Assembly (NCBI GenBank): GCA_018222345.1
Contig: JAAFAL010000002.1
Location: 1 to 64,000, forward strand
Length of the DNA stretch: 64,000 nucleotides
Direction of reading: 5' to 3'
Source of the DNA: a bacterium
GTDB lineage: Bacteria; Pseudomonadota; Gammaproteobacteria; Nevskiales; OUC007
Shown: piece by piece, positions 1 through 64,000 of the stretch
How positions within the stretch are numbered: the first letter of the stretch is position 1
How the letters are laid out: every line of letters begins with the position of its first letter
Translations under genes and position numbers: made by a program
The notes under the pieces: generated by a model
The model's input: the letters and a program-made list of their open reading frames with translations, nothing else
Databases searched by the model: none
What the model was told of the DNA's origin: nothing

Positions 1-694
1 GGCCGAGCACTACCCCAACATGGATATCGTGTCGGTGAGCAACAGCGCCGGGCACCTCGCGCACATCGAGAGCATGTGCGCCGAGCGCGGCTATACCAAC
101 GTGCATGTGATTACCGCCGACATCAACGGCTTCGACCCCGCCGAGCACGACCAGGGCAAGCCCTTCGACCGCGCCGTGTCCATCGAAATGTTCGAGCACA
201 TGCGCAACTACAAAGAATTACTGCGCCGCGTCTCAACCTGGCTCAAGCTCGATGGCTTGCTGTTCGTACACATCTTTGCCCACCCCACGCTGGCTTATCC
301 CTATGAAGTGCGCAGCGCCAAAGATTGGATGACCCAGTATTTCTTTGCTGGCGGTGTCATGCCCAGCCAACACCTGCTGATGCACTTTCAAGACGATATG
401 GCCATCGAAGACCACTGGTGGGTGAACGGCCAGCATTACGAGAAAACATCCAACCACTGGCTGGCCATCATGGACGCCGAGCGGCCGCGGATTACTGAAT
501 TGTTCGCACAGGCGTATGGCGCCGACGACGCCAAGCTATGGGTGCAGCGCTGGCGCATGTTCTACATGGCCGTGGCCGAGTTCTTCGGTTACGACAATGG
601 GCAGGAATGGGGCGTTGGGCATTACCTGTTCAAGCCGCGGGCGGCAGCGGGCGCGACGAACGCAACAGCCAGGCCCGCTGTCGAATCAGCATGA
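1..694 (+). CDS. SAM-dependent methyltransferase, cyclopropane-fatty-acid-synthase-like (5' partial)
   Basis: The gene is cut by the left edge. The frame is open from base 2 and gives 230 visible residues ending at TGA 692-694. It resembles the CFA-synthase/COG2230 class of soluble methyltransferases that use S-adenosylmethionine. The visible part starts after the first Gly-rich SAM motif and keeps the post-motif stretch VSNSAGHLAHIE, an acidic turn around ITADIN, and the family signature SIEMFEHMRNY. The C-terminal half is Trp/His-rich (DHWWVNGQHYEKTSNHW) and ends in GVGHYLFKPR, as in these enzymes. Substrate cannot be told; unsaturated lipid acyl chains are the usual one for the family. A composite repeat follows 16 bases after the stop, so the gene probably ends its transcription unit. 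Confidence 0.8.
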   Translation, partial: AEHYPNMDIVSVSNSAGHLAHIESMCAERGYTNVHVITADINGFDPAEHDQGKPFDRAVSIEMFEHMRNYKELLRRVSTWLKLDGLLFVHIFAHPTLAYPYEVRSAKDWMTQYFFAGGVMPSQHLLMHFQDDMAIEDHWWVNGQHYEKTSNHWLAIMDAERPRITELFAQAYGADDAKLWVQRWRMFYMAVAEFFGYDNGQEWGVGHYLFKPRAAAGATNATARPAVESA

Positions 695-710
695 AACATC
701 CACTTCACCT

Positions 711-940
711 GTCATTGCGAGCGCCAAAGGCGCGCGGCAATCCTCGCGGGCAAGCCGCTCGGCGATTCGCTGCGCGAATCGTTACCCGTATTGCTCCCAC
801 ATCCCCCATTCCGGCTGCGCCGGAATCGCCCCCTTCACTCAAGGGGGCTGTCATTGCGAGGCCGCGCAGCGGCCGCGGTAGTCTCAATGTGTAGCGCCGA
901 TGTCACGAGATTGCCGCGCGCCTTCGGCGCTCGCAATGAC
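711..940 (+). repeat. Composite interspersed repeat, copy R1 (full length)
   Basis: This 230-bp element is bounded by a near-perfect inverted repeat. The left end GTCATTGCGAGCGCC continues into GGCGCGCGGCAATC, and the right end (909-940) is its reverse complement with 1 mismatch in 32. Inside, in order, are a hairpin GATTCGC-TGC-GCGAATC (764-780) followed by GTTACC, a TGCTCCCACATCCCC tract, a hairpin ATTCCGGC/GCCGGAAT, a CCCCCTT/AAGGGGG palindrome (831-848), and a second GTCATTGCGAG module (850-885). Related copies lie at 7018-7253, 7301-7419, 23647-23778 and 27721-27909. No coding capacity of its own is evident. The start codon of the next gene lies inside it. Confidence 0.85.
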
Positions 941-1684
941 AGCTTGCTGTGGTTCGCCGCTTGCGTATTGGCCATCGTCATAGCACCCGCCGCGCTAGCC
1001 GAAACCACCACCAAAACCTTCACCGGCTACGGCTACGAGCTCGACTCCGGCAGCTTCCGCTATACCGAACACCACAGCCAGACGCTGGAGGACGGCCAGA
1101 TCGTCGATTGGCAGGTCGAGTACCGCAACCCGCAAGGCCAAATGATTGCCAGCAAATGGCTCAAGCCCGGCGACAACCCGGCAGTGCCAGAGTACGAACT
1201 GTCGGTCAAAACCAATGGCTATGTCGAAGGCATCCGCCGCATCGACGCCAACACCATTGAGCTCAAGCGGCAAAAGCCCGGCGAAGACACGCCGGAGACA
1301 AAAACTATCAGCCACGATGCCTCGGCCTGCGCCGACTCCGGCTTCGACGCCTACCTGCGGCAAAACTGGGACCGCGCCATCGCCGGCAAGAAGCTCAAGT
1401 TCGACTTCATCGCCGCAGGCCGCCTGGCCGACTACGGCTTCAAGGCCAAACGCATTGACGACACAACGTTTGAAGGCAAACCCGCGGTGCGCTTCGAAGT
1501 GTCGCTGGCGTCATTCTTGGGCGTTTTCATCGACTCGCTGGTACTGAGTTACGACCCCGACAGCAAAAAGCTGCTGGAATACCGCGGCGTGGGCAACCTG
1601 CCAGGCGACGACGACAAGGTTTATCCGGTGCGGGTGTCGTACTACAGCCAGCGGCCGGACGATTTGCCACCGGCTCCAGAATAG
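887..1684 (+). CDS. Exported protein of unknown function
   Basis: 265 residues if translation begins at ATG 887. I do not recognise a characterised family. The N-terminus has a signal peptide: an arginine-containing n-region, a hydrophobic core LLWFAACVLAIVIAPAA, and a likely cut after ALA before ETTTKTF. The mature part (about 230 residues) is rich in beta-type strands and charged residues, with YGFKAKRIDDTTFEGKPAVR and a closing VYPVRVSYYSQ. It may be a periplasmic lipid- or polymer-binding fold. ATG 887 is chosen because it is the only in-frame ATG giving a charged n-region; TTG 911 and TTG 944 are alternatives. The start and first 18 codons lie inside repeat R1, which is unusual. Expression level and start need experiment. 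Confidence 0.7.
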   Translation: MCSADVTRLPRAFGARNDSLLWFAACVLAIVIAPAALAETTTKTFTGYGYELDSGSFRYTEHHSQTLEDGQIVDWQVEYRNPQGQMIASKWLKPGDNPAVPEYELSVKTNGYVEGIRRIDANTIELKRQKPGEDTPETKTISHDASACADSGFDAYLRQNWDRAIAGKKLKFDFIAAGRLADYGFKAKRIDDTTFEGKPAVRFEVSLASFLGVFIDSLVLSYDPDSKKLLEYRGVGNLPGDDDKVYPVRVSYYSQRPDDLPPAPE

Positions 1685-1762
1685 TCCACTGAGCACGCTG
1701 CCGGCTTCACCTGCTGCGGCGAACGCGCTAGGCTGCCTGTCCACCTGATCGGATTGCCCGTC

Positions 1763-3127
1763 ATGGCATTACGCACTGCAGCGGTTGTATTGGCCGCCGC
1801 CCTGCTGGCAGCTTGCGGCAGCGACGACGAAGCCAGCGGCGAAGCCCGCGCGGCCTTCGCGTCGTCTTACCAAGCGCTACCCTCCAAATCCACGTTGATC
1901 GAAAACGCCACCATCCTCACCGGTACGGGCGAGCGCATCGACGGCGGCAGCATCTTGTTGCGCGATGGCAAGATCGACAAGATCGGGCAGCATTTACGCG
2001 CCAAGGCCGACGTGACCATCGACGCCGAAGGCCGTTGGGTGACACCCGGCCTGATCGACGCTCACTCGCACCTGGGCGTGTACGCCAGCCCCGGCGTCGG
2101 CCCCACGGCCGATGGCAACGAGATTGCTGGCCCCAACACCGCGCAGGTGTGGGCCGAACACGCCGTTTGGCCGCAAGACCCCGGCTTTGACACCGCGCTC
2201 GCCGGCGGCGTGACATCCATGCTCATCCTGCCCGGCTCGGCCAACCTGTTTGGCGGCCGCGGCACCACGTTCAAGAACGTGCCGGCGACGACCTATCAGG
2301 CGATGAAGTTTCCCGGCGCGCCGCACGCGCTGAAAATGGCCTGCGGCGAAAACCCCAAGCGGGTTTACGGCAGCCAAGGTGGCCCTTATTCACGCATGGG
2401 CAACATGGCTGGCTATCGCGAAGCGTGGATCAAGGCCAAGGACTACCTCAAGAAGCTGGAAGCAGCCGAGGGCGAGGATGGCGGCGAGCCGCCCACCCGC
2501 GACCTGCAGCTAGAAACGCTGGCCGGCGTGCTCAAGGGCGAGATCCTGGTGCACAACCACTGCTACCGCGCCGACGAAATGGCCAACATGCTCGACCTGG
2601 CCAGCGAGTTTGGCTACAAGGTCACGGCCTTCCATCATGGTGTCGAGGCCTACAAGATTGCTGACCTGCTGGCCGAAAACAATGTTTGCGGTGCACTGTG
2701 GGCCGACTGGTGGGGCTTCAAGCTCGAGGCCTACGACAGCGTGCGCGAGAACATCGCCATAGTTGACGCGCCCGAAGGTGGCTGCGCCATCGTCCATTCC
2801 GACAGCCAGTACGACATCCAGCGCCTGAACCAGGAGGCCGCAAAAGCCATGGCCTCTGGCCAGCGAGCTGGCTTCGACATCACGCCGGAGCACGCCATCA
2901 AATGGGTAACCGCCAACCCGGCAAAGTCCATGGGCATTCTGGAGCAAACCGGCACGCTGGAAATTGGCAAGATGGCCGACGTGGTGATCTGGTCCGGCGA
3001 CCCCTTCTCGGTTTACACCTTGGCCGACCAAGTATTCATCGACGGCGCACTGCTGTACGACCGAATGAACCCCGAACGACAGCCCAAGCGCGACTTTGCG
3101 GTGGGCATTGTGGAGGTGAGCCAATGA
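1763..3127 (+). CDS. Amidohydrolase-superfamily lipoprotein, metal site intact
   Basis: 454 residues. The N-terminus is a lipoprotein signal (VVLAAALLAAC), so the mature enzyme is probably anchored on the periplasmic side. The body is an imidazolonepropionase-like amidohydrolase. A beta-sandwich segment (STLIENATILTGTGERIDGG) leads to the metal motif LIDAHSHLG (HxH), then His residues in GEILVHNHC and TAFHHGVE and an Asp in IVHSDSQYD, so the usual ligand set is present. The C-terminus ends with the family's GKMADVVIWSGDPF. Substrate is unknown. ATG 1763 is preferred over TTG 1754 because it directly precedes the signal peptide. Its stop overlaps the ATG of the next amidohydrolase (ATGA), so the two are translated together. 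Confidence 0.88.
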   Translation: MALRTAAVVLAAALLAACGSDDEASGEARAAFASSYQALPSKSTLIENATILTGTGERIDGGSILLRDGKIDKIGQHLRAKADVTIDAEGRWVTPGLIDAHSHLGVYASPGVGPTADGNEIAGPNTAQVWAEHAVWPQDPGFDTALAGGVTSMLILPGSANLFGGRGTTFKNVPATTYQAMKFPGAPHALKMACGENPKRVYGSQGGPYSRMGNMAGYREAWIKAKDYLKKLEAAEGEDGGEPPTRDLQLETLAGVLKGEILVHNHCYRADEMANMLDLASEFGYKVTAFHHGVEAYKIADLLAENNVCGALWADWWGFKLEAYDSVRENIAIVDAPEGGCAIVHSDSQYDIQRLNQEAAKAMASGQRAGFDITPEHAIKWVTANPAKSMGILEQTGTLEIGKMADVVIWSGDPFSVYTLADQVFIDGALLYDRMNPERQPKRDFAVGIVEVSQ

Positions 3128-4416
3128 GCCGCTTCAATCAAATCATTGCTACGACAGCGCTGGCCGTGGCCCCGGCGGTCGGCGCGCAGTCCGTGCTGAT
3201 CGAGAACGCGACCGTGCACAGCCTCGGCGATGCTGGCACCGTCGAAAACGCCGCCGTGCTAATCAAAGATGGCCGCGTGGCGCAAATTGGCGAAGGCTTG
3301 GCCGCGCCGCGTGGCGGCAAAACTATCGATGCCAAGGGCAAGGTGGTCACGCCAGGTATTTTCGACCCCTTGTCGGCGCTGGGCCTGGTCGAGGTCTCGC
3401 TGATTGGTGGGACCGCCGATGACGCCGTTGAAGATACGAGCCTGAGCGCCGCCTTCGACGTGGCGCCTGCCATCAACCCGCGCTCGACGCTGATCCCCAT
3501 CAGCCGCATTGAAGGCGTGACCCGTGCACTGGTCGCGCCCAGCAGCCCGTCGGCCTGGCTCAGCACGCCGCCCGGGCACGTCATTGCCGGCCAAGCCGCG
3601 GTCATCAACCTGGGCAAACCGGCCACCGCCATCGACAAACGCCAAGTGGCGATGTTCGTCACCCTGGGTGAACACGGCGCCGACTTCGGCGGTGGCTCGC
3701 GTGGTGGCACCATTGCCAAACTGCGCGCTGCACTGGACGATGCCAAAGCCTGGAATGCCTTGTCAGACGCTGACCAGGTCGGCAACAAAGGCCACTACAG
3801 CATTAAACGCCCGGCACGCGAAGCACTCGCGCCGGTGCTGGCCGGTAACATGCCGGTGGTCGCACGCGTGCACCGCGCATCGGACATCCGCGCCGCACTG
3901 GCCGTGGCCAAGGGTTATGGCCTCAAGCTGGTTGTGGCCGGCGGTGATGAAGCCTGGATGCTCGCCGACGAGTTGGCCAATGCCAATGTGCCAGTCATCC
4001 TCGACCCCACATCGAACCTGCCTGCCAATTTCGAACGCTTGGGCGCCCGCGCCGATGCTGCAGCCATCCTGCATTCGGCCGGCGTGCTCATCGCATTTTC
4101 GAACGAAGACAGCCACAACGCCCGCAACCTCAAGCAATTGGCCGGCAATGCCGTGGCGCATGGCTTGCCGTGGGATGCCGCACTGGCGGCCATCACGCGC
4201 AATCCAGCCAAAATCTTTGGCTTGGATGCCCGCTTGGGCACGCTGATGCCGGGTTACGCGGGCGACGCCGTGGTTTGGTCGGGCGATCCATTGGAAGTGA
4301 CCAGCTTCGCCGATGCCGTGGTCATCAATGGCGCGGTGATTCCGATGGTCAGCCGGCAAACGCTGCTACGTGATCGCTACACGAAAGATGGCGAGTGGCC
4401 ACGCGCATACAAGTAA
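3124..4416 (+). CDS. Second exported amidohydrolase-like protein, HxH motif lost
   Basis: 430 residues, starting at ATG 3124 inside the ATGA overlap with the upstream amidohydrolase. A Sec signal peptide (TTALAVAPAVGA, cut before QSVLIENA) sends it to the periplasm without a lipobox. The fold markers match its neighbour: SVLIENATVHSL at the start, then VVTPGIFDP, and GYAGDAVVWSGDPLEV near the end. The crucial difference is that the position of HxH reads FDPLSALGL, so the two metal-binding histidines are absent. Some later polar residues remain (RVHRASD, SNEDSHN). It may be a non-catalytic partner of the upstream enzyme or use different chemistry. Co-translation with an intact paralog favours a heteromeric pair; this is inference. 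Confidence 0.85.
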   Translation: MSRFNQIIATTALAVAPAVGAQSVLIENATVHSLGDAGTVENAAVLIKDGRVAQIGEGLAAPRGGKTIDAKGKVVTPGIFDPLSALGLVEVSLIGGTADDAVEDTSLSAAFDVAPAINPRSTLIPISRIEGVTRALVAPSSPSAWLSTPPGHVIAGQAAVINLGKPATAIDKRQVAMFVTLGEHGADFGGGSRGGTIAKLRAALDDAKAWNALSDADQVGNKGHYSIKRPAREALAPVLAGNMPVVARVHRASDIRAALAVAKGYGLKLVVAGGDEAWMLADELANANVPVILDPTSNLPANFERLGARADAAAILHSAGVLIAFSNEDSHNARNLKQLAGNAVAHGLPWDAALAAITRNPAKIFGLDARLGTLMPGYAGDAVVWSGDPLEVTSFADAVVINGAVIPMVSRQTLLRDRYTKDGEWPRAYK

Positions 4417-4928
4417 ATACGACGACCGTTCTGACGGTCGCTGAAATCGACGCCGCCGAGCTAGCCAAGCTGCTCGGCGGTTTCGGTTTGGGCATCAGGT
4501 ATGTACAAGCCGGCGATGAAATTCCCGGCAGCTATTGGGGCGAGTGCGAGGCCGGCCTGATTGGCAACGCGCTGTACCTGCGGCCCGACACGCCGGTGCA
4601 CAGCGTGCTGCACGAAGCCTGCCACTGGATCTGTATGGACGAAGGCCGCCGCGCCACACTGCACACCGATGCTGGCGGCAGCGACACCGAAGAAAACGCC
4701 GTCTGCTACCTGCAAATTCTATTGGCTGACCGCATCACCGGCTTCGGCCGTGACCGAGCCCTGGCCGACATGGACGCCTGGGGCTACAGCTTTCGACTCG
4801 GCAGTGCGCGGGCGTGGTTTGAGCACGACGCCGACGATGCAAAACGGTGGCTCAAAACAAGCCGAGTTACGCTGGGGTTGGAGACAAAACTTCCCACACC
4901 ACCAGTGCCGTTATCGACCCGCCAATAA
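4395..4928 (+). CDS. Small putative zinc-site protein (HExxH-type motif)
   Basis: 177 residues from GTG 4395, overlapping the end of the previous gene by 22 bases. No signal peptide or membrane segment is visible, so it should be cytosolic. The central stretch LHEACHWICMDEGRR has an HExxH motif (HEACH), and SDTEENAVCYLQILLAD downstream offers acidic candidates for a third ligand. This suggests a short metallopeptidase-like fold, but I cannot tie it to a characterised family. The C-terminal tail after residue 150 is Pro/Thr-rich and overlaps the convergent gene's end by 62 bases. Position after two amidohydrolases suggests one operon. The alternative is a metal-binding protein without peptidase activity. 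Confidence 0.75.
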   Translation: MATRIQVNTTTVLTVAEIDAAELAKLLGGFGLGIRYVQAGDEIPGSYWGECEAGLIGNALYLRPDTPVHSVLHEACHWICMDEGRRATLHTDAGGSDTEENAVCYLQILLADRITGFGRDRALADMDAWGYSFRLGSARAWFEHDADDAKRWLKTSRVTLGLETKLPTPPVPLSTRQ

Positions 4929-5412
4929 CAATCGCCAGCAAATTCAGCTTGGAGAATGTCGTATTGGGGTCATGACTCGGCACGGTCTTCGTGTTGATTT
5001 CATTGACCACATTCTGCACATACGCCAGCAACAAGACAGAAGCTAAAGAAAATAGCCAGAATGGGTCGGGTAGCAATGATGTCAGGCGAACTGAAATCCA
5101 AGCCAATGCAGCGCCCATGGGATTGAGAACGTAATTCGCCTCAACCTCATCGGCTGATCGCTTGATGCGCGAAAACAACGTGTAGCAGAACAAGTAGGCA
5201 AACAACGCACGCAAAGGCGGCATGATGTTTGTGTTCTCTCGCGCCCGAACCAGTCTCCAATTCGCGTAAAACCAATAGAGTGAATACAGGCCCAGCGTCG
5301 CGACATCCATGACTACCAATTTGGCGGTGGAGACCGCGAAGTACATCGGCTGATCTGCTTGCCGATCCGAGCTGTCAACTCCGCCTAATGTCTGATCGCT
5401 GGCTATGCTCAC
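4867..5412 (-). CDS. Membrane protein of unknown function (DUF4234-like N-terminus)
   Basis: 181 residues from GTG 5412, with ATG 5346 as a shorter alternative. The segment MYFAVSTAKLVVMDVATLGL followed by YSLYWFYANWRLVR is typical of DUF4234-like membrane proteins. About four hydrophobic segments follow, including PFWLFSLASVLLLAYV and LLAIVIGGSITALVVW near the C-terminus. Function is unknown. GTG 5412 is 3 bases after the gpmA stop on the same strand, so translational coupling is likely if that start is used. The 3' end overlaps the convergent HExxH gene by 62 bases. Base composition is slightly less GC-rich than in neighbouring genes. Confidence 0.65.
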   Translation of the reverse strand: MSIASDQTLGGVDSSDRQADQPMYFAVSTAKLVVMDVATLGLYSLYWFYANWRLVRARENTNIMPPLRALFAYLFCYTLFSRIKRSADEVEANYVLNPMGAALAWISVRLTSLLPDPFWLFSLASVLLLAYVQNVVNEINTKTVPSHDPNTTFSKLNLLAIVIGGSITALVVWEVLSPTPA

Positions 5413-5415
5413 CAA

Positions 5416-6162
5416 TCAGGCCTTGGCCTGGTTTGCAACTGCCTCCGCTGCAGCCTTGGCCGCTTCGGCATCGCCCAAATAGCCCGAATCGACAACGTTC
5501 AGGTCAGCATCCAGCGTGTATTTCAGCGGGATACCGGTGGGAATGTTCAGGCCGGTAATCTCATCATCTGAAACGCCATCGAGATACTTCACCAGCGCCC
5601 GCAGGCTGTTGCCGTGGGCGGCAACTAACACGGTTTTGCCCGCGCGCAGGCTGGGCGCAATGGCGTCGTGCCAATATGGCAGCACGCGCTCCAAGGTGAT
5701 CGACAGCGACTCGGTGCCGGGCAGTACGCGGGCGTCCAGGTGCGCGTAGCGCGGGTCGTGCGCCGGATGGCCGGGGTCTTCTTTAGGCATTTCCGGTGGC
5801 GGCGTGTCGTAGCTGCGGCGCCACACCAAAACTTGGTCTTCGCCATGCTTTTCGGTGGTTTCGGCCTTGTTCAGCCCCTGCAGGCCACCGTAGTGGCGCT
5901 CGTTCAGCCGCCAATGGCGGTGCACCGGCACCCACAGTTGATCCATGGCGTGGGTGGCCAGTTGCAGGGTGCGGATGGCGCGCTTGAGCAATGACGTATG
6001 AATCTCGTCAAAGCGCAGGCCCTCCGAGGCCATCAATTGCCCGGCGGCTGTTGCCTCGGCAACGCCCTGGTCGGTGAGGTCAACATCCACCCAGCCGGTG
6101 AAGCGGTTTTCGAGATTCCACTGGCTTTGGCCGTGGCGCAGCAGCACGAGAGTTGCGGTCAT
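5416..6162 (-). CDS. gpmA: 2,3-bisphosphoglycerate-dependent phosphoglycerate mutase
   Basis: 248 residues, the normal length. The enzyme interconverts 3- and 2-phosphoglycerate in glycolysis and gluconeogenesis, in the cytosol. The phosphohistidine motif [10 protein letters not shown] is at residues 6-15. [15 protein letters not shown] carries the substrate-binding and catalytic Glu/Arg residues. The second histidine is in [17 protein letters not shown]. Start ATG 6162 is fixed by the motif lying right after TATLV; longer readings add nonsense. It starts 2 bases after the stop of the lipoprotein esterase and is followed at once by the DUF4234-like gene, so these three minus-strand genes form one likely operon. 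Its product has a short Ala/Lys-rich tail, which is not unusual. Confidence 0.97.
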
Positions 6163-6164
6163 TC

Positions 6165-7067
6165 TTACGGTTCCTGAGTCGGTTCGGGTAAGCCGGCGCG
6201 GACACGAATCCACGCATCAATATCATCATAAACGCTGGACAGCCCGCGTAGCGGCGCCGACAGCACGGCGATCAGCCGCGCATGCGACAGGCTGGAATAA
6301 GTCTTGAGCGTCACGTCTGGCGCGCCAGCCTTGCTGGCGGCATTGGCGAAGTTGCGCGAGTTTTTCACATACACCGTGGTGTCGTTTTCGCCGTGCAGCA
6401 GCAACATCGGCGGCATCTGCTCATCAACATAATTGATCGGCTGGCTTTGCTCGTAGCGGCTGGGCGGGCCGAACATATCGGCCAGATCGTGCGCATAAAT
6501 GGGCAGGAAGTCATAAGGGCCGGCCATGCCGACAAAGCCGGAAATCATGCTGCGGAGGCCACCGACGCGATTCATGTAGCCCGAATCGGTCGCCAACAAG
6601 GCGCCAATGTGCGCGCCGGCCGAATGGCCCATGACGAATAGCTGCTGCGGGTTGCCGCCGTAGCGCCGCGCCAAGTCACGGGCGCGCATCACCGCGGCCG
6701 CACCGTCCTCGACAAAGGCCGGAAACTTCACCTGCGGATATAGGCGGTAGTCGGGGATGATGGTGACATAGCCCAGCGACGACATCGCTTCGCCAACAAA
6801 GCGGTACAGCGCCTTGTCGCCATCCGACCAACGGCCACCGTAGAAGAACACCACGACCGGCGCGTTCTGCGCTTCGACTGGCTGATAGATGTCCATGCGC
6901 TGGCGGGCATCCTCGCCGTAAGGCACGTCGGCGGTGAGCGTGTAGCCGCTTTTGGGCGAGAAGGTGTTGAGGATGTCTTGGCCAGCGCAGGCCGTGAGCA
7001 GCAAGCTCGCAAATAACCCTGCCATTGCCATTGCCATGCCCGCCGGCCGAGGCAGTCTAGTCAACAT
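6165..7067 (-). CDS. Lipoprotein alpha/beta-hydrolase (carboxylesterase-like)
   Basis: 300 residues from ATG 7067. A short basic n-region (LTRLPRPAG) leads into [17 protein letters not shown], a lipobox, so the protein is probably membrane-anchored outside the cytoplasm. The hydrolase core follows the BD-FAE/carboxylesterase pattern: [20 protein letters not shown] with an oxyanion GG, the nucleophile elbow MGHSAGAH, an acid in HGENDTTV, and a catalytic His in SSLSHARLI. Substrate is unknown, a small ester or lipid. ATG 7037 is an alternative start just before the hydrophobic core. The start region is derived from the closing arm of repeat R2, and its n-region resembles that encoded by repeat R1 upstream of the unrelated exported gene at 887. 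Confidence 0.85.
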
Positions 7068-7253
7068 AGACGCCACCCAACGAGATTGCCGCGGTCGCTC
7101 TGCTTCCTCGCAATGACGCCCCCCTTGAGTCAAGGGGGTGGCCGGCGTAGCCGGTCGGGGAATGTGGGAGCAAGACTGGTAACGATTCGCGCAGCGAATC
7201 GCCGAGCGGCTAGCCCGCGAGGATTGCCGCGCGCCTGCGGCGCTCGCAATGAC
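7018..7253 (-). repeat. Composite interspersed repeat, copy R2
   Basis: Read on the minus strand from 7253, the copy begins GTCATTGCGAGCGCC and GGCGCGCGGCAATC, then the hairpin GATTCGC-TGC-GCGAATC (7184-7200) with GTTACC, TTGCTCCCACATTCCCC, a CCGGC/GCCGG hairpin, the palindrome CCCCCTTGACTCAAGGGGG (7122-7140) and the second GTCATTGCGAG module. The architecture is the same as R1 in inverse orientation. The closing arm beyond 7083 is degenerate but still matches copies R1 and R4 (GGGTGGCG, then TTGACNAGANTGCC). That arm contains the ATG of the lipoprotein esterase. The outer edge near 7018 is approximate. With R3, this fills the only gene-free stretch above 300 bases. Confidence 0.78.
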
Positions 7254-7276
7254 AATTAGTTTTTTTCCCATCAAGG

Positions 7277-7300
7277 TCATGTCATCGTCACCAGTTCTTC
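7277..7300 (-). repeat. 24-bp direct repeat of the gor 3' end (outer copy)
   Basis: These 24 bases are identical to 7420-7443, the last codons and stop of gor (residues EELVTMT and TGA). Bases outside differ on both sides, so the match is exactly 24 bp. The copy has no open gene body and lies beyond R3, which suggests duplication during insertion of R3 or a recombination event. Confidence 0.85.
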
Positions 7301-7419
7301 GCGGCCAAACGCCGCGAAGAGCGGTTTTCTGCGAAAACCGTTACCCAGGCTTGCTTCCACACCCCCGCGCGCCTCCGGCGCACAGCCCCCTAACTTAGGG
7401 GGCAAATAAGACGCTCCAC
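7301..7419 (+). repeat. Composite repeat, internal-module copy R3
   Basis: This 119-bp segment contains only the inner modules of the repeat, in plus orientation. It has a hairpin GGTTTTC-TGC-GAAAACC (7323-7339) followed by GTTACC, a TTGCTTCCACACCCCC tract, a GCGCC/GGCGC hairpin and the palindrome CCCCCTAACTTAGGGGG. The outer GTCATTGCGAG arms are absent. It is bracketed exactly by two 24-bp copies of the gor 3' end, so it lies directly after the gor stop. It could act as a 3' hairpin structure on the gor transcript. Confidence 0.8.
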
Positions 7420-7443
7420 TCATGTCATCGTCACCAGTTCTTC
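7420..7443 (-). repeat. 24-bp direct repeat of the gor 3' end (copy within gor)
   Basis: This is the functional copy, encoding the gor C-terminus and stop codon. Its twin is at 7277-7300, 143 bases away, and the interval between them is repeat R3. Confidence 0.85.
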
Positions 7444-8775
7444 CCCACTGGTGGGGTGGATGGCCAGAGTCGCATCGAGGTCTTGCTTGGTGGCGCCCAT
7501 ACGCAGCGCGACGGCGAAGCCTTGCAGCACCTCGTCGCTGCCCATGCCGATGATGTGCAAGCCCACGACTCGCTGCTCGGGCCCGACACAAACAAGCTTG
7601 TACCGGGTCTCGCGCTTGTGATCGAGCACGCCGTAGTACAGCGCGCGGAAGGTTGATGTGTAAACGCGAACCGCGCTGTCGCCATACTCGGCACGCGCGT
7701 CGGCTTCGCTCAAGCCCACGGTGCCAATCGGCGGGTGGGCGAAAATCACTGTGGGAATCTGCCGCAAATCCAGCGGCGTGGCCGGCAGGCCACCGAACAG
7801 CCGGTCGGACAAACAGCGGCCCTTGGCGATGGCTACTGGGGTCAGCTCGGGCGGGCCGACGACGTCGCCCAGGGCATATACGCATTCGGCGCTGGTCTGA
7901 TCTTCGGCATCGACTCTGACGCGACCGAACTCATCCAGTGCTATGCCGACATCGTCCAGGCCAATGCCATCGGTATTCGGTGCGCGGCCGATGGCAAATA
8001 CCACGGCATCAACGGTGATCGGCGCGCGATCGTGCTCGAACTGCAGCGTCAGGCCGTCGGTGCTCTTGTCAATGTGCGAAACAGTCGAATAGCCGTGCAT
8101 GTGCATACCATCGGCGCCCATGAACTCGGCTAGCGATTTGCCCAACATGGCGTCGAAACTGCGCAGCACGGTGTCGCGGCGGTAGATCAAATGGGTTTCG
8201 CTGCCCAGGGTATTGAGCACGCCGGCCAACTCCACGGCGATGTAGCCAGCGCCGACCACTGCCACCCGCTTGGGTTGCTCGGTGAGCGCGAAAAAGCCGT
8301 CGGAATCTATCCCATGCTCGACGCCGTCAACTTTGGGCCAAATGGGTTTAGCGCCGGTGGCGATCACCACGTGCTCGCCGGAGTAGTGCTGGCCGTCAAC
8401 GTCGATCAAACGCGGGCCGATGAAGCGGCCGTGGCCTTCGATTCGCGTTACGCCGTCCTTGTCCAGATTGCTGGCGTAAATGCCGTTGAGCCGGCGCAAG
8501 TAGGCTTCGCGGCGCTCGACAAGCTTGGCCCAACCCAGCGTGGGCAGCTCGGCCAGGTCGAAGCCGTAGTCTGCCGCGTCTTCAAAACCATGTACCAATT
8601 GCGCGGCGTGCCACATCACCTTTTTGGGCACGCAACCCACGTTGACGCAAGTGCCGCCAAGTTGCTTGTTTTCGATAATGGCTGCGCGCGCGCCGTGCTT
8701 GGCCGCGCGGCGGGCAGCGGCGAGGCCAGCACTGCCACCGCCCAGTACCAACAGGTCAAAATGTTCAGCGCTCAT
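7420..8775 (-). CDS. gor: Glutathione-disulfide reductase
   Basis: 451 residues, the usual length. This cytosolic flavoenzyme reduces oxidised glutathione with NADPH. The FAD-binding LLVLGGGSAGLAAARRAA is near the N-terminus. The redox-active disulfide is in GGTCVNVGCVPKK. The NAD(P)-binding motif is VAVVGAGYIAVELAGVL. The dimer-interface His-Glu pair is in LAIHPTSGEEL at the C-terminus. ATG 8775 is chosen because it starts MSAEHFDLLVLGGG; the upstream reading is spurious. The gene is divergent from the lemA-like gene with 92 bases between. Its last 24 bases are duplicated beyond repeat R3. A related disulfide oxidoreductase such as trypanothione-type is unlikely in bacteria. Confidence 0.95.
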   Translation of the reverse strand: MSAEHFDLLVLGGGSAGLAAARRAAKHGARAAIIENKQLGGTCVNVGCVPKKVMWHAAQLVHGFEDAADYGFDLAELPTLGWAKLVERREAYLRRLNGIYASNLDKDGVTRIEGHGRFIGPRLIDVDGQHYSGEHVVIATGAKPIWPKVDGVEHGIDSDGFFALTEQPKRVAVVGAGYIAVELAGVLNTLGSETHLIYRRDTVLRSFDAMLGKSLAEFMGADGMHMHGYSTVSHIDKSTDGLTLQFEHDRAPITVDAVVFAIGRAPNTDGIGLDDVGIALDEFGRVRVDAEDQTSAECVYALGDVVGPPELTPVAIAKGRCLSDRLFGGLPATPLDLRQIPTVIFAHPPIGTVGLSEADARAEYGDSAVRVYTSTFRALYYGVLDHKRETRYKLVCVGPEQRVVGLHIIGMGSDEVLQGFAVALRMGATKQDLDATLAIHPTSGEELVTMT

Positions 8776-8867
8776 GCGGTTCTCCGGCTTGCTCGGCCGC
8801 GCCAAGCCTGGGGGCGCGGCATATTGATAAACTTGCCGCTCTAGTTCGACGGCACGGGGAGTCTGTC

Positions 8868-9455
8868 ATGGAGGATATGTCGGGGCCAGTTGGCTGGTTC
8901 GTCGCGGGCGGCATTGCGTTGGGGGCGGTGCTGTATGGCGTGGCCATCTACAACAACCTGGTCAAGCTCAAGCACGCGGTGGCCAAGGCGTGGAGCAACA
9001 TCGATGTGCTGCTCAAACAGCGCCATGACGAGCTGCCCAAGCTGGTGGAAACCTGCAAGCAATACATGAAGTTCGAGCAAGAAACGCTCGAGAAAGTGAT
9101 GCAGGCGCGTGCCGATGCACAGGCCGCCCGTCAGGCGGGTGACGTGAAGGGTGTGGGCGCCGCCGAGACGCAAATGCGCCTGGGCTTGGGCAATTTGTTT
9201 GCGGTGGCTGAGGCCTATCCGGAACTCAAGGCCAACCAGAGCTTCCAGCAGTTGCAGGCGCGTATTTCCGGCCTGGAAAACGCAATCGCCGATCGCCGCG
9301 AGTTCTACAACGAGTCGGTCAACATCAACAATGTGCGTATCGAGCAGTTCCCCGACCTGATCGTGGCGCGGCTGTTCAAGTTTGGTGCGTTCGATTTGCT
9401 GGAGTTCAGCGAGGAAGAACTGCGCGATCCCGACATGAAGGCCCTATTCGCTTAG
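8868..9455 (+). CDS. LemA family protein
   Basis: 195 residues, normal for LemA. One N-terminal membrane helix (VGWFVAGGIALGAVLYGVAI) is followed by a soluble all-helical bundle. The family hallmarks are YNNLVKLKHAVAKAWSNIDV and LLKQRHDELPKLV early, then AVAEAYPELKANQSFQQLQ, and RREFYNESVNINNVRIEQFP late. LemA proteins have no agreed biochemical activity. GGGAG lies about 6 bases before ATG 8868, a good ribosome site. The next plus-strand gene encodes a GIDE-like protein, a common partner of LemA in proteobacteria, so the two may act together at the inner membrane. Confidence 0.95.
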   Translation: MEDMSGPVGWFVAGGIALGAVLYGVAIYNNLVKLKHAVAKAWSNIDVLLKQRHDELPKLVETCKQYMKFEQETLEKVMQARADAQAARQAGDVKGVGAAETQMRLGLGNLFAVAEAYPELKANQSFQQLQARISGLENAIADRREFYNESVNINNVRIEQFPDLIVARLFKFGAFDLLEFSEEELRDPDMKALFA

Positions 9456-9594
9456 CGGGCGCCCATTCAACTACTGCGCTTGCCATTTTGGTCTCGTACG
9501 GTGCGCGCAATGCTCACGTACTTGAGTACGCTCCGCTTGCTGTGCTCCGCCGAAACCAAACTGCCGGCGCTCGCTACGTTGTATGGGCACCCGC
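9455..9594. repeat. Long imperfect hairpin element after lemA-like gene
   Basis: About 140 bases form an imperfect inverted repeat. The left arm begins GCGGGCGCCCATTCAACTA and the right arm ends with its near complement (TGTATGGGCACCCGC). Inner parts also pair (TTTGGTCTCG with CGAAACCAAA), and the tip holds ACGTACTTGAGTACGC. The arm starts in the last base of the LemA stop. There is no T-run, so it is not a textbook terminator. It may be a dispersed hairpin repeat that stabilises or ends the message. Confidence 0.7.
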
Positions 9595-9633
9595 CGTAAC
9601 GACGTCATTGTCAAAGCCTTGCAGGTGTAATTC

Positions 9634-10551
9634 GTGAACGAGATCGCCGCAGCCGACACCGGCGAGTACGTCTTCTGGCTGCTGCTGGTGGTGATTGGCG
9701 CTGCCGGCAGCCTCATTGGCAGCTTGTGGCAATACAAGCGTGGCCGAATCTTTGCCGATACGCCCACCTCGCGCATCCGCTCGGCCAGCCAGGGTTACGT
9801 GGAGCTGCAAGGCCACGCCGCGCTCATGGACGGCCCGCCAATTGTGTCGCCGCTCACCGGCACGCGCTGCGTGTGGTGGCAATACGAAGTCGAGGAACGC
9901 CGCACCACGGTGGTCAATGGCAAGCGCCGCACGCGCTGGGTGACGATTCGCCGCGGGCGCTCCGACAGCCTGTTTTTGCTGCACGACGACACCGGCGAAT
10001 GCATCGTCGATCCCGAGGCGGCCAAAGTCGTCACCCACAACCGCCAGCGTTGGCGCGGGCACAGCCCCATGCCACGCATGGACCAGCAAGGTGGTTTTTT
10101 CTCCAGCATGGGCCGCTATCGCTACACCGAGCGCCGCCTGCACACCGACGACCCGCTGTACGCGATTGGCCAGTTTCGTACCGATGGCACCCACCACGAC
10201 TTTGATGAAAATGCTGCCCGCCGCGACCTGCTGGCCGACTGGAAACGCGACGAGAATGCGCTGCTAGAGCGCTTCGACACCAACAACGATGGCGAGATCG
10301 ACCTGACCGAATGGGAAGCGGTACGCGCCGCAGCGCTGAAAACCGTGCGCGCGCAACTGACCGACCGCGCCGCCAACCCCGACATCCATGTGCTGTGCCG
10401 CCCTGCTGACCGCCGGCCATATGTGCTGAGCACCAAACCAGAGGCCGACCTTACGCGCGCTGCATTGTGGTCCGCAGGGCTGTGGTTCTCCGTATTCCTG
10501 CTGTCGCTGGCTGCGTTGGCCGTACTTCTCCGGGGCCGAGGGCTCATTTAG
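9634..10551 (+). CDS. GIDE-domain membrane protein with an EF-hand loop
   Basis: 305 residues from GTG 9634. The N-terminal helix (VFWLLLVVIGAAGSLIGSL) and C-terminal helix (LWFSVFLLSLAALAVLL) bracket a soluble domain, as in proteins carrying the GIDE (MUL1-like) domain. The signature GPPIVSPLTGTRCVWWQYEV appears at residues 67-86, followed by a charged loop and SDSLFLLHDDTGECIVDPE. Bacterial members lack the RING finger of the eukaryotic ligase and have no known activity. Residues 215-226 form a complete EF-hand loop, DTNNDGEIDLTE, with calcium-type acidic spacing; this is unusual for the family. It follows the LemA gene and probably works with it at the inner membrane. Confidence 0.85.
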   Translation: MNEIAAADTGEYVFWLLLVVIGAAGSLIGSLWQYKRGRIFADTPTSRIRSASQGYVELQGHAALMDGPPIVSPLTGTRCVWWQYEVEERRTTVVNGKRRTRWVTIRRGRSDSLFLLHDDTGECIVDPEAAKVVTHNRQRWRGHSPMPRMDQQGGFFSSMGRYRYTERRLHTDDPLYAIGQFRTDGTHHDFDENAARRDLLADWKRDENALLERFDTNNDGEIDLTEWEAVRAAALKTVRAQLTDRAANPDIHVLCRPADRRPYVLSTKPEADLTRAALWSAGLWFSVFLLSLAALAVLLRGRGLI

Positions 10552-10589
10552 GCCTTGCACACTTGGCTCAACGCCCACACAGTTTGACC

Positions 10590-12647
10590 ATGAAAAATCC
10601 CCTACTCGACCTCATCAACGGCGACGACCTGCCGCCGTTCTCCCACATCAAGCCCGATCATGCCGAGCCAGCGCTGGACGCAGTTTTGGCCGAAAACCGC
10701 GCGGCCATTGCCGATCTCGAAGATCAGGACGCCCCGACCTGGGACAGCCTACCCGGCGCGTTGGAACAACTCGACAACCGCCTGCACCGGCTGTTCGCGC
10801 CGGTCGGGCACCTGAATGCAGTGATGAACTCGCCCGAATGGCGCGATGCCTACAACGCCTGCCTGCCCAAGCTGTCGGAGTTCGGCAGCGAGGTTGGCCA
10901 GAACCGCGCGCTGTTCGAGTCGTTCCAGCGCCTGCGCGACAGTGATGAGTTTTCCCGCCTGTCCGCCGCGCAGCAGCAGACCATCGACAATGCCCTGCGC
11001 GACTTCCGCCTATCCGGCGTGGCGCTGGAGGGCGAGGCCCGTGGTCGCTACCGCGAAATCCAGCAGCGTTTAAGCGCCTTGTCAGCCAAGTTCGACGAAA
11101 ACGTGCTCGACGCCACCCAAGGCTGGACACTGCAATTCGACAATGCCGAGGCACTGGCCGGGCTGCCGCAACGCAACCTCGAACAGGCGGCCGAAGCGGC
11201 GCGCAGCCGCGATCAAAGCGGTTACGTAGTGACGCTGGACTTCCCCAGCTACAACGCGGTGATGACTTACGCCACCGACCGCGCAATGCGCGAGCAGGTT
11301 TACACCGCGTTCGCCACCCGCGCGTCCGACCAGGGCCCGCAGGCGGGACAATGGGACAACGCGGCCATCATCGAAGAGACCTTGGCGCTGCGACACGAAC
11401 GCGCCAACTTGCTGGGCTACGCCAATCACGGCGAACTGTCTCTGGCCACCAAGATGGCCGACAGCCCGCAGGCAGTGCTGGAGTTTCTCGATGACCTCGC
11501 ACAGCGCAGCCGCCCGCTGGCGCAGCGCGAACTTGAGGAATTGACCGCATTCGCCAAGCGGCAAGATGGGCTGGAGACCTTGCAGCCTTGGGACGTGACC
11601 TACTACGCCGAACAGCTCAAACAGCAAAAGCTCGGCCTGTCCGACGAAATGCTGCGGCCGTACTTCGAGGCCAAACGTGTGCTCACCGGCATGCTGGATG
11701 TGGCGTCCAAGCTTTACGGCGTGCGCTTCGAGCCGGTCGATGATGTCGATGTCTGGCACGACGACGTGCAAGTGCTGGCGGTGATTGATGCCGACAGTGG
11801 CGCCCGGCGCGGGCTGTTCTACCTCGACCCCTACGCCCGAGCCAACAAGCGTGGCGGCGCATGGATGGACGATTGCCAGGGCCGGTTCATGGCCAGCGGC
11901 GCGTCTCAGATGCCGGTTGCCTTCCTGGTCTGCAATTTCGGCCGCGGCGTTGGCGATGCGCCATCGCTACTGTCGCACGACGAAGTGCTGACGCTGTTTC
12001 ACGAGTTCGGCCACGGCTTGCATCATCTGCTCACGCAAGTGGATGTGCTGTCGGTGTCGGGCATCGCCGGCGTGCCGTGGGACGCCGTCGAGCTGCCCAG
12101 CCAGTTCATGGAAAACTGGGCCTACGAGCGTGAAGCGCTGGATGGCTTTGCGCGCCATTTCGAAACCGGCGAACCCATCCCGGACGACCTGCTGGCCAAG
12201 CTGCAGGCCAGCCGCCGCTGGCACGCCGGGCTGGGCAGCGTGCGGCAACTGGAATTCGCGCTGTTCGACTTCAAGCTGCACATGGCCGGCGCGCAGTCGT
12301 CCGAGCAGATGATGGCGCTGCTGCGCGAAGTCCACGACACCGTCGCCGTCTTGCCCATGCCCGACTGGCACCGCTTCCCGATGGCGTTTTCGCACATCTT
12401 CGCCGGGGGCTACGCGGCGGGTTATTACAGTTACAAGTGGGCCGAACTCATGGCTGCTGACGCGTTCAGTGCGTTTGAAGACGCCGGCGTGTTTGACGCC
12501 GAGACCGGCGCGCGCTTTCGCGACACGGTGTTGGCCCAGGGCGGCTCGCGGCCAATCATGGACGTTTACAAAGACTTCCGCGGGCGCGAACCGGAGCCGG
12601 ACGCGTTGCTGCGACAAATGGGCCTGGATGTGGAGATAGCTGCATGA
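10590..12647 (+). CDS. prlC: Oligopeptidase A (M3 metallopeptidase)
   Basis: 685 residues, normal for the family. This cytosolic zinc peptidase degrades short peptides, including cleaved signal peptides. The catalytic site is LFHEFGHGLHHLL (HExxH, about residue 475), with the downstream Glu ligand in SQFMENWAYERE. MKNPLLDLINGDDLPPFSHI is a typical N-terminus and fixes ATG 10590. The C-terminus ends GREPEPDALLRQMGLDVEIA, also typical. The stop overlaps the start of xthA in ATGA, so both are co-translated. Upstream is the GIDE gene, 38 bases away. Confidence 0.97.
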   Translation: MKNPLLDLINGDDLPPFSHIKPDHAEPALDAVLAENRAAIADLEDQDAPTWDSLPGALEQLDNRLHRLFAPVGHLNAVMNSPEWRDAYNACLPKLSEFGSEVGQNRALFESFQRLRDSDEFSRLSAAQQQTIDNALRDFRLSGVALEGEARGRYREIQQRLSALSAKFDENVLDATQGWTLQFDNAEALAGLPQRNLEQAAEAARSRDQSGYVVTLDFPSYNAVMTYATDRAMREQVYTAFATRASDQGPQAGQWDNAAIIEETLALRHERANLLGYANHGELSLATKMADSPQAVLEFLDDLAQRSRPLAQRELEELTAFAKRQDGLETLQPWDVTYYAEQLKQQKLGLSDEMLRPYFEAKRVLTGMLDVASKLYGVRFEPVDDVDVWHDDVQVLAVIDADSGARRGLFYLDPYARANKRGGAWMDDCQGRFMASGASQMPVAFLVCNFGRGVGDAPSLLSHDEVLTLFHEFGHGLHHLLTQVDVLSVSGIAGVPWDAVELPSQFMENWAYEREALDGFARHFETGEPIPDDLLAKLQASRRWHAGLGSVRQLEFALFDFKLHMAGAQSSEQMMALLREVHDTVAVLPMPDWHRFPMAFSHIFAGGYAAGYYSYKWAELMAADAFSAFEDAGVFDAETGARFRDTVLAQGGSRPIMDVYKDFRGREPEPDALLRQMGLDVEIAA

Positions 12648-13423
12648 GACTTGCCACTTGGAATGTCAACTCGCTCAACGTGCGCCTGCCGCATGTGCTG
12701 CAGTGGCTCAATGAACAGCGCGGTGATGCACCCATCGACGTCGTCGGCATTCAGGAAACCAAGCTCACCGACGAGAAATTTCCCCACGCCGAACTGCTTG
12801 AGGCCGGCTGGCACAGCGCCTGGCACGGGCAAAAAACCTACAACGGCGTGTGCCTGATCAGCCGCGAGCCGATGACCGATATCGTCAAGGGCATCCCAGG
12901 CTTCGACGATGAGCAGGCGCGGGTGATCGCCGGCACCACGGCTGACGGCGTGCGTGTCATCAATGCCTATGTCGTCAATGGCAAGGCGGTGGGCGACGAA
13001 AAGTTCGACTACAAGCTGCGCTGGTTTTCCGCACTGACCGACTACGTGACCGAGACGCTGGCCGAGCATGAGCAGGTCGCCGTGGTGGGCGACTACAACA
13101 TCGCGCCCACGGCCGAGGACACCCATGACCCCGAGGTGTGGGAGGGCAAGATTTTGTGCAGTCCGCAAGAGCGCGGCGCCCTGCAGAAATTGCTCGACCG
13201 CGGCCTGACCGACGCCTTCACGCTGTTTGATGCGCCCGAGCAGCGATTCACCTGGTGGGACTACCGCGCCGCCGGTTTTCGCCGCAACCTCGGCTTGCGC
13301 ATCGACCATTTGCTGCTTTCCGACGCGCTCAAAGCGCGTTGCACCGGCTTCGAAATCGACCGCGAGCCACGCACCTGGGAGCGGCCTTCGGACCACACAC
13401 CAGTAATCTGTACGTTCGAATAA
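12644..13423 (+). CDS. xthA: Exodeoxyribonuclease III (AP endonuclease)
   Basis: 259 residues. The enzyme cuts DNA at abasic sites and has 3'-5' exonuclease and 3'-phosphatase activity in base excision repair. Key family motifs are in place: LATWNVNSLNVRLP (metal Asn), VGIQETKL (catalytic Glu), VVGDYNIAPT (Asp/Asn), TWWDYRAAGFRRNLGLRIDH, and the final SDHTPVICTF with its catalytic His. The start ATG overlaps the prlC stop (ATGA). It is followed by a 96-base gap before an unrelated HD-domain gene. Two xth-type groups exist; the WDYR and RNLGLRID motifs fit the ExoIII group. Confidence 0.96.
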   Translation: MRLATWNVNSLNVRLPHVLQWLNEQRGDAPIDVVGIQETKLTDEKFPHAELLEAGWHSAWHGQKTYNGVCLISREPMTDIVKGIPGFDDEQARVIAGTTADGVRVINAYVVNGKAVGDEKFDYKLRWFSALTDYVTETLAEHEQVAVVGDYNIAPTAEDTHDPEVWEGKILCSPQERGALQKLLDRGLTDAFTLFDAPEQRFTWWDYRAAGFRRNLGLRIDHLLLSDALKARCTGFEIDREPRTWERPSDHTPVICTFE

Positions 13424-13519
13424 GCCGCGCAAAAACTGTGACGCCGCGCACAGTGCTTTACTGACCGCTCACGACAACTGCGGTACCGTCATTGGCTGGA
13501 TGACGCGGGGGCGTTTTGT

Positions 13520-14458
13520 ATGCAGTCCCACCATGACGTGACCAACACGGTTGACCTGACCGATGCCACCGAAGTGTGCGGGGCGGTCTGCGATATTTTG
13601 AACAGGCGCTTTGCCGATGCCCCGCTGGACGTTGTCCGCAATGCCTTCGACACCTTCGCCCGGCTCTACGGCGGCACATTGCCGGGCTACGTGGGCTGCG
13701 ATACCTGGTATCACGACGCCCAGCACAGCCTAGATGCCACGCTGGCCTACACCCGGCTCATCGACGGCTGCGAGATCAGCGAGCCACAAGCCAGCCTGGG
13801 CGCCGAGCGCGCCGCCGTGGGCGTACTGATTGCGCTGTTCCACGACGCCGGCTACATCCGCCGCCAAGACGACACCATCCACCGCAACGGCGCCGAATTC
13901 ACGCTGAACCACGTGCGCCGTAGTGGCGAGTTTCTGGCTGACTATTTGCCAACGGTCGGGCTGGGCCACTGGGCTGACCGGGCGCGGCAGATCGTGCATT
14001 TCACCGGCTACGAGGTCGCGCTGGATCAAATCAAAGTGGATGACCCGCTGGACGAGCGCCTCGGGCATTTCTTGGGCACGGTCGATTTGCTGGCGCAAAT
14101 GGCCGACACCGAGTATCTGGAAAAATGCTGGCACCACCTGTATCACGAGTTCGAGATCTGCGGTTTGGCCGGCGATGCGCAGCCGGGCCGTCCGGCGCCG
14201 GCGTATTCATCGCCAAATGATTTGATGCGCAAGACCCCGGCGTTCAATCAGTCGATCTGGGACGAGCGGCTGAACGGCCACTTCGGCCGCTGCTATCGTT
14301 ACTTTGATGCTCATTTTGGTGGCAGTAACCAATATGTTGAAGCCGTCGAGCAGAATATCCAGCGGCTGCAAGGTTTGTTGGACGACGACAAGATTGGCAG
14401 CCTGCAAGCACACCGCCCCGAGGTGATCGCCGCACCAGCTTTGCAATCGGCCGCATAG
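13520..14458 (+). CDS. HD-domain (phosphodiesterase-like) protein
   Basis: 312 residues, no signal peptide or membrane helix. The central region carries an HD metal-binding pattern: WYHDAQHSLDATLA, then ALFHDAGYIRRQDD, HRNGAEFTLNH, IVHFTGYEV and DLLAQMADTEY. The spacing resembles the HD/PDEase superfamily, which hydrolyses phosphoester bonds of nucleotides. The exact substrate cannot be inferred. The last 90 residues contain FGRCYRYFDAHFGGSNQYVE and no further domain I recognise. It stands alone between xthA and the metH region, so context gives no strong clue. A cyclic-nucleotide phosphodiesterase role is only a hypothesis. Confidence 0.75.
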   Translation: MQSHHDVTNTVDLTDATEVCGAVCDILNRRFADAPLDVVRNAFDTFARLYGGTLPGYVGCDTWYHDAQHSLDATLAYTRLIDGCEISEPQASLGAERAAVGVLIALFHDAGYIRRQDDTIHRNGAEFTLNHVRRSGEFLADYLPTVGLGHWADRARQIVHFTGYEVALDQIKVDDPLDERLGHFLGTVDLLAQMADTEYLEKCWHHLYHEFEICGLAGDAQPGRPAPAYSSPNDLMRKTPAFNQSIWDERLNGHFGRCYRYFDAHFGGSNQYVEAVEQNIQRLQGLLDDDKIGSLQAHRPEVIAAPALQSAA

Positions 14459-14504
14459 ACGCCACACCGCGCCTTGGCGTTGTTCCGCTTGCGCCAAACG
14501 CGCT

Positions 14505-14534
14505 ATCATCCGCGTATCCGGATAAGCGGATGAT
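14505..14534. promoter_or_regulatory. 30-bp palindromic candidate operator before split metH
   Basis: The palindrome has arms ATCATCCGC and GCGGATGAT with an inner TATCCGGATA core; 14 of 15 symmetric pairs match. It ends 18 bases before ATG 14553. The size and symmetry suggest a dimeric repressor site. Methionine-cycle genes in proteobacteria can be controlled by the ArsR-type regulator SahR or by MetR; which, if any, binds here is inference. A hairpin in the mRNA leader is the alternative reading. Confidence 0.6.
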
Positions 14535-14552
14535 GACCAAACCTGAGCGGCT

Positions 14553-15593
14553 ATGACAACACTTTCCGACGCATTGCGCGAGCGCATCCTGGTGCTAGAT
14601 GGCGCCATGGGCACCATGATCCAACGCCACAGCCTCGACGAGGCCGGCTACCGCGGCGACCGTTTCGCCGACTGGACACAGGACGTGCAGGGCAACAACG
14701 ACTTGTTGACGCTGACCCAGCCCGACATCATCCGCGAGATTCACGGCCAGTATTTCGATGCCGGCTCGGACATTGTCGAAACCAATACCTTCTCGGCCAC
14801 CACCATCGCCCAGGCCGATTACGGCATGCAGGACTTGGCGTTCGAGCTCAACAAGACCTCGGCCGAGCTGGCGCGCGAGGTGGCCGACGACCGCAGCACC
14901 GCTGACAAACCACGCTTTGTGCTCGGCGCCATTGGCCCCACCAACCGCACCGCGTCGATCTCGCCGGACGTCAACGACCCCGGCAAGCGCAACGTCACGT
15001 TCGATGAACTGGTCGAAACCTACACCGAGGCGGCCAACGGCCTGATCGAAGGCGGCGTAGATGGCTTGTTGATCGAAACCATTTTCGACACGCTGAATGC
15101 CAAGGCCGCGATCTTTGCCTGCCGCCGCGCGCTGCGCGCCCGGGACAGCAACTTGCCACTGCTGATCTCCGGCACGATCACCGACGCCTCCGGCCGCACG
15201 TTGTCGGGCCAAACCACCGAGGCGTTCTACAACGCCGTCGCTCACGCGCAACCGCTGGCCATTGGCCTGAATTGCGCGCTGGGCCCCGACGCGCTGCGTC
15301 AATATGTGGCTGAGATGTCGCGCATTGCCAGCCAACACGTGCTGGCTTATCCCAATGCCGGGCTGCCGAATGAATTTGGCGAGTACGACCTGGCGCCTGA
15401 CGAGATGGCCGAATTTGTTGGCGAGTGGGCCGACGCCGGGCTGGTGAACTTGGTCGGCGGCTGCTGCGGCAGCACGCCGGAGCATATTGGCGCCATCGCC
15501 GATGCCGTGGCCGGCAAAGCTCCGCGCACGGCGCCAGAGCGGCCCGAGGCCATGCGCCTGTCGGGCCTTGAGCCATTTACGCTGGCTGCGTAA
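14553..15593 (+). CDS. metH: Methionine synthase, homocysteine-binding part (split MetH N-terminal)
   Basis: 346 residues, equal to the first domain of cobalamin-dependent methionine synthase. It binds homocysteine through zinc and presents it for methylation. Motifs are [20 protein letters not shown] at the N-terminus, [36 protein letters not shown], and the three zinc cysteines in [10 protein letters not shown] and [12 protein letters not shown]. The protein ends soon after the zinc site, where the intact MetH continues into the folate domain. That part is encoded separately at 16702, beyond a mechanosensitive channel gene. A combined length of 1226 residues matches single-chain MetH. The upstream palindrome may regulate it. 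Confidence 0.95.
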
Positions 15594-15670
15594 CACCAGC
15601 GCCGACACACATGCGCCTGCCAGCATTTGAATTCCGGGTTCAGGACGAACCCTCAGCTATCGACGACATC

Positions 15671-16585
15671 ATGGACGAAATCCCTTCCACTGCCGACCAG
15701 ATCGGCGCCACGCTGTTGGAATCCATCGGCAGCATCTGGGCGCAATTCCTCGGCCAAATCCCGTTGCTGATCGCCGGCATGATTGTGCTGCTGGTCACCT
15801 GGGGCATCGTCGCCGTTGCCCGGCGCGTGGCCGACAAAGCCTTCCGCCGCAGCCGCATGCGCACCAGCCTGCGCGAGTTGTTCGTGCGGCTGGTCTCCAT
15901 CGCCATCTGGGTGCTGGGCCTGCTGCTGGCGGCAATGATCATCTTCCCCGGGCTGACGCCAGCCAAAGCGCTGGGCGGCTTGGGCTTGCTGTCGGTGGCC
16001 ATCGGTTTTGCCTTCAAGGACATCTTCGAAAACTTCTTTGCCGGCATCATCCTGCTATGGAAATTCCCGTTCGAGAACGGCGATTTCATCGAATGCCAGG
16101 ACATCATGGGCAAGGTCGAGGACATCCACATCCGCATGACCGAAATCCGCAAGACCACTGGCGAGCTGGTGGTTGTGCCCAATGCCTTCCTGTTCAACAA
16201 CCCGGTTGACGTGCTCACCGACAAGCCTGTGCGCCGCGTCACCATCATCACCGGTGTGGCTTACGGCGAAGACGTCGCGCAGTGCGTGAGCGTCATCCAA
16301 AAAGCTGTCGAGTCCTGCGAATCCGTCAGCAAGCAGCGTGATGTCGAAATCTTCCCGCAGGGCTTTGGTGCCAGCTCGGTGGATATCGAAACCACCTGGT
16401 GGGCAGCGCCCACGCCGCTGGACATCCGCCGCAGCCGTGGCGAGGTTGTCACTGCCGTGAAGAAGGCACTGGACGACGCCGGCATTGAAATCCCGTTCCC
16501 GTATCGCACCTTGACCTTCAAAGAGCCGCTACAGACGCACATGCTGGGCGGCCGCGAAGCCGAGCAAGCGCCGGACACCGCATAA
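15671..16585 (+). CDS. Small-conductance mechanosensitive channel (MscS family)
   Basis: 304 residues from ATG 15671; ATG 15611 would add 20 residues without a recognised feature. The inner-membrane channel opens under tension and releases solutes on osmotic downshift. Three membrane helices are visible: IPLLIAGMIVLLVTWGIVAV, then VSIAIWVLGLLLAAMIIF, and the pore helix ALGGLGLLSVAIGFAFKD. The pore segment has the Gly/Ala packing pattern of MscS. The beta domain follows (KFPFENGDFIECQDIMGKVE) with NAFLFNNPVDVLT. It lies between the two metH parts, 77 bases after the first stop by this start, and may be co-transcribed with them. There is no metabolic link obvious from family knowledge. Confidence 0.92.
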   Translation: MDEIPSTADQIGATLLESIGSIWAQFLGQIPLLIAGMIVLLVTWGIVAVARRVADKAFRRSRMRTSLRELFVRLVSIAIWVLGLLLAAMIIFPGLTPAKALGGLGLLSVAIGFAFKDIFENFFAGIILLWKFPFENGDFIECQDIMGKVEDIHIRMTEIRKTTGELVVVPNAFLFNNPVDVLTDKPVRRVTIITGVAYGEDVAQCVSVIQKAVESCESVSKQRDVEIFPQGFGASSVDIETTWWAAPTPLDIRRSRGEVVTAVKKALDDAGIEIPFPYRTLTFKEPLQTHMLGGREAEQAPDTA

Positions 16586-16601
16586 GCTATCCCCAGTTCA
16601 C

Positions 16602-16680
16602 CGTCAGTCCTGCGAAAGCAGGAATCTAGCCGTAACAATTCTGCACAACCGATGGCTAGGCTCCCGCTTTCACAGCGACG
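16602..16680. repeat. Imperfect inverted repeat before metH second part
   Basis: Arms GTCAGTCCTGCGAAAGCAGG plus AATCTAGCC and the complementary right side (GGCTAGGCTCCCGCTTTC) pair imperfectly. It resembles a degraded copy of the dispersed GTCATTCCCGCG-type repeat seen in many proteobacteria. It occupies most of the gap between the mscS-like gene and the second metH gene, and could influence read-through between them. Confidence 0.6.
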
Positions 16681-16701
16681 ACCAGCCAAACAAGACACAT
16701 C

Positions 16702-19325
<2,624 letters not shown>

Positions 19326-19344
<19 letters not shown>

Positions 19345-20201
19345 TCCCTCAAACGCTGACGATAACGCCGGCTGACCGGAATCCGCGCGTCGCTGTGCAG
19401 CCTCAGCTCACCGTCGCCAGTGTCGAACGGCGTGATTTGCGCGACGCGGTCGAGGTTCACGATGGCGCTGCGGTGCACGCGCGCGAAACCCTGAGGTGCC
19501 AAGCGCTGCTCGAGGTTTTGCATGGTCTCGCGTAGCAGGTAGTCGCTACTGCCGCAGTGTAGAGTGACGTAATTACCGCCGGACTCCAGCCAGTCGATGT
19601 CGCTGGTGCGCACGAGGAATTCGCGGCCCAGCTTCTTCACCAAAAAGCGGTCGATCACAGGGGCGGCGGCTTCGCGCTCGCCTTCGGCAAGCAATCGCGC
19701 CTCGCCCCGCAGCCGGCGCAATACAAAGCGGTACAGATAGATCAGCGCCAGAAAGGTGAACCAACTGCGCAGGTCCTTGAGGTATTCGTAGAACAGTTCC
19801 GGCCCCCACGGGCCAAAGTCGTAGTTGCCACCGGCAGCGGCATAGGCCAATTCACGCAAGCCGACCATGCCCAGCACGTGCAGCACCGAGTACGGAATTG
19901 TCGCGAGCAAATGCACGGGTAGCGCGCGCCGCCAATTGCCAACGTCGAGTGGTGTGCGCGCATCCACCCAGAGCACCATGGGCAATAACGCTGCCAGCAT
20001 CAGGCCGCTGGACACCTCCCAGACAACCGGCTCCCACGCTGCCGCGGGCAACTCGGCGCGGCGTAAGTCCATCCACGACACCAAGCTGTTGGCGACAGCG
20101 TTGAACACGAACAGCCCGGCCCACGCCAGCACCTCGTAGCCGCGGCGGTGGCGCAGATAGCGCTGCAGCGTGCTGTGCTCTGCGGAAGTCGGCTCGGACA
20201 T
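19326..20201 (-). CDS. Membrane-bound LytTR-family transcription regulator
   Basis: 291 residues from ATG 20201. The N-terminal half has four likely membrane helices (for example [19 protein letters not shown] and [16 protein letters not shown], and [14 protein letters not shown]). The C-terminal 100 residues form a LytTR DNA-binding domain: [40 protein letters not shown], and [16 protein letters not shown]. No receiver domain is present, so the membrane part is the likely sensor, perhaps working alone. It is divergent from an acyltransferase gene 153 bases away, a plausible target. It overlaps the second metH gene tail-to-tail. Confidence 0.92.
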
Positions 20202-20354
20202 GCGCGCAGGATACCGCTGCGTGGCGTTTGGCGGCCACGATTCGTCCCACACAGCCGCCGCTAGTCACACCCGGCGTGCGACACGGCACAAACTGGCGGC
20301 AAACATAGCGGTGCGCGGCCACCCTGCGCGGCAGGATTTCGCCCCACCAATACA

Positions 20355-21530
20355 ATGCCCAACACCCGCCGCCACGACATTGACGCCTTGCGTGCCATCG
20401 CCTTTGGCCTGCTCATGCTCTACCACTGCGGCATGTATTACGTGAGCTGGGGCTGGCACGTGAAGTCGCAGCATCCGGCCGAGTGGCTGGAGCCTCTGAT
20501 GCTGTTGGTCAATCAGTGGCGCATGCCACTGATCTTTGTCATTTCCGGGCTGGCCGTGCATTTCCTGCTCGGCGAACTGAAGCCGGGTGCATTTGCCAAG
20601 GCGCGTATCAAACGGCTACTGCTACCACTGGTTTTTGGCATGGCGGTCATCATCCCACCGCAGGCCTATGTCGAGGCGCGATTCAAAGATGCGTTCTCTG
20701 GCAGCTACTGGGCGTTCCTCCAAGCCTACTTTGGCGGCGCCGCTTGGCCGGACGACGCCTTTGCCGGCTCTGAAAACGGCATGACCTGGAACCACCTGTG
20801 GTACCTGCCGTACCTGCTGTTTTACACGCTGGCCGTGCTGCCGCTGGCGCTGTGGCTGCGCGGCCGCGGCGCCGGCATTCGCCAACGGCTGCTGGGCGTA
20901 AGCGGGCTATGGCTGGTGTTGCTGCCGCTGGCGCCGCTGATGCTGGTGGGGCACTTCGTGTTCCCGCACTTTCCGTATATCAACCACGACCTGCTCACCG
21001 ACTGGTATGCCCACGGCATGTACGGCTGGTTTTTTGTGCTGGGCGTGTTGATTGGCCGTGATGCCGGGCTGTGGGCACATTTAGCCCGCATTCGCTGGCC
21101 GCTGCTGGCGCTGGGCTTGGCCAGCTTTGCCGCCAACTTCGCCAGCCGCGAACTGCTGCACGGCGAGCTTTCAACCGCCGAATCGCTGGGCTATGCCTTC
21201 GTGCTCTATCTCAACCGCTGGACGTGGATATTGCTCATCCTCGCCTGGGGCCACTACGCGCTGAACCGGCCCATGGCGTGGCTGCGCTGGGCCAACGACG
21301 CCGTTTATCCCTGGTACATCCTGCACCAGACGCTGACCGTCATCGCCGGCTACTGGCTGCTGCAGGTTTCGGTCGGCCCAGTGCTCGACCCGGTGCTGCT
21401 GCTACTGGCCACCTTCGGCGGCTGCTGGGTGCTGCACCGCTATGTGATCGCACCCAGCGCCTGGCTGCGGCCGCTGTTCGGGATGAAGCCGCGGCCCAAA
21501 CTGCCGAATGCGCTTACTGCAGCAGCTTGA
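20355..21530 (+). CDS. Membrane acyltransferase (acyltransferase-3 / OpgC-like)
   Basis: 391 residues with about ten membrane helices. The N-terminal signature RRHDIDALRAIAFGLLMLYH is typical of the acyltransferase-3 family, with MPLIFVISGLAVHFLL and ARIKRLLLPLVFGMAVIIP following. These enzymes acylate cell-surface or periplasmic carbohydrates; OpgC-type members add succinyl groups to osmoregulated glucans. Substrate is unknown here. It is divergent from a membrane LytTR regulator, which may control it. The last 17 bases overlap the convergent exported methyltransferase gene. Confidence 0.9.
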   Translation: MPNTRRHDIDALRAIAFGLLMLYHCGMYYVSWGWHVKSQHPAEWLEPLMLLVNQWRMPLIFVISGLAVHFLLGELKPGAFAKARIKRLLLPLVFGMAVIIPPQAYVEARFKDAFSGSYWAFLQAYFGGAAWPDDAFAGSENGMTWNHLWYLPYLLFYTLAVLPLALWLRGRGAGIRQRLLGVSGLWLVLLPLAPLMLVGHFVFPHFPYINHDLLTDWYAHGMYGWFFVLGVLIGRDAGLWAHLARIRWPLLALGLASFAANFASRELLHGELSTAESLGYAFVLYLNRWTWILLILAWGHYALNRPMAWLRWANDAVYPWYILHQTLTVIAGYWLLQVSVGPVLDPVLLLLATFGGCWVLHRYVIAPSAWLRPLFGMKPRPKLPNALTAAA

Positions 21531-22332
21531 CGAACTTCAGCGTCATGCGGTCTGACTCGCCAATGGCCTTGTACTTGGCTTTTTGGCCTTCGGGTGCGCG
21601 CAGCGACGGTGGCAGCGTCCACACGCCATTGGGGTGGTTGGCCGAATCTTTCGGGTTGGCATTGAGTTCGGACTTTGCGGCCAACTTGAAGCCGGCGGCT
21701 TCGGCCAGTTCGATCACGTGCGCCTCGGTCATGTAGCCCGATTTGCGCGTGGCCTTGCGCGGAGTACCCGGCTTGGCGCGGTGTTCGACGACGCCAAGCA
21801 CGCCACCCGGCTTGAGCGCAGCGTGCGCGGCCTTGAACACATCAACATCGTGGCCGCCGCGCCAGTTGTGCACATTGCGGAAGGTGAGCACGAAGTCGGC
21901 AGAATTAGCCGGGCCGAAGTCCCAGTCAGCTTGCTTGTCTGCCGTGGTGATGATGGGCTTGCCGTAGCGGTCGGCGTTGCCCAGCTTGGTCAGCAGCGCA
22001 CCATGGCCGCGGCGGCGATAGCTAGGCGTGTTGGCAGGGCCGACATCGTAGGCAGCGGCAACGTATTGGCCGGATTCGGCCAAGAAAGGGCCGAGAATTT
22101 CTGCCCAGTACCCGGCTGATGGCCAGATTTCGACGACTGTGGATGTGGGCTGCACGCCAAAGAATTCCAGTGCCTCGACCGGGTTGCGGTATTGGTCGCG
22201 GGCGGCGTAGCTGTCGGTGCGGTAATCGGCAGCGGCGGCCTCGTCTAGCGTGGCGGGGCCTGCATAGGCAGCCGGCATGGCAAACAAGGCAGCGGCGAAT
22301 GTTGTCAGGGTCAGGCTTTTCAGGCGGGTCAT
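21514..22332 (-). CDS. Exported methyltransferase-like protein (COG4798 type)
   Basis: 272 residues from ATG 22332. A signal peptide (LTLTTFAAALFAMPAAYA) is cut before GPATLDEAA, so the methyltransferase fold would act outside the cytoplasm or lacks activity there. The fold has VVEIWPSAGYWAEIL in place of motif I, DFVLTFRNVHNWRG, and LKPGGVLGVVEHRAKPG. These match a family of predicted exported methyltransferases common in proteobacteria. How SAM would reach the periplasm is unknown, so a non-enzymatic role is possible. ATG 22332 begins MTRLKSLTLTT; four extra residues upstream are less likely. Confidence 0.88.
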   Translation of the reverse strand: MTRLKSLTLTTFAAALFAMPAAYAGPATLDEAAAADYRTDSYAARDQYRNPVEALEFFGVQPTSTVVEIWPSAGYWAEILGPFLAESGQYVAAAYDVGPANTPSYRRRGHGALLTKLGNADRYGKPIITTADKQADWDFGPANSADFVLTFRNVHNWRGGHDVDVFKAAHAALKPGGVLGVVEHRAKPGTPRKATRKSGYMTEAHVIELAEAAGFKLAAKSELNANPKDSANHPNGVWTLPPSLRAPEGQKAKYKAIGESDRMTLKFVKLLQ

Positions 22333-22502
22333 GGTCGAATCCAATCAGGGGGTGGCCTGACCCTAACCCAAGCAGCGGCAGCACGCACGCGGTGAAAACC
22401 TGTGGCATGGCGTCATAAAAACGCCACGAAACTGTCAAATTCAGGTCAAGCGGCCGGCCTAGGCTACGCAGCCATGAACAAGCAAATCATGGAGTGTGTG
22501 TG

Positions 22503-23618
22503 ATGCGTATTGCCTACGGCGTGATGGGTTACGGGCGCGGCCACGCGATGCGTACCGGTACGGTGCTACCGCACTTGATGGAAAAGCACGACGTGCGCGT
22601 ATTTGCCGCCGCCGATGCCTACAAGGTGCTGGCGCCGCAATTTCCCACCACCGAGATCCCGCTGTTCCGTTACTACTACGGCAACAAGGGCCGGTATTCA
22701 CTGCGCAAGACCTTTAGCCGCAATGTCGGCCCGGTGTCCGACCTGCTGTTCCACCGCCAGGGCATGCAAGACCTGATGAACGAACTGGCGCGCTTTCGCC
22801 CCGACGTCGTCATCAGCGACAGCGAAGCCTGGACGCACCGCGCCGCGCAAGCCATGGGCATCCCGCGCATCAGCTTCGACCATGTGGGCGTGATCGCTTA
22901 CTGCCAGCCGCACTTTCCGCTAAGCCTGCGCCTGACAGGCGAGCGTGACGCTGCCGGCTATCGGTTCTTCATGGGCCAGCCGCAGCGGATTCTTGTCTCC
23001 AGCTTCTACCCGGCCACGCCCAAGAACGCCAACACCCGTGTCATCGGCCCGCTGATGCGCGACGCCGTGCTGGGCGTACAGCCGTCCAACGGCGAGCACC
23101 TCCTGGCCTACTTCAATAAAGGCAAGGAGCTGTTCCGGCCGCATGTCGAAAAGGCGCTCAAGCTCATCGACCGCCCGGTGATCGTGTATGGCACGCCGCG
23201 CCGTGGCTGGGACGACAACCTGCTGTTCAAGGCGCCGGCGAATGAAGAATTTGTCGAAGACCTGGCCAGTGCCAAGGCCGTTGTTGGCACCAGCGGCAAC
23301 CAATTGGCGGGCGAGTCCATCCACTTTGGCAAGCCCATGCTGGCACTACCCGAGGACGCCTTTGAGCAACGCCTGAACGGCCATATGATCGAGCAAATGG
23401 GTGTGGGCATGCGCCGCGACCTCAACAAGGTGACGGCCGGCGACATCGAAGACTTTCTGGCCATGGCGCCGTTCTTCGCCCGCAACACTGCCGAGCATCG
23501 CAGCGACGGCCGCGCCGAAGCGCAACTGTGGCTCGACCGCTACATCACCGAACTGGGAAACGGCCTTGAGCCCGAGCAGCAGCAATTGCCGGGTGTGCCG
23601 ATGGCGATGACAGCTTAG
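22503..23618 (+). CDS. Glycosyltransferase-like protein (MJ1255/VC2487 type)
   Basis: 371 residues from ATG 22503, with GGAG about 6 bases upstream. The protein has no signal peptide. The N-terminus RIAYGVMGYGRGHAMRT and the segment RFRPDVVISDSEAWTHRAA fit the first Rossmann domain of GT-B transferases related to MurG. The C-terminal donor-site half has VVGTSGNQLAGESIHFGKPM and LALPEDAFEQRLNGHMIEQM. These resemble the MJ1255/VC2487 glycosyltransferase group, for which the sugar and acceptor are not known. The gene stands alone, followed by a repeat, and gives no pathway context. Confidence 0.88.
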   Translation: MRIAYGVMGYGRGHAMRTGTVLPHLMEKHDVRVFAAADAYKVLAPQFPTTEIPLFRYYYGNKGRYSLRKTFSRNVGPVSDLLFHRQGMQDLMNELARFRPDVVISDSEAWTHRAAQAMGIPRISFDHVGVIAYCQPHFPLSLRLTGERDAAGYRFFMGQPQRILVSSFYPATPKNANTRVIGPLMRDAVLGVQPSNGEHLLAYFNKGKELFRPHVEKALKLIDRPVIVYGTPRRGWDDNLLFKAPANEEFVEDLASAKAVVGTSGNQLAGESIHFGKPMLALPEDAFEQRLNGHMIEQMGVGMRRDLNKVTAGDIEDFLAMAPFFARNTAEHRSDGRAEAQLWLDRYITELGNGLEPEQQQLPGVPMAMTA

Positions 23619-23646
23619 AGACGATCTCCACGCTGCTTCTGTGGCT

Positions 23647-23778
23647 GTCATTGCGAGGCCCGAAGGGCCGCGGCAATCTCATAGGGTGGCGGTTTCGTTG
23701 ACGAGATTGCCGCGCGCCTTTGATTCGCTGAGCGAACCACATTTAGCGCGCCCATTCGCGCGCAAGAATCACAATGAC
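23647..23778 (+). repeat. Composite interspersed repeat, copy R4 (outer modules only)
   Basis: The copy starts GTCATTGCGAGGCCCGAAGG and contains GCGGCAATCTC, then GGGTGGCGG, TTGACGAGATTGCCGCGCGC, and ends near CACAATGAC. It lacks the inner hairpin and CCCCTT/AAGGGG modules of R1, R2 and R5. It fills the gap between the convergent glycosyltransferase and phosphodiester-glycosidase genes. Confidence 0.8.
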
Positions 23779-23786
23779 AGCGAAAT

Positions 23787-26700
23787 TTACTGCTTCACCG
23801 CCAAAATCGCATTACCAACAAACCTGGGCTGCGGCGGTGCTGTGAGCGGGCTGTCGATGTAGTCGCGGTTGTATGGCGAGATGTTGAGCTGCTTGCCACC
23901 AACCACTAGCGTGACGCTGCCGCCGGGGTCGAAACCCATGCCGCGCACGGCGCCCATGTCGAGCAGGATCTTGGCCAGTTCGCCGTGCGTGGCACCCACC
24001 GATTCGCGGATGCGGCCGTTGATGGCGACGACGATGAGATCTTCGTCGGCCGTCAAACCCACGGCAATCTTCGGCCCACGCATGTGGGTGTAGTCCAACC
24101 GCGCGGCCTGGGTTCGGATACTGGCTTGGCGCTTCCAGCCACCGGCCTCCATTTCGATGGACTCCATGCTGTCGCGCACCAACATCGGGCCAGCTTCGAT
24201 GGCGTCCTGCACGCCGTCCCATGCGGGCAAGGTGTATTCCACTGTGGCACCAGCGGCCCAACCCGCGAGTTCGGAATCGCTGGGCACGACCACGGTCAGG
24301 CCCACGGGCAACATCGCCAACTCGGCTTCGTTGTTATGCACGCTGATAATCTGGTCGGCGGCGAAGCGGTAGGCGGTGCGGCCGCGCAGGTCGATGGACT
24401 CGGTATCGGCCAGCAGGTCGTAAAACGATGGCTTGTCGGCGTGCAGCACGTTGCGGTCGCCGGGGCCGAACTCAATCGTGTCGCCGCCGGCCACGCCCAC
24501 GCTCAGGCCGTCTTTCAGGTTGGCTTCCTTGAGCACGATGCCGCCAGCGGCCGTAAAGCCCAGTGCCGGCTTATTGAATAGTGGCAGGCTGCGCACACGG
24601 CCCTGGTCGATGAGCAGGCCCAGCGGGCTGCCGATGTAGTCCTCGGGCAGGCCCAGCTTGCCAACCAGCTCGGCATTGAGGATGTAGCCGCCGTTCCAGG
24701 CCAGCGCCGGCTCGCCGCCACCGCCAGCGACAAATTGCTTGATCAGGTCGAGCACGGTGTCGGTCTTGCTGTTGGCAAACACGGTAGAAAACGCCCAGCC
24801 ATCGGCTGCAGAAATGCGCGCGTAGCCACCCGACCACGGCGCGCCGTTGCTGTGCACGCCGGTGAGCAAGTTGGATTCGACTGGCGAGTCCGCGCCGGCA
24901 TCATCCGCGGTCAACAACTGCGCAACCGGTGTACCGTAGCGGTTGGCGTCTTCGGCCAAGCGCTTTAGCAAAGCGTCTTCGCCCTCCGCCAGGGCGGCGG
25001 CGCGAAAATCGGCGCTAGCCAATGCGGCGGCAAACTCGGCCGGCGTTTGAATCGGCGTCGGGTAGGCCAGGCTGGGCCGCAGTTCTGCTGGCACCCACAA
25101 GCAATAGGCTTGCCCTTGCTCCAAACCCATGTAGGCGGCGTCCAGCGGATCGCGGCACACGCCCAAGCGCAGGCTGGGCAGGCGCAGCAAATCCAGCGAC
25201 AAGGTATTCGCGTGGCCAAAGGCGATCACACTGCCATCGGCGTCGCGCAGGCCGGCCAAGCCGGCTGCCGCCCGCGCGCCCAACTGTTGCAAGTGGGTGC
25301 CGTGCGATACGCCGTGGGTTTCCAGAATGCGCGTACGGGCCGCAATTTTCGGGTAGCTGGCAAGTACAGCCTCGGCGGTCGCCTGTGTGATCGCGCCGCT
25401 GCCCCAGCCTGGCTTGAGCAGCAACATGATTTGCCCATGGCCCTCGGCAAACTGCTCCAGCAATGCCGCCTCGCGGGCGAACGTGTCACGTGATTCGCTG
25501 TTTGGCAGCCAGGCAAAGCCGGCGTCGTGGGACAAGGCCGACAACAGGCGGCCTGTGTTGTCGATTCCGAGGCCCGCGCTCGCGCCCAGCGCCCATGCGG
25601 CGGCTTCGGCCAAATTGAATGGCACGCTGTCTTGCGCGGGCACCGCGGCAGGCGCCGCATCGCCAGCAAACTGCTCGGCCAGCAAGCCCACCCAGCCGCA
25701 TAGTTCGGTTTCGGTGAGCTTGCGCCAGGGGTAGTGGCGGGTGTGGCGGTGGCGGTACGACAGCGAGTGATCCACCACCAGCTCGTCCTCGCCCACGTGG
25801 TAGTCGAAAATGAAATTCACTGCATGCAGCAGGCGCCGGCGCGTGGCTGCGTCAAAGCCGGCCTCGGCGGCGCGGGCATTGGCAAAGCGGAACACCCGCC
25901 CGCGCAGTTCTTTTTCTTCGATGCGGAAGGCGCTGGGGTCGATCAGCGAGTTCAGCTTGATGATGTATTCCAGCGGCGACAGGCCGGGCAGATACTGCCG
26001 GTTGTCGGCGGCTGCAACCGCGTGAAAGTCGGCGTCGTCGCTGGTGGCATTGCGATGCGCCTCGAGCGCCGCCACCACGGCGTCGTGCGTGGCGGTGCCG
26101 TAGGCCGCGCCGGTGGCAACCTCGGCAACCGGCTGCAAGGCCGAGGCCAGATCACCGCCTTGCAACACATGCGCCGGGCTGATGCCCAGGGTTTCGCACA
26201 GCCGCAAAACATCATCGGCTGTCTCGGCAACATGCGCGGCCAGTGGCGCGTCCCACGGGAAGCAGGTCTCGACCACCGAGAACACCTCACCCAAGTGGGC
26301 ATTGGCCGAAACAGCCTTGGGATCGCGCCACCAGGGCGCCTCGTGCTCGGCGATGACTGGCAATTGCAGGTGTTCGCATAGCAAAACAACAGCCAGCGCT
26401 GCAGGCAGGTGGTCAGGCCGCGACCACAGGCCGCGCACGACGAGGCACTCGATCTGCTGGTCGGCAATAGCCCGCGCCAGAGCCTCGGTGAGTTGCCGTG
26501 TTTGCGCCCAAACGCTGCCGATCAGTGCGTTGTAGTCGGCGCTGCCGCGCTCCATGCGCTGCTGGCAAAATTGTGCCCGGCCGCCCCACGGTGTCAGCAC
26601 GCTGTCCAAGGCGAGCGCGCCGGGTGCAAGGCTTGACGGCCCGCCCAAGCTGCCCACCTTGCTTTGCGCCAGGGCAGAGTAGTCAGCGACAGATGCCGAG

Positions 26701-26843
26701 CCCGCTTCAAAAATGCGCCGGTTGTCGCGCAGGGTGTCGAGCAGCAGCCCGATGTCGAACCAGGTCTTGACCGTGGCGCTGTCCAGCGCCTGCAACATGG
26801 CATCGATAGACTCAATCCGTGCGGCATGCTCAACTGTCGCCAT
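23787..26843 (-). CDS. Large fusion protein with C-terminal phosphodiester glycosidase (NAGPA-like) domain
   Basis: 1018 residues from ATG 26843. The last ~380 residues match the phosphodiester-glycosidase (DUF2233/NAGPA) family: LAWNGGYILNAELVG, GLLIDQGRVRSLPLFNKPAL, AGPMLVRDSMES, GPKIAVGLTADEDLIVVAIN, and a loop GMGFDPGGSVTLVV where the family usually has an NxDGGGS pattern. The first ~600 residues have no firm assignment. A segment LAVVLLCEHLQLPVIAEHEA recalls the N-terminal Rossmann part of GT4 glycosyltransferases, but this is a weak resemblance. No signal peptide is visible, while most glycosidases of this family are exported. It is divergent from a 2H phosphoesterase gene 50 bases away. 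Substrate is unknown. Confidence 0.8.
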   Translation of the reverse strand: MATVEHAARIESIDAMLQALDSATVKTWFDIGLLLDTLRDNRRIFEAGSASVADYSALAQSKVGSLGGPSSLAPGALALDSVLTPWGGRAQFCQQRMERGSADYNALIGSVWAQTRQLTEALARAIADQQIECLVVRGLWSRPDHLPAALAVVLLCEHLQLPVIAEHEAPWWRDPKAVSANAHLGEVFSVVETCFPWDAPLAAHVAETADDVLRLCETLGISPAHVLQGGDLASALQPVAEVATGAAYGTATHDAVVAALEAHRNATSDDADFHAVAAADNRQYLPGLSPLEYIIKLNSLIDPSAFRIEEKELRGRVFRFANARAAEAGFDAATRRRLLHAVNFIFDYHVGEDELVVDHSLSYRHRHTRHYPWRKLTETELCGWVGLLAEQFAGDAAPAAVPAQDSVPFNLAEAAAWALGASAGLGIDNTGRLLSALSHDAGFAWLPNSESRDTFAREAALLEQFAEGHGQIMLLLKPGWGSGAITQATAEAVLASYPKIAARTRILETHGVSHGTHLQQLGARAAAGLAGLRDADGSVIAFGHANTLSLDLLRLPSLRLGVCRDPLDAAYMGLEQGQAYCLWVPAELRPSLAYPTPIQTPAEFAAALASADFRAAALAEGEDALLKRLAEDANRYGTPVAQLLTADDAGADSPVESNLLTGVHSNGAPWSGGYARISAADGWAFSTVFANSKTDTVLDLIKQFVAGGGGEPALAWNGGYILNAELVGKLGLPEDYIGSPLGLLIDQGRVRSLPLFNKPALGFTAAGGIVLKEANLKDGLSVGVAGGDTIEFGPGDRNVLHADKPSFYDLLADTESIDLRGRTAYRFAADQIISVHNNEAELAMLPVGLTVVVPSDSELAGWAAGATVEYTLPAWDGVQDAIEAGPMLVRDSMESIEMEAGGWKRQASIRTQAARLDYTHMRGPKIAVGLTADEDLIVVAINGRIRESVGATHGELAKILLDMGAVRGMGFDPGGSVTLVVGGKQLNISPYNRDYIDSPLTAPPQPRFVGNAILAVKQ

Positions 26844-26893
26844 CTTCGTTGTCCCAGCAATCAAATGGTGCTTGTGCATCATACGATGCCGCC

Positions 26894-27706
26894 ATGCCCG
26901 AGGCCCCTGCAATCACCAACACAACGATTTCCAATAGTAAATTGGCCAGCATCGACGCCGCCCGCGCCGTGTGGGCACCGCACGCCGGCTTTACCTTGCT
27001 GTTCGACAACCCGGATATTGCCGACGGCGGCCTGCGCGATGACGGCCACGGCCAACTGCTGACCTGCCGTTACGACAAGCATGCAGACCAAGCCCTGTAC
27101 GGTGCGTTGGCGGCCTGGATGCAAGCGCAAAACCCGGCCAAGCTGCGCCGCGACTTGGGCTTTTGCGCCATGCCACCCTCGACCTATCACGTGACCGCGT
27201 GGGATGGCCTCAACGTGGCGGTGTTGCCCAAAGCCAACGCTGAGACGCAGTCGGCCATGCAACCGTGGTTTGATGACCTGCCAGTGGCTGCGCCGCCCGA
27301 TGCTGTGACTTCGGTGCGCAGCACACAGGCCGCGCTCAACGCCATGCTGCCCATCCGTTTCGCATTCGACGCGCTGCGCTCAAGCACCGGTGTGGGCATT
27401 GTGGCCGACCTGAAACCGGCCGATGCCGAGCAGGCCGAGCGATTCGCGGCGTTTCAAGCTCAGCGCTTGGCCCGAGCCGAACAGCACGAAGCCGATTGGG
27501 GCTGGGCCTACACCACACCGCTCGAACCACACATCACACTGGGTTACTTCCCCAATGCCGATTGCGGGCGCGCGGTCGAGGCACAAATGCTGCGCTGGGA
27601 CGACGAGCTGCGTTCAACGCTGGATGGTCTAACGCTGGAATTCACCCAGATCGGGCTATACAGCTTTACCGACATGGTGCGCTTTTACCGAGTGCCAAAC
27701 GCCTAA
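26894..27706 (+). CDS. 2H phosphoesterase (DUF1868-like)
   Basis: 270 residues from ATG 26894. Two HxT motifs typical of the 2H phosphoesterase superfamily are present: STYHVTAWDGLN near residue 98 and LEPHITLGYFPN near 215. Superfamily members hydrolyse or transfer 2',3'-cyclic or linear phosphoesters of RNA or nucleotides. The intervening region resembles DUF1868 proteins. Its substrate is unknown. It lies head to head with the large glycosidase fusion, sharing a 50-base intergenic region, and a composite repeat follows downstream. No signal peptide is visible. Confidence 0.85.
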   Translation: MPEAPAITNTTISNSKLASIDAARAVWAPHAGFTLLFDNPDIADGGLRDDGHGQLLTCRYDKHADQALYGALAAWMQAQNPAKLRRDLGFCAMPPSTYHVTAWDGLNVAVLPKANAETQSAMQPWFDDLPVAAPPDAVTSVRSTQAALNAMLPIRFAFDALRSSTGVGIVADLKPADAEQAERFAAFQAQRLARAEQHEADWGWAYTTPLEPHITLGYFPNADCGRAVEAQMLRWDDELRSTLDGLTLEFTQIGLYSFTDMVRFYRVPNA

Positions 27707-27720
27707 ATCGAACCAGGCCC

Positions 27721-27909
27721 GTCATTGCGAGGCGCGAAGCGCCGCGGCAATCCTCGCGGGCACGCCGCTCGGCGGTCTGCTGTGCAGACCGTTACCGGTT
27801 TTGCCCCCACACCCCTGCTCGCTACGCTCGCCGTCCCCTAACTTAGGGGACTACCCACAATGAGAGCCTCTCATTGGGTGGCGGCTTCGGTAGGAGAGAT
27901 TGCCGCGCC
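27721..27909 (+). repeat. Composite interspersed repeat, copy R5
   Basis: The copy starts GTCATTGCGAGGCGCGAAGC and GCGGCAATCCTCGCGGGC, then a hairpin GGTCTGC-TGT-GCAGACC (27774-27790) followed by GTTACC, a TTTTGCCCCCACACCCC tract, the palindrome CCCCTAACTTAGGGG, and a closing arm GGGTGGCGGCTTCGG with GAGATTGCCGCGC. The hairpin arms differ in sequence from R1-R3 but still pair. It lies in the 277-base gap before the DUF2237 gene. I see no gene in the rest of that gap. Confidence 0.8.
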
Positions 27910-27983
27910 CACGCTTGCCAAACACCGACAAGTTGAGAACTCTTGTAGCCTAACTGTCTGATCCTCAACCATGCATTAGATTG

Positions 27984-28358
27984 ATGACAACACCAGCCAA
28001 CAACGTGCTCGGCGAGCCCTTGACCGATTGCAGCCACGACCCCAAGACCGGCTATTTTCGTGATGGCTGTTGCCGCACTGACCGCAGTGACGGCGGGCGG
28101 CACACCATCTGCGCACGTGTCACAGCCGAGTTCCTCGCGTTCTCGAAAGCCCGTGGCAACGACCTGAGCACGCCACGCCCCCAATGGGGCTTCCCAGGCC
28201 TGAAACCCGGTGATCAGTGGTGCCTGTGCGCCGCGCGCTGGCAGGAGGCCTTCGAGGCCGGCGCGGCGCCGCGGGTGGTGCTGCAAGCTACCGAAGCCAG
28301 CAGCCTAGAGGTCTGCGACCTGGCTGACCTGAAAGCCCACGCGCTGGATGTCAGTTAG
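27984..28358 (+). CDS. DUF2237 family protein
   Basis: 124 residues, the usual length. The family marks are NVLGEPLTDCSHDPKTGYFR, DGCCRTDRSDGGRHTICARV, EFLAFSKARGNDLSTPRP and GLKPGDQWCLCAARWQEAF. The five conserved cysteines suggest a metal or disulfide role, but no function is known for the family. It is a soluble protein without signal peptide. ATG 27984 is preferred over the adjacent TTG. It is followed by an unrelated hydrolase gene, so no operon context is informative. Confidence 0.92.
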   Translation: MTTPANNVLGEPLTDCSHDPKTGYFRDGCCRTDRSDGGRHTICARVTAEFLAFSKARGNDLSTPRPQWGFPGLKPGDQWCLCAARWQEAFEAGAAPRVVLQATEASSLEVCDLADLKAHALDVS

Positions 28359-28435
28359 CGCGCCGAGCCCGATTAACCTCGGCACTAACAAGTTGGAGTA
28401 CATTCGGCGGGGTTGCCGGCTGCGAGACAACAACA

Positions 28436-29353
28436 ATGGATGACTACACGCGCGAAGACGCCGACTTTGCCAGCGACGGCACGCGCTGTGCAGCGTGGCT
28501 ATATACACCAGCAAAATCGACGCTGAACAATGACGCTGGCCTGCCCTGCGTCGTCATGGCCCACGGCCTGGGTGGTGTTCGCAATGCCGGCCTGGAGCCT
28601 TACGCCGAGGCCTTCGCCCGTGCTGGCCTGGCGGTGCTGCTATTCGATTATCGCCACTTCGGCGGCAGCGACGGCGAACCCCGCGAGCACATCGTGGTAG
28701 CCAAACAACAAGCCGACTGGCACGCCGCTGTTGCCCATGCCCGCGGATTGGCAGGCGTTGATGCGGCCCGCATCGGCATCTGGGGCAGCTCGTTCTCCGG
28801 CGGGCACGTGATTGCAATTGGCGCGCAAGACGCCAACATCCGCGCCGTGTGTTCGCAGGGCGCGATGATGGACGGCTTGGGCGCGCTCAAGCATTTGACC
28901 GCCAGCCAGGGTGTGGCGCATTCCATCAAACTCACCGCCGCCGCGCTGCGCGACATCACTCGGCGAAAACTGGGCGGCAGCCCAGTCTATTTGCCGGTCG
29001 TCGGCGCACCGGGGGAGTTGGCCGCGCTGGCCACCGAAGATGCCAAGGCTGGCTACTTGCGGATTACGCCCGACGACTGGCCCAACCGCATGACCGCGGG
29101 CATGTTGCTCACCTTGGCGCTGTACCGGCCGGGCCTGCAATCGAACCAAGTGGCTGCGCCCATCCTGTTTGTGGTGGCCGCCACCGACAGCATTTGCCCG
29201 CCGGCCGATGTGGAAGCCGCGGCCGAGCGCGCTGGCGGCAATGCCACCGTGCTGCGCTTGGAAACTGGCCATTTCGAGATTTATGTGGACGACTGGTTCA
29301 AGCAAGGCTGCGCTGCGCAGACCGCATTCTTGACGGAGCATCTCGCACCGTAA
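28436..29353 (+). CDS. Alpha/beta-hydrolase
   Basis: 305 residues, soluble. The order of elements fits the COG1073-like hydrolases: a first strand segment RCAAWLYTPA, the oxyanion region VVMAHGLGGVR, a DYRHFGGSDGEPRE loop, the nucleophile elbow GIWGSSFSGGHVIAI, an acid in VVAATDSICPP, and His in LETGHFEIYVDDWF. The catalytic Ser-Asp-His triad is therefore complete. Substrate is unknown; the family includes esterases and peptidases. It is 61 bases before cydA on the same strand, but a functional link is not apparent. Confidence 0.9.
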   Translation: MDDYTREDADFASDGTRCAAWLYTPAKSTLNNDAGLPCVVMAHGLGGVRNAGLEPYAEAFARAGLAVLLFDYRHFGGSDGEPREHIVVAKQQADWHAAVAHARGLAGVDAARIGIWGSSFSGGHVIAIGAQDANIRAVCSQGAMMDGLGALKHLTASQGVAHSIKLTAAALRDITRRKLGGSPVYLPVVGAPGELAALATEDAKAGYLRITPDDWPNRMTAGMLLTLALYRPGLQSNQVAAPILFVVAATDSICPPADVEAAAERAGGNATVLRLETGHFEIYVDDWFKQGCAAQTAFLTEHLAP

Positions 29354-29414
29354 ACCATCGCGCAATCATGGCTGCGCGCTGGAATATTGCAGTGCAGCAT
29401 GATAGATTTTCTAT

Positions 29415-30788
29415 ATGGAAATCACCGCCTTACTGTTATCTCGTATTCAGTTCGGCCTAACCATTGGCTTCCATATCCTGTTCCCCACGCTCACCATCGG
29501 GCTCGCGCTGCTACTGATCGCGCATGAGGGCTTGTGGCTGGCCACCAAGCGGGCAATCTATCGCGAATCCTGCCGGTTCTGGGCGCGTATTTTCGCCGTC
29601 AATTTCGGCATGGGCGTGGTCAGCGGCGTGGTGCTCAGCTACGAGATCGGCACCAACTTCGCCGCGTTTTCCGAGGCCACGGGCAATGTGCTGGGGCCGC
29701 TGTTTTCGTACGAGGTGCTGACAGCGTTTTTCCTCGAGGCAGGCTTTCTCGGCATCATGCTGTTTGGCTGGGATCGGGTGCCGCGCTGGCTGCATTTCTT
29801 CTCCACCGTGATGGTGGGCATCGGCACGTTGATCTCGGCATTCTGGATTCTGGCGGCCAATTCCTGGATGCACACGCCGGCCGGGTTCAGCATGCAGGAC
29901 GGCGTGTTCTTTGTGGAAGACTGGTGGGCCATCGTCTTCAATCCGTCGTTCCCTTATCGCTACGCCCACATGATCTGCGCCAGCCTGCTGACCACGGCTT
30001 TCGTGGCTGCCGGCGTCGGTGCCTGGCATGTGCTGAACCACAAGCAGGCCGAGTTCGGCCGCATGACGCTGCGCTTGGCCGTGCTGACGGCTGCGCTGCT
30101 GGCACCGCTGCAGATTCTGCTGGGCGACTTGCACGGCCTGAACACGCTTGAGCACCAGCCCATGAAGGTCGCTGCCATGGAAGGCCACTGGAATACAGAC
30201 ACCGGCGTGCCGCTGCTGCTGTTCGCCATTCCGGATCAAGCCGCCGAGACCAACCACTTCGAAATCGGCATCCCGGAAATAACCAGCCTGATCCTCACCC
30301 ATGATCTGGACGGCGAGGTCAAAGGCCTCACCGAAGTGCCGCCGGAGGATCGACCGCCGGTCGCGCCGGTATTCTGGGCCTTTCGCGTGATGGTCGGCAT
30401 CGGCGTGCTGTTTTTGTTGCTGGCCTGGTCGGGCGTGGTGCAATTGCTGCGGGGCCGCCTGTACGACGGTGCAGGGCTAAACCGGCACTTGTTGCGCGGG
30501 TTGATACTCGCCAGCCCGCTGGGCTTCGTGGCCGTTATCGCTGGGTGGCTGGTGACCGAGATTGGCCGCCAGCCTTGGGTTGTTTACGGCTTGATGCGTA
30601 CGGCTGATTCGGGCTCGGCCACTGTTACAGCGGCTGAGGTTGCCACGAGCCTGTCGCTGTTTTCGATCATCTATTCGGTGCTGCTAGTCGTATTCGTCTT
30701 TGTCGTGTTACGCATGATGCGCACGGCAGTAGGCACTGGCCCACAGCCGTCCGACAACACGGCTGCTGCGCAAGGCCAACCCGCATGA
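29415..30788 (+). CDS. cydA: Cytochrome bd-type quinol oxidase subunit I
   Basis: 457 residues, the short form without a long Q-loop, as in cyanide-insensitive CioA-type oxidases. This membrane subunit holds the hemes and oxidises quinol while reducing oxygen. Haem ligands are visible: His in FHILFPTLTIGLALLL, Glu in VLTAFFLEAGFLGIMLFGWD, His in YRYAHMICASLLTTAF, and the quinol side GWLVTEIGRQPWVVYGLMRT. The stop overlaps the cydB start in ATGA. No small CydX-like gene is seen downstream. bd oxidases work at low oxygen, so the organism is probably able to grow microaerobically as well as in air. Confidence 0.96.
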   Translation: MEITALLLSRIQFGLTIGFHILFPTLTIGLALLLIAHEGLWLATKRAIYRESCRFWARIFAVNFGMGVVSGVVLSYEIGTNFAAFSEATGNVLGPLFSYEVLTAFFLEAGFLGIMLFGWDRVPRWLHFFSTVMVGIGTLISAFWILAANSWMHTPAGFSMQDGVFFVEDWWAIVFNPSFPYRYAHMICASLLTTAFVAAGVGAWHVLNHKQAEFGRMTLRLAVLTAALLAPLQILLGDLHGLNTLEHQPMKVAAMEGHWNTDTGVPLLLFAIPDQAAETNHFEIGIPEITSLILTHDLDGEVKGLTEVPPEDRPPVAPVFWAFRVMVGIGVLFLLLAWSGVVQLLRGRLYDGAGLNRHLLRGLILASPLGFVAVIAGWLVTEIGRQPWVVYGLMRTADSGSATVTAAEVATSLSLFSIIYSVLLVVFVFVVLRMMRTAVGTGPQPSDNTAAAQGQPA

Positions 30789-31765
30789 CGCTCGACCTGG
30801 TCATGGCCGGCGTCATCGCCTTTGGTGTGATGATGTATGTGCTGCTCGACGGCTTCGATCTCGGCGTGGGCATCCTGTTTCCGCTGGCCGGCGACGAGGC
30901 CGAGCGCGACCGCATGATGAATTCGCTGGCGCCAATCTGGGACGGCAACGAAACCTGGCTGGTGTTAGGCGGCGCCGTGCTGTTTGGGGCCTTCCCCAAA
31001 GCTTTCGGCATGCTCACGTCGGCGTTTTATCTACCGCTGATGCTCATGCTCGCCGGGCTGGTGTTCCGCGGTGTGGCCTTCGAGTACCGCTTCAAGTTCG
31101 ACGACCCGCGCTGGTGGAACCGCGCGTTCTTCGGCGGTTCATTGCTGGCGGCAGCCTGCCAGGGCCTGGTATTAGGCGCTTATGTGCAGGGCGTTGGGGC
31201 GGATGAGCAGTTCGACTGGTTGGCCCCGTTTCCGGCATTCACAGCCGTCGCTGTGGTGATTGCCTACGCCTTGCTCGGCGCCTGCTGGGTGGTGCTCAAA
31301 ACCGACGGCCCCCAAGCCGAGACGATGCGCCGCCGCGGTCGCCGCCTGTTGCTAGCAAGCCTGGCCTGTGTGGCGATCGTCAGCCTGTGGACGCCGCTGA
31401 TGAGCGCCGACATTGCAACGCGCTGGTTTGCGTGGCCGAATCTGGCCTATCTGGCGCCAATCCCAATGGCCACGGCATTGACCGCATGGCTCACCTGGCG
31501 CGGGTTGGGCCGCAATGGCCACGATGCGCTGCCGCTGGCCGCCGGCATGGGCTTGTTCATGCTCACATTGCTGGGCTTGGCCATCAGCCTGTGGCCGTGG
31601 ATTGTGCCGCGCTCGCTCACCGTGTTCGACGCTGGCGCACAGCCCGAATCACAACAATTCATCGCCGTTGGCATTGCGCTGATTCTGCCGGTGATATTGG
31701 CTTATACCGCACACAATTATTGGGTGTTCCGCGGCAAGGTCAGCGCGGATAGCGGCTATCACTAA
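30785..31765 (+). CDS. cydB: Cytochrome bd-type quinol oxidase subunit II
   Basis: 326 residues with about eight membrane helices. It is the structural partner of CydA in the inner membrane. Family marks are VLLDGFDLGVGILFPLAGDE, SLAPIWDGNETWLVLGGAVL and FRGVAFEYRFKF. Near the C-terminus IALILPVILAYTAHNYWVFR closes the protein. The start ATG overlaps the cydA stop (ATGA). The stop codon overlaps the convergent epimerase stop by 4 bases, so nothing else, such as cydX, can follow in this operon. Confidence 0.96.
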   Translation: MTLDLVMAGVIAFGVMMYVLLDGFDLGVGILFPLAGDEAERDRMMNSLAPIWDGNETWLVLGGAVLFGAFPKAFGMLTSAFYLPLMLMLAGLVFRGVAFEYRFKFDDPRWWNRAFFGGSLLAAACQGLVLGAYVQGVGADEQFDWLAPFPAFTAVAVVIAYALLGACWVVLKTDGPQAETMRRRGRRLLLASLACVAIVSLWTPLMSADIATRWFAWPNLAYLAPIPMATALTAWLTWRGLGRNGHDALPLAAGMGLFMLTLLGLAISLWPWIVPRSLTVFDAGAQPESQQFIAVGIALILPVILAYTAHNYWVFRGKVSADSGYH

Positions 31766-32763
31766 GCAGTGATCATTCCCTGGGCTTTGAACCACGCGTA
31801 GGCCCGGCGCAGCGCGTCATCCAGCGACACCTCTGCCTCGAAACCCAAATCCTGCTTGGCTTTGATACCACTCAAATGTTGGCCGGCCGACATGACGGCG
31901 ATTGCAGTCGGTGTCAGCACCGGCAACGGGCCGTCGAAATAACGGTGCTTGATGGCTTGCCAGCGGCTCAGCAACTTGGCCATGCCCAGCGGGACGGCAT
32001 TCGGCGCGGCTTTGCCGGTGAGCTTGGCGATTTTGGCCACCAGCGTGTCCATGTCGGTGTTGGTGCCGGTGAGCAGGTAGCGCTCGCCGCGGTTGCCACG
32101 CTCGGCCACAGCGACGATGCCGCGGCCAGCATCGCCGGCGTAGATCACATTGCGGTTGCCGCGCACGTAGCCCGGCAGATCGTCGTTGGCCAGGCGGGTG
32201 ATGAGTTGGCCGGTTGACGGGCCGTAGTCATACTCGCCAAAGGTCATCGCCGGGATGGCGACGCTGACAGGCAAACCGCGTTTGCCGGCATCGACAACCA
32301 TGCGGTCCATCAACCATTTACTGCGCAGGTAGGGGTTTTTTGAGGCCGGCGCACTCGGGTAGTCGTTGCTCTCGCGGCCCTTGGTGCCGGGCGGTGCCGT
32401 CTTCAACGCAATGGCGCCGCCCACATACACACCGCGGCAATCGGCGCGGCGTACGGCATTCAGAAAGTGGGTGATCTGCTGCTCGGCCTCGGCCACATCC
32501 TGCTGCCACGGCCGCGGCGTTGTGGGGTAGAAGGCCGCGGCATGAATAACCACATCGACGGTTTCGAATGCCGCAACCAGCGTATCGGTATCGGCCAGGT
32601 CAATCTCGACGGGCGTGAAGTCCAGATCGCCCAGCACGTCCAGCTTGGAACTACGGCGATGAAAAACCGTGAGTTTATGGCCGGCGGCCAAGGCTGCGCG
32701 CGCCGTGTGGTGGCCCAGCATGCCGGTCGCGCCGATAACACCGATGTGCAGCGCGTCATCCAT
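31762..32763 (-). CDS. NAD-dependent epimerase/dehydratase-like protein
   Basis: 333 residues from ATG 32763. The N-terminal Rossmann motif is IGVIGATGMLGHHTARAAL, with VEIDLADTDTLVAAF and VVIHAAAFYPTTP as in extended short-chain dehydrogenases. The YxxxK catalytic region is at NPYLRSKWLMDRM. This SDR group acts on nucleotide sugars or steroid/dihydroflavonol-type substrates, and the actual substrate is not clear. It is followed upstream by an intradiol dioxygenase gene on the same strand, 41 bases away, suggesting a small operon. The stop overlaps that of cydB. Confidence 0.88.
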   Translation of the reverse strand: MDDALHIGVIGATGMLGHHTARAALAAGHKLTVFHRRSSKLDVLGDLDFTPVEIDLADTDTLVAAFETVDVVIHAAAFYPTTPRPWQQDVAEAEQQITHFLNAVRRADCRGVYVGGAIALKTAPPGTKGRESNDYPSAPASKNPYLRSKWLMDRMVVDAGKRGLPVSVAIPAMTFGEYDYGPSTGQLITRLANDDLPGYVRGNRNVIYAGDAGRGIVAVAERGNRGERYLLTGTNTDMDTLVAKIAKLTGKAAPNAVPLGMAKLLSRWQAIKHRYFDGPLPVLTPTAIAVMSAGQHLSGIKAKQDLGFEAEVSLDDALRRAYAWFKAQGMITA

Positions 32764-32804
32764 GAGCGCAATCCCCGTGAAACTAACGTGAGGATTGTCG
32801 CAGG

Positions 32805-33398
32805 TCAGGCGCGGGGCTGCACCACCGGGTTGAATTGCACGGCCCACCGCAAGCCATCGGCATCAGCCGGCTCGAACGGCACGGCTAGGCTGGCATCAAA
32901 CAAGCCATCGCGGCCATTACGCGGCTCGCCCGCCACATAGACCTGCGTCGTCAGCCGCTCGCGGCCATCGCCATCCAGCACCCGCAAGTGGATATGCGGC
33001 GTGCGCCCGGAGTAAGGGACGGGTTTGATGGTGCGGAAGGCGTAAGCGCCATCGTTATCAACGTCGCAGTAGCCATAACCCTGAAAACCGGCGTCTGGCG
33101 CGTTGCGGCCGCCATCGCGCACATGGTGATAACGACCCACCGCATCGCATTGCCAGATTTCCACGCGGGCGCCGACCAGCGGCGTGCCATCCGGCAACAA
33201 CACGCGGCCAGTCAGGCGCGTGTGCTCGCCTTGCGCAGGTGGCTGGCCGGGCACACGGGTGAGGTCGGCGTCGTCGTGCTCCGGCTCGGCCCACGGGTAG
33301 AACGGGCCGGCAGTCTGGCGCGGCGTCGGCGCAAGCTTGGCGGCGGCCAGGCCCGGCAGGCTGGCGAGCAATCCTAAAATGACATGGCGGCGGAGCAT
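32805..33398 (-). CDS. Exported intradiol ring-cleavage dioxygenase
   Basis: 197 residues. This protocatechuate 3,4-dioxygenase-like enzyme would use Fe(III) to cleave a catechol ring. The four ligands appear in order: Tyr in CDAVGRYHHV, Tyr in PVPYSGRTP, and two His in GRTPHIHLRV. An RR-containing signal (MLRRHVILGLLASLPGLAAA) suggests export, possibly by Tat. Exported members occur in many bacteria, and their substrates are mostly not known. It probably forms an operon with the epimerase downstream and is divergent from the acyl-CoA dehydrogenase gene 67 bases away. Confidence 0.92.
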   Translation of the reverse strand: MLRRHVILGLLASLPGLAAAKLAPTPRQTAGPFYPWAEPEHDDADLTRVPGQPPAQGEHTRLTGRVLLPDGTPLVGARVEIWQCDAVGRYHHVRDGGRNAPDAGFQGYGYCDVDNDGAYAFRTIKPVPYSGRTPHIHLRVLDGDGRERLTTQVYVAGEPRNGRDGLFDASLAVPFEPADADGLRWAVQFNPVVQPRA

Positions 33399-33465
33399 AA
33401 GAGTAAGAGTGTGCCGAATACGCTAGTGTTCCGCACCTTGCCCAAATTCTCGCGCTCGACACCCC

Positions 33466-35265
33466 ATGACCGACCTCATCAAACCCCGCGACCTCGACTT
33501 TCTGCTGTACGAACTGCTGGACGTACAGGCGCTTTGCGAGCACGCGCAATTTGCCGACCACGACCGTGAGACGTTCGACGCGGTGCTCGAAACAGCGCGC
33601 ACTTTGGCGCGCGATCAGTTCGCCACGCATGCCGCAAAGCTGGATGCCAACGAGCCAACCTTCGACGGTGAGCGCGTGCATCTCATCCCAGAGGTCAAGC
33701 AGGCCTTGGATGCCTATATCGAGGGCGGCTTTTTGGGTACTGCGTTTGCGCCCGAGCATGGTGGCCTTGGCCTGCCTTATACGGTCAGCCAGGCATGCGC
33801 GGCCTTGTTCACGGCAGCCAATGTGGGCACGGCGGGTTATCCGTTCCTGACCGCGGCAGCCGCCAATTTGCTGCGCATCGTCGGCAGCGCCGATCAGCAG
33901 GCGCGGTACATGGCGCCCATGATCGAAGGCCGCTGGTTCGGGACGATGTGTTTGAGCGAGCCGCAGGCCGGCAGCTCGCTGGGCGACATCAAAACCAAAG
34001 CCAAATTGCGTGACGATGGCCGGTACGAGATCACCGGCACCAAGATGTGGATATCGGGTGGCGAGCACGACCTGAGCGAAAACATCGTGCACATGGTGCT
34101 GGCCAAGATCGACAGCCCCGACACGCCGCCCGGCACCAAGGGCATCTCGCTATTTGCCGTGCCCAAATTTCGCGTGGGCGATGACGGCAGCCTGGGCCAG
34201 CGCAACGGCGTCAAGCTGGCCGGCCTGAACCACAAGATGGGCTACCGGGGCACAGTGAACACGGTGCTGAACTTCGGCGAGGACGAGCCGTGTATTGGCG
34301 AACTGATCGGGCCGCCAAACCAAGGCCTGAAAGGCATGTTCCACATGATGAACGAGGCACGCATTGGCGTCGGCATGGGCGCAGCGGCCATCGGCTACGC
34401 CGGCTACACCGCCAGCCTGGACTACGCCAAACACCGCCCGCAGGGCCGGCCGCTGACCGACCGCGACCCGACCAGCAAGCCTGTGGCTATCGTCGAGCAT
34501 GCCGATGTGCGCCGTCTGTTGTTGGCACAAAAGGCGGCGGTGGAGGGCGGATTGGCGCTATGCCTGTACTGCGCCACGCTGGTCGATCAACTCGAAGCCG
34601 GCATTGGCAACACCGACGAACACCGCCAATTGCTGGATATCCTCACGCCCATCGCCAAAAGCTGGCCCAGCGAGTTCTGCCTGGAGGCCAACAAACACGC
34701 CATTCAAGTGCTGGGCGGCTACGGCTACACCCGCGACTACCCGGTGGAGCGCTACTACCGCGACAACCGCCTCAACCCCATCCACGAAGGCACCCACGGC
34801 ATCCAAGGCCTGGACTTGCTGGGCCGCAAAGTGCTGCTGGAAAATGGCGCGGCGTTCAAGCTATTGGTGCGCGAGGTCTTCCATACCGCAAAAATCGTGA
34901 TGCTGGACGACGCCCTGGCCGCCGAAGCCCGCGCACTCACCGACGCGCTGGGCCATGTGGGCCGCGTCACAAAGCTGCTGGCGAGCGAACTGGCCGCTGG
35001 CCGCGCCGAGCGCGCACTGGCCAATGCCACGCTGTACCTGGATACCCTGGGCCATGTGGTCATCGCCTGGTTATGGCTCAAGCAGGCTGCCATTGCACGC
35101 CCCGCGATGAACCACGCCACCGACGCCGACCGCGATTTCTATGCCGGAAAAATCGCCGCCTGCCGCTACTTTTTCCGCTATGAACTGCCCAAAGTGCCGA
35201 TGAACGTCGCTTTGTTGGAGCGTTTGGACGAGACCACGCTGCGCGCTGAGCCCGCCAGCTTGTAG
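33466..35265 (+). CDS. Acyl-CoA dehydrogenase, DmdC-like (about 600 residues)
   Basis: 599 residues. Length and domain order fit the long acyl-CoA dehydrogenases similar to 3-methylmercaptopropionyl-CoA dehydrogenase (DmdC): an extra N-terminal helical domain, a middle domain (MCLSEPQAGSSLGDIKTKA, ITGTKMWISGGEHDL), and a C-terminal extension. FAD-binding and the catalytic Glu lie in YRDNRLNPIHEGTHGIQGLD. Substrate could be a methylthio-acyl-CoA or another acyl-CoA; sequence alone does not settle it. It is followed after 5 bases by an amidase gene, so co-expression is likely. Confidence 0.92.
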   Translation: MTDLIKPRDLDFLLYELLDVQALCEHAQFADHDRETFDAVLETARTLARDQFATHAAKLDANEPTFDGERVHLIPEVKQALDAYIEGGFLGTAFAPEHGGLGLPYTVSQACAALFTAANVGTAGYPFLTAAAANLLRIVGSADQQARYMAPMIEGRWFGTMCLSEPQAGSSLGDIKTKAKLRDDGRYEITGTKMWISGGEHDLSENIVHMVLAKIDSPDTPPGTKGISLFAVPKFRVGDDGSLGQRNGVKLAGLNHKMGYRGTVNTVLNFGEDEPCIGELIGPPNQGLKGMFHMMNEARIGVGMGAAAIGYAGYTASLDYAKHRPQGRPLTDRDPTSKPVAIVEHADVRRLLLAQKAAVEGGLALCLYCATLVDQLEAGIGNTDEHRQLLDILTPIAKSWPSEFCLEANKHAIQVLGGYGYTRDYPVERYYRDNRLNPIHEGTHGIQGLDLLGRKVLLENGAAFKLLVREVFHTAKIVMLDDALAAEARALTDALGHVGRVTKLLASELAAGRAERALANATLYLDTLGHVVIAWLWLKQAAIARPAMNHATDADRDFYAGKIAACRYFFRYELPKVPMNVALLERLDETTLRAEPASL

Positions 35266-35270
35266 CCGCG

Positions 35271-36677
35271 ATGCCTGATTACACCCAAGGCGATTGGCCC
35301 GACGCCACGGCGCTGCTCGAACAAATGGCCAGCGGCGCGCGCAGCGCCGAGGCTGTGATGCGTTGGCACCTCGACCGGCTGGATGCGGTCAATCCGGCGC
35401 TCAATGCAGCAACGCAAGTCACGCGCGAAGCTGCCTTGGAACAGGCAGCCGCGCCAAAACCTGGGCCGCTGGCAGGCCTGCCGATCACGCTCAAAGAAAC
35501 CTACGGCCTGGCGGGCGAGCAGGTCACTTGCGGCAGCCTTCGGGCTACGCCTGTGGACTGCACCGATGACGCGCCGGTTGTGAAAAAGCTCAAAGCTGCC
35601 GGCGCCATCGTCATGGCCCGCAGCAATGTGCCCGAGTTCGTCATGACCGCCGAAACGCACAACCTGCGCTTTGGCCGCACACGCCACCCTGCGGATCAAT
35701 CCCGAACTCCCGGCGGCAGCACTGGTGGTGAAGGCGCGCTGATTGCCAGCGGCGCTTCGCCATTGGGTTTTGGCACGGACATTCTCGGGTCGATTCGCAT
35801 CCCCGCCGCTTTTTGCGGTTTGGTGGGCTTTCGGCCGCACTCGGGTGCCATCGATAAGACCGGCGTTGAGCCGGTGTCGGGGCCATTTTTCGAAACCTGG
35901 AACGGGCTGGGGCCGCTGGCGCGGTCGGTGCGGGACGCGCGGCTGGCTTATTCCGTGATCGCAGACCAACCGCTCGGCCCACCACAACCGCTTAGCGGCC
36001 TGCGGCTGTGGGTTCCGCAAGGCTATCCGTTCACAGCCGGCTCGGCCTGTATCGACGACGCTTGGCAGGCGGCAATCACGGGCTTGCAAACTGCCGGCCT
36101 GAGCCTTGATCGCTCACCGCTGCAAGGCGCTACCGACCTGTTCATGGCGCTGCCCAAACTGGTCACTGGCGAGATGATTCCGCTGTGGCGAGACTGGTTG
36201 TCCGCTGACACGCAGCCATTCTCTGCTGCACGGGAATTACTCCGCCAAGTGCTCGGCAAACCCACCATCCAACCTGGGTTTTTGTTGTGGTTCACGCTGG
36301 TTGCGCCGCTGTACCGGCCGCGCAGCGCCGCAGCCTTGCAAGCCGTTGTCGAACAATTTGAAACCGCGCGCAAAACCGTCCGTGCTGCGCTGGGCGACGA
36401 TGGCCTGCTGTGCTTGCCCACCTTGGGCATGTTGGCACCCAAGCACGGCGCCATGAACCGCGCCACCTTGATGCGCCCCGGCCTGAACCAGCAGATCACC
36501 GCGCACACGCTGGCCAACAGCATGGATTTGTCGGCGATCACGGTGCCCGCGCCTGCGTATCGCGATGCCAAAACTGGCCTGGCAGCGGGCATCATGCTGG
36601 CTGCCGCGCCAGGCAATGAAGGCCGCTTGTTAGACGCAGCGGCCCAGTTGGAGAAAATCCTCGCACTGCCAGCTTGA
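35271..36677 (+). CDS. Amidase-signature family hydrolase
   Basis: 468 residues, no signal peptide. The Ser-cisSer-Lys triad appears as Lys in LAGLPITLKETYGLA, the cis-Ser in TPGGSTGGEGALIA and the nucleophile in GFGTDILGSIRIPAAFCG. The usual GTDIGGS reads GTDILGS, a small change. The family cleaves carboxamides and some esters. ATG 35271 lies 5 bases after the acyl-CoA dehydrogenase stop, which suggests an operon and perhaps a role in degrading an amide whose acid enters CoA oxidation. That link is inference. Confidence 0.92.
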   Translation: MPDYTQGDWPDATALLEQMASGARSAEAVMRWHLDRLDAVNPALNAATQVTREAALEQAAAPKPGPLAGLPITLKETYGLAGEQVTCGSLRATPVDCTDDAPVVKKLKAAGAIVMARSNVPEFVMTAETHNLRFGRTRHPADQSRTPGGSTGGEGALIASGASPLGFGTDILGSIRIPAAFCGLVGFRPHSGAIDKTGVEPVSGPFFETWNGLGPLARSVRDARLAYSVIADQPLGPPQPLSGLRLWVPQGYPFTAGSACIDDAWQAAITGLQTAGLSLDRSPLQGATDLFMALPKLVTGEMIPLWRDWLSADTQPFSAARELLRQVLGKPTIQPGFLLWFTLVAPLYRPRSAAALQAVVEQFETARKTVRAALGDDGLLCLPTLGMLAPKHGAMNRATLMRPGLNQQITAHTLANSMDLSAITVPAPAYRDAKTGLAAGIMLAAAPGNEGRLLDAAAQLEKILALPA

Positions 36678-36731
36678 GTTGCCTCGCACGAACAGGCATC
36701 TTGAGCGGCTGATTCCTGCGCGCAATCCAAT

Positions 36732-37637
36732 TTGAACATTCTCATCACTGGCGGCACCGGCTTCATCGGCCAACTGCTGGTGCCGCGGCTGATCGCCGAT
36801 GGCGCCCAGGTCACCGTGCTCACGCGCTCGTCGGCCAAGGCTGCGCAATGCCTGCCACCGTCGGTTGTGGCGGTGGAGTCGCTGGACGCCGTGTCGGACG
36901 ACATGCACATCGATGCCGTGGTGAACTTGGCCGGCGAAAGCCTGGCCGGCGGCCGCTGGAATGCCAAGCGCAAACAGGCCTTCCACGACAGCCGCGTGGG
37001 CCTGACGAAGAACTTGGTGGCCTGGATGGCCGCACGCGAGCAACGGCCCAAGGTGTTGGTGAGTGGTTCAGCCGTCGGCTGGTACGGCGCGCAAGGGCAA
37101 GTGCAGCTCGACGAAAACTCACTGCCAGTGAAGGAATACCAGCACGAGCTTTGCCGTGACTGGGAGCAGGCTGCGACTGGCGCCGTGCCACTGGGCGTGC
37201 GCGTCTGCTGCCTGCGCATCGGCGTGGTGCTGGGCGTTGGCGGCGGTGCATTGGCATCCATGATCACGCCGTTCAAGCTGGGCCTGGGTGGCTGGCTGGG
37301 CGACGGCGATCAGGTCATGAGCTGGATACATCGCCATGATCTGGTGCAATTGATCAGCACTGCAATCGACGACGACAGCCTGCGCGGCCCGGTGAATGCC
37401 ACCGCGCCGCACCCGGTGAGCAACAAGCATTTCTCGAAGGCCCTGGGCGCCGCATTGAAACGGCCGGTGGTTATGCCCGTGCCGGCGCCGGCCTTGCGAC
37501 TGATGGTCGGCGGCATGGCGCACCTGCTACTCACCGGCCAGCACGTGCTGCCCAAACGTGCGCTGGCGCACGGTTTCGAGTTTGCCTATCCGACGGTCGA
37601 ATCTGCCTTCGAAGACATTTTGCGCCGCAGTCGGTAG
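36732..37637 (+). CDS. TIGR01777-type NAD(P)-dependent epimerase (YfcH-like)
   Basis: 301 residues. The N-terminal cofactor motif MNILITGGTGFIGQLLVPRL starts directly at TTG 36732, and no ATG in frame lies close upstream, so the TTG start is accepted. VVNLAGESLAGGRWNAKRK and VLVSGSAVGWYGAQG are classic for the TIGR01777/YfcH family, as are SWIHRHDLV and VNATAPHPVSNKHFSKALG. The function of the family is not established; a link to cell division was suggested for SulA-named members. It follows the amidase gene by 54 bases on the same strand. Confidence 0.92.
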   Translation: MNILITGGTGFIGQLLVPRLIADGAQVTVLTRSSAKAAQCLPPSVVAVESLDAVSDDMHIDAVVNLAGESLAGGRWNAKRKQAFHDSRVGLTKNLVAWMAAREQRPKVLVSGSAVGWYGAQGQVQLDENSLPVKEYQHELCRDWEQAATGAVPLGVRVCCLRIGVVLGVGGGALASMITPFKLGLGGWLGDGDQVMSWIHRHDLVQLISTAIDDDSLRGPVNATAPHPVSNKHFSKALGAALKRPVVMPVPAPALRLMVGGMAHLLLTGQHVLPKRALAHGFEFAYPTVESAFEDILRRSR

Positions 37638-37687
37638 GCTAGATCGACTGTTATCAGCGTCTTTTGGCGCGACCCCCGAGGCCAGCC

Positions 37688-39064
37688 ATGACTAACCGAG
37701 CCCCGACCCTACAACGCGTCACGTTGTTCATTGCTGCCGCTGCGCTGGCCGCCTGCGGCGGCGACGACAGCGCGCAAGAATGCTCGATCACGGGCCAGAA
37801 CAATTTTGTTTTCCAGCAACTGACTGACGATTACCTGTGGCGTGATTTCGTCAATGCCAGCGCCAACCCGGCCAGCTTCGATTCGCCCGAGGCGCTGCTG
37901 CAGGCGCTTAAACGCCAAGACGGCGCCAGCGGCGGCATCGACGATGTGTATTCGTTCATCACCGACCAGGGCGCGTTCACCAGCTTGCTTGAGGACGGTC
38001 AGTTCACCGGCATTGGCGTGCGTTTTGACTTTGATGACAGCGATGACCATTTCGCCACCTATGTGATCGACGGCAGCCCAGTGGGTAATGCCGGCCTGTT
38101 GCGTGGCGACCTGATCCAGCGCATCAATGGCGTAGCACCTACGGTGGATCGGTCCGGCGACTTCCCGCGCTCCAACATCAGCAGCCTGTTGGGGCCGAAC
38201 GATGAAGGCGTGCCGGTCGAAATCGCGTTCAGCCGCAACGGCGGTGCCACGCAGACCATCAATGTCACCAAGCGCGTCGTCACCATCGACAGCACGCAGG
38301 TGGTCACGCGCACGACGACGGCCGGCGGCGCCGATGTGGGCTACGTGCTGTTCACCAACTTCTTTCGCGCCAAGTCCCGCACCGAGTTGAACAACGCGTT
38401 CACGGCCTTTGCAAACAATGGCGGCGTTGACGAACTGATCCTGGACCTGCGTTACAACGGCGGCGGCGACGTCGCTACCTCGACTGTGCTGGGCAGCCTC
38501 ATCGCCGGAACAGACAACGAAGGTGGCGTGCTCTCCAATGCACAGGCCAACCCGGACCACCCGGAGTACGAATTTATTGAGCGCCTACGGTTTGCCGACA
38601 ACATGGACGGCTTCGCCCAAGCCGCCAGCGCGCTGGACATCAATCGCGTATTTGTCATCACCACGGCATCGAGTTGCTCGGCCAGCGAACTGGTCATCAA
38701 CGGCCTGGAGCCCTATATGGACGTCGTCGTCATCGGCGGCACAACCTGTGGCAAGCCCGTCGGCCAACTCCCGATGAACTTCTGCAACAAAACTGCGGCG
38801 CTGGTGAACTTCCAAACGGTTAACGCCAATGGCCAAGGCGACTACTTCGACGGCATCGCGCCCGACTGCGCTGTTGAAGATGACTGGGCGAATCCCCTGG
38901 ACGTCACCGGCGATACAGGCAATGAAGCGTCAATCCAGCGCGCGCTGAACGTCATCGGCGGTACGGCAACCTGTACCAGCGGTGCCGTGGCGGCGCAGCG
39001 CAAATTCACCGCAGCGCGCCCCAACGTGGTCAACGGCTGGCGGCAGTGGGTGGGCGCTTACTAG
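37688..39064 (+). CDS. S41-family peptidase lipoprotein (C-terminal processing protease-like)
   Basis: 458 residues from ATG 37688. A lipobox (FIAAAALAAC) marks it as a lipoprotein acting in the periplasm. After a 50-residue helical part comes a PDZ-like region (VIDGSPVGNAGLLRGDLIQR), then the tail-specific protease core: DELILDLRYNGGGD, the catalytic Ser in TTASSCSASELVINGL and Lys in GGTTCGKPVGQL. The fold fits CtpA-like S41 proteases. It has several cysteines likely in disulfides. It stands alone between the epimerase and the convergent DUF3429 gene. Substrate is unknown. Confidence 0.92.
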   Translation: MTNRAPTLQRVTLFIAAAALAACGGDDSAQECSITGQNNFVFQQLTDDYLWRDFVNASANPASFDSPEALLQALKRQDGASGGIDDVYSFITDQGAFTSLLEDGQFTGIGVRFDFDDSDDHFATYVIDGSPVGNAGLLRGDLIQRINGVAPTVDRSGDFPRSNISSLLGPNDEGVPVEIAFSRNGGATQTINVTKRVVTIDSTQVVTRTTTAGGADVGYVLFTNFFRAKSRTELNNAFTAFANNGGVDELILDLRYNGGGDVATSTVLGSLIAGTDNEGGVLSNAQANPDHPEYEFIERLRFADNMDGFAQAASALDINRVFVITTASSCSASELVINGLEPYMDVVVIGGTTCGKPVGQLPMNFCNKTAALVNFQTVNANGQGDYFDGIAPDCAVEDDWANPLDVTGDTGNEASIQRALNVIGGTATCTSGAVAAQRKFTAARPNVVNGWRQWVGAY

Positions 39065-39085
39065 TAGGCACCTACTGGGCGTTCG

Positions 39086-39571
39086 CTACGTGTTGGCCAG
39101 CGCCGTCCAGGCCAGTGCCAAGCTACCGATTACAGCGGCGGTAAGCGCCGTGCGCAGCTTGAGATACCAGCGCGGCCACCAGCCGGCCATGAACCACAAC
39201 ACGTCGGCTACATAAACGGCGACGAATGCACCGGCGAGCATCAGCAGCGCAGCAGGCGGTGGCAACAGCAATGCCGGCCAGGCCACCAGCGCTGGCACAA
39301 CACTGGCGATGAGCCGCAGCCAGGCAAAGTCCTGCTTGGCATTGGCCACCCAGCCGCCCCACTGGCAGCCAGCCATGAACGACACGATCACCGCGGCGTA
39401 GATCAGCAGCGCATTCATGGCGTGCGGCGCAATCAGGCCCGTTTCGACGTGGCTGCCAATCGCGCCAATCACGAACGGCAACACACCTGCTGCGCCCAGC
39501 CAATTGGCCGCCGACGGGATGTCGGCGCGCGTGACTGCCGCCGCCTTAACTGTGGCCGGGCCGGCCGTCAC
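39086..39571 (-). CDS. DUF3429 family membrane protein
   Basis: 161 residues from GTG 39571. About five membrane helices are visible, with AANWLGAAGVLPFVIGAIGS first, then LLIYAAVIVSFMAGCQWGGW, WPALLLPPPAALLMLAGAFV and YVADVLWFMAGWWPRWYLKL. The family has no known function but often neighbours photolyase-related genes. Its GTG overlaps the TGA of the photolyase-like gene in GTGA. The same overlap type joins the photolyase-like gene to the upstream DUF2256 gene, so the three are one tightly coupled operon. Confidence 0.88.
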   Translation of the reverse strand: MTAGPATVKAAAVTRADIPSAANWLGAAGVLPFVIGAIGSHVETGLIAPHAMNALLIYAAVIVSFMAGCQWGGWVANAKQDFAWLRLIASVVPALVAWPALLLPPPAALLMLAGAFVAVYVADVLWFMAGWWPRWYLKLRTALTAAVIGSLALAWTALANT

Positions 39572-41106
39572 AAGGCGTCGTCCGCAAGCGCTTCGCGCAG
39601 CCAATTGGCACGGCGCGTGATGGCCGCTTTTTCGCCCGCCGATTTACGGTCGAGATTCTTGAACTGAAAACGCATGCGCTGATTGTCACCCAATTTGTCG
39701 CTGTGGCGGGCGAGAAAATCCCAATACAGCGTGGTGAACGGGCAGGCATCTTCCGTTGTGGCATCCGCCGGGTCGAACTTGCAGCCCGCGCAATAATTGC
39801 TCATGCGCTGGATGTACTTGCCGCTGGCCACATAAGGCTTGGAACCCAGCACACCGCCATCGGCGTATTGGCTCATGCCCAGCGTGTTCGGCAGTTCCAC
39901 CCACTCCACCGCATCGACATAGACGGCCAGATACCAGGCGTGGATTTGCCGTGGCTCAACGCCCAGCAACAGGGCGAACAGGCCGGTCACCATCAGCCGT
40001 TGGATGTGGTGGGCGTAAGCGTGGTCCAGCGTCTGGCCTACCGCATCGGCGAGGCAGGCCATTTGGGTGTCGCCGGTCCAGTACAACGGTGGCAAGTCGC
40101 GCTCGGCGCCCAGCGCGTTGTCGTGCGCAAAATCCGGCATGCGCAACCAGTACAAGCCGCGCACGTACTCACGCCAGCCCAGGATTTGCCGCACAAAGCC
40201 CTCGACCGCTTCAATCGGCGCATCGCCAGCTTCATACGCCGCAACGGCGGCATCAATCACGCTTTGCGGGTGCAGCAGTTTCAGGTTCATCGCCGCCGAC
40301 AACAACGAGTGATACAGCGCATGCTCGCCGGTCCACATCGCGTCCTGATAGCGGCCAAAGTCGGGTAGGCGGTTTTTGATGAAGTCGTCCAAGGCCGCTC
40401 GTGCCTGCGCGGGCGTGACCGGCCACGCGAAGCTGTCCAGTGAACCCGGGTGATCACCAAAGTGCTGCTCGACGGCCTCGAACACTGCACGCGTCGTTTC
40501 ATCCGGCTTGAACGCCGAAGGCCGCGGCAGCTCACCAGGCCCGTGTTTGCCAAAGCTTTTGCGATTGTCGGCGTCAAAGTTCCACTGCCCACCCACCGGC
40601 CCACCGTCGTCCATGAGGATGCGTTTACGCTTGCGCATCCAGCGGTAGAAGTCTTCCATACGGAACAGCTTGCGGCCGTCAGCCCAGCCGCGAAAGTTGT
40701 CCAGCTTGCACAAAAAATGCGGGTCTTCGTGCACCGTCAATGGCACATCGGCGGCTTCGCAGGTGGCCTGCAACAGTTGTTGCACGCGCCAATCGCCGGG
40801 TTGCAAAACCAGCACACGTTCCGGCGCATGGCGGGCCAGGCCGTCGGCCAGCGCGTCGCCCAGCGATGCAAAGTCGTGCTCGCCCAAGCGCAAGTAGTCA
40901 CCGGGCAAGTTGAGGCCTGCATAAAAATGCCGCATGGCGCTCAAAAACAGCGCGGTTCGAGCCTTATGCGACCAAACGTGGGTGGATTCCTCCGCCACTT
41001 CGGCCATCCACACGCGGTCTTGTGCGGCATCGGCCTGGGCTATCAGCGCGTGGTCAGGCGCGAGCTGGTCGCCCAACACCACAATCAGGTGGCGGCAGCC
41101 GCTCAC
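39568..41106 (-). CDS. Iron-sulfur bacterial cryptochrome/photolyase (FeS-BCP, PhrB-like)
   Basis: 512 residues from GTG 41106. The N-terminus [19 protein letters not shown] and the C-terminal half fit the prokaryotic (6-4) photolyase/FeS-BCP group, which carries FAD, a second pigment and a 4Fe-4S cluster. The four cluster cysteines are at residues 351 (QMACLAD), 439 and 442 (NYCAGCKFD) and 455 ([12 protein letters not shown]), one residue offset from those of Agrobacterium PhrB (350, 438, 441, 454). [20 protein letters not shown] and ASGKYIQRM are also typical. It repairs (6-4) DNA lesions in characterised relatives. It sits between DUF2256 and DUF3429 genes with GTGA overlaps on both sides. 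Confidence 0.95.
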
Positions 41107-41252
41107 GCGCGCGCCTGCTTGGCGCTGCGCCGGCAGCGCTCGGAACAGTATTTAACCTGCGCCCAATCGCGCGCCCACTTCTTGCGCCACGCAAACGGCT
41201 TGCCACAGGTTTGGCAGGTTTTGTTCGGCAGGTTCGGCTTGTGATGTGCCAT
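41103..41252 (-). CDS. DUF2256 small cysteine-rich protein
   Basis: 49 residues, starting at ATG 41252. The sequence begins [20 protein letters not shown] and continues with WRKKWARDW and [10 protein letters not shown]. Two pairs of Cys (CQTC and CSERC) form a likely zinc site, as in DUF2256. The function is not known. The family often neighbours photolyase-related genes. Its TGA overlaps the GTG of the FeS-photolyase gene (GTGA), and 84 bases separate it from the divergent DUF4139 gene. It is too short for most gene finders to call. Confidence 0.92.
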
Positions 41253-41336
41253 GCGCGAACACTACCGTGGAGCCCATGCGCGAACCAAGCGTGGTGCGCA
41301 TGGGTCTCAACTTCGATACTAGCCTTGGACACCCGC

Positions 41337-42914
41337 ATGCGCCTGACCACTCTTGTTTGCACCGTTGCGCTGGCCGCCACCACCTTGCCGGCCGCCGCCT
41401 CGACCATTGATCGCGTCGTCGTTTACCCCGGCCAGGCCGAGGTGCATCGGCTGGTGCCCTTGCCCAGTAAACAGGGCGCACAAACTGTCGAGGTGGCGGG
41501 CTTGCCGGTGAGTGTGCGCGCCGAAACCGTGAGCTTGCGGGCGCCGGATGGGGTGGTTGTCGGCAGCATTCGCGGCGAGCGCGTCACCAGCAGCGAACTG
41601 CGCAACCCGCGCGAGGCCGAACTGACCGCCAAACTGCAAACCCTGCAAGACCAACGCACCCGTGCCGAACACGCTAAGCGCGCCGCGCAGCTCAAGCTCG
41701 ACTTCATCCAGCGCTTGGCCACCAAACCCGGCAAGGAAGAAAGCCCGCTGCCAGTGGCGCAGTGGGAATCGGCCTGGGCCGCCGCCCAGCGCGGCGCCGA
41801 GGCGGCGCTGAACGACACCCTGGCGCAAGACATTGCGCTGCGCGATCTGGACGACAAGATTGCCGCCACCAAGCGCGAACTGGCCGGCCTGCAAAGCGAC
41901 CGCCGCGACACCGTGACGCTCACCATCGACCTGACGGCCAGCACCGCAACCCGCGAGCCGCTGCGCCTGCAATACACCGTAGGCGGTGCCAGTTGGCAGC
42001 CCAGTTACCGCGCCGCGCTAGACACAACCGCCGGCAAGCTAGTGCTTGAACACCAAGCCAGCGTGCGGCAGAACACCGGTGAGGATTGGACCAACGTTGC
42101 GCTCGTGCTCGCCACCGGCCGGCCGCGTAGCAACACCGCGATGCCGCAATTGCAGCCCGAGGTCGTGCGCTTGTTCGAACCGCAGCTACAACGCGAAATG
42201 TTGGAGTCGCGGGCCAAGGCGATGCAGGCGCCTGCCGCGATGATTGACGCGGCCGCCGAACAAGCCGCCTACGCCGGCAATCAAATTCAGGTGGATGCAT
42301 TTGCCGCGCGTTACGCCGTGGCCGGCCGCGTGAGCGCCGCCAGCGACAACACCGCGCGCAGTTTCGGCTTTGGCAGCGTCACGCTCGATGCGCCGATTGA
42401 ACTACGCACCACGCCGCAACTCGACACCAGCGCCTATTTGTACGCGACGCTGACAAACACCACCGACACGCCGTTGCCTGCGGGCCGCGTGGAGCTGCTG
42501 CGTGATAGCACGCGTGCGGGCAGTGGGCGCTTGCCCACCTTGCCGCCGGGCGCCGATCACGAACTGGGCTTTGGCGTCGATGAGCGCGTGACCGTGGAGT
42601 TCACTGCACTGCCGGCCACCGAAGACGAAACCCTGTTCCGCGGCCGCGAAGTCGAAACCCGCAGCTTTGTCGCCACGGTGCGTAATGGCCACAGCAGCGG
42701 CTACCCCATGGTGATTTACAGCCGCATTCCGGTCGCTGGCGACGACAACATCAAGGTCAAGGCATTGGGCGCAGCGGCCAAGCCCGACCGCCGCGACATC
42801 GACGACCGCCAAGGCGTGATTGGCTGGGAATGGCAAGCACCAGCAGGCGGAGAAAAACGGCTGGAATGGGGTTACGAACTAAGCTGGCCAGGCGGTAAAA
42901 ACATCACTCGCTAA
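41337..42914 (+). CDS. Exported DUF4139-domain protein (MuiA-like)
   Basis: 525 residues from ATG 41337. Signal peptide TLVCTVALAATTLPAAA is cut before STIDRV. The N-terminal DUF4140 part (STIDRVVVYPGQAEVHRLV) and the large C-terminal DUF4139 beta region (VGGASWQPSYRAALDTTAGK, TLTNTTDTPLPAGRVELLRD, VIGWEWQAPAGGEKRLEWGY) are as in mucoidy-inhibitor MuiA-type proteins. A coiled-coil segment lies around residues 85-185. The role is not well known. The reading upstream of 41337 adds over 100 residues with no family match and overlaps the divergent DUF2256 operon, so I reject it. The 3' end overlaps the convergent gluzincin-like gene by 11 bases. Confidence 0.92.
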   Translation: MRLTTLVCTVALAATTLPAAASTIDRVVVYPGQAEVHRLVPLPSKQGAQTVEVAGLPVSVRAETVSLRAPDGVVVGSIRGERVTSSELRNPREAELTAKLQTLQDQRTRAEHAKRAAQLKLDFIQRLATKPGKEESPLPVAQWESAWAAAQRGAEAALNDTLAQDIALRDLDDKIAATKRELAGLQSDRRDTVTLTIDLTASTATREPLRLQYTVGGASWQPSYRAALDTTAGKLVLEHQASVRQNTGEDWTNVALVLATGRPRSNTAMPQLQPEVVRLFEPQLQREMLESRAKAMQAPAAMIDAAAEQAAYAGNQIQVDAFAARYAVAGRVSAASDNTARSFGFGSVTLDAPIELRTTPQLDTSAYLYATLTNTTDTPLPAGRVELLRDSTRAGSGRLPTLPPGADHELGFGVDERVTVEFTALPATEDETLFRGREVETRSFVATVRNGHSSGYPMVIYSRIPVAGDDNIKVKALGAAAKPDRRDIDDRQGVIGWEWQAPAGGEKRLEWGYELSWPGGKNITR

Positions 42915-44589
42915 GCGCGCCTTCAAGCAACACGATGCGCCGCGGCCTCGGCGGCAATGCCTGGTTGCACGGCACCGGCCATTGTTCGGTGCCGTCGCCC
43001 AGCAAGGCCGGATCGCCACCGCTGCAGGCCGCAGCAATGGCGTCGTATGCCGCGGCACCCGCGGTGCCAACGGCATGTTCATTCACGCGTTCAATCCGAT
43101 AGGTTTCGCCTGGCCTCAGGGCCAGGCAGCCTTCGGCGCCACGAACGACATAGACGCTTTTGTAATTGCGCAGCGGCAGTTGCTTGCCGCAATCACCCTG
43201 TACTAAATGCACGAGCGCGATCTGCACCAGCCGCTCTTGCTGCTCGGGCCGCGGTGGGCCGTCCTGGAATGCAAAGTTGTAACCCGCGGCGGTAAGTTGC
43301 GCGGCAAAGGCCTGCTCGGGTTGGGCAAAGCCTTGCATGGCGAGTTGTTGGCCGAACGCCGCCAGGTCGGGTGACTCTGTCACCAGGCTGACCGCCGCCA
43401 AATAATCATCGACGGTGTATCGGCCATTACCCGCCGATGCGCGGGCGATCAATTGCCGCCAAAGCGCAACCGGGCCGGCACGCTTGGCGATGATGCGCTC
43501 GAAACTGCTGCCGCAATCGTAGTGGGCACCGTATCGGCGGCGCTGGCTGAGCGCGGCGAGCGAATCGCTGCCCAGTTCCAGCACGCAATCATTGAGCGCG
43601 TCGTCGCGAAATTGCCGGACCCGCGCTGCGGGCAAAAAACCCAAATCGGCGATTGCCGCGTCGGCCAGCGCGTCGGCGCTGCCTTCGTGCAACCACCGAT
43701 GCGTGCGGCCGTCGCGGTTGCGGACGATACGGCTGTTCCAGATATGCGCCGATTCATGTGCCACCAACCGCACCAGGCGCGCGTGCAATTCATCGCTACG
43801 CTCGGTCCAGTCGCCCAGCAGCGCAATGTGCACCAGCGCGTTGAGCACGCCGCCGCCAACCGCGCGTTCGCCGTCGGGGTCAACATTGAGCAACAGCGCC
43901 GGCCGCTGCGCAGGGGCCACCCCCAATTGCTCGGTAAACCAGGCCATGGTTGCCGGCAATACCTGCGCGACTGTTTCACGCACCCAGTCGGGCGCGCCGG
44001 GGTCGATGATGCCCAGCGCAGCGGCATCGTCGATCGGCGCTGCCTTGCCAAAATAGGCGTAGGTGCCGCCGCGGCTGTGGGCGTATTCGACCGCCGTTTT
44101 GCTGACGGCGCCGCCGGCCACAACCTGCTCGGCATCACGCGCGTGCAGTTTGAACAACAGGTGCCCCGGCAAGCCGCTTTTGCGCTTGTCGGCCTCGCGC
44201 ATGGGCCGCGCCACCAGGTAGCCGGTGTAGAGCATCAAGCCGCCATCGGAATGCTTGGCGAAAAACTCGTAGGCGTTGTTCAGTGGCGTGGTGTCGGTGG
44301 CGAATTGGATGCTGGCGCCGGCAAATAACGCGCCGTCTTCACGCACCAGGCGGGCAGTGCGGCCCATGGGCTCAAGCCGCAGGCCGGGCGTGGTAATCGT
44401 CCAGCGCTGTCGCACGCCCTCGCCGGGCAGCAAAAAACGCAGCGCTTCGACCGGCTCGGACCATTGGTAGTCGGCCTGCCACTGGCCGTTGCCGAGCGCG
44501 CGCACGTCGATTTGCACGGCTGGCGGTTGCGCGTATGCATGGCTGACGACCACCAGCAGTGCCGCGGCAAAACCAAGTCGTTTCAGCAA
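42904..44589 (-). CDS. Exported gluzincin-like metalloprotein of unknown function
   Basis: 561 residues. A signal peptide (LGFAAALLVVVSHAYA) is cut before QPPAVQID. The first 150 residues are beta-rich. A zinc motif follows: LVAHESAHIWNSRIV (HExxH) with the third ligand 18 residues later in HRWLHEGSADALADA, the gluzincin arrangement also seen in M1 peptidases. Residues after that are helical, ending with a two-Cys tail. I recognise no named family, so a periplasmic peptidase is inferred. It is convergent with the DUF4139 gene (11-base overlap). Confidence 0.82.
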   Translation of the reverse strand: MLKRLGFAAALLVVVSHAYAQPPAVQIDVRALGNGQWQADYQWSEPVEALRFLLPGEGVRQRWTITTPGLRLEPMGRTARLVREDGALFAGASIQFATDTTPLNNAYEFFAKHSDGGLMLYTGYLVARPMREADKRKSGLPGHLLFKLHARDAEQVVAGGAVSKTAVEYAHSRGGTYAYFGKAAPIDDAAALGIIDPGAPDWVRETVAQVLPATMAWFTEQLGVAPAQRPALLLNVDPDGERAVGGGVLNALVHIALLGDWTERSDELHARLVRLVAHESAHIWNSRIVRNRDGRTHRWLHEGSADALADAAIADLGFLPAARVRQFRDDALNDCVLELGSDSLAALSQRRRYGAHYDCGSSFERIIAKRAGPVALWRQLIARASAGNGRYTVDDYLAAVSLVTESPDLAAFGQQLAMQGFAQPEQAFAAQLTAAGYNFAFQDGPPRPEQQERLVQIALVHLVQGDCGKQLPLRNYKSVYVVRGAEGCLALRPGETYRIERVNEHAVGTAGAAAYDAIAAACSGGDPALLGDGTEQWPVPCNQALPPRPRRIVLLEGALSE

Positions 44590-44650
44590 TATCCCAGCCC
44601 GTTGTCGTCCCCTAGCCCAACGTTAAACGATTTACTGGGTCAGGGCTTGC

Positions 44651-45094
44651 CTACGGGAACTCGACGACGCGCCAGTAGTGGTCGATCATTTTCAGCGCCT
44701 CGGCAAAGCTGCTCTCGGTGCGGGCTTTGACGATGTAGCCAGCCACGTGTTTGTCGTAGGCGGCCACGCGATCCTTGTCGTCTGTCGAGGTTGTCAGCAC
44801 GAACACCAGCGCGTGCTTGAGCTCGGGGTCTGCACGGATGACTTCGAGGAATTCCAAGCCATTCATGCGCGGCATGTTGAGATCGAGCAGGATCAGATAC
44901 GGCGGCTCCAGCTTGGTTTTACCGTTCTCGCCGCGCAGCACGTCCAGCGCCTCGACGCCGTCATTGGCCACCACGACCTCGTTGGCCAGGCGCAGCTTGG
45001 AAAATGCGCGCTTGATCGCCATGACGTCGATCTCGTCGTCATCAACGAGCAGAAACTTGACCTCTTTGCCGGGGCTGGCGGGCGTATTGTCCAT
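44651..45094 (-). CDS. Response regulator receiver protein (Rcp1-type)
   Basis: 147 residues with a single REC domain and no output domain. The acidic pocket is VDDDEIDVM, the phospho-acceptor Asp is in LILLDLNMPRMNGLEF, Thr/Ser in VFVLTTSTDD and Lys in GYIVKARTESSF. The extra C-terminal loop fits the Rcp1 type that pairs with phytochrome-like kinases. The start ATG overlaps the histidine-kinase stop by one base (TAATG). It is the last gene of a signalling operon with the kinase and the GGDEF-EAL protein, and likely acts as the kinase's partner. Confidence 0.94.
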   Translation of the reverse strand: MDNTPASPGKEVKFLLVDDDEIDVMAIKRAFSKLRLANEVVVANDGVEALDVLRGENGKTKLEPPYLILLDLNMPRMNGLEFLEVIRADPELKHALVFVLTTSTDDKDRVAAYDKHVAGYIVKARTESSFAEALKMIDHYWRVVEFP

Positions 45095-46590
45095 TATTCA
45101 ACTCCTGTTGGGGCGACAGTTTGTGCGGCGGCGTGCGGGCTGGACGGCCAGTCGATCGTGAAGCAACAACCGCGGGGCTGGCCATCCGCGTCGGTGGTAA
45201 TCGGGCTTGTCAAAGTGATTTTGCCACCGGCGGCGGTAACGATTTTCTTCACCATGGCCAAGCCCATGCCACTGCCCTCGACCTGGTCGCGCGGCTTCAG
45301 CGTTTGGAACATGCCGAACACGCGCTCGTGAAATTCTTCCGGGATGCCAGGGCCATTGTCTTCGACGGCGAAACTGCAACCGTGTTCGTCGGGCGTGGCG
45401 GTTACGGTGATCTGCATACCAGCGGCATCGCCATGTTTGATGGCGTTGCTGACCAGGTTGCGCAGCACTTGCGCGAATGGCGCGCGCGACAGTTCCAGTG
45501 TCGGCCAGTCACCGGAAACGATGATGGTCACGCTGGCTGGCGCATTCATCAGTTCCAGCTCTTCGTCGATCACTTCGCGGGTATCGGTGGGCTGGGCATT
45601 GGCCGCCATGTCGCGGCCTGAGCGCGAATAGGCGAGCAGGTCTTGCAGCAGATGATCCAAGCGGCCGATGCGTGCGCGCAGCATCGTCATATGGGTTTTG
45701 CCTTCGTCGCTCAAGGCATCGCCAGCGTCTTCCTCGATCCAGCCGGCCAGGGTTTCAACGCCGCGCAGCGGTGCGCGCAAATCGTGCGAGGCCACGTAGG
45801 CAAATTGCTGCAACTCGGCATTGGTGCGCTCCAACGCCTCGGAGTTGCTGCGCAACTGCGCCTCGGCAGCGCTGCGGGCGGCAATTTGCTGCTCCAGCCC
45901 GGTGAGCACCTTGAGTAGGCTGCGGATCAGCCAAACCATCAGGCCGCCCAGCAGCACCAGCAGCAAGATCACCGGCAACGCCGCAGACATCAACCGGGCG
46001 TTATCGACCAAGCGCGCGGCAAATTTCGCCGCAAAATCATCCTCGCGGGCACGGTAACGGCTATCTAGCTCGGTGAGGGCCTGTTTGGCCATGCTGTCGT
46101 CAACGCGTACAGCGGCGTCGATATCGACCGGCGCGATGCGTTGGGCGTGCAGGGTCGTCGCCAGGTCTAGCGCCGCCCGGTACGCAGCCAGCATTTGGCC
46201 GATGTCTTCCAACGCACTGTCATCGGCGGCGCTGAGGTCGTCATGCGTGCGCAACTGCGCAAGCAAGGCCTCGGCTTCGTCGAGGTCGCGGGCCACACGC
46301 TTGCGCAACGCAGGTTGACCGCGCAGCACGTAGTTCTTGAAGTCGTGAATGAAGCCGCCATAGCCCAGCGTGCGATACAGCGCGCCCAACTGCGTGCCGT
46401 AACTGGTGTATTCAGCGTGGAAGGCATCCCAACGCTCGCGGGTGTCGGCCATTTGTTGCCAAAGCGTAACGCCCAGCACGGCCAAGCCAACGGTTGCCAG
46501 CATGACTACAACAGCCACCGCCAACCGCAGCCCGCGCAGCCGGCCGCGCGTGGCAAGCTGCTCGCGCAGGCTAGCTCGCGTCGGCTGCAT
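45094..46590 (-). CDS. Membrane sensor histidine kinase
   Basis: 498 residues. Two membrane helices (LAVAVVVMLATVGLAVLG and AALPVILLLVLLGGLMVWLI) enclose a ~150-residue helical periplasmic sensor. After a coiled coil (LEQQIAARSAAEAQLRSNSE) comes the phospho-acceptor FAYVASHDLRAPLRGVETLA, then the ATPase with LRNLVSNAIKHG, DNGPGIPEEF and GSGMGLAMVKKIV. The dimerisation region is of the type found in phytochrome-like kinases, though no chromophore domain is present. The stop overlaps the response regulator start, and its start overlaps the GGDEF-EAL gene's end by 20 bases, so all three are co-expressed. Confidence 0.93.
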   Translation of the reverse strand: MQPTRASLREQLATRGRLRGLRLAVAVVVMLATVGLAVLGVTLWQQMADTRERWDAFHAEYTSYGTQLGALYRTLGYGGFIHDFKNYVLRGQPALRKRVARDLDEAEALLAQLRTHDDLSAADDSALEDIGQMLAAYRAALDLATTLHAQRIAPVDIDAAVRVDDSMAKQALTELDSRYRAREDDFAAKFAARLVDNARLMSAALPVILLLVLLGGLMVWLIRSLLKVLTGLEQQIAARSAAEAQLRSNSEALERTNAELQQFAYVASHDLRAPLRGVETLAGWIEEDAGDALSDEGKTHMTMLRARIGRLDHLLQDLLAYSRSGRDMAANAQPTDTREVIDEELELMNAPASVTIIVSGDWPTLELSRAPFAQVLRNLVSNAIKHGDAAGMQITVTATPDEHGCSFAVEDNGPGIPEEFHERVFGMFQTLKPRDQVEGSGMGLAMVKKIVTAAGGKITLTSPITTDADGQPRGCCFTIDWPSSPHAAAQTVAPTGVE

Positions 46591-48259
46591 ATTGCTGGAA
46601 GCGGCTCAGCGGCACACCCGGCGCATAATGAAACCCTTGCACCGCGGGGCAGCCCTCGGCGGCGAGAAAGTCGTGCTGTGCCTGGGTCTCCACGCCTTCA
46701 ACAACAACTTCAATCGACAAACTTTCGGCCAGCCGGAGCATGGCCCGCACCAGCTTGTCGTTGCGCCCGGCGTCGGGCACGGCTTCAAGGAACTGGCCGG
46801 CCAGCTTGATGCCCTGAACCGGCAAGCGCGCGAGGTAGGACAGCGACGAATGGCCGGAACCGAAATCGTCAATCAACAAGCCTGCGCCACACTCATGCAG
46901 CCGCTGGATGGCATCCAACGACGCGCTGTCGGCGCCGAGCAAGGCGCGTTCGGTCAACTCCAAGCGCACGCGCTTGTGCGGGATGTTCTGGCGCCGCAAG
47001 GCGTTCGACAGTTCGTCGGCAAATCCAGGCTGGGTGAGCTGCTGCGGGGCGATATTGATTGACACCCAGAAGTCATCCGGCGCGCCCTCGATCAGCGCGG
47101 GCATGGCGTCAACAGCGCGCTCGACCACGCGGTTGCTAAGGCTGCGAATCAACCCCACCTCTTCGGCCAGCGACAGAATCTCGCCGACCGCAATCGGCCC
47201 AAGTTCCGGGTGCTCCCAGCGCATCAAGGCCTCGGCACCGCAAACCTCGCCGGTAGCGGGGCGCACGACGGGCTGGAACACCAGATAGAGCTCGTCGTCA
47301 GTCAGCGCTTGGCGCAAGTCCGTCGCCAGGCTGCCGCGGTTGCGCGCCTTGACAGCTTCGTCGTCGCTGAACACATGCCAAGCATCGCGGCCGGAGCTTT
47401 TGGCCACATACATGGCGTGGTCGGCCTTGCGGATGAGTTCGTCGGCATCGTCTTCTGGCCGCGCCTCGGCAACACCGACAGATGCGGTGACGGTGAATTT
47501 CTGGTCACCCACGACGATCGGCTCGCGCATGCTGGTCACCAGTTTGCGCACCACCGAATCGACGCCGCCAGTCAGCGCCGGCTCCAGCAACGCAACAAAC
47601 TCGTCGCCGCCATAGCGCGCCACGCAGTCCGAGCGGCGAAAACAGGCTGACAGCCGCGCCGACGCCTCGCACAAAATGGCATCACCCAGGTCATGGCCCC
47701 AGGTGTCGTTGATGGTTTTGAAGCCATCAAGGTCGATGTAGAACACTGCCACCGGCGTGTCGCCGCGCTCGCGCATGGTGCTTTGGAGGCGGTGATGAAA
47801 GTAGCGGCGGTTGAACAGCCGGGTGAGTTCGTCATGCTGCGCCAGAAAGCGAAATTCGCGCGCCGCATCGAACTGCCGGCGGGTATATCGGATGGTGCGG
47901 TCCAGCACACTGCTGCTGAGCTCCGACTTCGACAGAAAATCGGCCACGCCCGCGCCATACACACTGTCGTCAGCCTCGCTGGCGTCCATACCGGTGAGCA
48001 CAATGACCGGGCCTGGCAGCTCGGGCAGGCTCACCGCGCTGAGCACGTCGAAACCCGAACTGGCGCCCAACTTGAGGTCGAGCAGGCAAACATCGAACGA
48101 TTGGGTGAGTGCTCGCTGCGCTTCGGCCTCGGTGCTGGCCACGGTGACGGTGTACGCGCGCCCCGGAATGTCGCGCAGCAGGCGCCGGACTACGTAGGCG
48201 TCTTCGGCGACATCCTCGATCAACAGCACGTGAATGGTTTTGACAGACTCCGTCTCCAC
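46571..48259 (-). CDS. Response regulator with GGDEF and EAL domains (c-di-GMP turnover)
   Basis: 562 residues from GTG 48259, which has AAGGA 7 bases upstream; GTG 48325 would add 22 residues with no domain. Domain order is REC (IHVLLIEDVAEDAYV, phospho-Asp in VCLLDLKLGASSGF), then GGDEF (CVARYGGDEFVALLE intact), then EAL (VCGAEALMRWEHPELG, LELTERALL, LIDDFGSGHSSLSYL, VEGVETQAQ). Both active-site signatures look complete, so it may make and break cyclic di-GMP. The canonical KID site reads GIKLAGQFL; the catalytic Lys is kept but the next residues differ. It heads an operon with a kinase and a receiver protein. Confidence 0.93.
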   Translation of the reverse strand: METESVKTIHVLLIEDVAEDAYVVRRLLRDIPGRAYTVTVASTEAEAQRALTQSFDVCLLDLKLGASSGFDVLSAVSLPELPGPVIVLTGMDASEADDSVYGAGVADFLSKSELSSSVLDRTIRYTRRQFDAAREFRFLAQHDELTRLFNRRYFHHRLQSTMRERGDTPVAVFYIDLDGFKTINDTWGHDLGDAILCEASARLSACFRRSDCVARYGGDEFVALLEPALTGGVDSVVRKLVTSMREPIVVGDQKFTVTASVGVAEARPEDDADELIRKADHAMYVAKSSGRDAWHVFSDDEAVKARNRGSLATDLRQALTDDELYLVFQPVVRPATGEVCGAEALMRWEHPELGPIAVGEILSLAEEVGLIRSLSNRVVERAVDAMPALIEGAPDDFWVSINIAPQQLTQPGFADELSNALRRQNIPHKRVRLELTERALLGADSASLDAIQRLHECGAGLLIDDFGSGHSSLSYLARLPVQGIKLAGQFLEAVPDAGRNDKLVRAMLRLAESLSIEVVVEGVETQAQHDFLAAEGCPAVQGFHYAPGVPLSRFQQYAADAS

Positions 48260-48360
48260 CGATGCATCCTTGCTTTGGGCTGACCGTGCGGGGAGTTTGT
48301 GCGCGGCAGTTGGCCGATCATACACCGTGCAGCGCCTTGTTAAATTGCCGCTGGGCTATG

Positions 48361-49641
48361 CTACGGCGCCTTGTAGGCTTTGCCCGCTTTCATCACATAG
48401 CGCACGTCGCGCATCACATTGATGTCCTCCAGCGGGTTGCCAGGGACGGCGATGAGGTCGGCAAACTTGCCGGGTTCAATCGCACCCATCACCTCTTGTT
48501 TTTTCATCACGATGGCCGGACTGATGGTGGCGCTTTTCAGCGCTTCGGCTGGCGGCATGCCAGCGGCGACCATGTAAACAAATTCCCAGGCATTGTCGCC
48601 GTGAGCGCTGACACCGCTGTCGGTGCCGAAGGCGATCTGCACACCGGCCTCGTAGGCACGGGCAAAGGTGCCCTGGATCAGCGGGCCGATGGCCGCGGCC
48701 TTCGGGCGCACGACGTCGGGGAAGAAGCCGTCGATGCGCGATTTTTCCTCCACCCATTTGCCGGCAATGATGGTGGGCACGTACCAGGCGTCATAGCGCT
48801 TGAACAACTTGATCGCCTCGTCGTCCATGTAGGTGCCGTGCTCGATGGTTGTCACGCCCGCCTTGATCGCGCGCTTCATGCCCTCGGCGCCGTGGGCGTG
48901 CGCTGCGACGTGAAAGCCGTAGTCCTTCGCGGTTTCGACAATGGCCTTGAGCTCATCGTCGGTGAACTGGGCATTCTGGCCACTGCTAGCCACCGACAAT
49001 ACGCCGCCGGTGGCGGTGATCTTGATCAGGTCGGCGCCATCCTTGTAGCGCTGGCGCACGGCTTTGCGGGCATCGGCGATGCCGTTAATTACGCCCTGTT
49101 TGGGGCCGGGATCGCCTTGGATGTTGGCGCGGTCACCGCTGGTGGGGTCGGCGTGGCCGCCGGTGGTGGCGATGGATTTAGCCGCGGTGAAAATGCGCGG
49201 GCCGGGCAGCATGCCGCTGTTGATGGCGTTTTTAAGTGCCACCGTCGCGTTGTAGCTGTCGCCCAGGTCGCGCACTGTGGTGAAGCCGGCCAGCAAGGTG
49301 CGCTCGGCATGCACCGCGCCGCGCAGGGCGTAGTCGGCTTCGTTAAGGGTGTAGCCCTCCAGGTAGGTTTTTGGCCCGAACTCGTACAGCAGGTGGGTGT
49401 GCATGTCGGTCAGGCCGGGCACGCAGGTTAGGCCGTCGAGCACGGTGTCGCCGTCTTGCGCACTTGCACCGCGCTCGATCTCGCCGAAGCGGCCGTCTTC
49501 GACAGTGACGCGGACGTTGTCGATGCGCTCGCCACTGCGCACATCAATCAAGTGCGGGCAGAACACATGCGCTGGCGCGGCCATCGTGACGCTGGGCAGG
49601 CAGACCAGGAGGGGCAGCAGGGCTTTGATTTTACGAGTCAT
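48361..49641 (-). CDS. Exported metal-dependent amidohydrolase (prolidase-type)
   Basis: 426 residues. Signal peptide [17 protein letters not shown] is cut before APAHVF. The metal site is complete: [12 protein letters not shown] (HxH), a likely carboxylated Lys in [13 protein letters not shown], His in [11 protein letters not shown] and [10 protein letters not shown], and Asp in [13 protein letters not shown]. The arrangement fits the amidohydrolase group with Xaa-Pro/Xaa-Arg dipeptidase activity. The C-terminus [17 protein letters not shown] is typical. Substrate is not known. It stands between the signalling operon and the GH5 lipoprotein, both on the same strand but separated by 54 and 101 bases. 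Confidence 0.92.
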
Positions 49642-49695
49642 GATTACGCATTCGGTGGACAGGCAACCGAGGATACGCCGCTGGCTTTTGCGCTG

Positions 49696-50832
49696 CTATG
49701 GCAGGCCAAAGGCTTGGCGTAGCGGTGGTGGCACCGTGCGTTGCGGCTCGCTATCCGTGGCGACGGCAAACCGGCCGCTCCAGTCCCACACCGTCCAACC
49801 GGCCTGGTTGTCTTCCAGCACCGTGCGCACGTCGGCCAGCCAGCGCGCGCGGCTGGCTGGCGGCGCGGTTTTGATGGCGCCAAATTCGGTGCAGTGGATC
49901 AAGACATCGTGCTTGTCGGCCCATAGCCGTGCCCGCGACAGCTCGGCGCTGAGCGCGGCTTTGTCCCAAGACTCGCGGCCGTACTGGCGCACGTGGTCAC
50001 GCGCCGGTTTGGGCACAGCATCGAGCGCGTCGGCCATGGCTTGCGCCTCCACTGGATACGGCAGGTCGCTGAGCAGCGACCACATCGCCCAGCCCCAACT
50101 GGCACCCTGGTGGGTAAAGTTGTGCGGTGTGTAAAAGTGAAAGCTGTAGATCACATTGCGGTCGTCCACCGGCCGCAGGCGCTCGAGGTCTTCCAGGTCG
50201 GCGTAGTGCGCGCCAGTGAGCATCACCGTGTTGCGCGGGGCGGCTTTGCGCACCGCCGCAAGGGTTTTGCGCTGCAGCGCCTGCCAGGCCTCGGCATCTT
50301 CGGTAGTGGGCTCGTTGAGCAGTTCCAGCACCAGGCGATCGGCCGGCAAGCTGGCCAGGCTGTCTGCCAGCAGCGTCCAGTCGCGGGCAAAGGCGTCACC
50401 GGCACCTGCATCGTCGAACAGCGCCAGCTTTTGCGCATCGTTCATCTGCAAGGCCACGATCACTGCAAGGCCGGCATCGATGATGGCGGCCAAGTCGGCG
50501 CGCAGTGCGGCGATGCTGGTGGCGCTAAACCGCCCACTCGCGCCTTCGGCAAGCCTGCGGCTGGACACCGGCACGCGCACATGGCCAAACCCCAGCGTGC
50601 GAATCTGCGCATAGTCGTCGGCCGTGGGGTGGTGCGCCGAGCGGATCACCGAGGCGCCGGCGGAGTCCGTCCACCAGTCACCCAGGTTGACACCGCGCTG
50701 CAGCGCAGCTTGCAGTTCAGCGCTGGGCGCCTGCTGCGCACCGGAACAGGCAGCCAACAGCAAAACTGCGAGCACGCCGAGGCCAGCAAGGCGAATAGAC
50801 GAGATAAATGTTGACCGCTGGCCGCGGCGCAT
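49696..50832 (-). CDS. Glycoside hydrolase family 5 lipoprotein
   Basis: 378 residues from ATG 50832. A lipobox (VLAVLLLAACSG) anchors it outside the cytoplasm. The TIM barrel starts at LQRGVNLGDWW. The catalytic acid/base is Glu in LVLELLNEPTTED and the nucleophile is Glu in VLIHCTEFGAIKT. Substrate binding HFYTPHNFTHQG and a late Trp (WTVWDWSGRF) fit GH5. The enzymes cleave beta-linked glucans or related polysaccharides; the exact substrate is unknown. ATG 50853 is a second possible start. It is divergent from the Pro-rich exported gene. Confidence 0.92.
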   Translation of the reverse strand: MRRGQRSTFISSIRLAGLGVLAVLLLAACSGAQQAPSAELQAALQRGVNLGDWWTDSAGASVIRSAHHPTADDYAQIRTLGFGHVRVPVSSRRLAEGASGRFSATSIAALRADLAAIIDAGLAVIVALQMNDAQKLALFDDAGAGDAFARDWTLLADSLASLPADRLVLELLNEPTTEDAEAWQALQRKTLAAVRKAAPRNTVMLTGAHYADLEDLERLRPVDDRNVIYSFHFYTPHNFTHQGASWGWAMWSLLSDLPYPVEAQAMADALDAVPKPARDHVRQYGRESWDKAALSAELSRARLWADKHDVLIHCTEFGAIKTAPPASRARWLADVRTVLEDNQAGWTVWDWSGRFAVATDSEPQRTVPPPLRQAFGLP

Positions 50833-50878
50833 TCGCTGCTTGCTACACTGCATGCGTCACATGATCGCCCACATCACC

Positions 50879-51862
50879 ATGCGTGCCAACGCCCTGAAAA
50901 TTGCCGCTGTCGTTTGCTGCGCAAGCTTTGCCGGCAGTGTCGGCGCCGAGTACCGCTATTTGATACTCGATGCGCCGGTCGATCAGCCGCAGCCGATCGA
51001 CCCGGAAACTTTGCAGCCGGAGGGCCAAGGCATCACCTACACCGCGCCTGAAGCGGCGGTTGTGCCTGCGCCGGAACCCGATGCAATGGGCGCGCATGGC
51101 AACACCGCGGCGGCGCCGTGGATTCTGGACGCGCCACCGGCCGAGCCGCAACCCGGCCCGGCGCCTAGCGACGACCCCTACGCACCGCGCTTCGAACACA
51201 ACTTGCCGTGGCCCACTGTGCTGGACGAACGCCCAGCGGGCCCGCAATCGGTGCAACCGCCGCCCGTTGCCATGCACGAACAAGCGCCCGAGACCGATTA
51301 CCAATTGCCGCCACCGCCTTTACCTAGCGGCCCACAAGTACTGGAGTTCGGCGGCCAAAGCATGAACATGCCGGCCGAGGAACCACCACCACCACGGCTG
51401 CCGAAGTCATCGGCGTTGGACTACCCAGCACCTGCCGCGCCGGTAACTCGGGCTGCGCCACCGGAGCTTGCCGATCGCTTGTCGGTGGTTGTTGACCGCC
51501 AATTGCGCGGCACCGCGCCGCTACGGCTTGCCGCCGATGGTGTGCCGATGCTCAGCATTCAAACGCTGGAGGCACTGCGCTTGCCGGTGCCGGCTAGCGC
51601 GCTCGAACGCGGCTTTGCTACGCCCGACGATTTGTCACAAAGTTATGCGCACGCGTTTGATGCTGCCGGGCAATTGCTGGTGTTGACGTCATTGGCACCG
51701 CCAACATTCAGCAGCGCTGGCGACACCGAAACTTGGGCACCCGCCGCGCCGCAGAGCCGGCCGCGGCCGTCGTCTGCACCCCTGGCCGCGCCCGAGCCTG
51801 ATACCAAATCCCGCGATTGCGCCCCCCAAATGCGCCGCGGCCGCAATACCCGAGACTGCTAA
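50879..51862 (+). CDS. Proline-rich exported protein of unknown function
   Basis: 327 residues from ATG 50879; ATG 50852 and 50861 lie upstream. The signal peptide LKIAAVVCCASFAGSVGA is cut before EYRYLIL. Residues 25-200 are unusually Pro/Ala-rich and low in complexity, with LILDAPVDQPQPI echoed by WILDAPPAEPQPGP, a decayed internal repeat. A folded segment follows at about 200-260 (LADRLSVVVDRQLRGTAPLR, LSIQTLEALRLPVPAS). This segment weakly recalls the N-terminal strands of fimbrial-usher proteins, which I cannot confirm. The tail is Pro/Arg-rich with two Cys. It is followed by a DUF1499 gene 13 bases later. Confidence 0.7.
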   Translation: MRANALKIAAVVCCASFAGSVGAEYRYLILDAPVDQPQPIDPETLQPEGQGITYTAPEAAVVPAPEPDAMGAHGNTAAAPWILDAPPAEPQPGPAPSDDPYAPRFEHNLPWPTVLDERPAGPQSVQPPPVAMHEQAPETDYQLPPPPLPSGPQVLEFGGQSMNMPAEEPPPPRLPKSSALDYPAPAAPVTRAAPPELADRLSVVVDRQLRGTAPLRLAADGVPMLSIQTLEALRLPVPASALERGFATPDDLSQSYAHAFDAAGQLLVLTSLAPPTFSSAGDTETWAPAAPQSRPRPSSAPLAAPEPDTKSRDCAPQMRRGRNTRDC

Positions 51863-51875
51863 TGGGTCCACGCAT

Positions 51876-52283
51876 ATGTCGTTAATCAAACTCAGGGGTA
51901 AGCGCCCAAACAATCTTGGTGCCGAGGGCGGCCAGCTCAGCCGCTGCCCCAGCGCACCCAAGTGTGTGTCGTCGCAGCAAACCGGCAAACATGGCATCGC
52001 GCCACTGGATACTCGCGGCAAGGGTGTCGAGGCATTCAATGCTTTGGTCGGCGTGATCGAAGCCATGGACAACACCGTGCTGGTTACCCGTCGCGATGCC
52101 TATTTGCACGCCGAGTTCAGCACCCCGACCTTGGGTTTTGTCGATGATGTGGAGTGCGTGCTAGCCGACGATGGCAGCCGCATCGACGTGCGGTCGTGCT
52201 CGCGGCTGGGCTATTCCGACTGGGGCGTGAACCGCAAGCGTGTTGAGATGCTGCGCAGCAAGCTGGCTGCGGCGATCAGCTAA
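51876..52283 (+). CDS. DUF1499 family protein
   Basis: 135 residues. The family marks are RCPSAPKCVSSQQTGKHGIA, DAYLHAEFSTPTLGFVDDVE and SRLGYSDWGVNRKRVEMLR. No function is known for the family; it is often found in membrane-related contexts. No clear signal peptide is present at ATG 51876 (MSLIKLRGKRPNN). It starts 13 bases after the Pro-rich protein's stop and ends 6 bases before the convergent peptidoglycan-binding lipoprotein's stop. It is likely co-transcribed with the Pro-rich gene. Confidence 0.92.
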   Translation: MSLIKLRGKRPNNLGAEGGQLSRCPSAPKCVSSQQTGKHGIAPLDTRGKGVEAFNALVGVIEAMDNTVLVTRRDAYLHAEFSTPTLGFVDDVECVLADDGSRIDVRSCSRLGYSDWGVNRKRVEMLRSKLAAAIS

Positions 52284-52289
52284 CGACGC

Positions 52290-53849
52290 TTAAACCCGAA
52301 TCCCCAGCGCCCGCACAGTTTCGACGTTGAGGTAACGATCAACCGGCAAGCCGCGTGAACGCTGGAAAGCATTCATCGCAGAAATGGTTTGCTCGCCGAT
52401 GACGCCATCGATGGGGCCGGGGTTGAAGCCCTGCGCGGCTAGCGCCGACTGGATCTGACGGATCACCGCGGGCGTGATGTTGGTCTGGCACAACACCGGG
52501 CGCCATTCCAGGCGTGCGGGCTCGACCAGCTCATGGCGCTCGACCGTGCCGTATTCGGCCGGCACCGCCACACGCTGCTGGCCGGCTGGTTTGACCAGGC
52601 GCTGAACCGGCACACGCGCCGTTTGAGCGGGCACCGAGACGCGCTCGACGCGGGCAGGCTGCGCGACCACTGTGCGCGTCACTTGCTGGAACTGCGCCGG
52701 CTGGCGCACTTCACGCACGCCGCCCGGCTGGGCGACGACCTGTTTGGTAAAGGTTTGGTACTGCGCAGGCTCTTCCACCAGGCACATGATTTCGCCGGTA
52801 GCGTTGTCCAGGCGCTCGATGGGGCCGCGGCCGGGCTTCCACACGGTGCGCGCCGGGCGCACCATCACCCGTTCGGTCACAGTCTGATACTGCGGCGGGG
52901 TCGAAACGTATTGCACCGTTTCCGGCTTGACCTGCACGCGCTCGCTGACCTGGCGGAACTGCGCTGGCACGACACGTAACTGCTCGTACGCCGGGCGGGT
53001 GACGACCTCGCGCATTTCGGTAGCGTACTGCGGCGGAGTGGTGACGACGCGTTGAGTGGCCGGCTTGGTAACAACCTGCTGACGCACACGGCGGTATTTT
53101 TCCGGCTTTTTCACCAGTGCAAAACATTGCCCGGGGATCGCCGGCGGCATCGCTGGCAAGCCGCTGACGGCAACATCGCCCGTGATTGGCCCCGATGGCA
53201 GCAAACCGTTGTGCTGCACGGGTGCGTCGGCAACTTGCAAAGGTTGGCGCACCACATCATTACGCACACGCATCGGCGCCGCGGCCGGTGCTGAGTAGGT
53301 GACTGCGGGTTGGGCTTGGGCGCGCTGGGTTTGGACGGGTTGAGCCTGAACCGGCGCACTGCGCACAACTGCTGGTTGTGCTTGCGCGGTCAGGAACTCG
53401 GTCGATGAGGGCATCGCCGACTGTTGGAATTGATAGCGCTGAAAAAAATCTCCGCGCGGCTGCTGGTCAGCCATCCGCGCCTGCTCCCTGGCCAAGCGCT
53501 CGGCAGTCACCAGTTCCTGCTCGTCGGCGTAGTCGGGCTCGTAGAATGCACGGACATCGCGCTCGCCGAGGCCATTGCCCACTTGCGCGTACTGCGGCGG
53601 GATGCCCTGACCAACAATCTGCTCGTTGGGGAACGCGGCCTGCTCGTAGCTGAGCAACTCGTCGTTATACGCCGGCTGCGGCTGCGCGGGATAGGTATAG
53701 ATTTCACCCGGCGCATAGACTGGCGTTTGCGCAGTGCGGGTGTCGAAGCCCAGATCGCCGGGGTCGCTGCTGGCGCAACCCACAATTGAGACTGCGGCAA
53801 GCGCAACCAGCGCAGTGCGCGGCAACGAAGCGAAAGGCGGACGACTCAT
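52290..53849 (-). CDS. Lipoprotein with eight 23-residue repeats and peptidoglycan-binding domain
   Basis: 519 residues from ATG 53849. The lipobox is VALAAVSIVGC. Residues 40-230 are Gln/Pro/Ala-rich and probably unfolded. Two blocks follow, each of four exact-length 23-residue units with the pattern PAQYxxVxxxVVxxPAxxxxV (52830-53105 and 52494-52769). Each block is preceded by Cys and LV (CFALVKK and CLVEE), and a third Cys follows the second block (VLCQTN). The C-terminal 65 residues are a peptidoglycan-binding domain of the PG_binding_1 type (IQSALAAQGFNPGPIDGVIG). The role is probably at the envelope, between outer membrane and cell wall. Confidence 0.88.
   Translation of the reverse strand: MSRPPFASLPRTALVALAAVSIVGCASSDPGDLGFDTRTAQTPVYAPGEIYTYPAQPQPAYNDELLSYEQAAFPNEQIVGQGIPPQYAQVGNGLGERDVRAFYEPDYADEQELVTAERLAREQARMADQQPRGDFFQRYQFQQSAMPSSTEFLTAQAQPAVVRSAPVQAQPVQTQRAQAQPAVTYSAPAAAPMRVRNDVVRQPLQVADAPVQHNGLLPSGPITGDVAVSGLPAMPPAIPGQCFALVKKPEKYRRVRQQVVTKPATQRVVTTPPQYATEMREVVTRPAYEQLRVVPAQFRQVSERVQVKPETVQYVSTPPQYQTVTERVMVRPARTVWKPGRGPIERLDNATGEIMCLVEEPAQYQTFTKQVVAQPGGVREVRQPAQFQQVTRTVVAQPARVERVSVPAQTARVPVQRLVKPAGQQRVAVPAEYGTVERHELVEPARLEWRPVLCQTNITPAVIRQIQSALAAQGFNPGPIDGVIGEQTISAMNAFQRSRGLPVDRYLNVETVRALGIRV
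52494..52769 (-). repeat. Second block of four 23-codon tandem repeats
   Basis: Four units of exactly 69 bases within the peptidoglycan-binding lipoprotein. Units begin PAQY, PAQF, PAQT and PAEY. The periodicity is clear in protein; DNA identity is lower, so the repeat is old or under selection for the pattern. Confidence 0.85.
52830..53105 (-). repeat. First block of four 23-codon tandem repeats
   Basis: Four units of exactly 69 bases beginning PEKY, PPQY, PAQF and PPQY. The block has the same length as the second (276 bases) and is separated from it by 60 bases that include GRGPIERLDNATGEIMC. Confidence 0.85.
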
Positions 53850-53940
53850 GCGGGCTCCCAGGTGGGTCACGCCCCAGCGCGTGACCGATTGTTCACCGCT
53901 TGATAGTAGCGGGCCAGTGTGCCCAGCGTCCAGAAAATGT

Positions 53941-55155
53941 CTAGCGCGCCGAATGACCTTTCAATTCAACTGTGACGCGGTCGGCAGTCTCGATGCCAGC
54001 GTAGTGCTTGCTCAGAATCTCCAGCACCTCGGGGCGGCTGAAGTTTTCCGGCACCGGCTCGTCTTCCGACAGCAGCTTGCGCAGTTTGGAACCCGACAGC
54101 AGCAGGCGGTCGTGGTCGTCCGATGGGCAGGTTTTCATCGACGCCATGGAATTGCAGTCGTTGCACCAGAAGGTCCAGTCCATTTTCAGTGGCTGGGTTT
54201 CCAGTGCGTCTTCGCCAATCTCGTCGAAGATGCCGTGGGCATCGAAGGGGCCGTAGTAGTCACCCACGCCGGCGTGGTCGCGGCCCACAATCAGGTGTGA
54301 GCAGCCGTAGTTTTGCCGGAACACCGCGTGCAGCAGCGCCTCGCGTGGGCCGGCGTAGCGCATGTCCAGCGGGTAGCCGGCCTGAATAACGGTGTTGGGT
54401 TTGAAGTAGTTGTCGATCAGCGTGCCGATGGCATTGCTGCGCACGTCGGCCGGGATGTCGCCCGGCTTGAGCTTGCCCAGCAGGCTGTGGATGAGCACGC
54501 CATCGAGCACTTCCAGCGCCACTTTGGCCAGGTATTCGTGGCTGCGGTGCATGGGGTTGCGCGTTTGGAAGGCGGCAATGGTGTTCCAGCCGCGCTTCTC
54601 AAACTCGGCGCGCGTTTGCGCCGGCGTCATGAACTGCTCGCCGTATTCTTCGGGGAAACCGCCCTGGCTTAGCACAACAACGTCGCCCGCGACATTCCAG
54701 GCTTTTTGCGCCATGACCATCTTCACGCCGGGGTGGGCGTCGTCTTCGGTCTTGAACACTTCGCGGCACTCGTGCGCTTTGTCGATCTGGTAGCTCTCGC
54801 TCACCGTAATCGTGCCCATGATGGTGTCGCGCTCTTCATCGAACAGCGCCAGCTCCGTGCCGGGCTCGACTGCCTCATCCGCCGACAAGGTAATGGGGAT
54901 GGGCCAGAACAAACCATCCGCTGTGCGCATGTCATCAACCACACCCTGCCAATCGGCTTGGCCCATGAAGCCGGTCAGCGGCGTAAAGCCGCCAATGCCC
55001 AGCATGATCAGGTCGCCCGACTCGCGCGAGGTAATCGGCAGCTTGGGCAGGCTTTCGGCGTGCGCTCGGGCACTGGCCAGCGCATCGCCTTGCGGCATCA
55101 GGGGGTTGAGATCGCCGCCGCCATGGGGGCGGACGAGGTTGCTGGTTTTGGCCAT
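53941..55155 (-). CDS. sat: Sulfate adenylyltransferase (ATP sulfurylase, Sat type)
   Basis: 404 residues from ATG 55155. The single-chain enzyme makes adenosine phosphosulfate from ATP and sulfate, or the reverse in sulfur oxidisers. The active site HxxH is in [34 protein letters not shown] is the second family motif, and residues [13 protein letters not shown] near the end hold several Cys. It is unlike the CysD/CysN heterodimer common in gammaproteobacteria. No other sulfur-assimilation gene lies next to it, so assimilatory versus dissimilatory use cannot be told. It is upstream of the peptidoglycan lipoprotein gene on the same strand (91 bases). Confidence 0.95.
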
Positions 55156-55248
55156 GATCGACACGGGTGCGGGAAATAAGGCGGCGTAGTGTAGCGGCGC
55201 GCGTCCGCGGCTTCAGCGCCCGCCTGCATGAGGCGCCGACGGGCGGCG

Positions 55249-55277
55249 TTTGCACGCTAAGAAATTCTTACTATAAT
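55249..55277 (+). promoter_or_regulatory. Sigma70-type promoter
   Basis: A consensus -10 hexamer TATAAT (55272-55277) is preceded at a 17-base spacing by TTTGCA (55249-55254), a fair -35. The surrounding 60 bases are AT-rich, in contrast with the rest of the window. It drives the lipoprotein gene at 55320, with GGGAG about 8 bases before its ATG. Confidence 0.75.
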
Positions 55278-55319
55278 GAAAAAATAAACAAATATATAAG
55301 TCTTTCTGGGAGCGCCTCC

Positions 55320-55919
55320 ATGTCAAAACTGCAACTTTTGCTAATTGCCTGTTCATTCGCGCTGGGTGCCTGTGGCGGCGGCAGCGATTCCAACCCGCCA
55401 CCGAACGACGACAGCACGAGCATGGTGCCGCCGGGGGATATGGGCAACGATAGCGGCGCAGGCAATCAAAGCCAGTTTGTGCACGCTGGCGCGACGGTGA
55501 CTTCGACATGCCCCACCTGCACGTCCAACACGGGCCTACCCAACACCAATGATGGCGACGACGCCACATTCGCCGAGGCCACTTTCCCCATGGGCGGGCA
55601 AGCCGGCGTCGTTACGACGCGAGTTGATGCCGCCGATGGTGTCAGCTTCCCGGCAGGCCCAACAGTTGGCGCGCGGATCTTTCTCGCGGGTGGGATTAGC
55701 GTCGTGTGGACGGTCACCATCAATACGTATTTGGGTGACGTGCAACAGGAGTCCTTCGGCCCGGAGGACACCGCTGACTCGGTGGCCATCGACGTTACTG
55801 AGGAATTCACATTTACCAGCACCCAACCCTACGATGCGGTTGAGGCTGTCGTGCAATACACCGCTGGGTCGCCAATCATCGGCCCCATCAATACCAGGCT
55901 GTTCGAGTTCCGCGGCTAA
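55320..55919 (+). CDS. Lipoprotein of unknown function
   Basis: 199 residues. The lipobox is SFALGACGGG, followed by a linker of Ser/Asn/Pro/Gly to about residue 55. The rest is a beta-rich domain with a Cys pair (STCPTCTSNTGLPN), and strands such as ARIFLAGGISVVWTVTINTY and YDAVEAVVQYTAGSP. I recognise no family. It is a single-gene unit behind a strong AT-rich sigma70 promoter, which suggests high or specific expression. It is convergent with the TauE/SafE gene. Confidence 0.85.
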   Translation: MSKLQLLLIACSFALGACGGGSDSNPPPNDDSTSMVPPGDMGNDSGAGNQSQFVHAGATVTSTCPTCTSNTGLPNTNDGDDATFAEATFPMGGQAGVVTTRVDAADGVSFPAGPTVGARIFLAGGISVVWTVTINTYLGDVQQESFGPEDTADSVAIDVTEEFTFTSTQPYDAVEAVVQYTAGSPIIGPINTRLFEFRG

Positions 55920-55958
55920 GTTGCCAGCCAGGGCCTGCTCACACTATTTGAATGGGCC

Positions 55959-56765
55959 CTACACCGGCCCCAACATCAGCCGCAGGCTGACGACAAACAA
56001 CAGCACACCAAAGCAGCGCTTCAGCCCGTTGGCGGGCAGCCGATGGGCCAGCCGCGCGCCCAGCGGCGCGCAGCTCATGCTGGCAACAACAATGCAGGCC
56101 GCCGCTGGCAGCAACACGTAGCCGGCGCTGCCGGGCAGGGTGTCGGGCGCGTCCAAGCCTGTGATTGCATAGCCCACGGTGCCCGCCACTGCCAGCGGCA
56201 AGCCGCAAGCGGACGAGGTGGCAACCGCGCGCACCATGACAACCCGGCAGGCGGCCAAAAACGGCACCGTCAGGCTGCCGCCACCAATGCCAATCAGTGA
56301 CGACACGGCGCCAATCAGGCCACCGGCAGCGGCCAGGCCAGGCGCATTAGGCAGATCGAAGCGACCATTTGGCGTTGCCGACGGCACCAACAGGCGCAGC
56401 GCAATCAGCATGGCCAGTGCGCCGAACACGCGTTGCAGCACCACACCCGACAGGGCATCCGCCAACAACGTGCCTAAACCCGCGCCGAGCATTAAACCCG
56501 GCGTCATGCGCAGCACAATCGCCCAATCGACTGCACCACGCTTGTGATGCGCCCGCGTAGCCGACAGCGCGGTGAACACGATGCAGGCCAGCGATGTCGC
56601 AATGGCAGTGTGCACGATGGCCGGGGAGTCGATACCCTGCACCGCGAACACCAGCAGCAGGCCCGGCACCAAGACGATGCCGCCGCCCACCCCCAGCAGG
56701 CCGGCCAGCAAGCCGGCGGCGCTGCCGAGCAACAAATAGACAAGTACAATTTCGATATGCGACAA
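55959..56765 (-). CDS. TauE/SafE-family anion exporter
   Basis: 268 residues with about eight membrane helices. The duplicated family motif appears as LLAGLLGVGGGIVLVPGLLL near the N-terminus and AVSSLIGIGGGSLTVPFLAA in the second half. Family members export sulfite, organosulfonates or similar anions; the substrate cannot be told here. The start is TTG 56765, for want of a closer ATG. It overlaps possible longer starts of the divergent slt gene, which supports the ATG 56823 start for slt. A sat gene lies 800 bases away, but a sulfur link is only suggestive. Confidence 0.9.
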   Translation of the reverse strand: MSHIEIVLVYLLLGSAAGLLAGLLGVGGGIVLVPGLLLVFAVQGIDSPAIVHTAIATSLACIVFTALSATRAHHKRGAVDWAIVLRMTPGLMLGAGLGTLLADALSGVVLQRVFGALAMLIALRLLVPSATPNGRFDLPNAPGLAAAGGLIGAVSSLIGIGGGSLTVPFLAACRVVMVRAVATSSACGLPLAVAGTVGYAITGLDAPDTLPGSAGYVLLPAAACIVVASMSCAPLGARLAHRLPANGLKRCFGVLLFVVSLRLMLGPV

Positions 56766-56822
56766 CCGCGCTCAATGCAGCGCCGGAGTATCGGCTGGCT
56801 CCCCCAGGCTGGCAAGGCACGT

Positions 56823-58778
56823 ATGCGCTCGACTCGACCCCCACAACTTGCGCTGGCAGCACTCGCTTTGCTTTGCACGGCGGCGATGCCTGTGGCCAGC
56901 GCTGCCAGCAACCTGACGCAGCAGCGGCAAGCTTTCGCCACTGCGCTCGAAGACATCGAAGCCGGCAAGCTTGATCGCGCGCCAAAGTCGCTGGCCGACT
57001 ATCCCCTGGCGCCGTATCTGGACGCCGCGATCTTGCGCCGTGAGATTGTGCAAAACCCCGGCCCGGACAGCGACGGCCGCTTGGTGCGCTGGCTGGATGC
57101 CCACGGCAACCTGCCGCTGGCCAATGACCTGCGCCGCGATTGGCTCAAACGCGTCGCCCGCCGCGGCGACTGGCGCATCTTCCACACCTACTATCAACCC
57201 GTCGGCGGCACCAGCCTGCAGTGCCACTATGTCTATGCCCGCACAAAAGTGGAGGCGGCCGAGAAGGTCGAGCCCGCCGCCATGGATCTTTGGCTGCATG
57301 GCCGTAGCCAGCCCGATGCTTGCGACCCGGTATTCGCCTGGCTCAAAGCCGGCGGCAAACTCACCGAAGAGCGCATCTACGAGCGCATGATGCTGGCCAT
57401 GGATGCGCGCCAGGGCAAATTGGTGCGCTATTTGATGCGTAAGCTGCCGTCCAGCCGCCAAGCTTATGCCCGCGATTGGCTGGCAATGCGCGGTAATCCG
57501 GCACGCGAAATCGCCAAAGTGGCCAAGGCGGGCGTGGTCCGCGAAGACCGCCGCGACCTGCTAGCCACCGGCGTGAAAACACTGGCATGGCGCGACTCTG
57601 CCCGCGCCTACGCCCGCTTGCAGACGCTGCAAGGCGTGCGTGGCATCGACAAGAGCTTGCGCGACCACTTGCGCCGCGACGTTGCGCTGGGCCTTGCCTA
57701 CGACCGTGATGCACGCGGCTATGAGCTATTCCAACAAGTGCCTACGGGCATCCTCAACCGGGAGGCGCAGGAATGGCGCGTGCGCAGTGCGCTGTACCAG
57801 AAAGCCTGGGATGACGTCGCCGCCTGGATCGAAGCCATGCCAGCCGATTTGCAGCGCGATGATGCCTGGTCGTACTGGCTGGGCCGTGCCTACCTGCACG
57901 CCGGCCGCGGCGCACAAGCGCTGCCATTGTTTCGCCGTGTAGCACGCGACCGCAGTTACTACGGTTACCTGGCCGCCGACCAGATCAGCACCGGCTACGC
58001 CATCGACCACAAACCTGTGCCGGCCGACCCTGTGGCGCAGCAAACGCTGAACCAACTGGCCGGCGTGCAGCGCGCCCGCGAGTGGCTGGCGCTGGATCGC
58101 CCGGCCGAGGCGCGCATCGAATGGGTAGCGGTTGTACACGGCTTGGACAAAACCGCCCAGCAGCAGGCATCGCTGCTGGCCGCCAGTTGGCAGTGGTACG
58201 AGCAATCCATCATCACCCTGGCGCGCGCCAAATACTGGGACGTCATGCACCTGCGTTACCCGGCCGCACACTTTGCCGATATCGAGCAGTTATCCGGCAA
58301 AACCCAAGTGCCGGCCGACTTCATCTTGGGCATCACGCGGTCGGAAAGCCTGTTTGCCCGCGACGCGCGCAGCGGCGCCAATGCCCGTGGCTTGATGCAG
58401 CTATTGCCCGCCACTGCCAAACGGGTGGCGCGAGGCGCCGGCGTCAAATACCGCGGCGCCAGTTCGCTGTACGAACCGGGTGTCAATCTTGAACTAGGCA
58501 CCTATTACTTGGCCGACCTGCTCGAGCGTTTCGACGGCAGCCTGCCGTTTGCCGCCGCCGCCTACAACGCCGGCGAGCACCGCGTTGACCGCTGGCGGCC
58601 CGATGAGGCAACCGAGGCGGCGATTTGGGTGGAAAACATCCCCTACACCGAAACCCGGCTGTATGTGCAAAAGGTCATCAAACACATGACTGGCTTTGCC
58701 TGGCGGCGCTCCGGCCAGACTGTGCCTGTGACTGCGCGGCTGGGCACGCTGCCATTGCCCGCCGAGGCTTCGGGGTGA
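56823..58778 (+). CDS. slt: Soluble lytic murein transglycosylase
   Basis: 651 residues from ATG 56823. The signal peptide PPQLALAALALLCTAAMPVASA is shown by its core LALAALALLC; it exports the enzyme to the periplasm. A long alpha-superhelix (residues 30-450) precedes the catalytic domain with Glu in DFILGITRSESLFARDARSG, and ANARGLMQLLPATAKRVARG, then AAAYNAGEHRVDRW. The enzyme cleaves peptidoglycan glycan strands to give anhydromuropeptides. ATG 56757 or 56775 would overlap the divergent TauE gene and add a poor leader. It is followed 7 bases later by cca, probably in one operon. Confidence 0.95.
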   Translation: MRSTRPPQLALAALALLCTAAMPVASAASNLTQQRQAFATALEDIEAGKLDRAPKSLADYPLAPYLDAAILRREIVQNPGPDSDGRLVRWLDAHGNLPLANDLRRDWLKRVARRGDWRIFHTYYQPVGGTSLQCHYVYARTKVEAAEKVEPAAMDLWLHGRSQPDACDPVFAWLKAGGKLTEERIYERMMLAMDARQGKLVRYLMRKLPSSRQAYARDWLAMRGNPAREIAKVAKAGVVREDRRDLLATGVKTLAWRDSARAYARLQTLQGVRGIDKSLRDHLRRDVALGLAYDRDARGYELFQQVPTGILNREAQEWRVRSALYQKAWDDVAAWIEAMPADLQRDDAWSYWLGRAYLHAGRGAQALPLFRRVARDRSYYGYLAADQISTGYAIDHKPVPADPVAQQTLNQLAGVQRAREWLALDRPAEARIEWVAVVHGLDKTAQQQASLLAASWQWYEQSIITLARAKYWDVMHLRYPAAHFADIEQLSGKTQVPADFILGITRSESLFARDARSGANARGLMQLLPATAKRVARGAGVKYRGASSLYEPGVNLELGTYYLADLLERFDGSLPFAAAAYNAGEHRVDRWRPDEATEAAIWVENIPYTETRLYVQKVIKHMTGFAWRRSGQTVPVTARLGTLPLPAEASG

Positions 58779-58785
58779 TGAGCCG

Positions 58786-60009
58786 ATGAAAACGTACCTA
58801 GTCGGCGGCGCCGTGCGTGATGCGCTGCTCGGCCGCCCGGTGCGCGAGCGCGATTGGGTGGTTGTGGGTAGCACGCCGGAGGCCATGACCGAGCAGGCTT
58901 TCAAGCCTGTCGGCAAAGACTTCCCGGTGTTCCTGCACCCTGAAACTGGCGAGGAATACGCCTTGGCCCGCACCGAGCGCAAATCCGGCCGCGGCTATCA
59001 CGGTTTTGTGTTCCACACCGGCCCGGATGTCACGCTGGAAGACGACCTGCAGCGGCGCGACTTCACCGTCAACGCCATTGCGCAAACCGACGACGGCACA
59101 TTGATCGACCCCTGTGGCGGCCAGCAAGATCTAGACGCCCGCGTGCTGCGGCACGTGTCCGAGGCCTTCGCCGAAGACCCCGTCCGGGTGCTGCGCGGCG
59201 CGCGTTTTGTGGCCGAACTGGCACCGTGGGACTTCACTGTCGCCGACGAGACCCTGGCGCTGATGCGGCAGATGGTCGAGGCCGGCGAGGTCGATACCCT
59301 GCAGCCCGAACGCGTGTGGCAGGAAACCCGCCGCGCGCTGATGTCCGACGCGCCGCAAAAGTTCTTTCAGTTGCTGCGTGACTGCGGCGCGCTAGTGCGC
59401 ATCTTCCCCGAAATCGATGCCTTGTTCGGCAAACCGCAACCGCCGAAATACCACCCCGAGATCGACTGCGGCGTGCACCTGATGATGGTGCTGGAACAGG
59501 CTGCCAGATTGGGCCTGGACGAAATAACTCGCTACGCCGCGCTGTGCCACGACCTTGGAAAAGGCGTCACGCCCGAGCACATCCTACCCAGCCACCGCGG
59601 CCATGAGGCCGCCGGCGTGCCGCTGGTCAAAGCCATGAGCGAACGCCTGGGCGTGCCCAAAAACCACCGCACCCTGGCCGAAGTGGTGTCCCGCGAGCAC
59701 CTGCACGGCCACCGCGCGTTTGAGCTCAAACCCACCACCATCCAAAGCCTGTTTGAGCGGCTCGACGCCTACCGCCGGCCCGAACGGATCAAACAATTCT
59801 GCGATGCCTGCGAAGCCGATTCGCGCGGGCGGTTGGGGCTGGAAGACGAACCGTATCCGCAGGCGGACTATCTGCAGCGGTGTTTTGAAGCAGCCAACGC
59901 GGTTTCGACAAAGGCGATTATTGAGCGGGGAATACAGGGGCCTGCCGTGGGCGTTGAATTGGCGAAGGCGCGGACGGATGCTATCTCGACCACACCTAAA
60001 TCGAACTAG
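58786..60009 (+). CDS. cca: Multifunctional CCA tRNA nucleotidyltransferase, with Glu at first metal position
   Basis: 407 residues. It adds or repairs the CCA end of tRNA. The N-terminus [20 protein letters not shown] is typical of class II enzymes, followed by ERDWVVVG where the catalytic metal pair is normally DxD; here residue 21 is Glu (GAG 58846-58848) and residue 23 is Asp. The other marks are intact: [13 protein letters not shown], the template region [15 protein letters not shown], and the HD domain CHDLGKG with [13 protein letters not shown]. Length is normal and nothing suggests a pseudogene. Glu can also bind Mg, so activity may be kept. Confidence 0.95.
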
Positions 60010-60078
60010 GCACAAACTCGTCTAGCACCTCATCAATCAGCTAGATCGCTTGCATCGTGCTGATGCCTTGGATGGCCA

Positions 60079-63373
<3,295 letters not shown>

Positions 63374-63377
<4 letters not shown>

Positions 63378-63712
63378 ACCTGCTCGACCAACTGGCCGAA
63401 CAACACATCAGCCGGGCGATCGAAGCTGGCCAGTTGTCCGGCTTGCCCGGCGAAGGCCAGCCGCTGGCACTTGATGACGACCGCCTGGTGCCAGCGGAGC
63501 TACGCGCAGGTTTTCGGCTGTTGAAGAACGCCGGCTACTTGCCGCCTACCGTGCGTTTGCTCAGCGAGCTGCGCAGCGTCGAACAATTGTTGGCGCAAAC
63601 CATTGAGCCCGGCACGCGCCGGGCACGCCGCAAACGAGCCGCCTGGCTGCGCCTGCAATTGGGCGAGGCGCGCGGCTCCCGCGTCGCCGCACTGCTGGAA
63701 CAACGCCGATGA
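63374..63712 (+). CDS. DUF1992 (DnaJ-like N-terminal J-associated) small protein
   Basis: 112 residues. The family marks are [20 protein letters not shown] and [20 protein letters not shown] at the start and middle. Function is unknown; some members are annotated with DnaJ-type proteins. The start ATG overlaps the aroE stop (ATGA), and its own stop overlaps the next ATG (ATGA), so it is translationally coupled on both sides. The C-terminus is Arg-rich ([15 protein letters not shown]). Confidence 0.9.
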
Positions 63713-64000
63713 AACTGCTGCGCACGCCCGACAGATACTTCGAAAACTTGCCGGACTTCCCGTATGCGCCGCATTACGCCGAGGTGGATGGCGTGCGTAT
63801 TCACTATGTCGATGAAGGCCCGCACGATGCGCCGCCAGTGCTGCTCATGCATGGTGAACCGGATTGGTGCTACCTGTACCGGCACATGATTCCACCGTTG
63901 GTGGCAGCCGGGCGCCGCGTGCTGGCACCCGACCTCGTCGGCTTTGGCCGCTCGGACAAACCTGCCCGCAGCGCCGACCACAGTTATGCCCAGCAAGTCG
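63709..64000 (+). CDS. Haloalkane-dehalogenase-like alpha/beta-hydrolase (3' partial)
   Basis: 97 residues are visible before the right edge. The start ATG overlaps the DUF1992 stop (ATGA). The visible part begins [20 protein letters not shown], then [20 protein letters not shown] with [11 protein letters not shown], and [15 protein letters not shown]. The HGEPDW oxyanion region and [11 protein letters not shown] match the HLD-I group typified by DhlA, which cleaves carbon-halogen bonds. The nucleophile Asp and later residues are outside the window, so activity and substrate are unproven; related epoxide or ester hydrolases are possible. Confidence 0.85.

Follow-up and report, generated by a model that had tools for sequence, protein, structure and literature searches.

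In E. coli, Lpp tethers the outer membrane to the cell wall and sets the spacing of the membrane (PMC5736177). Elongated rods of tandem repeats are found on the cell wall in the Periscope and SasG-Aap proteins, where the repeats are stacked end to end, and in Periscope proteins the repeats have high DNA identity and their number varies quickly (PMC8201768, PMC9704523). The protein studied here is encoded in the window (the whole stretch of 64,000 nucleotides that was analysed, from a gammaproteobacterium of the order Nevskiales) and combines a predicted lipid anchor, a peptidoglycan (PG)-binding domain and two blocks of repeats. With a probability that we put at roughly four in five, the repeats of this outer-membrane PG-binding lipoprotein form one giant antiparallel beta-hairpin, whose arms are matched in length and project from the base.

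The window protein and its repeat units

The preliminary description of the window had reported two blocks of four 23-residue repeats, each introduced by a cysteine. This observation was confirmed: the eight units occupy residues 256-347 and 368-459, the coordinates were exact, and Cys249 and Cys363 stand 7 residues ahead of block 1 and 5 residues ahead of block 2, respectively. A third cysteine, Cys461, follows block 2, and Cys32 is the cysteine of the lipobox. The repeats had been called exact, which held for their length (23 residues in all units) and failed for their sequence, as the identity between units is 22-52% at the protein and 35-54% at the DNA level. At this level of DNA identity the repeats are not the product of a recent DNA expansion. 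The lag-23 autocorrelation, summed over both blocks, was 2.97 and the maximum in 2000 shuffles was 0.60 when lags 10-40 were scanned, which excluded chance as the origin of the repeat pattern.

The same description had relied on a lipid-anchor signal and a PG-binding domain at the C-terminus, and both sequence features were real, with a lipobox at Cys32 and a match to PF01471 (Table 1). By Foldseek, the latter domain was 39% identical to the N-terminal domain of SleB (6tci) and superposed at 1.2 A over 54 columns. No enzyme domain was found in the window protein, and a C-terminal Lys, as used for Lpp attachment, is absent from its C-terminus, LGIRV. The annotated start of the gene is GTG, and an in-frame ATG seven codons downstream (MSRPP...) may be the true start. 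In most homologs the linker behind the lipid anchor differs from that of the window protein, being 60-90 residues long and rich in helix formers.

Table 1. Features of the hairpin lipoprotein gene in the window.
Feature	Positions	Strand	Basis
Hairpin lipoprotein gene, 526 aa	52290..53870	(-)	ORF and translation
Signal peptide and lipobox (..SIVGC), lipid-acceptor Cys32, +2 residue Ala	53775..53870	(-)	Sequence
Pro/Gln/Ala-rich low-complexity linker, aa 33-248 (216 residues)	53127..53774	(-)	Sequence
Cys249, base of arm 1; predicted disulfide with Cys461	53124..53126	(-)	Sequence, Cys conservation
Arm 1 (predicted), aa 249-346: half unit and four 23-residue units (52830-53105)	52833..53126	(-)	AF2 strands, covariation
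Trp344, conserved, tip end of arm 1	52839..52841	(-)	
Tip region joining the arms, RGPIERLDNATGEIMCLVEE; Gly/Asn/Asp-containing part of hairpin	52770..52829	(-)	
Cys363 at hairpin tip; no intramolecular partner predicted	52782..52784	(-)	
Arm 2 (predicted), aa 361-459: half unit and four 23-residue units (52494-52769)	52494..52790	(-)	AF2 strands, covariation
Trp456, conserved, base end of arm 2	52503..52505	(-)	
Cys461, end of arm 2, at base, adjoins PG-binding domain	52488..52490	(-)	
PG_binding_1 domain (PF01471), aa 470-522	52305..52463	(-)	46.5 bits vs Pfam gathering cut-off 23

Two neighbouring genes were recorded. At 50693-51862 (+) lies a gene for a 389-aa Pro-rich protein with an apparent signal peptide, which matched no Pfam or NCBIfam family and adjoins the hairpin gene in Abyssibacter too. 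An ATP sulfurylase gene at 53941-55164 (-) stands between tauE and the hairpin gene; among 14 loci compared, this was seen only in the window genome and in one other (G069).

Pairing of the two blocks

Structure prediction by AF2 was run on residues 236-526 together with 74 homologs. It returned 18 arm strands, alternating between 7 and 12 residues and mostly with a pLDDT of about 95, with breaks at each Pro-x step. For all strands of block 1 there was a mirror image in block 2 about i+j=238. The pTM of this model was only 0.41, and the hairpin was read from the strand boundaries of the model and from covariation. A prediction of block 1 by itself, made with these homologs, was devoid of secondary structure (pLDDT 65, pTM 0.14), so that the strands of block 1 depend on the presence of block 2.

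Covariation was followed by mean-field DCA in a set of 125 proteins with two blocks and a 4+4 layout (effective number 93). The inter-arm antidiagonal i+j=98, which corresponds to 238 in the model numbering, scored 11.8, compared with a maximum of 3.8 when block 2 was permuted 40 times relative to block 1; the axis of this ladder is thus the mirror axis of the AF2 model. Eighteen of the top 20 couplings fell on the inter-arm ladder, where 0.74 were expected, and they were spread along the whole arm. A parallel pairing of the blocks was ruled out, the best parallel register reaching 3.1 against 11.8 for the antiparallel one. Within the blocks of the 125 proteins, both antidiagonals and diagonals stayed at noise level (3.6 or less).

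The charges agreed with the same register. Facing charged residues were opposite in 83% of the weighted cases (700 opposite vs 145 like), compared with only 39-68% at neighbouring and other registers; the window protein alone gave 5 opposite and 2 like pairs, a number too small to be read by itself. Position a of a unit in arm 1 faces position 17-a in arm 2, which sets Tyr4 against Val13, Lys14 against Glu3, Glu9/8 against Lys8/9, Glu21 against Arg19, and Pro-Ala opposite Ala-Pro. Covariation, charge complementarity and the AF2 model together showed that the arms zip at a fixed register. The covariation, the charge pairing and the AF2 strands make a strong case that the two blocks are the outgoing and the returning arm of one giant antiparallel beta-hairpin.

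These results supported the preliminary interpretation of the blocks in part. It had taken the strict 23-residue length as a sign of a regular extended structure, and this was borne out, as the blocks were predicted as regular beta strands and the unit length is kept in homologs. It had also let the blocks span the distance between the lipid anchor and the PG-binding domain, and here AF2 and covariation gave a different picture, with the blocks paired as the arms of a hairpin. As a consequence of this pairing, the N-terminal anchor linker and the PG-binding domain lie at the same end, the base. The hairpin has about 98 residues per arm and 215 residues in all. With about 0.33 nm per residue, the length of a straight arm is estimated at roughly 30 nm; this may exceed the room across the periplasm, and the rod may therefore bend or lie flat.

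Unit number, cysteines and spread of the family

Of 694 spacings between units of a block, 672 were 23 residues and the remainder 22, 24 or 27; a second set of 324 had 319 spacings of 23. The highly variable unit length that had been named earlier as an argument against a regular structure was thus not seen in homologs. The spacing between blocks is 43 residues in most homologs, so that the length of the tip linker is nearly fixed. The architectures found were 4+4, 3+3+3+3, 3+3 and 6+6, besides short forms with 2+2, 3+3 or 4+4. Nearly all homologs carry equal unit counts in both arms, and the unit number is nearly fixed within architectures. Apparently unequal arms (3+4, 2+3+3+3 and similar) were mostly explained by in-register units below the score threshold or by contig ends. 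One clear violation of equal arms was a stand-alone homolog with 10+6 units (L301; G721:C2, around 242725-243621). Its arm 1 contains several near-identical units (PAVYGYRSKRV.IKRGW.ETRTK), and the 10-unit arm is probably a recent tandem expansion.

In Abyssibacter, which belongs to the same family as the window genome, a 3+3 protein was found at the same locus. The neighbouring slt, tauE, DUF1499, GH5 and Pro-rich genes are kept around it, and this shared neighbourhood identifies it as the ortholog. Set against eleven orthologs of the 4+4 type, the protein is short of 23 residues in arm 1, from column 58-62. Arm 2 lacks 23 residues as well, with the start of the gap on a plateau at 8-21, and the mirror of the arm 1 gap is 14-18. 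For this one ortholog group it was shown that both arms were shortened together and at facing positions. If the arms must match in length, any gain or loss of units would have to affect both of them at once, and at mirror positions. Two 3+3 orthologs (L019 in G056 and L020 in G004) contain a 4-residue insertion in arm 1, giving a spacing of 27, with arm 2 unchanged; the insertion likely forms a bulge opposite the unchanged arm.

In the 3+3+3+3 proteins the register predicted by analogy was 75, and it was matched only by the block pairs 1-4 and 2-3. The DCA scores were 4.27 (1-4) and 4.90 (2-3), with 2.44 or less for the other pairs and a permuted maximum of 0.39 in 32 permutations; shared ancestry lifts all block-pair scores somewhat in this set. 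The charge match was 66% and 69% for the two pairs vs 33-50% for the others. A four-block meander with pairs 1-2 and 3-4 was ruled out by a charge match of 48% and 33% at the register. We read these proteins, with a weaker case than for the two-block proteins, as a putative nested hairpin in which blocks 1 and 2 lead out and blocks 3 and 4 lead back. The resulting six units per arm equal the count in the uninterrupted 6+6 protein, which at its own register had 13 opposite vs 2 like charge pairs.

All 136 two-block proteins carry the base cysteine of arm 1 (C1) as well as the cysteine after arm 2 (C3), and 3 of them have lost the tip cysteine. Four-block proteins kept all five cysteines (n=74). 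Short forms have either the C-terminal C3 or, in its place, an extra cysteine that precedes C1 by 4-5 residues. The joint conservation of C1 and C3 and the replacement cysteine near C1 point to the pair Cys249-Cys461, and a disulfide between them probably clamps the base of the hairpin. A bond between the two block-heading cysteines, Cys249 and Cys363, whose pairing had been put forward for testing, is unlikely, because they would lie at opposite ends of the hairpin. Since the number of cysteines is odd (3 or 5), the tip cysteine is left with no internal partner, and a dimer may possibly form through it.

The free cysteine would also suit a domain-swapped dimer, with arm 1 of either molecule zipped antiparallel to arm 2 of its partner, and covariation and charge pairing fit such an arm exchange as well as a hairpin within one chain. 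We consider this dimer improbable, at something like one chance in ten, because AF2 gave the ladder at high pLDDT already for the monomer, the tip linker carries turn-type residues at a nearly fixed length (43-residue block spacing), and the nested 1-4 and 2-3 pairing is natural for one chain folding back. Less probable still is an arrangement of two independent rods in series between lipid anchor and PG domain, each block folding on itself as a beta-solenoid or meander. The strict unit length and the extended strands would agree with it, and SasG-like repeat rods are built in this way in other bacteria (PMC9704523). However, block 1 alone was predicted with no strand at all, and the covariation lies between the blocks and not within them; neighbouring repeats do not pair, which rejected membership among solenoids and meanders. 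About 16 tight turns would be required for a meander, yet the units contain few Gly, Asn or Asp residues, and the equal arms and the mirrored deletion would be left unexplained. The single-chain hairpin is kept as the preferred reading.

Short secreted hairpins (L282-L298) with 2+2, 3+3 or 4+4 units lack the PG-binding domain, which makes the hairpin an independent module; some have a Gly-rich C-terminal tail. They are presumed to be of alphaproteobacterial type, being placed inside the phylum and outside the class of the window. In several genomes of the order (L034, L035, L036, L038 and L040) two hairpin-family genes stand in tandem, mostly one with a block spacing of 43 residues and one with 33-34, and these could be partner pairs. 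On G267:C1 two inverted copies (869517-870851 and 1088471-1089805) have identical scores and in-frame TGA codons in each, and either a duplicated pseudogene or recoding may account for them.

A paralog with the 4+4 layout is present on another contig of the window genome. Of 100 near genomes, 28 contained relatives at E<=1e-5, and 68 out of the 369 from the class did so at E<=1e-10; in both searches some of the relatives were matched by their PG domain only. Within one order, relatives occurred in 44 of 48 genomes. A query of the genome collection with the alignment gave at least 585 confirmed loci, whereas a single-protein query of the contigs gave no match. Among the matches listed were Gamma-, Alpha- and Deltaproteobacteria, Acidobacteriota, Gemmatimonadota, Krumholzibacteriota, Kiritimatiellae and Melioribacteraceae. 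The best 80 of the at least 585 loci are skewed to 4+4, the query itself being 4+4, and the class-level and other genome searches are less skewed. One weak match came from the plasmid search. In Bacteroidota the hairpin module may be carried on OmpA-type proteins.

The repeat region of 17 members had no credible match in Pfam or NCBIfam (best E-values of 0.006, at chance level and inconsistent between members) and none at E<=1 among PDB sequences. The open-access literature searched contained nothing relevant on such a repeat or on a long hairpin in envelope lipoproteins. The hairpin family appears to be undescribed in the sources searched.

Probable envelope placement and comparison with known systems

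In E. coli, lipoproteins with a residue other than Asp at +2 are sent to the outer membrane. None of the 102 homologs with a lipobox has Asp at +2 (the window protein reads SIVGC-A), and by this rule they are predicted to be outer-membrane proteins; some homologs have an ordinary signal peptide instead of the lipobox. We infer that the window protein is an outer-membrane, wall-bound lipoprotein with a projecting hairpin. The lipid would hold the N-terminus in the outer membrane and the PG domain would hold the base of the hairpin on the wall. Block 1 would be the outgoing arm, the Gly/Asn-containing linker the tip and block 2 the returning arm, and the ribbon would consist of 12- and 7-residue ladders in alternation, jointed at the prolines. 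With lipid and PG domain both bound and the hairpin leaving the base, it would lie on or beyond the wall and not between anchor and wall. It would project as a rod or ribbon of set length, which may bend at the proline joints or lie along the wall, and a second copy may be joined via the tip cysteine.

The hairpin may act as a spacer, ruler or scaffold, and a rod length set by paired repeats could be a ruler for envelope spacing. More tentatively, at a little under even odds, the family could be a new class of repeat proteins, in which units pair with mirror units of a second arm to give charge-zipped, proline-jointed rods of 2 to 6 units per arm, an envelope element across many phyla whose members are joined tip to tip via the unpaired cysteine into longer spacers. 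The hairpin provides a structure for an envelope protein family that is abundant but has no name, together with a simple rule, that of equal arms and mirrored indels, and the family offers a clean natural case of concerted insertion and deletion under long-range pairing.

When the PDB and the viral models were searched with Foldseek, nothing came up beyond local matches to long strands and the PG-binding fold already known. In the local alphabet the hairpin resembles lysenin, aerolysin and phage tail proteins by its long antiparallel paired strands, and differs from them in global fold, in its repeat pattern and in the absence of a membrane-type side-chain alternation. A membrane-inserting or pore-forming element of the aerolysin or lysenin kind, suggested by the long hairpins of the top PDB matches (lysenin, aerolysin, phi29 tail), is the least probable reading, since TM-scores were about 0.1 with an rmsd of 35-80 A, both ladder faces are rich in charges and salt-bridge pairs with no polar/apolar alternation, and lipobox and PG-binding domain put the protein in the envelope.

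With the PG_binding_1 proteins, such as SltB3 and SleB with its N-terminal domain, the window protein has the C-terminal domain in common, and the hairpin is without counterpart there. The Lpp, Pal and OmpA tethers are similar in the non-Asp +2 lipobox, the linker rich in helix formers of most homologs and the binding to PG, and they too have no counterpart of the hairpin. In the 4+4 homologs the distance from the lipid cysteine to the hairpin base is typically 61-89 residues, mostly helix formers, which is the length class of Lpp; Lpp, a trimeric coiled coil, is however attached covalently via its C-terminal Lys, whereas the window family has a non-covalent PG domain. The hairpin family is like Periscope and SasG-Aap in being elongated, built of tandem repeats and anchored to the cell wall. 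It differs from Periscope in the low DNA identity of its units and in their number, which is nearly fixed with L301 as the sole exception, and in that the units are paired across the two arms.
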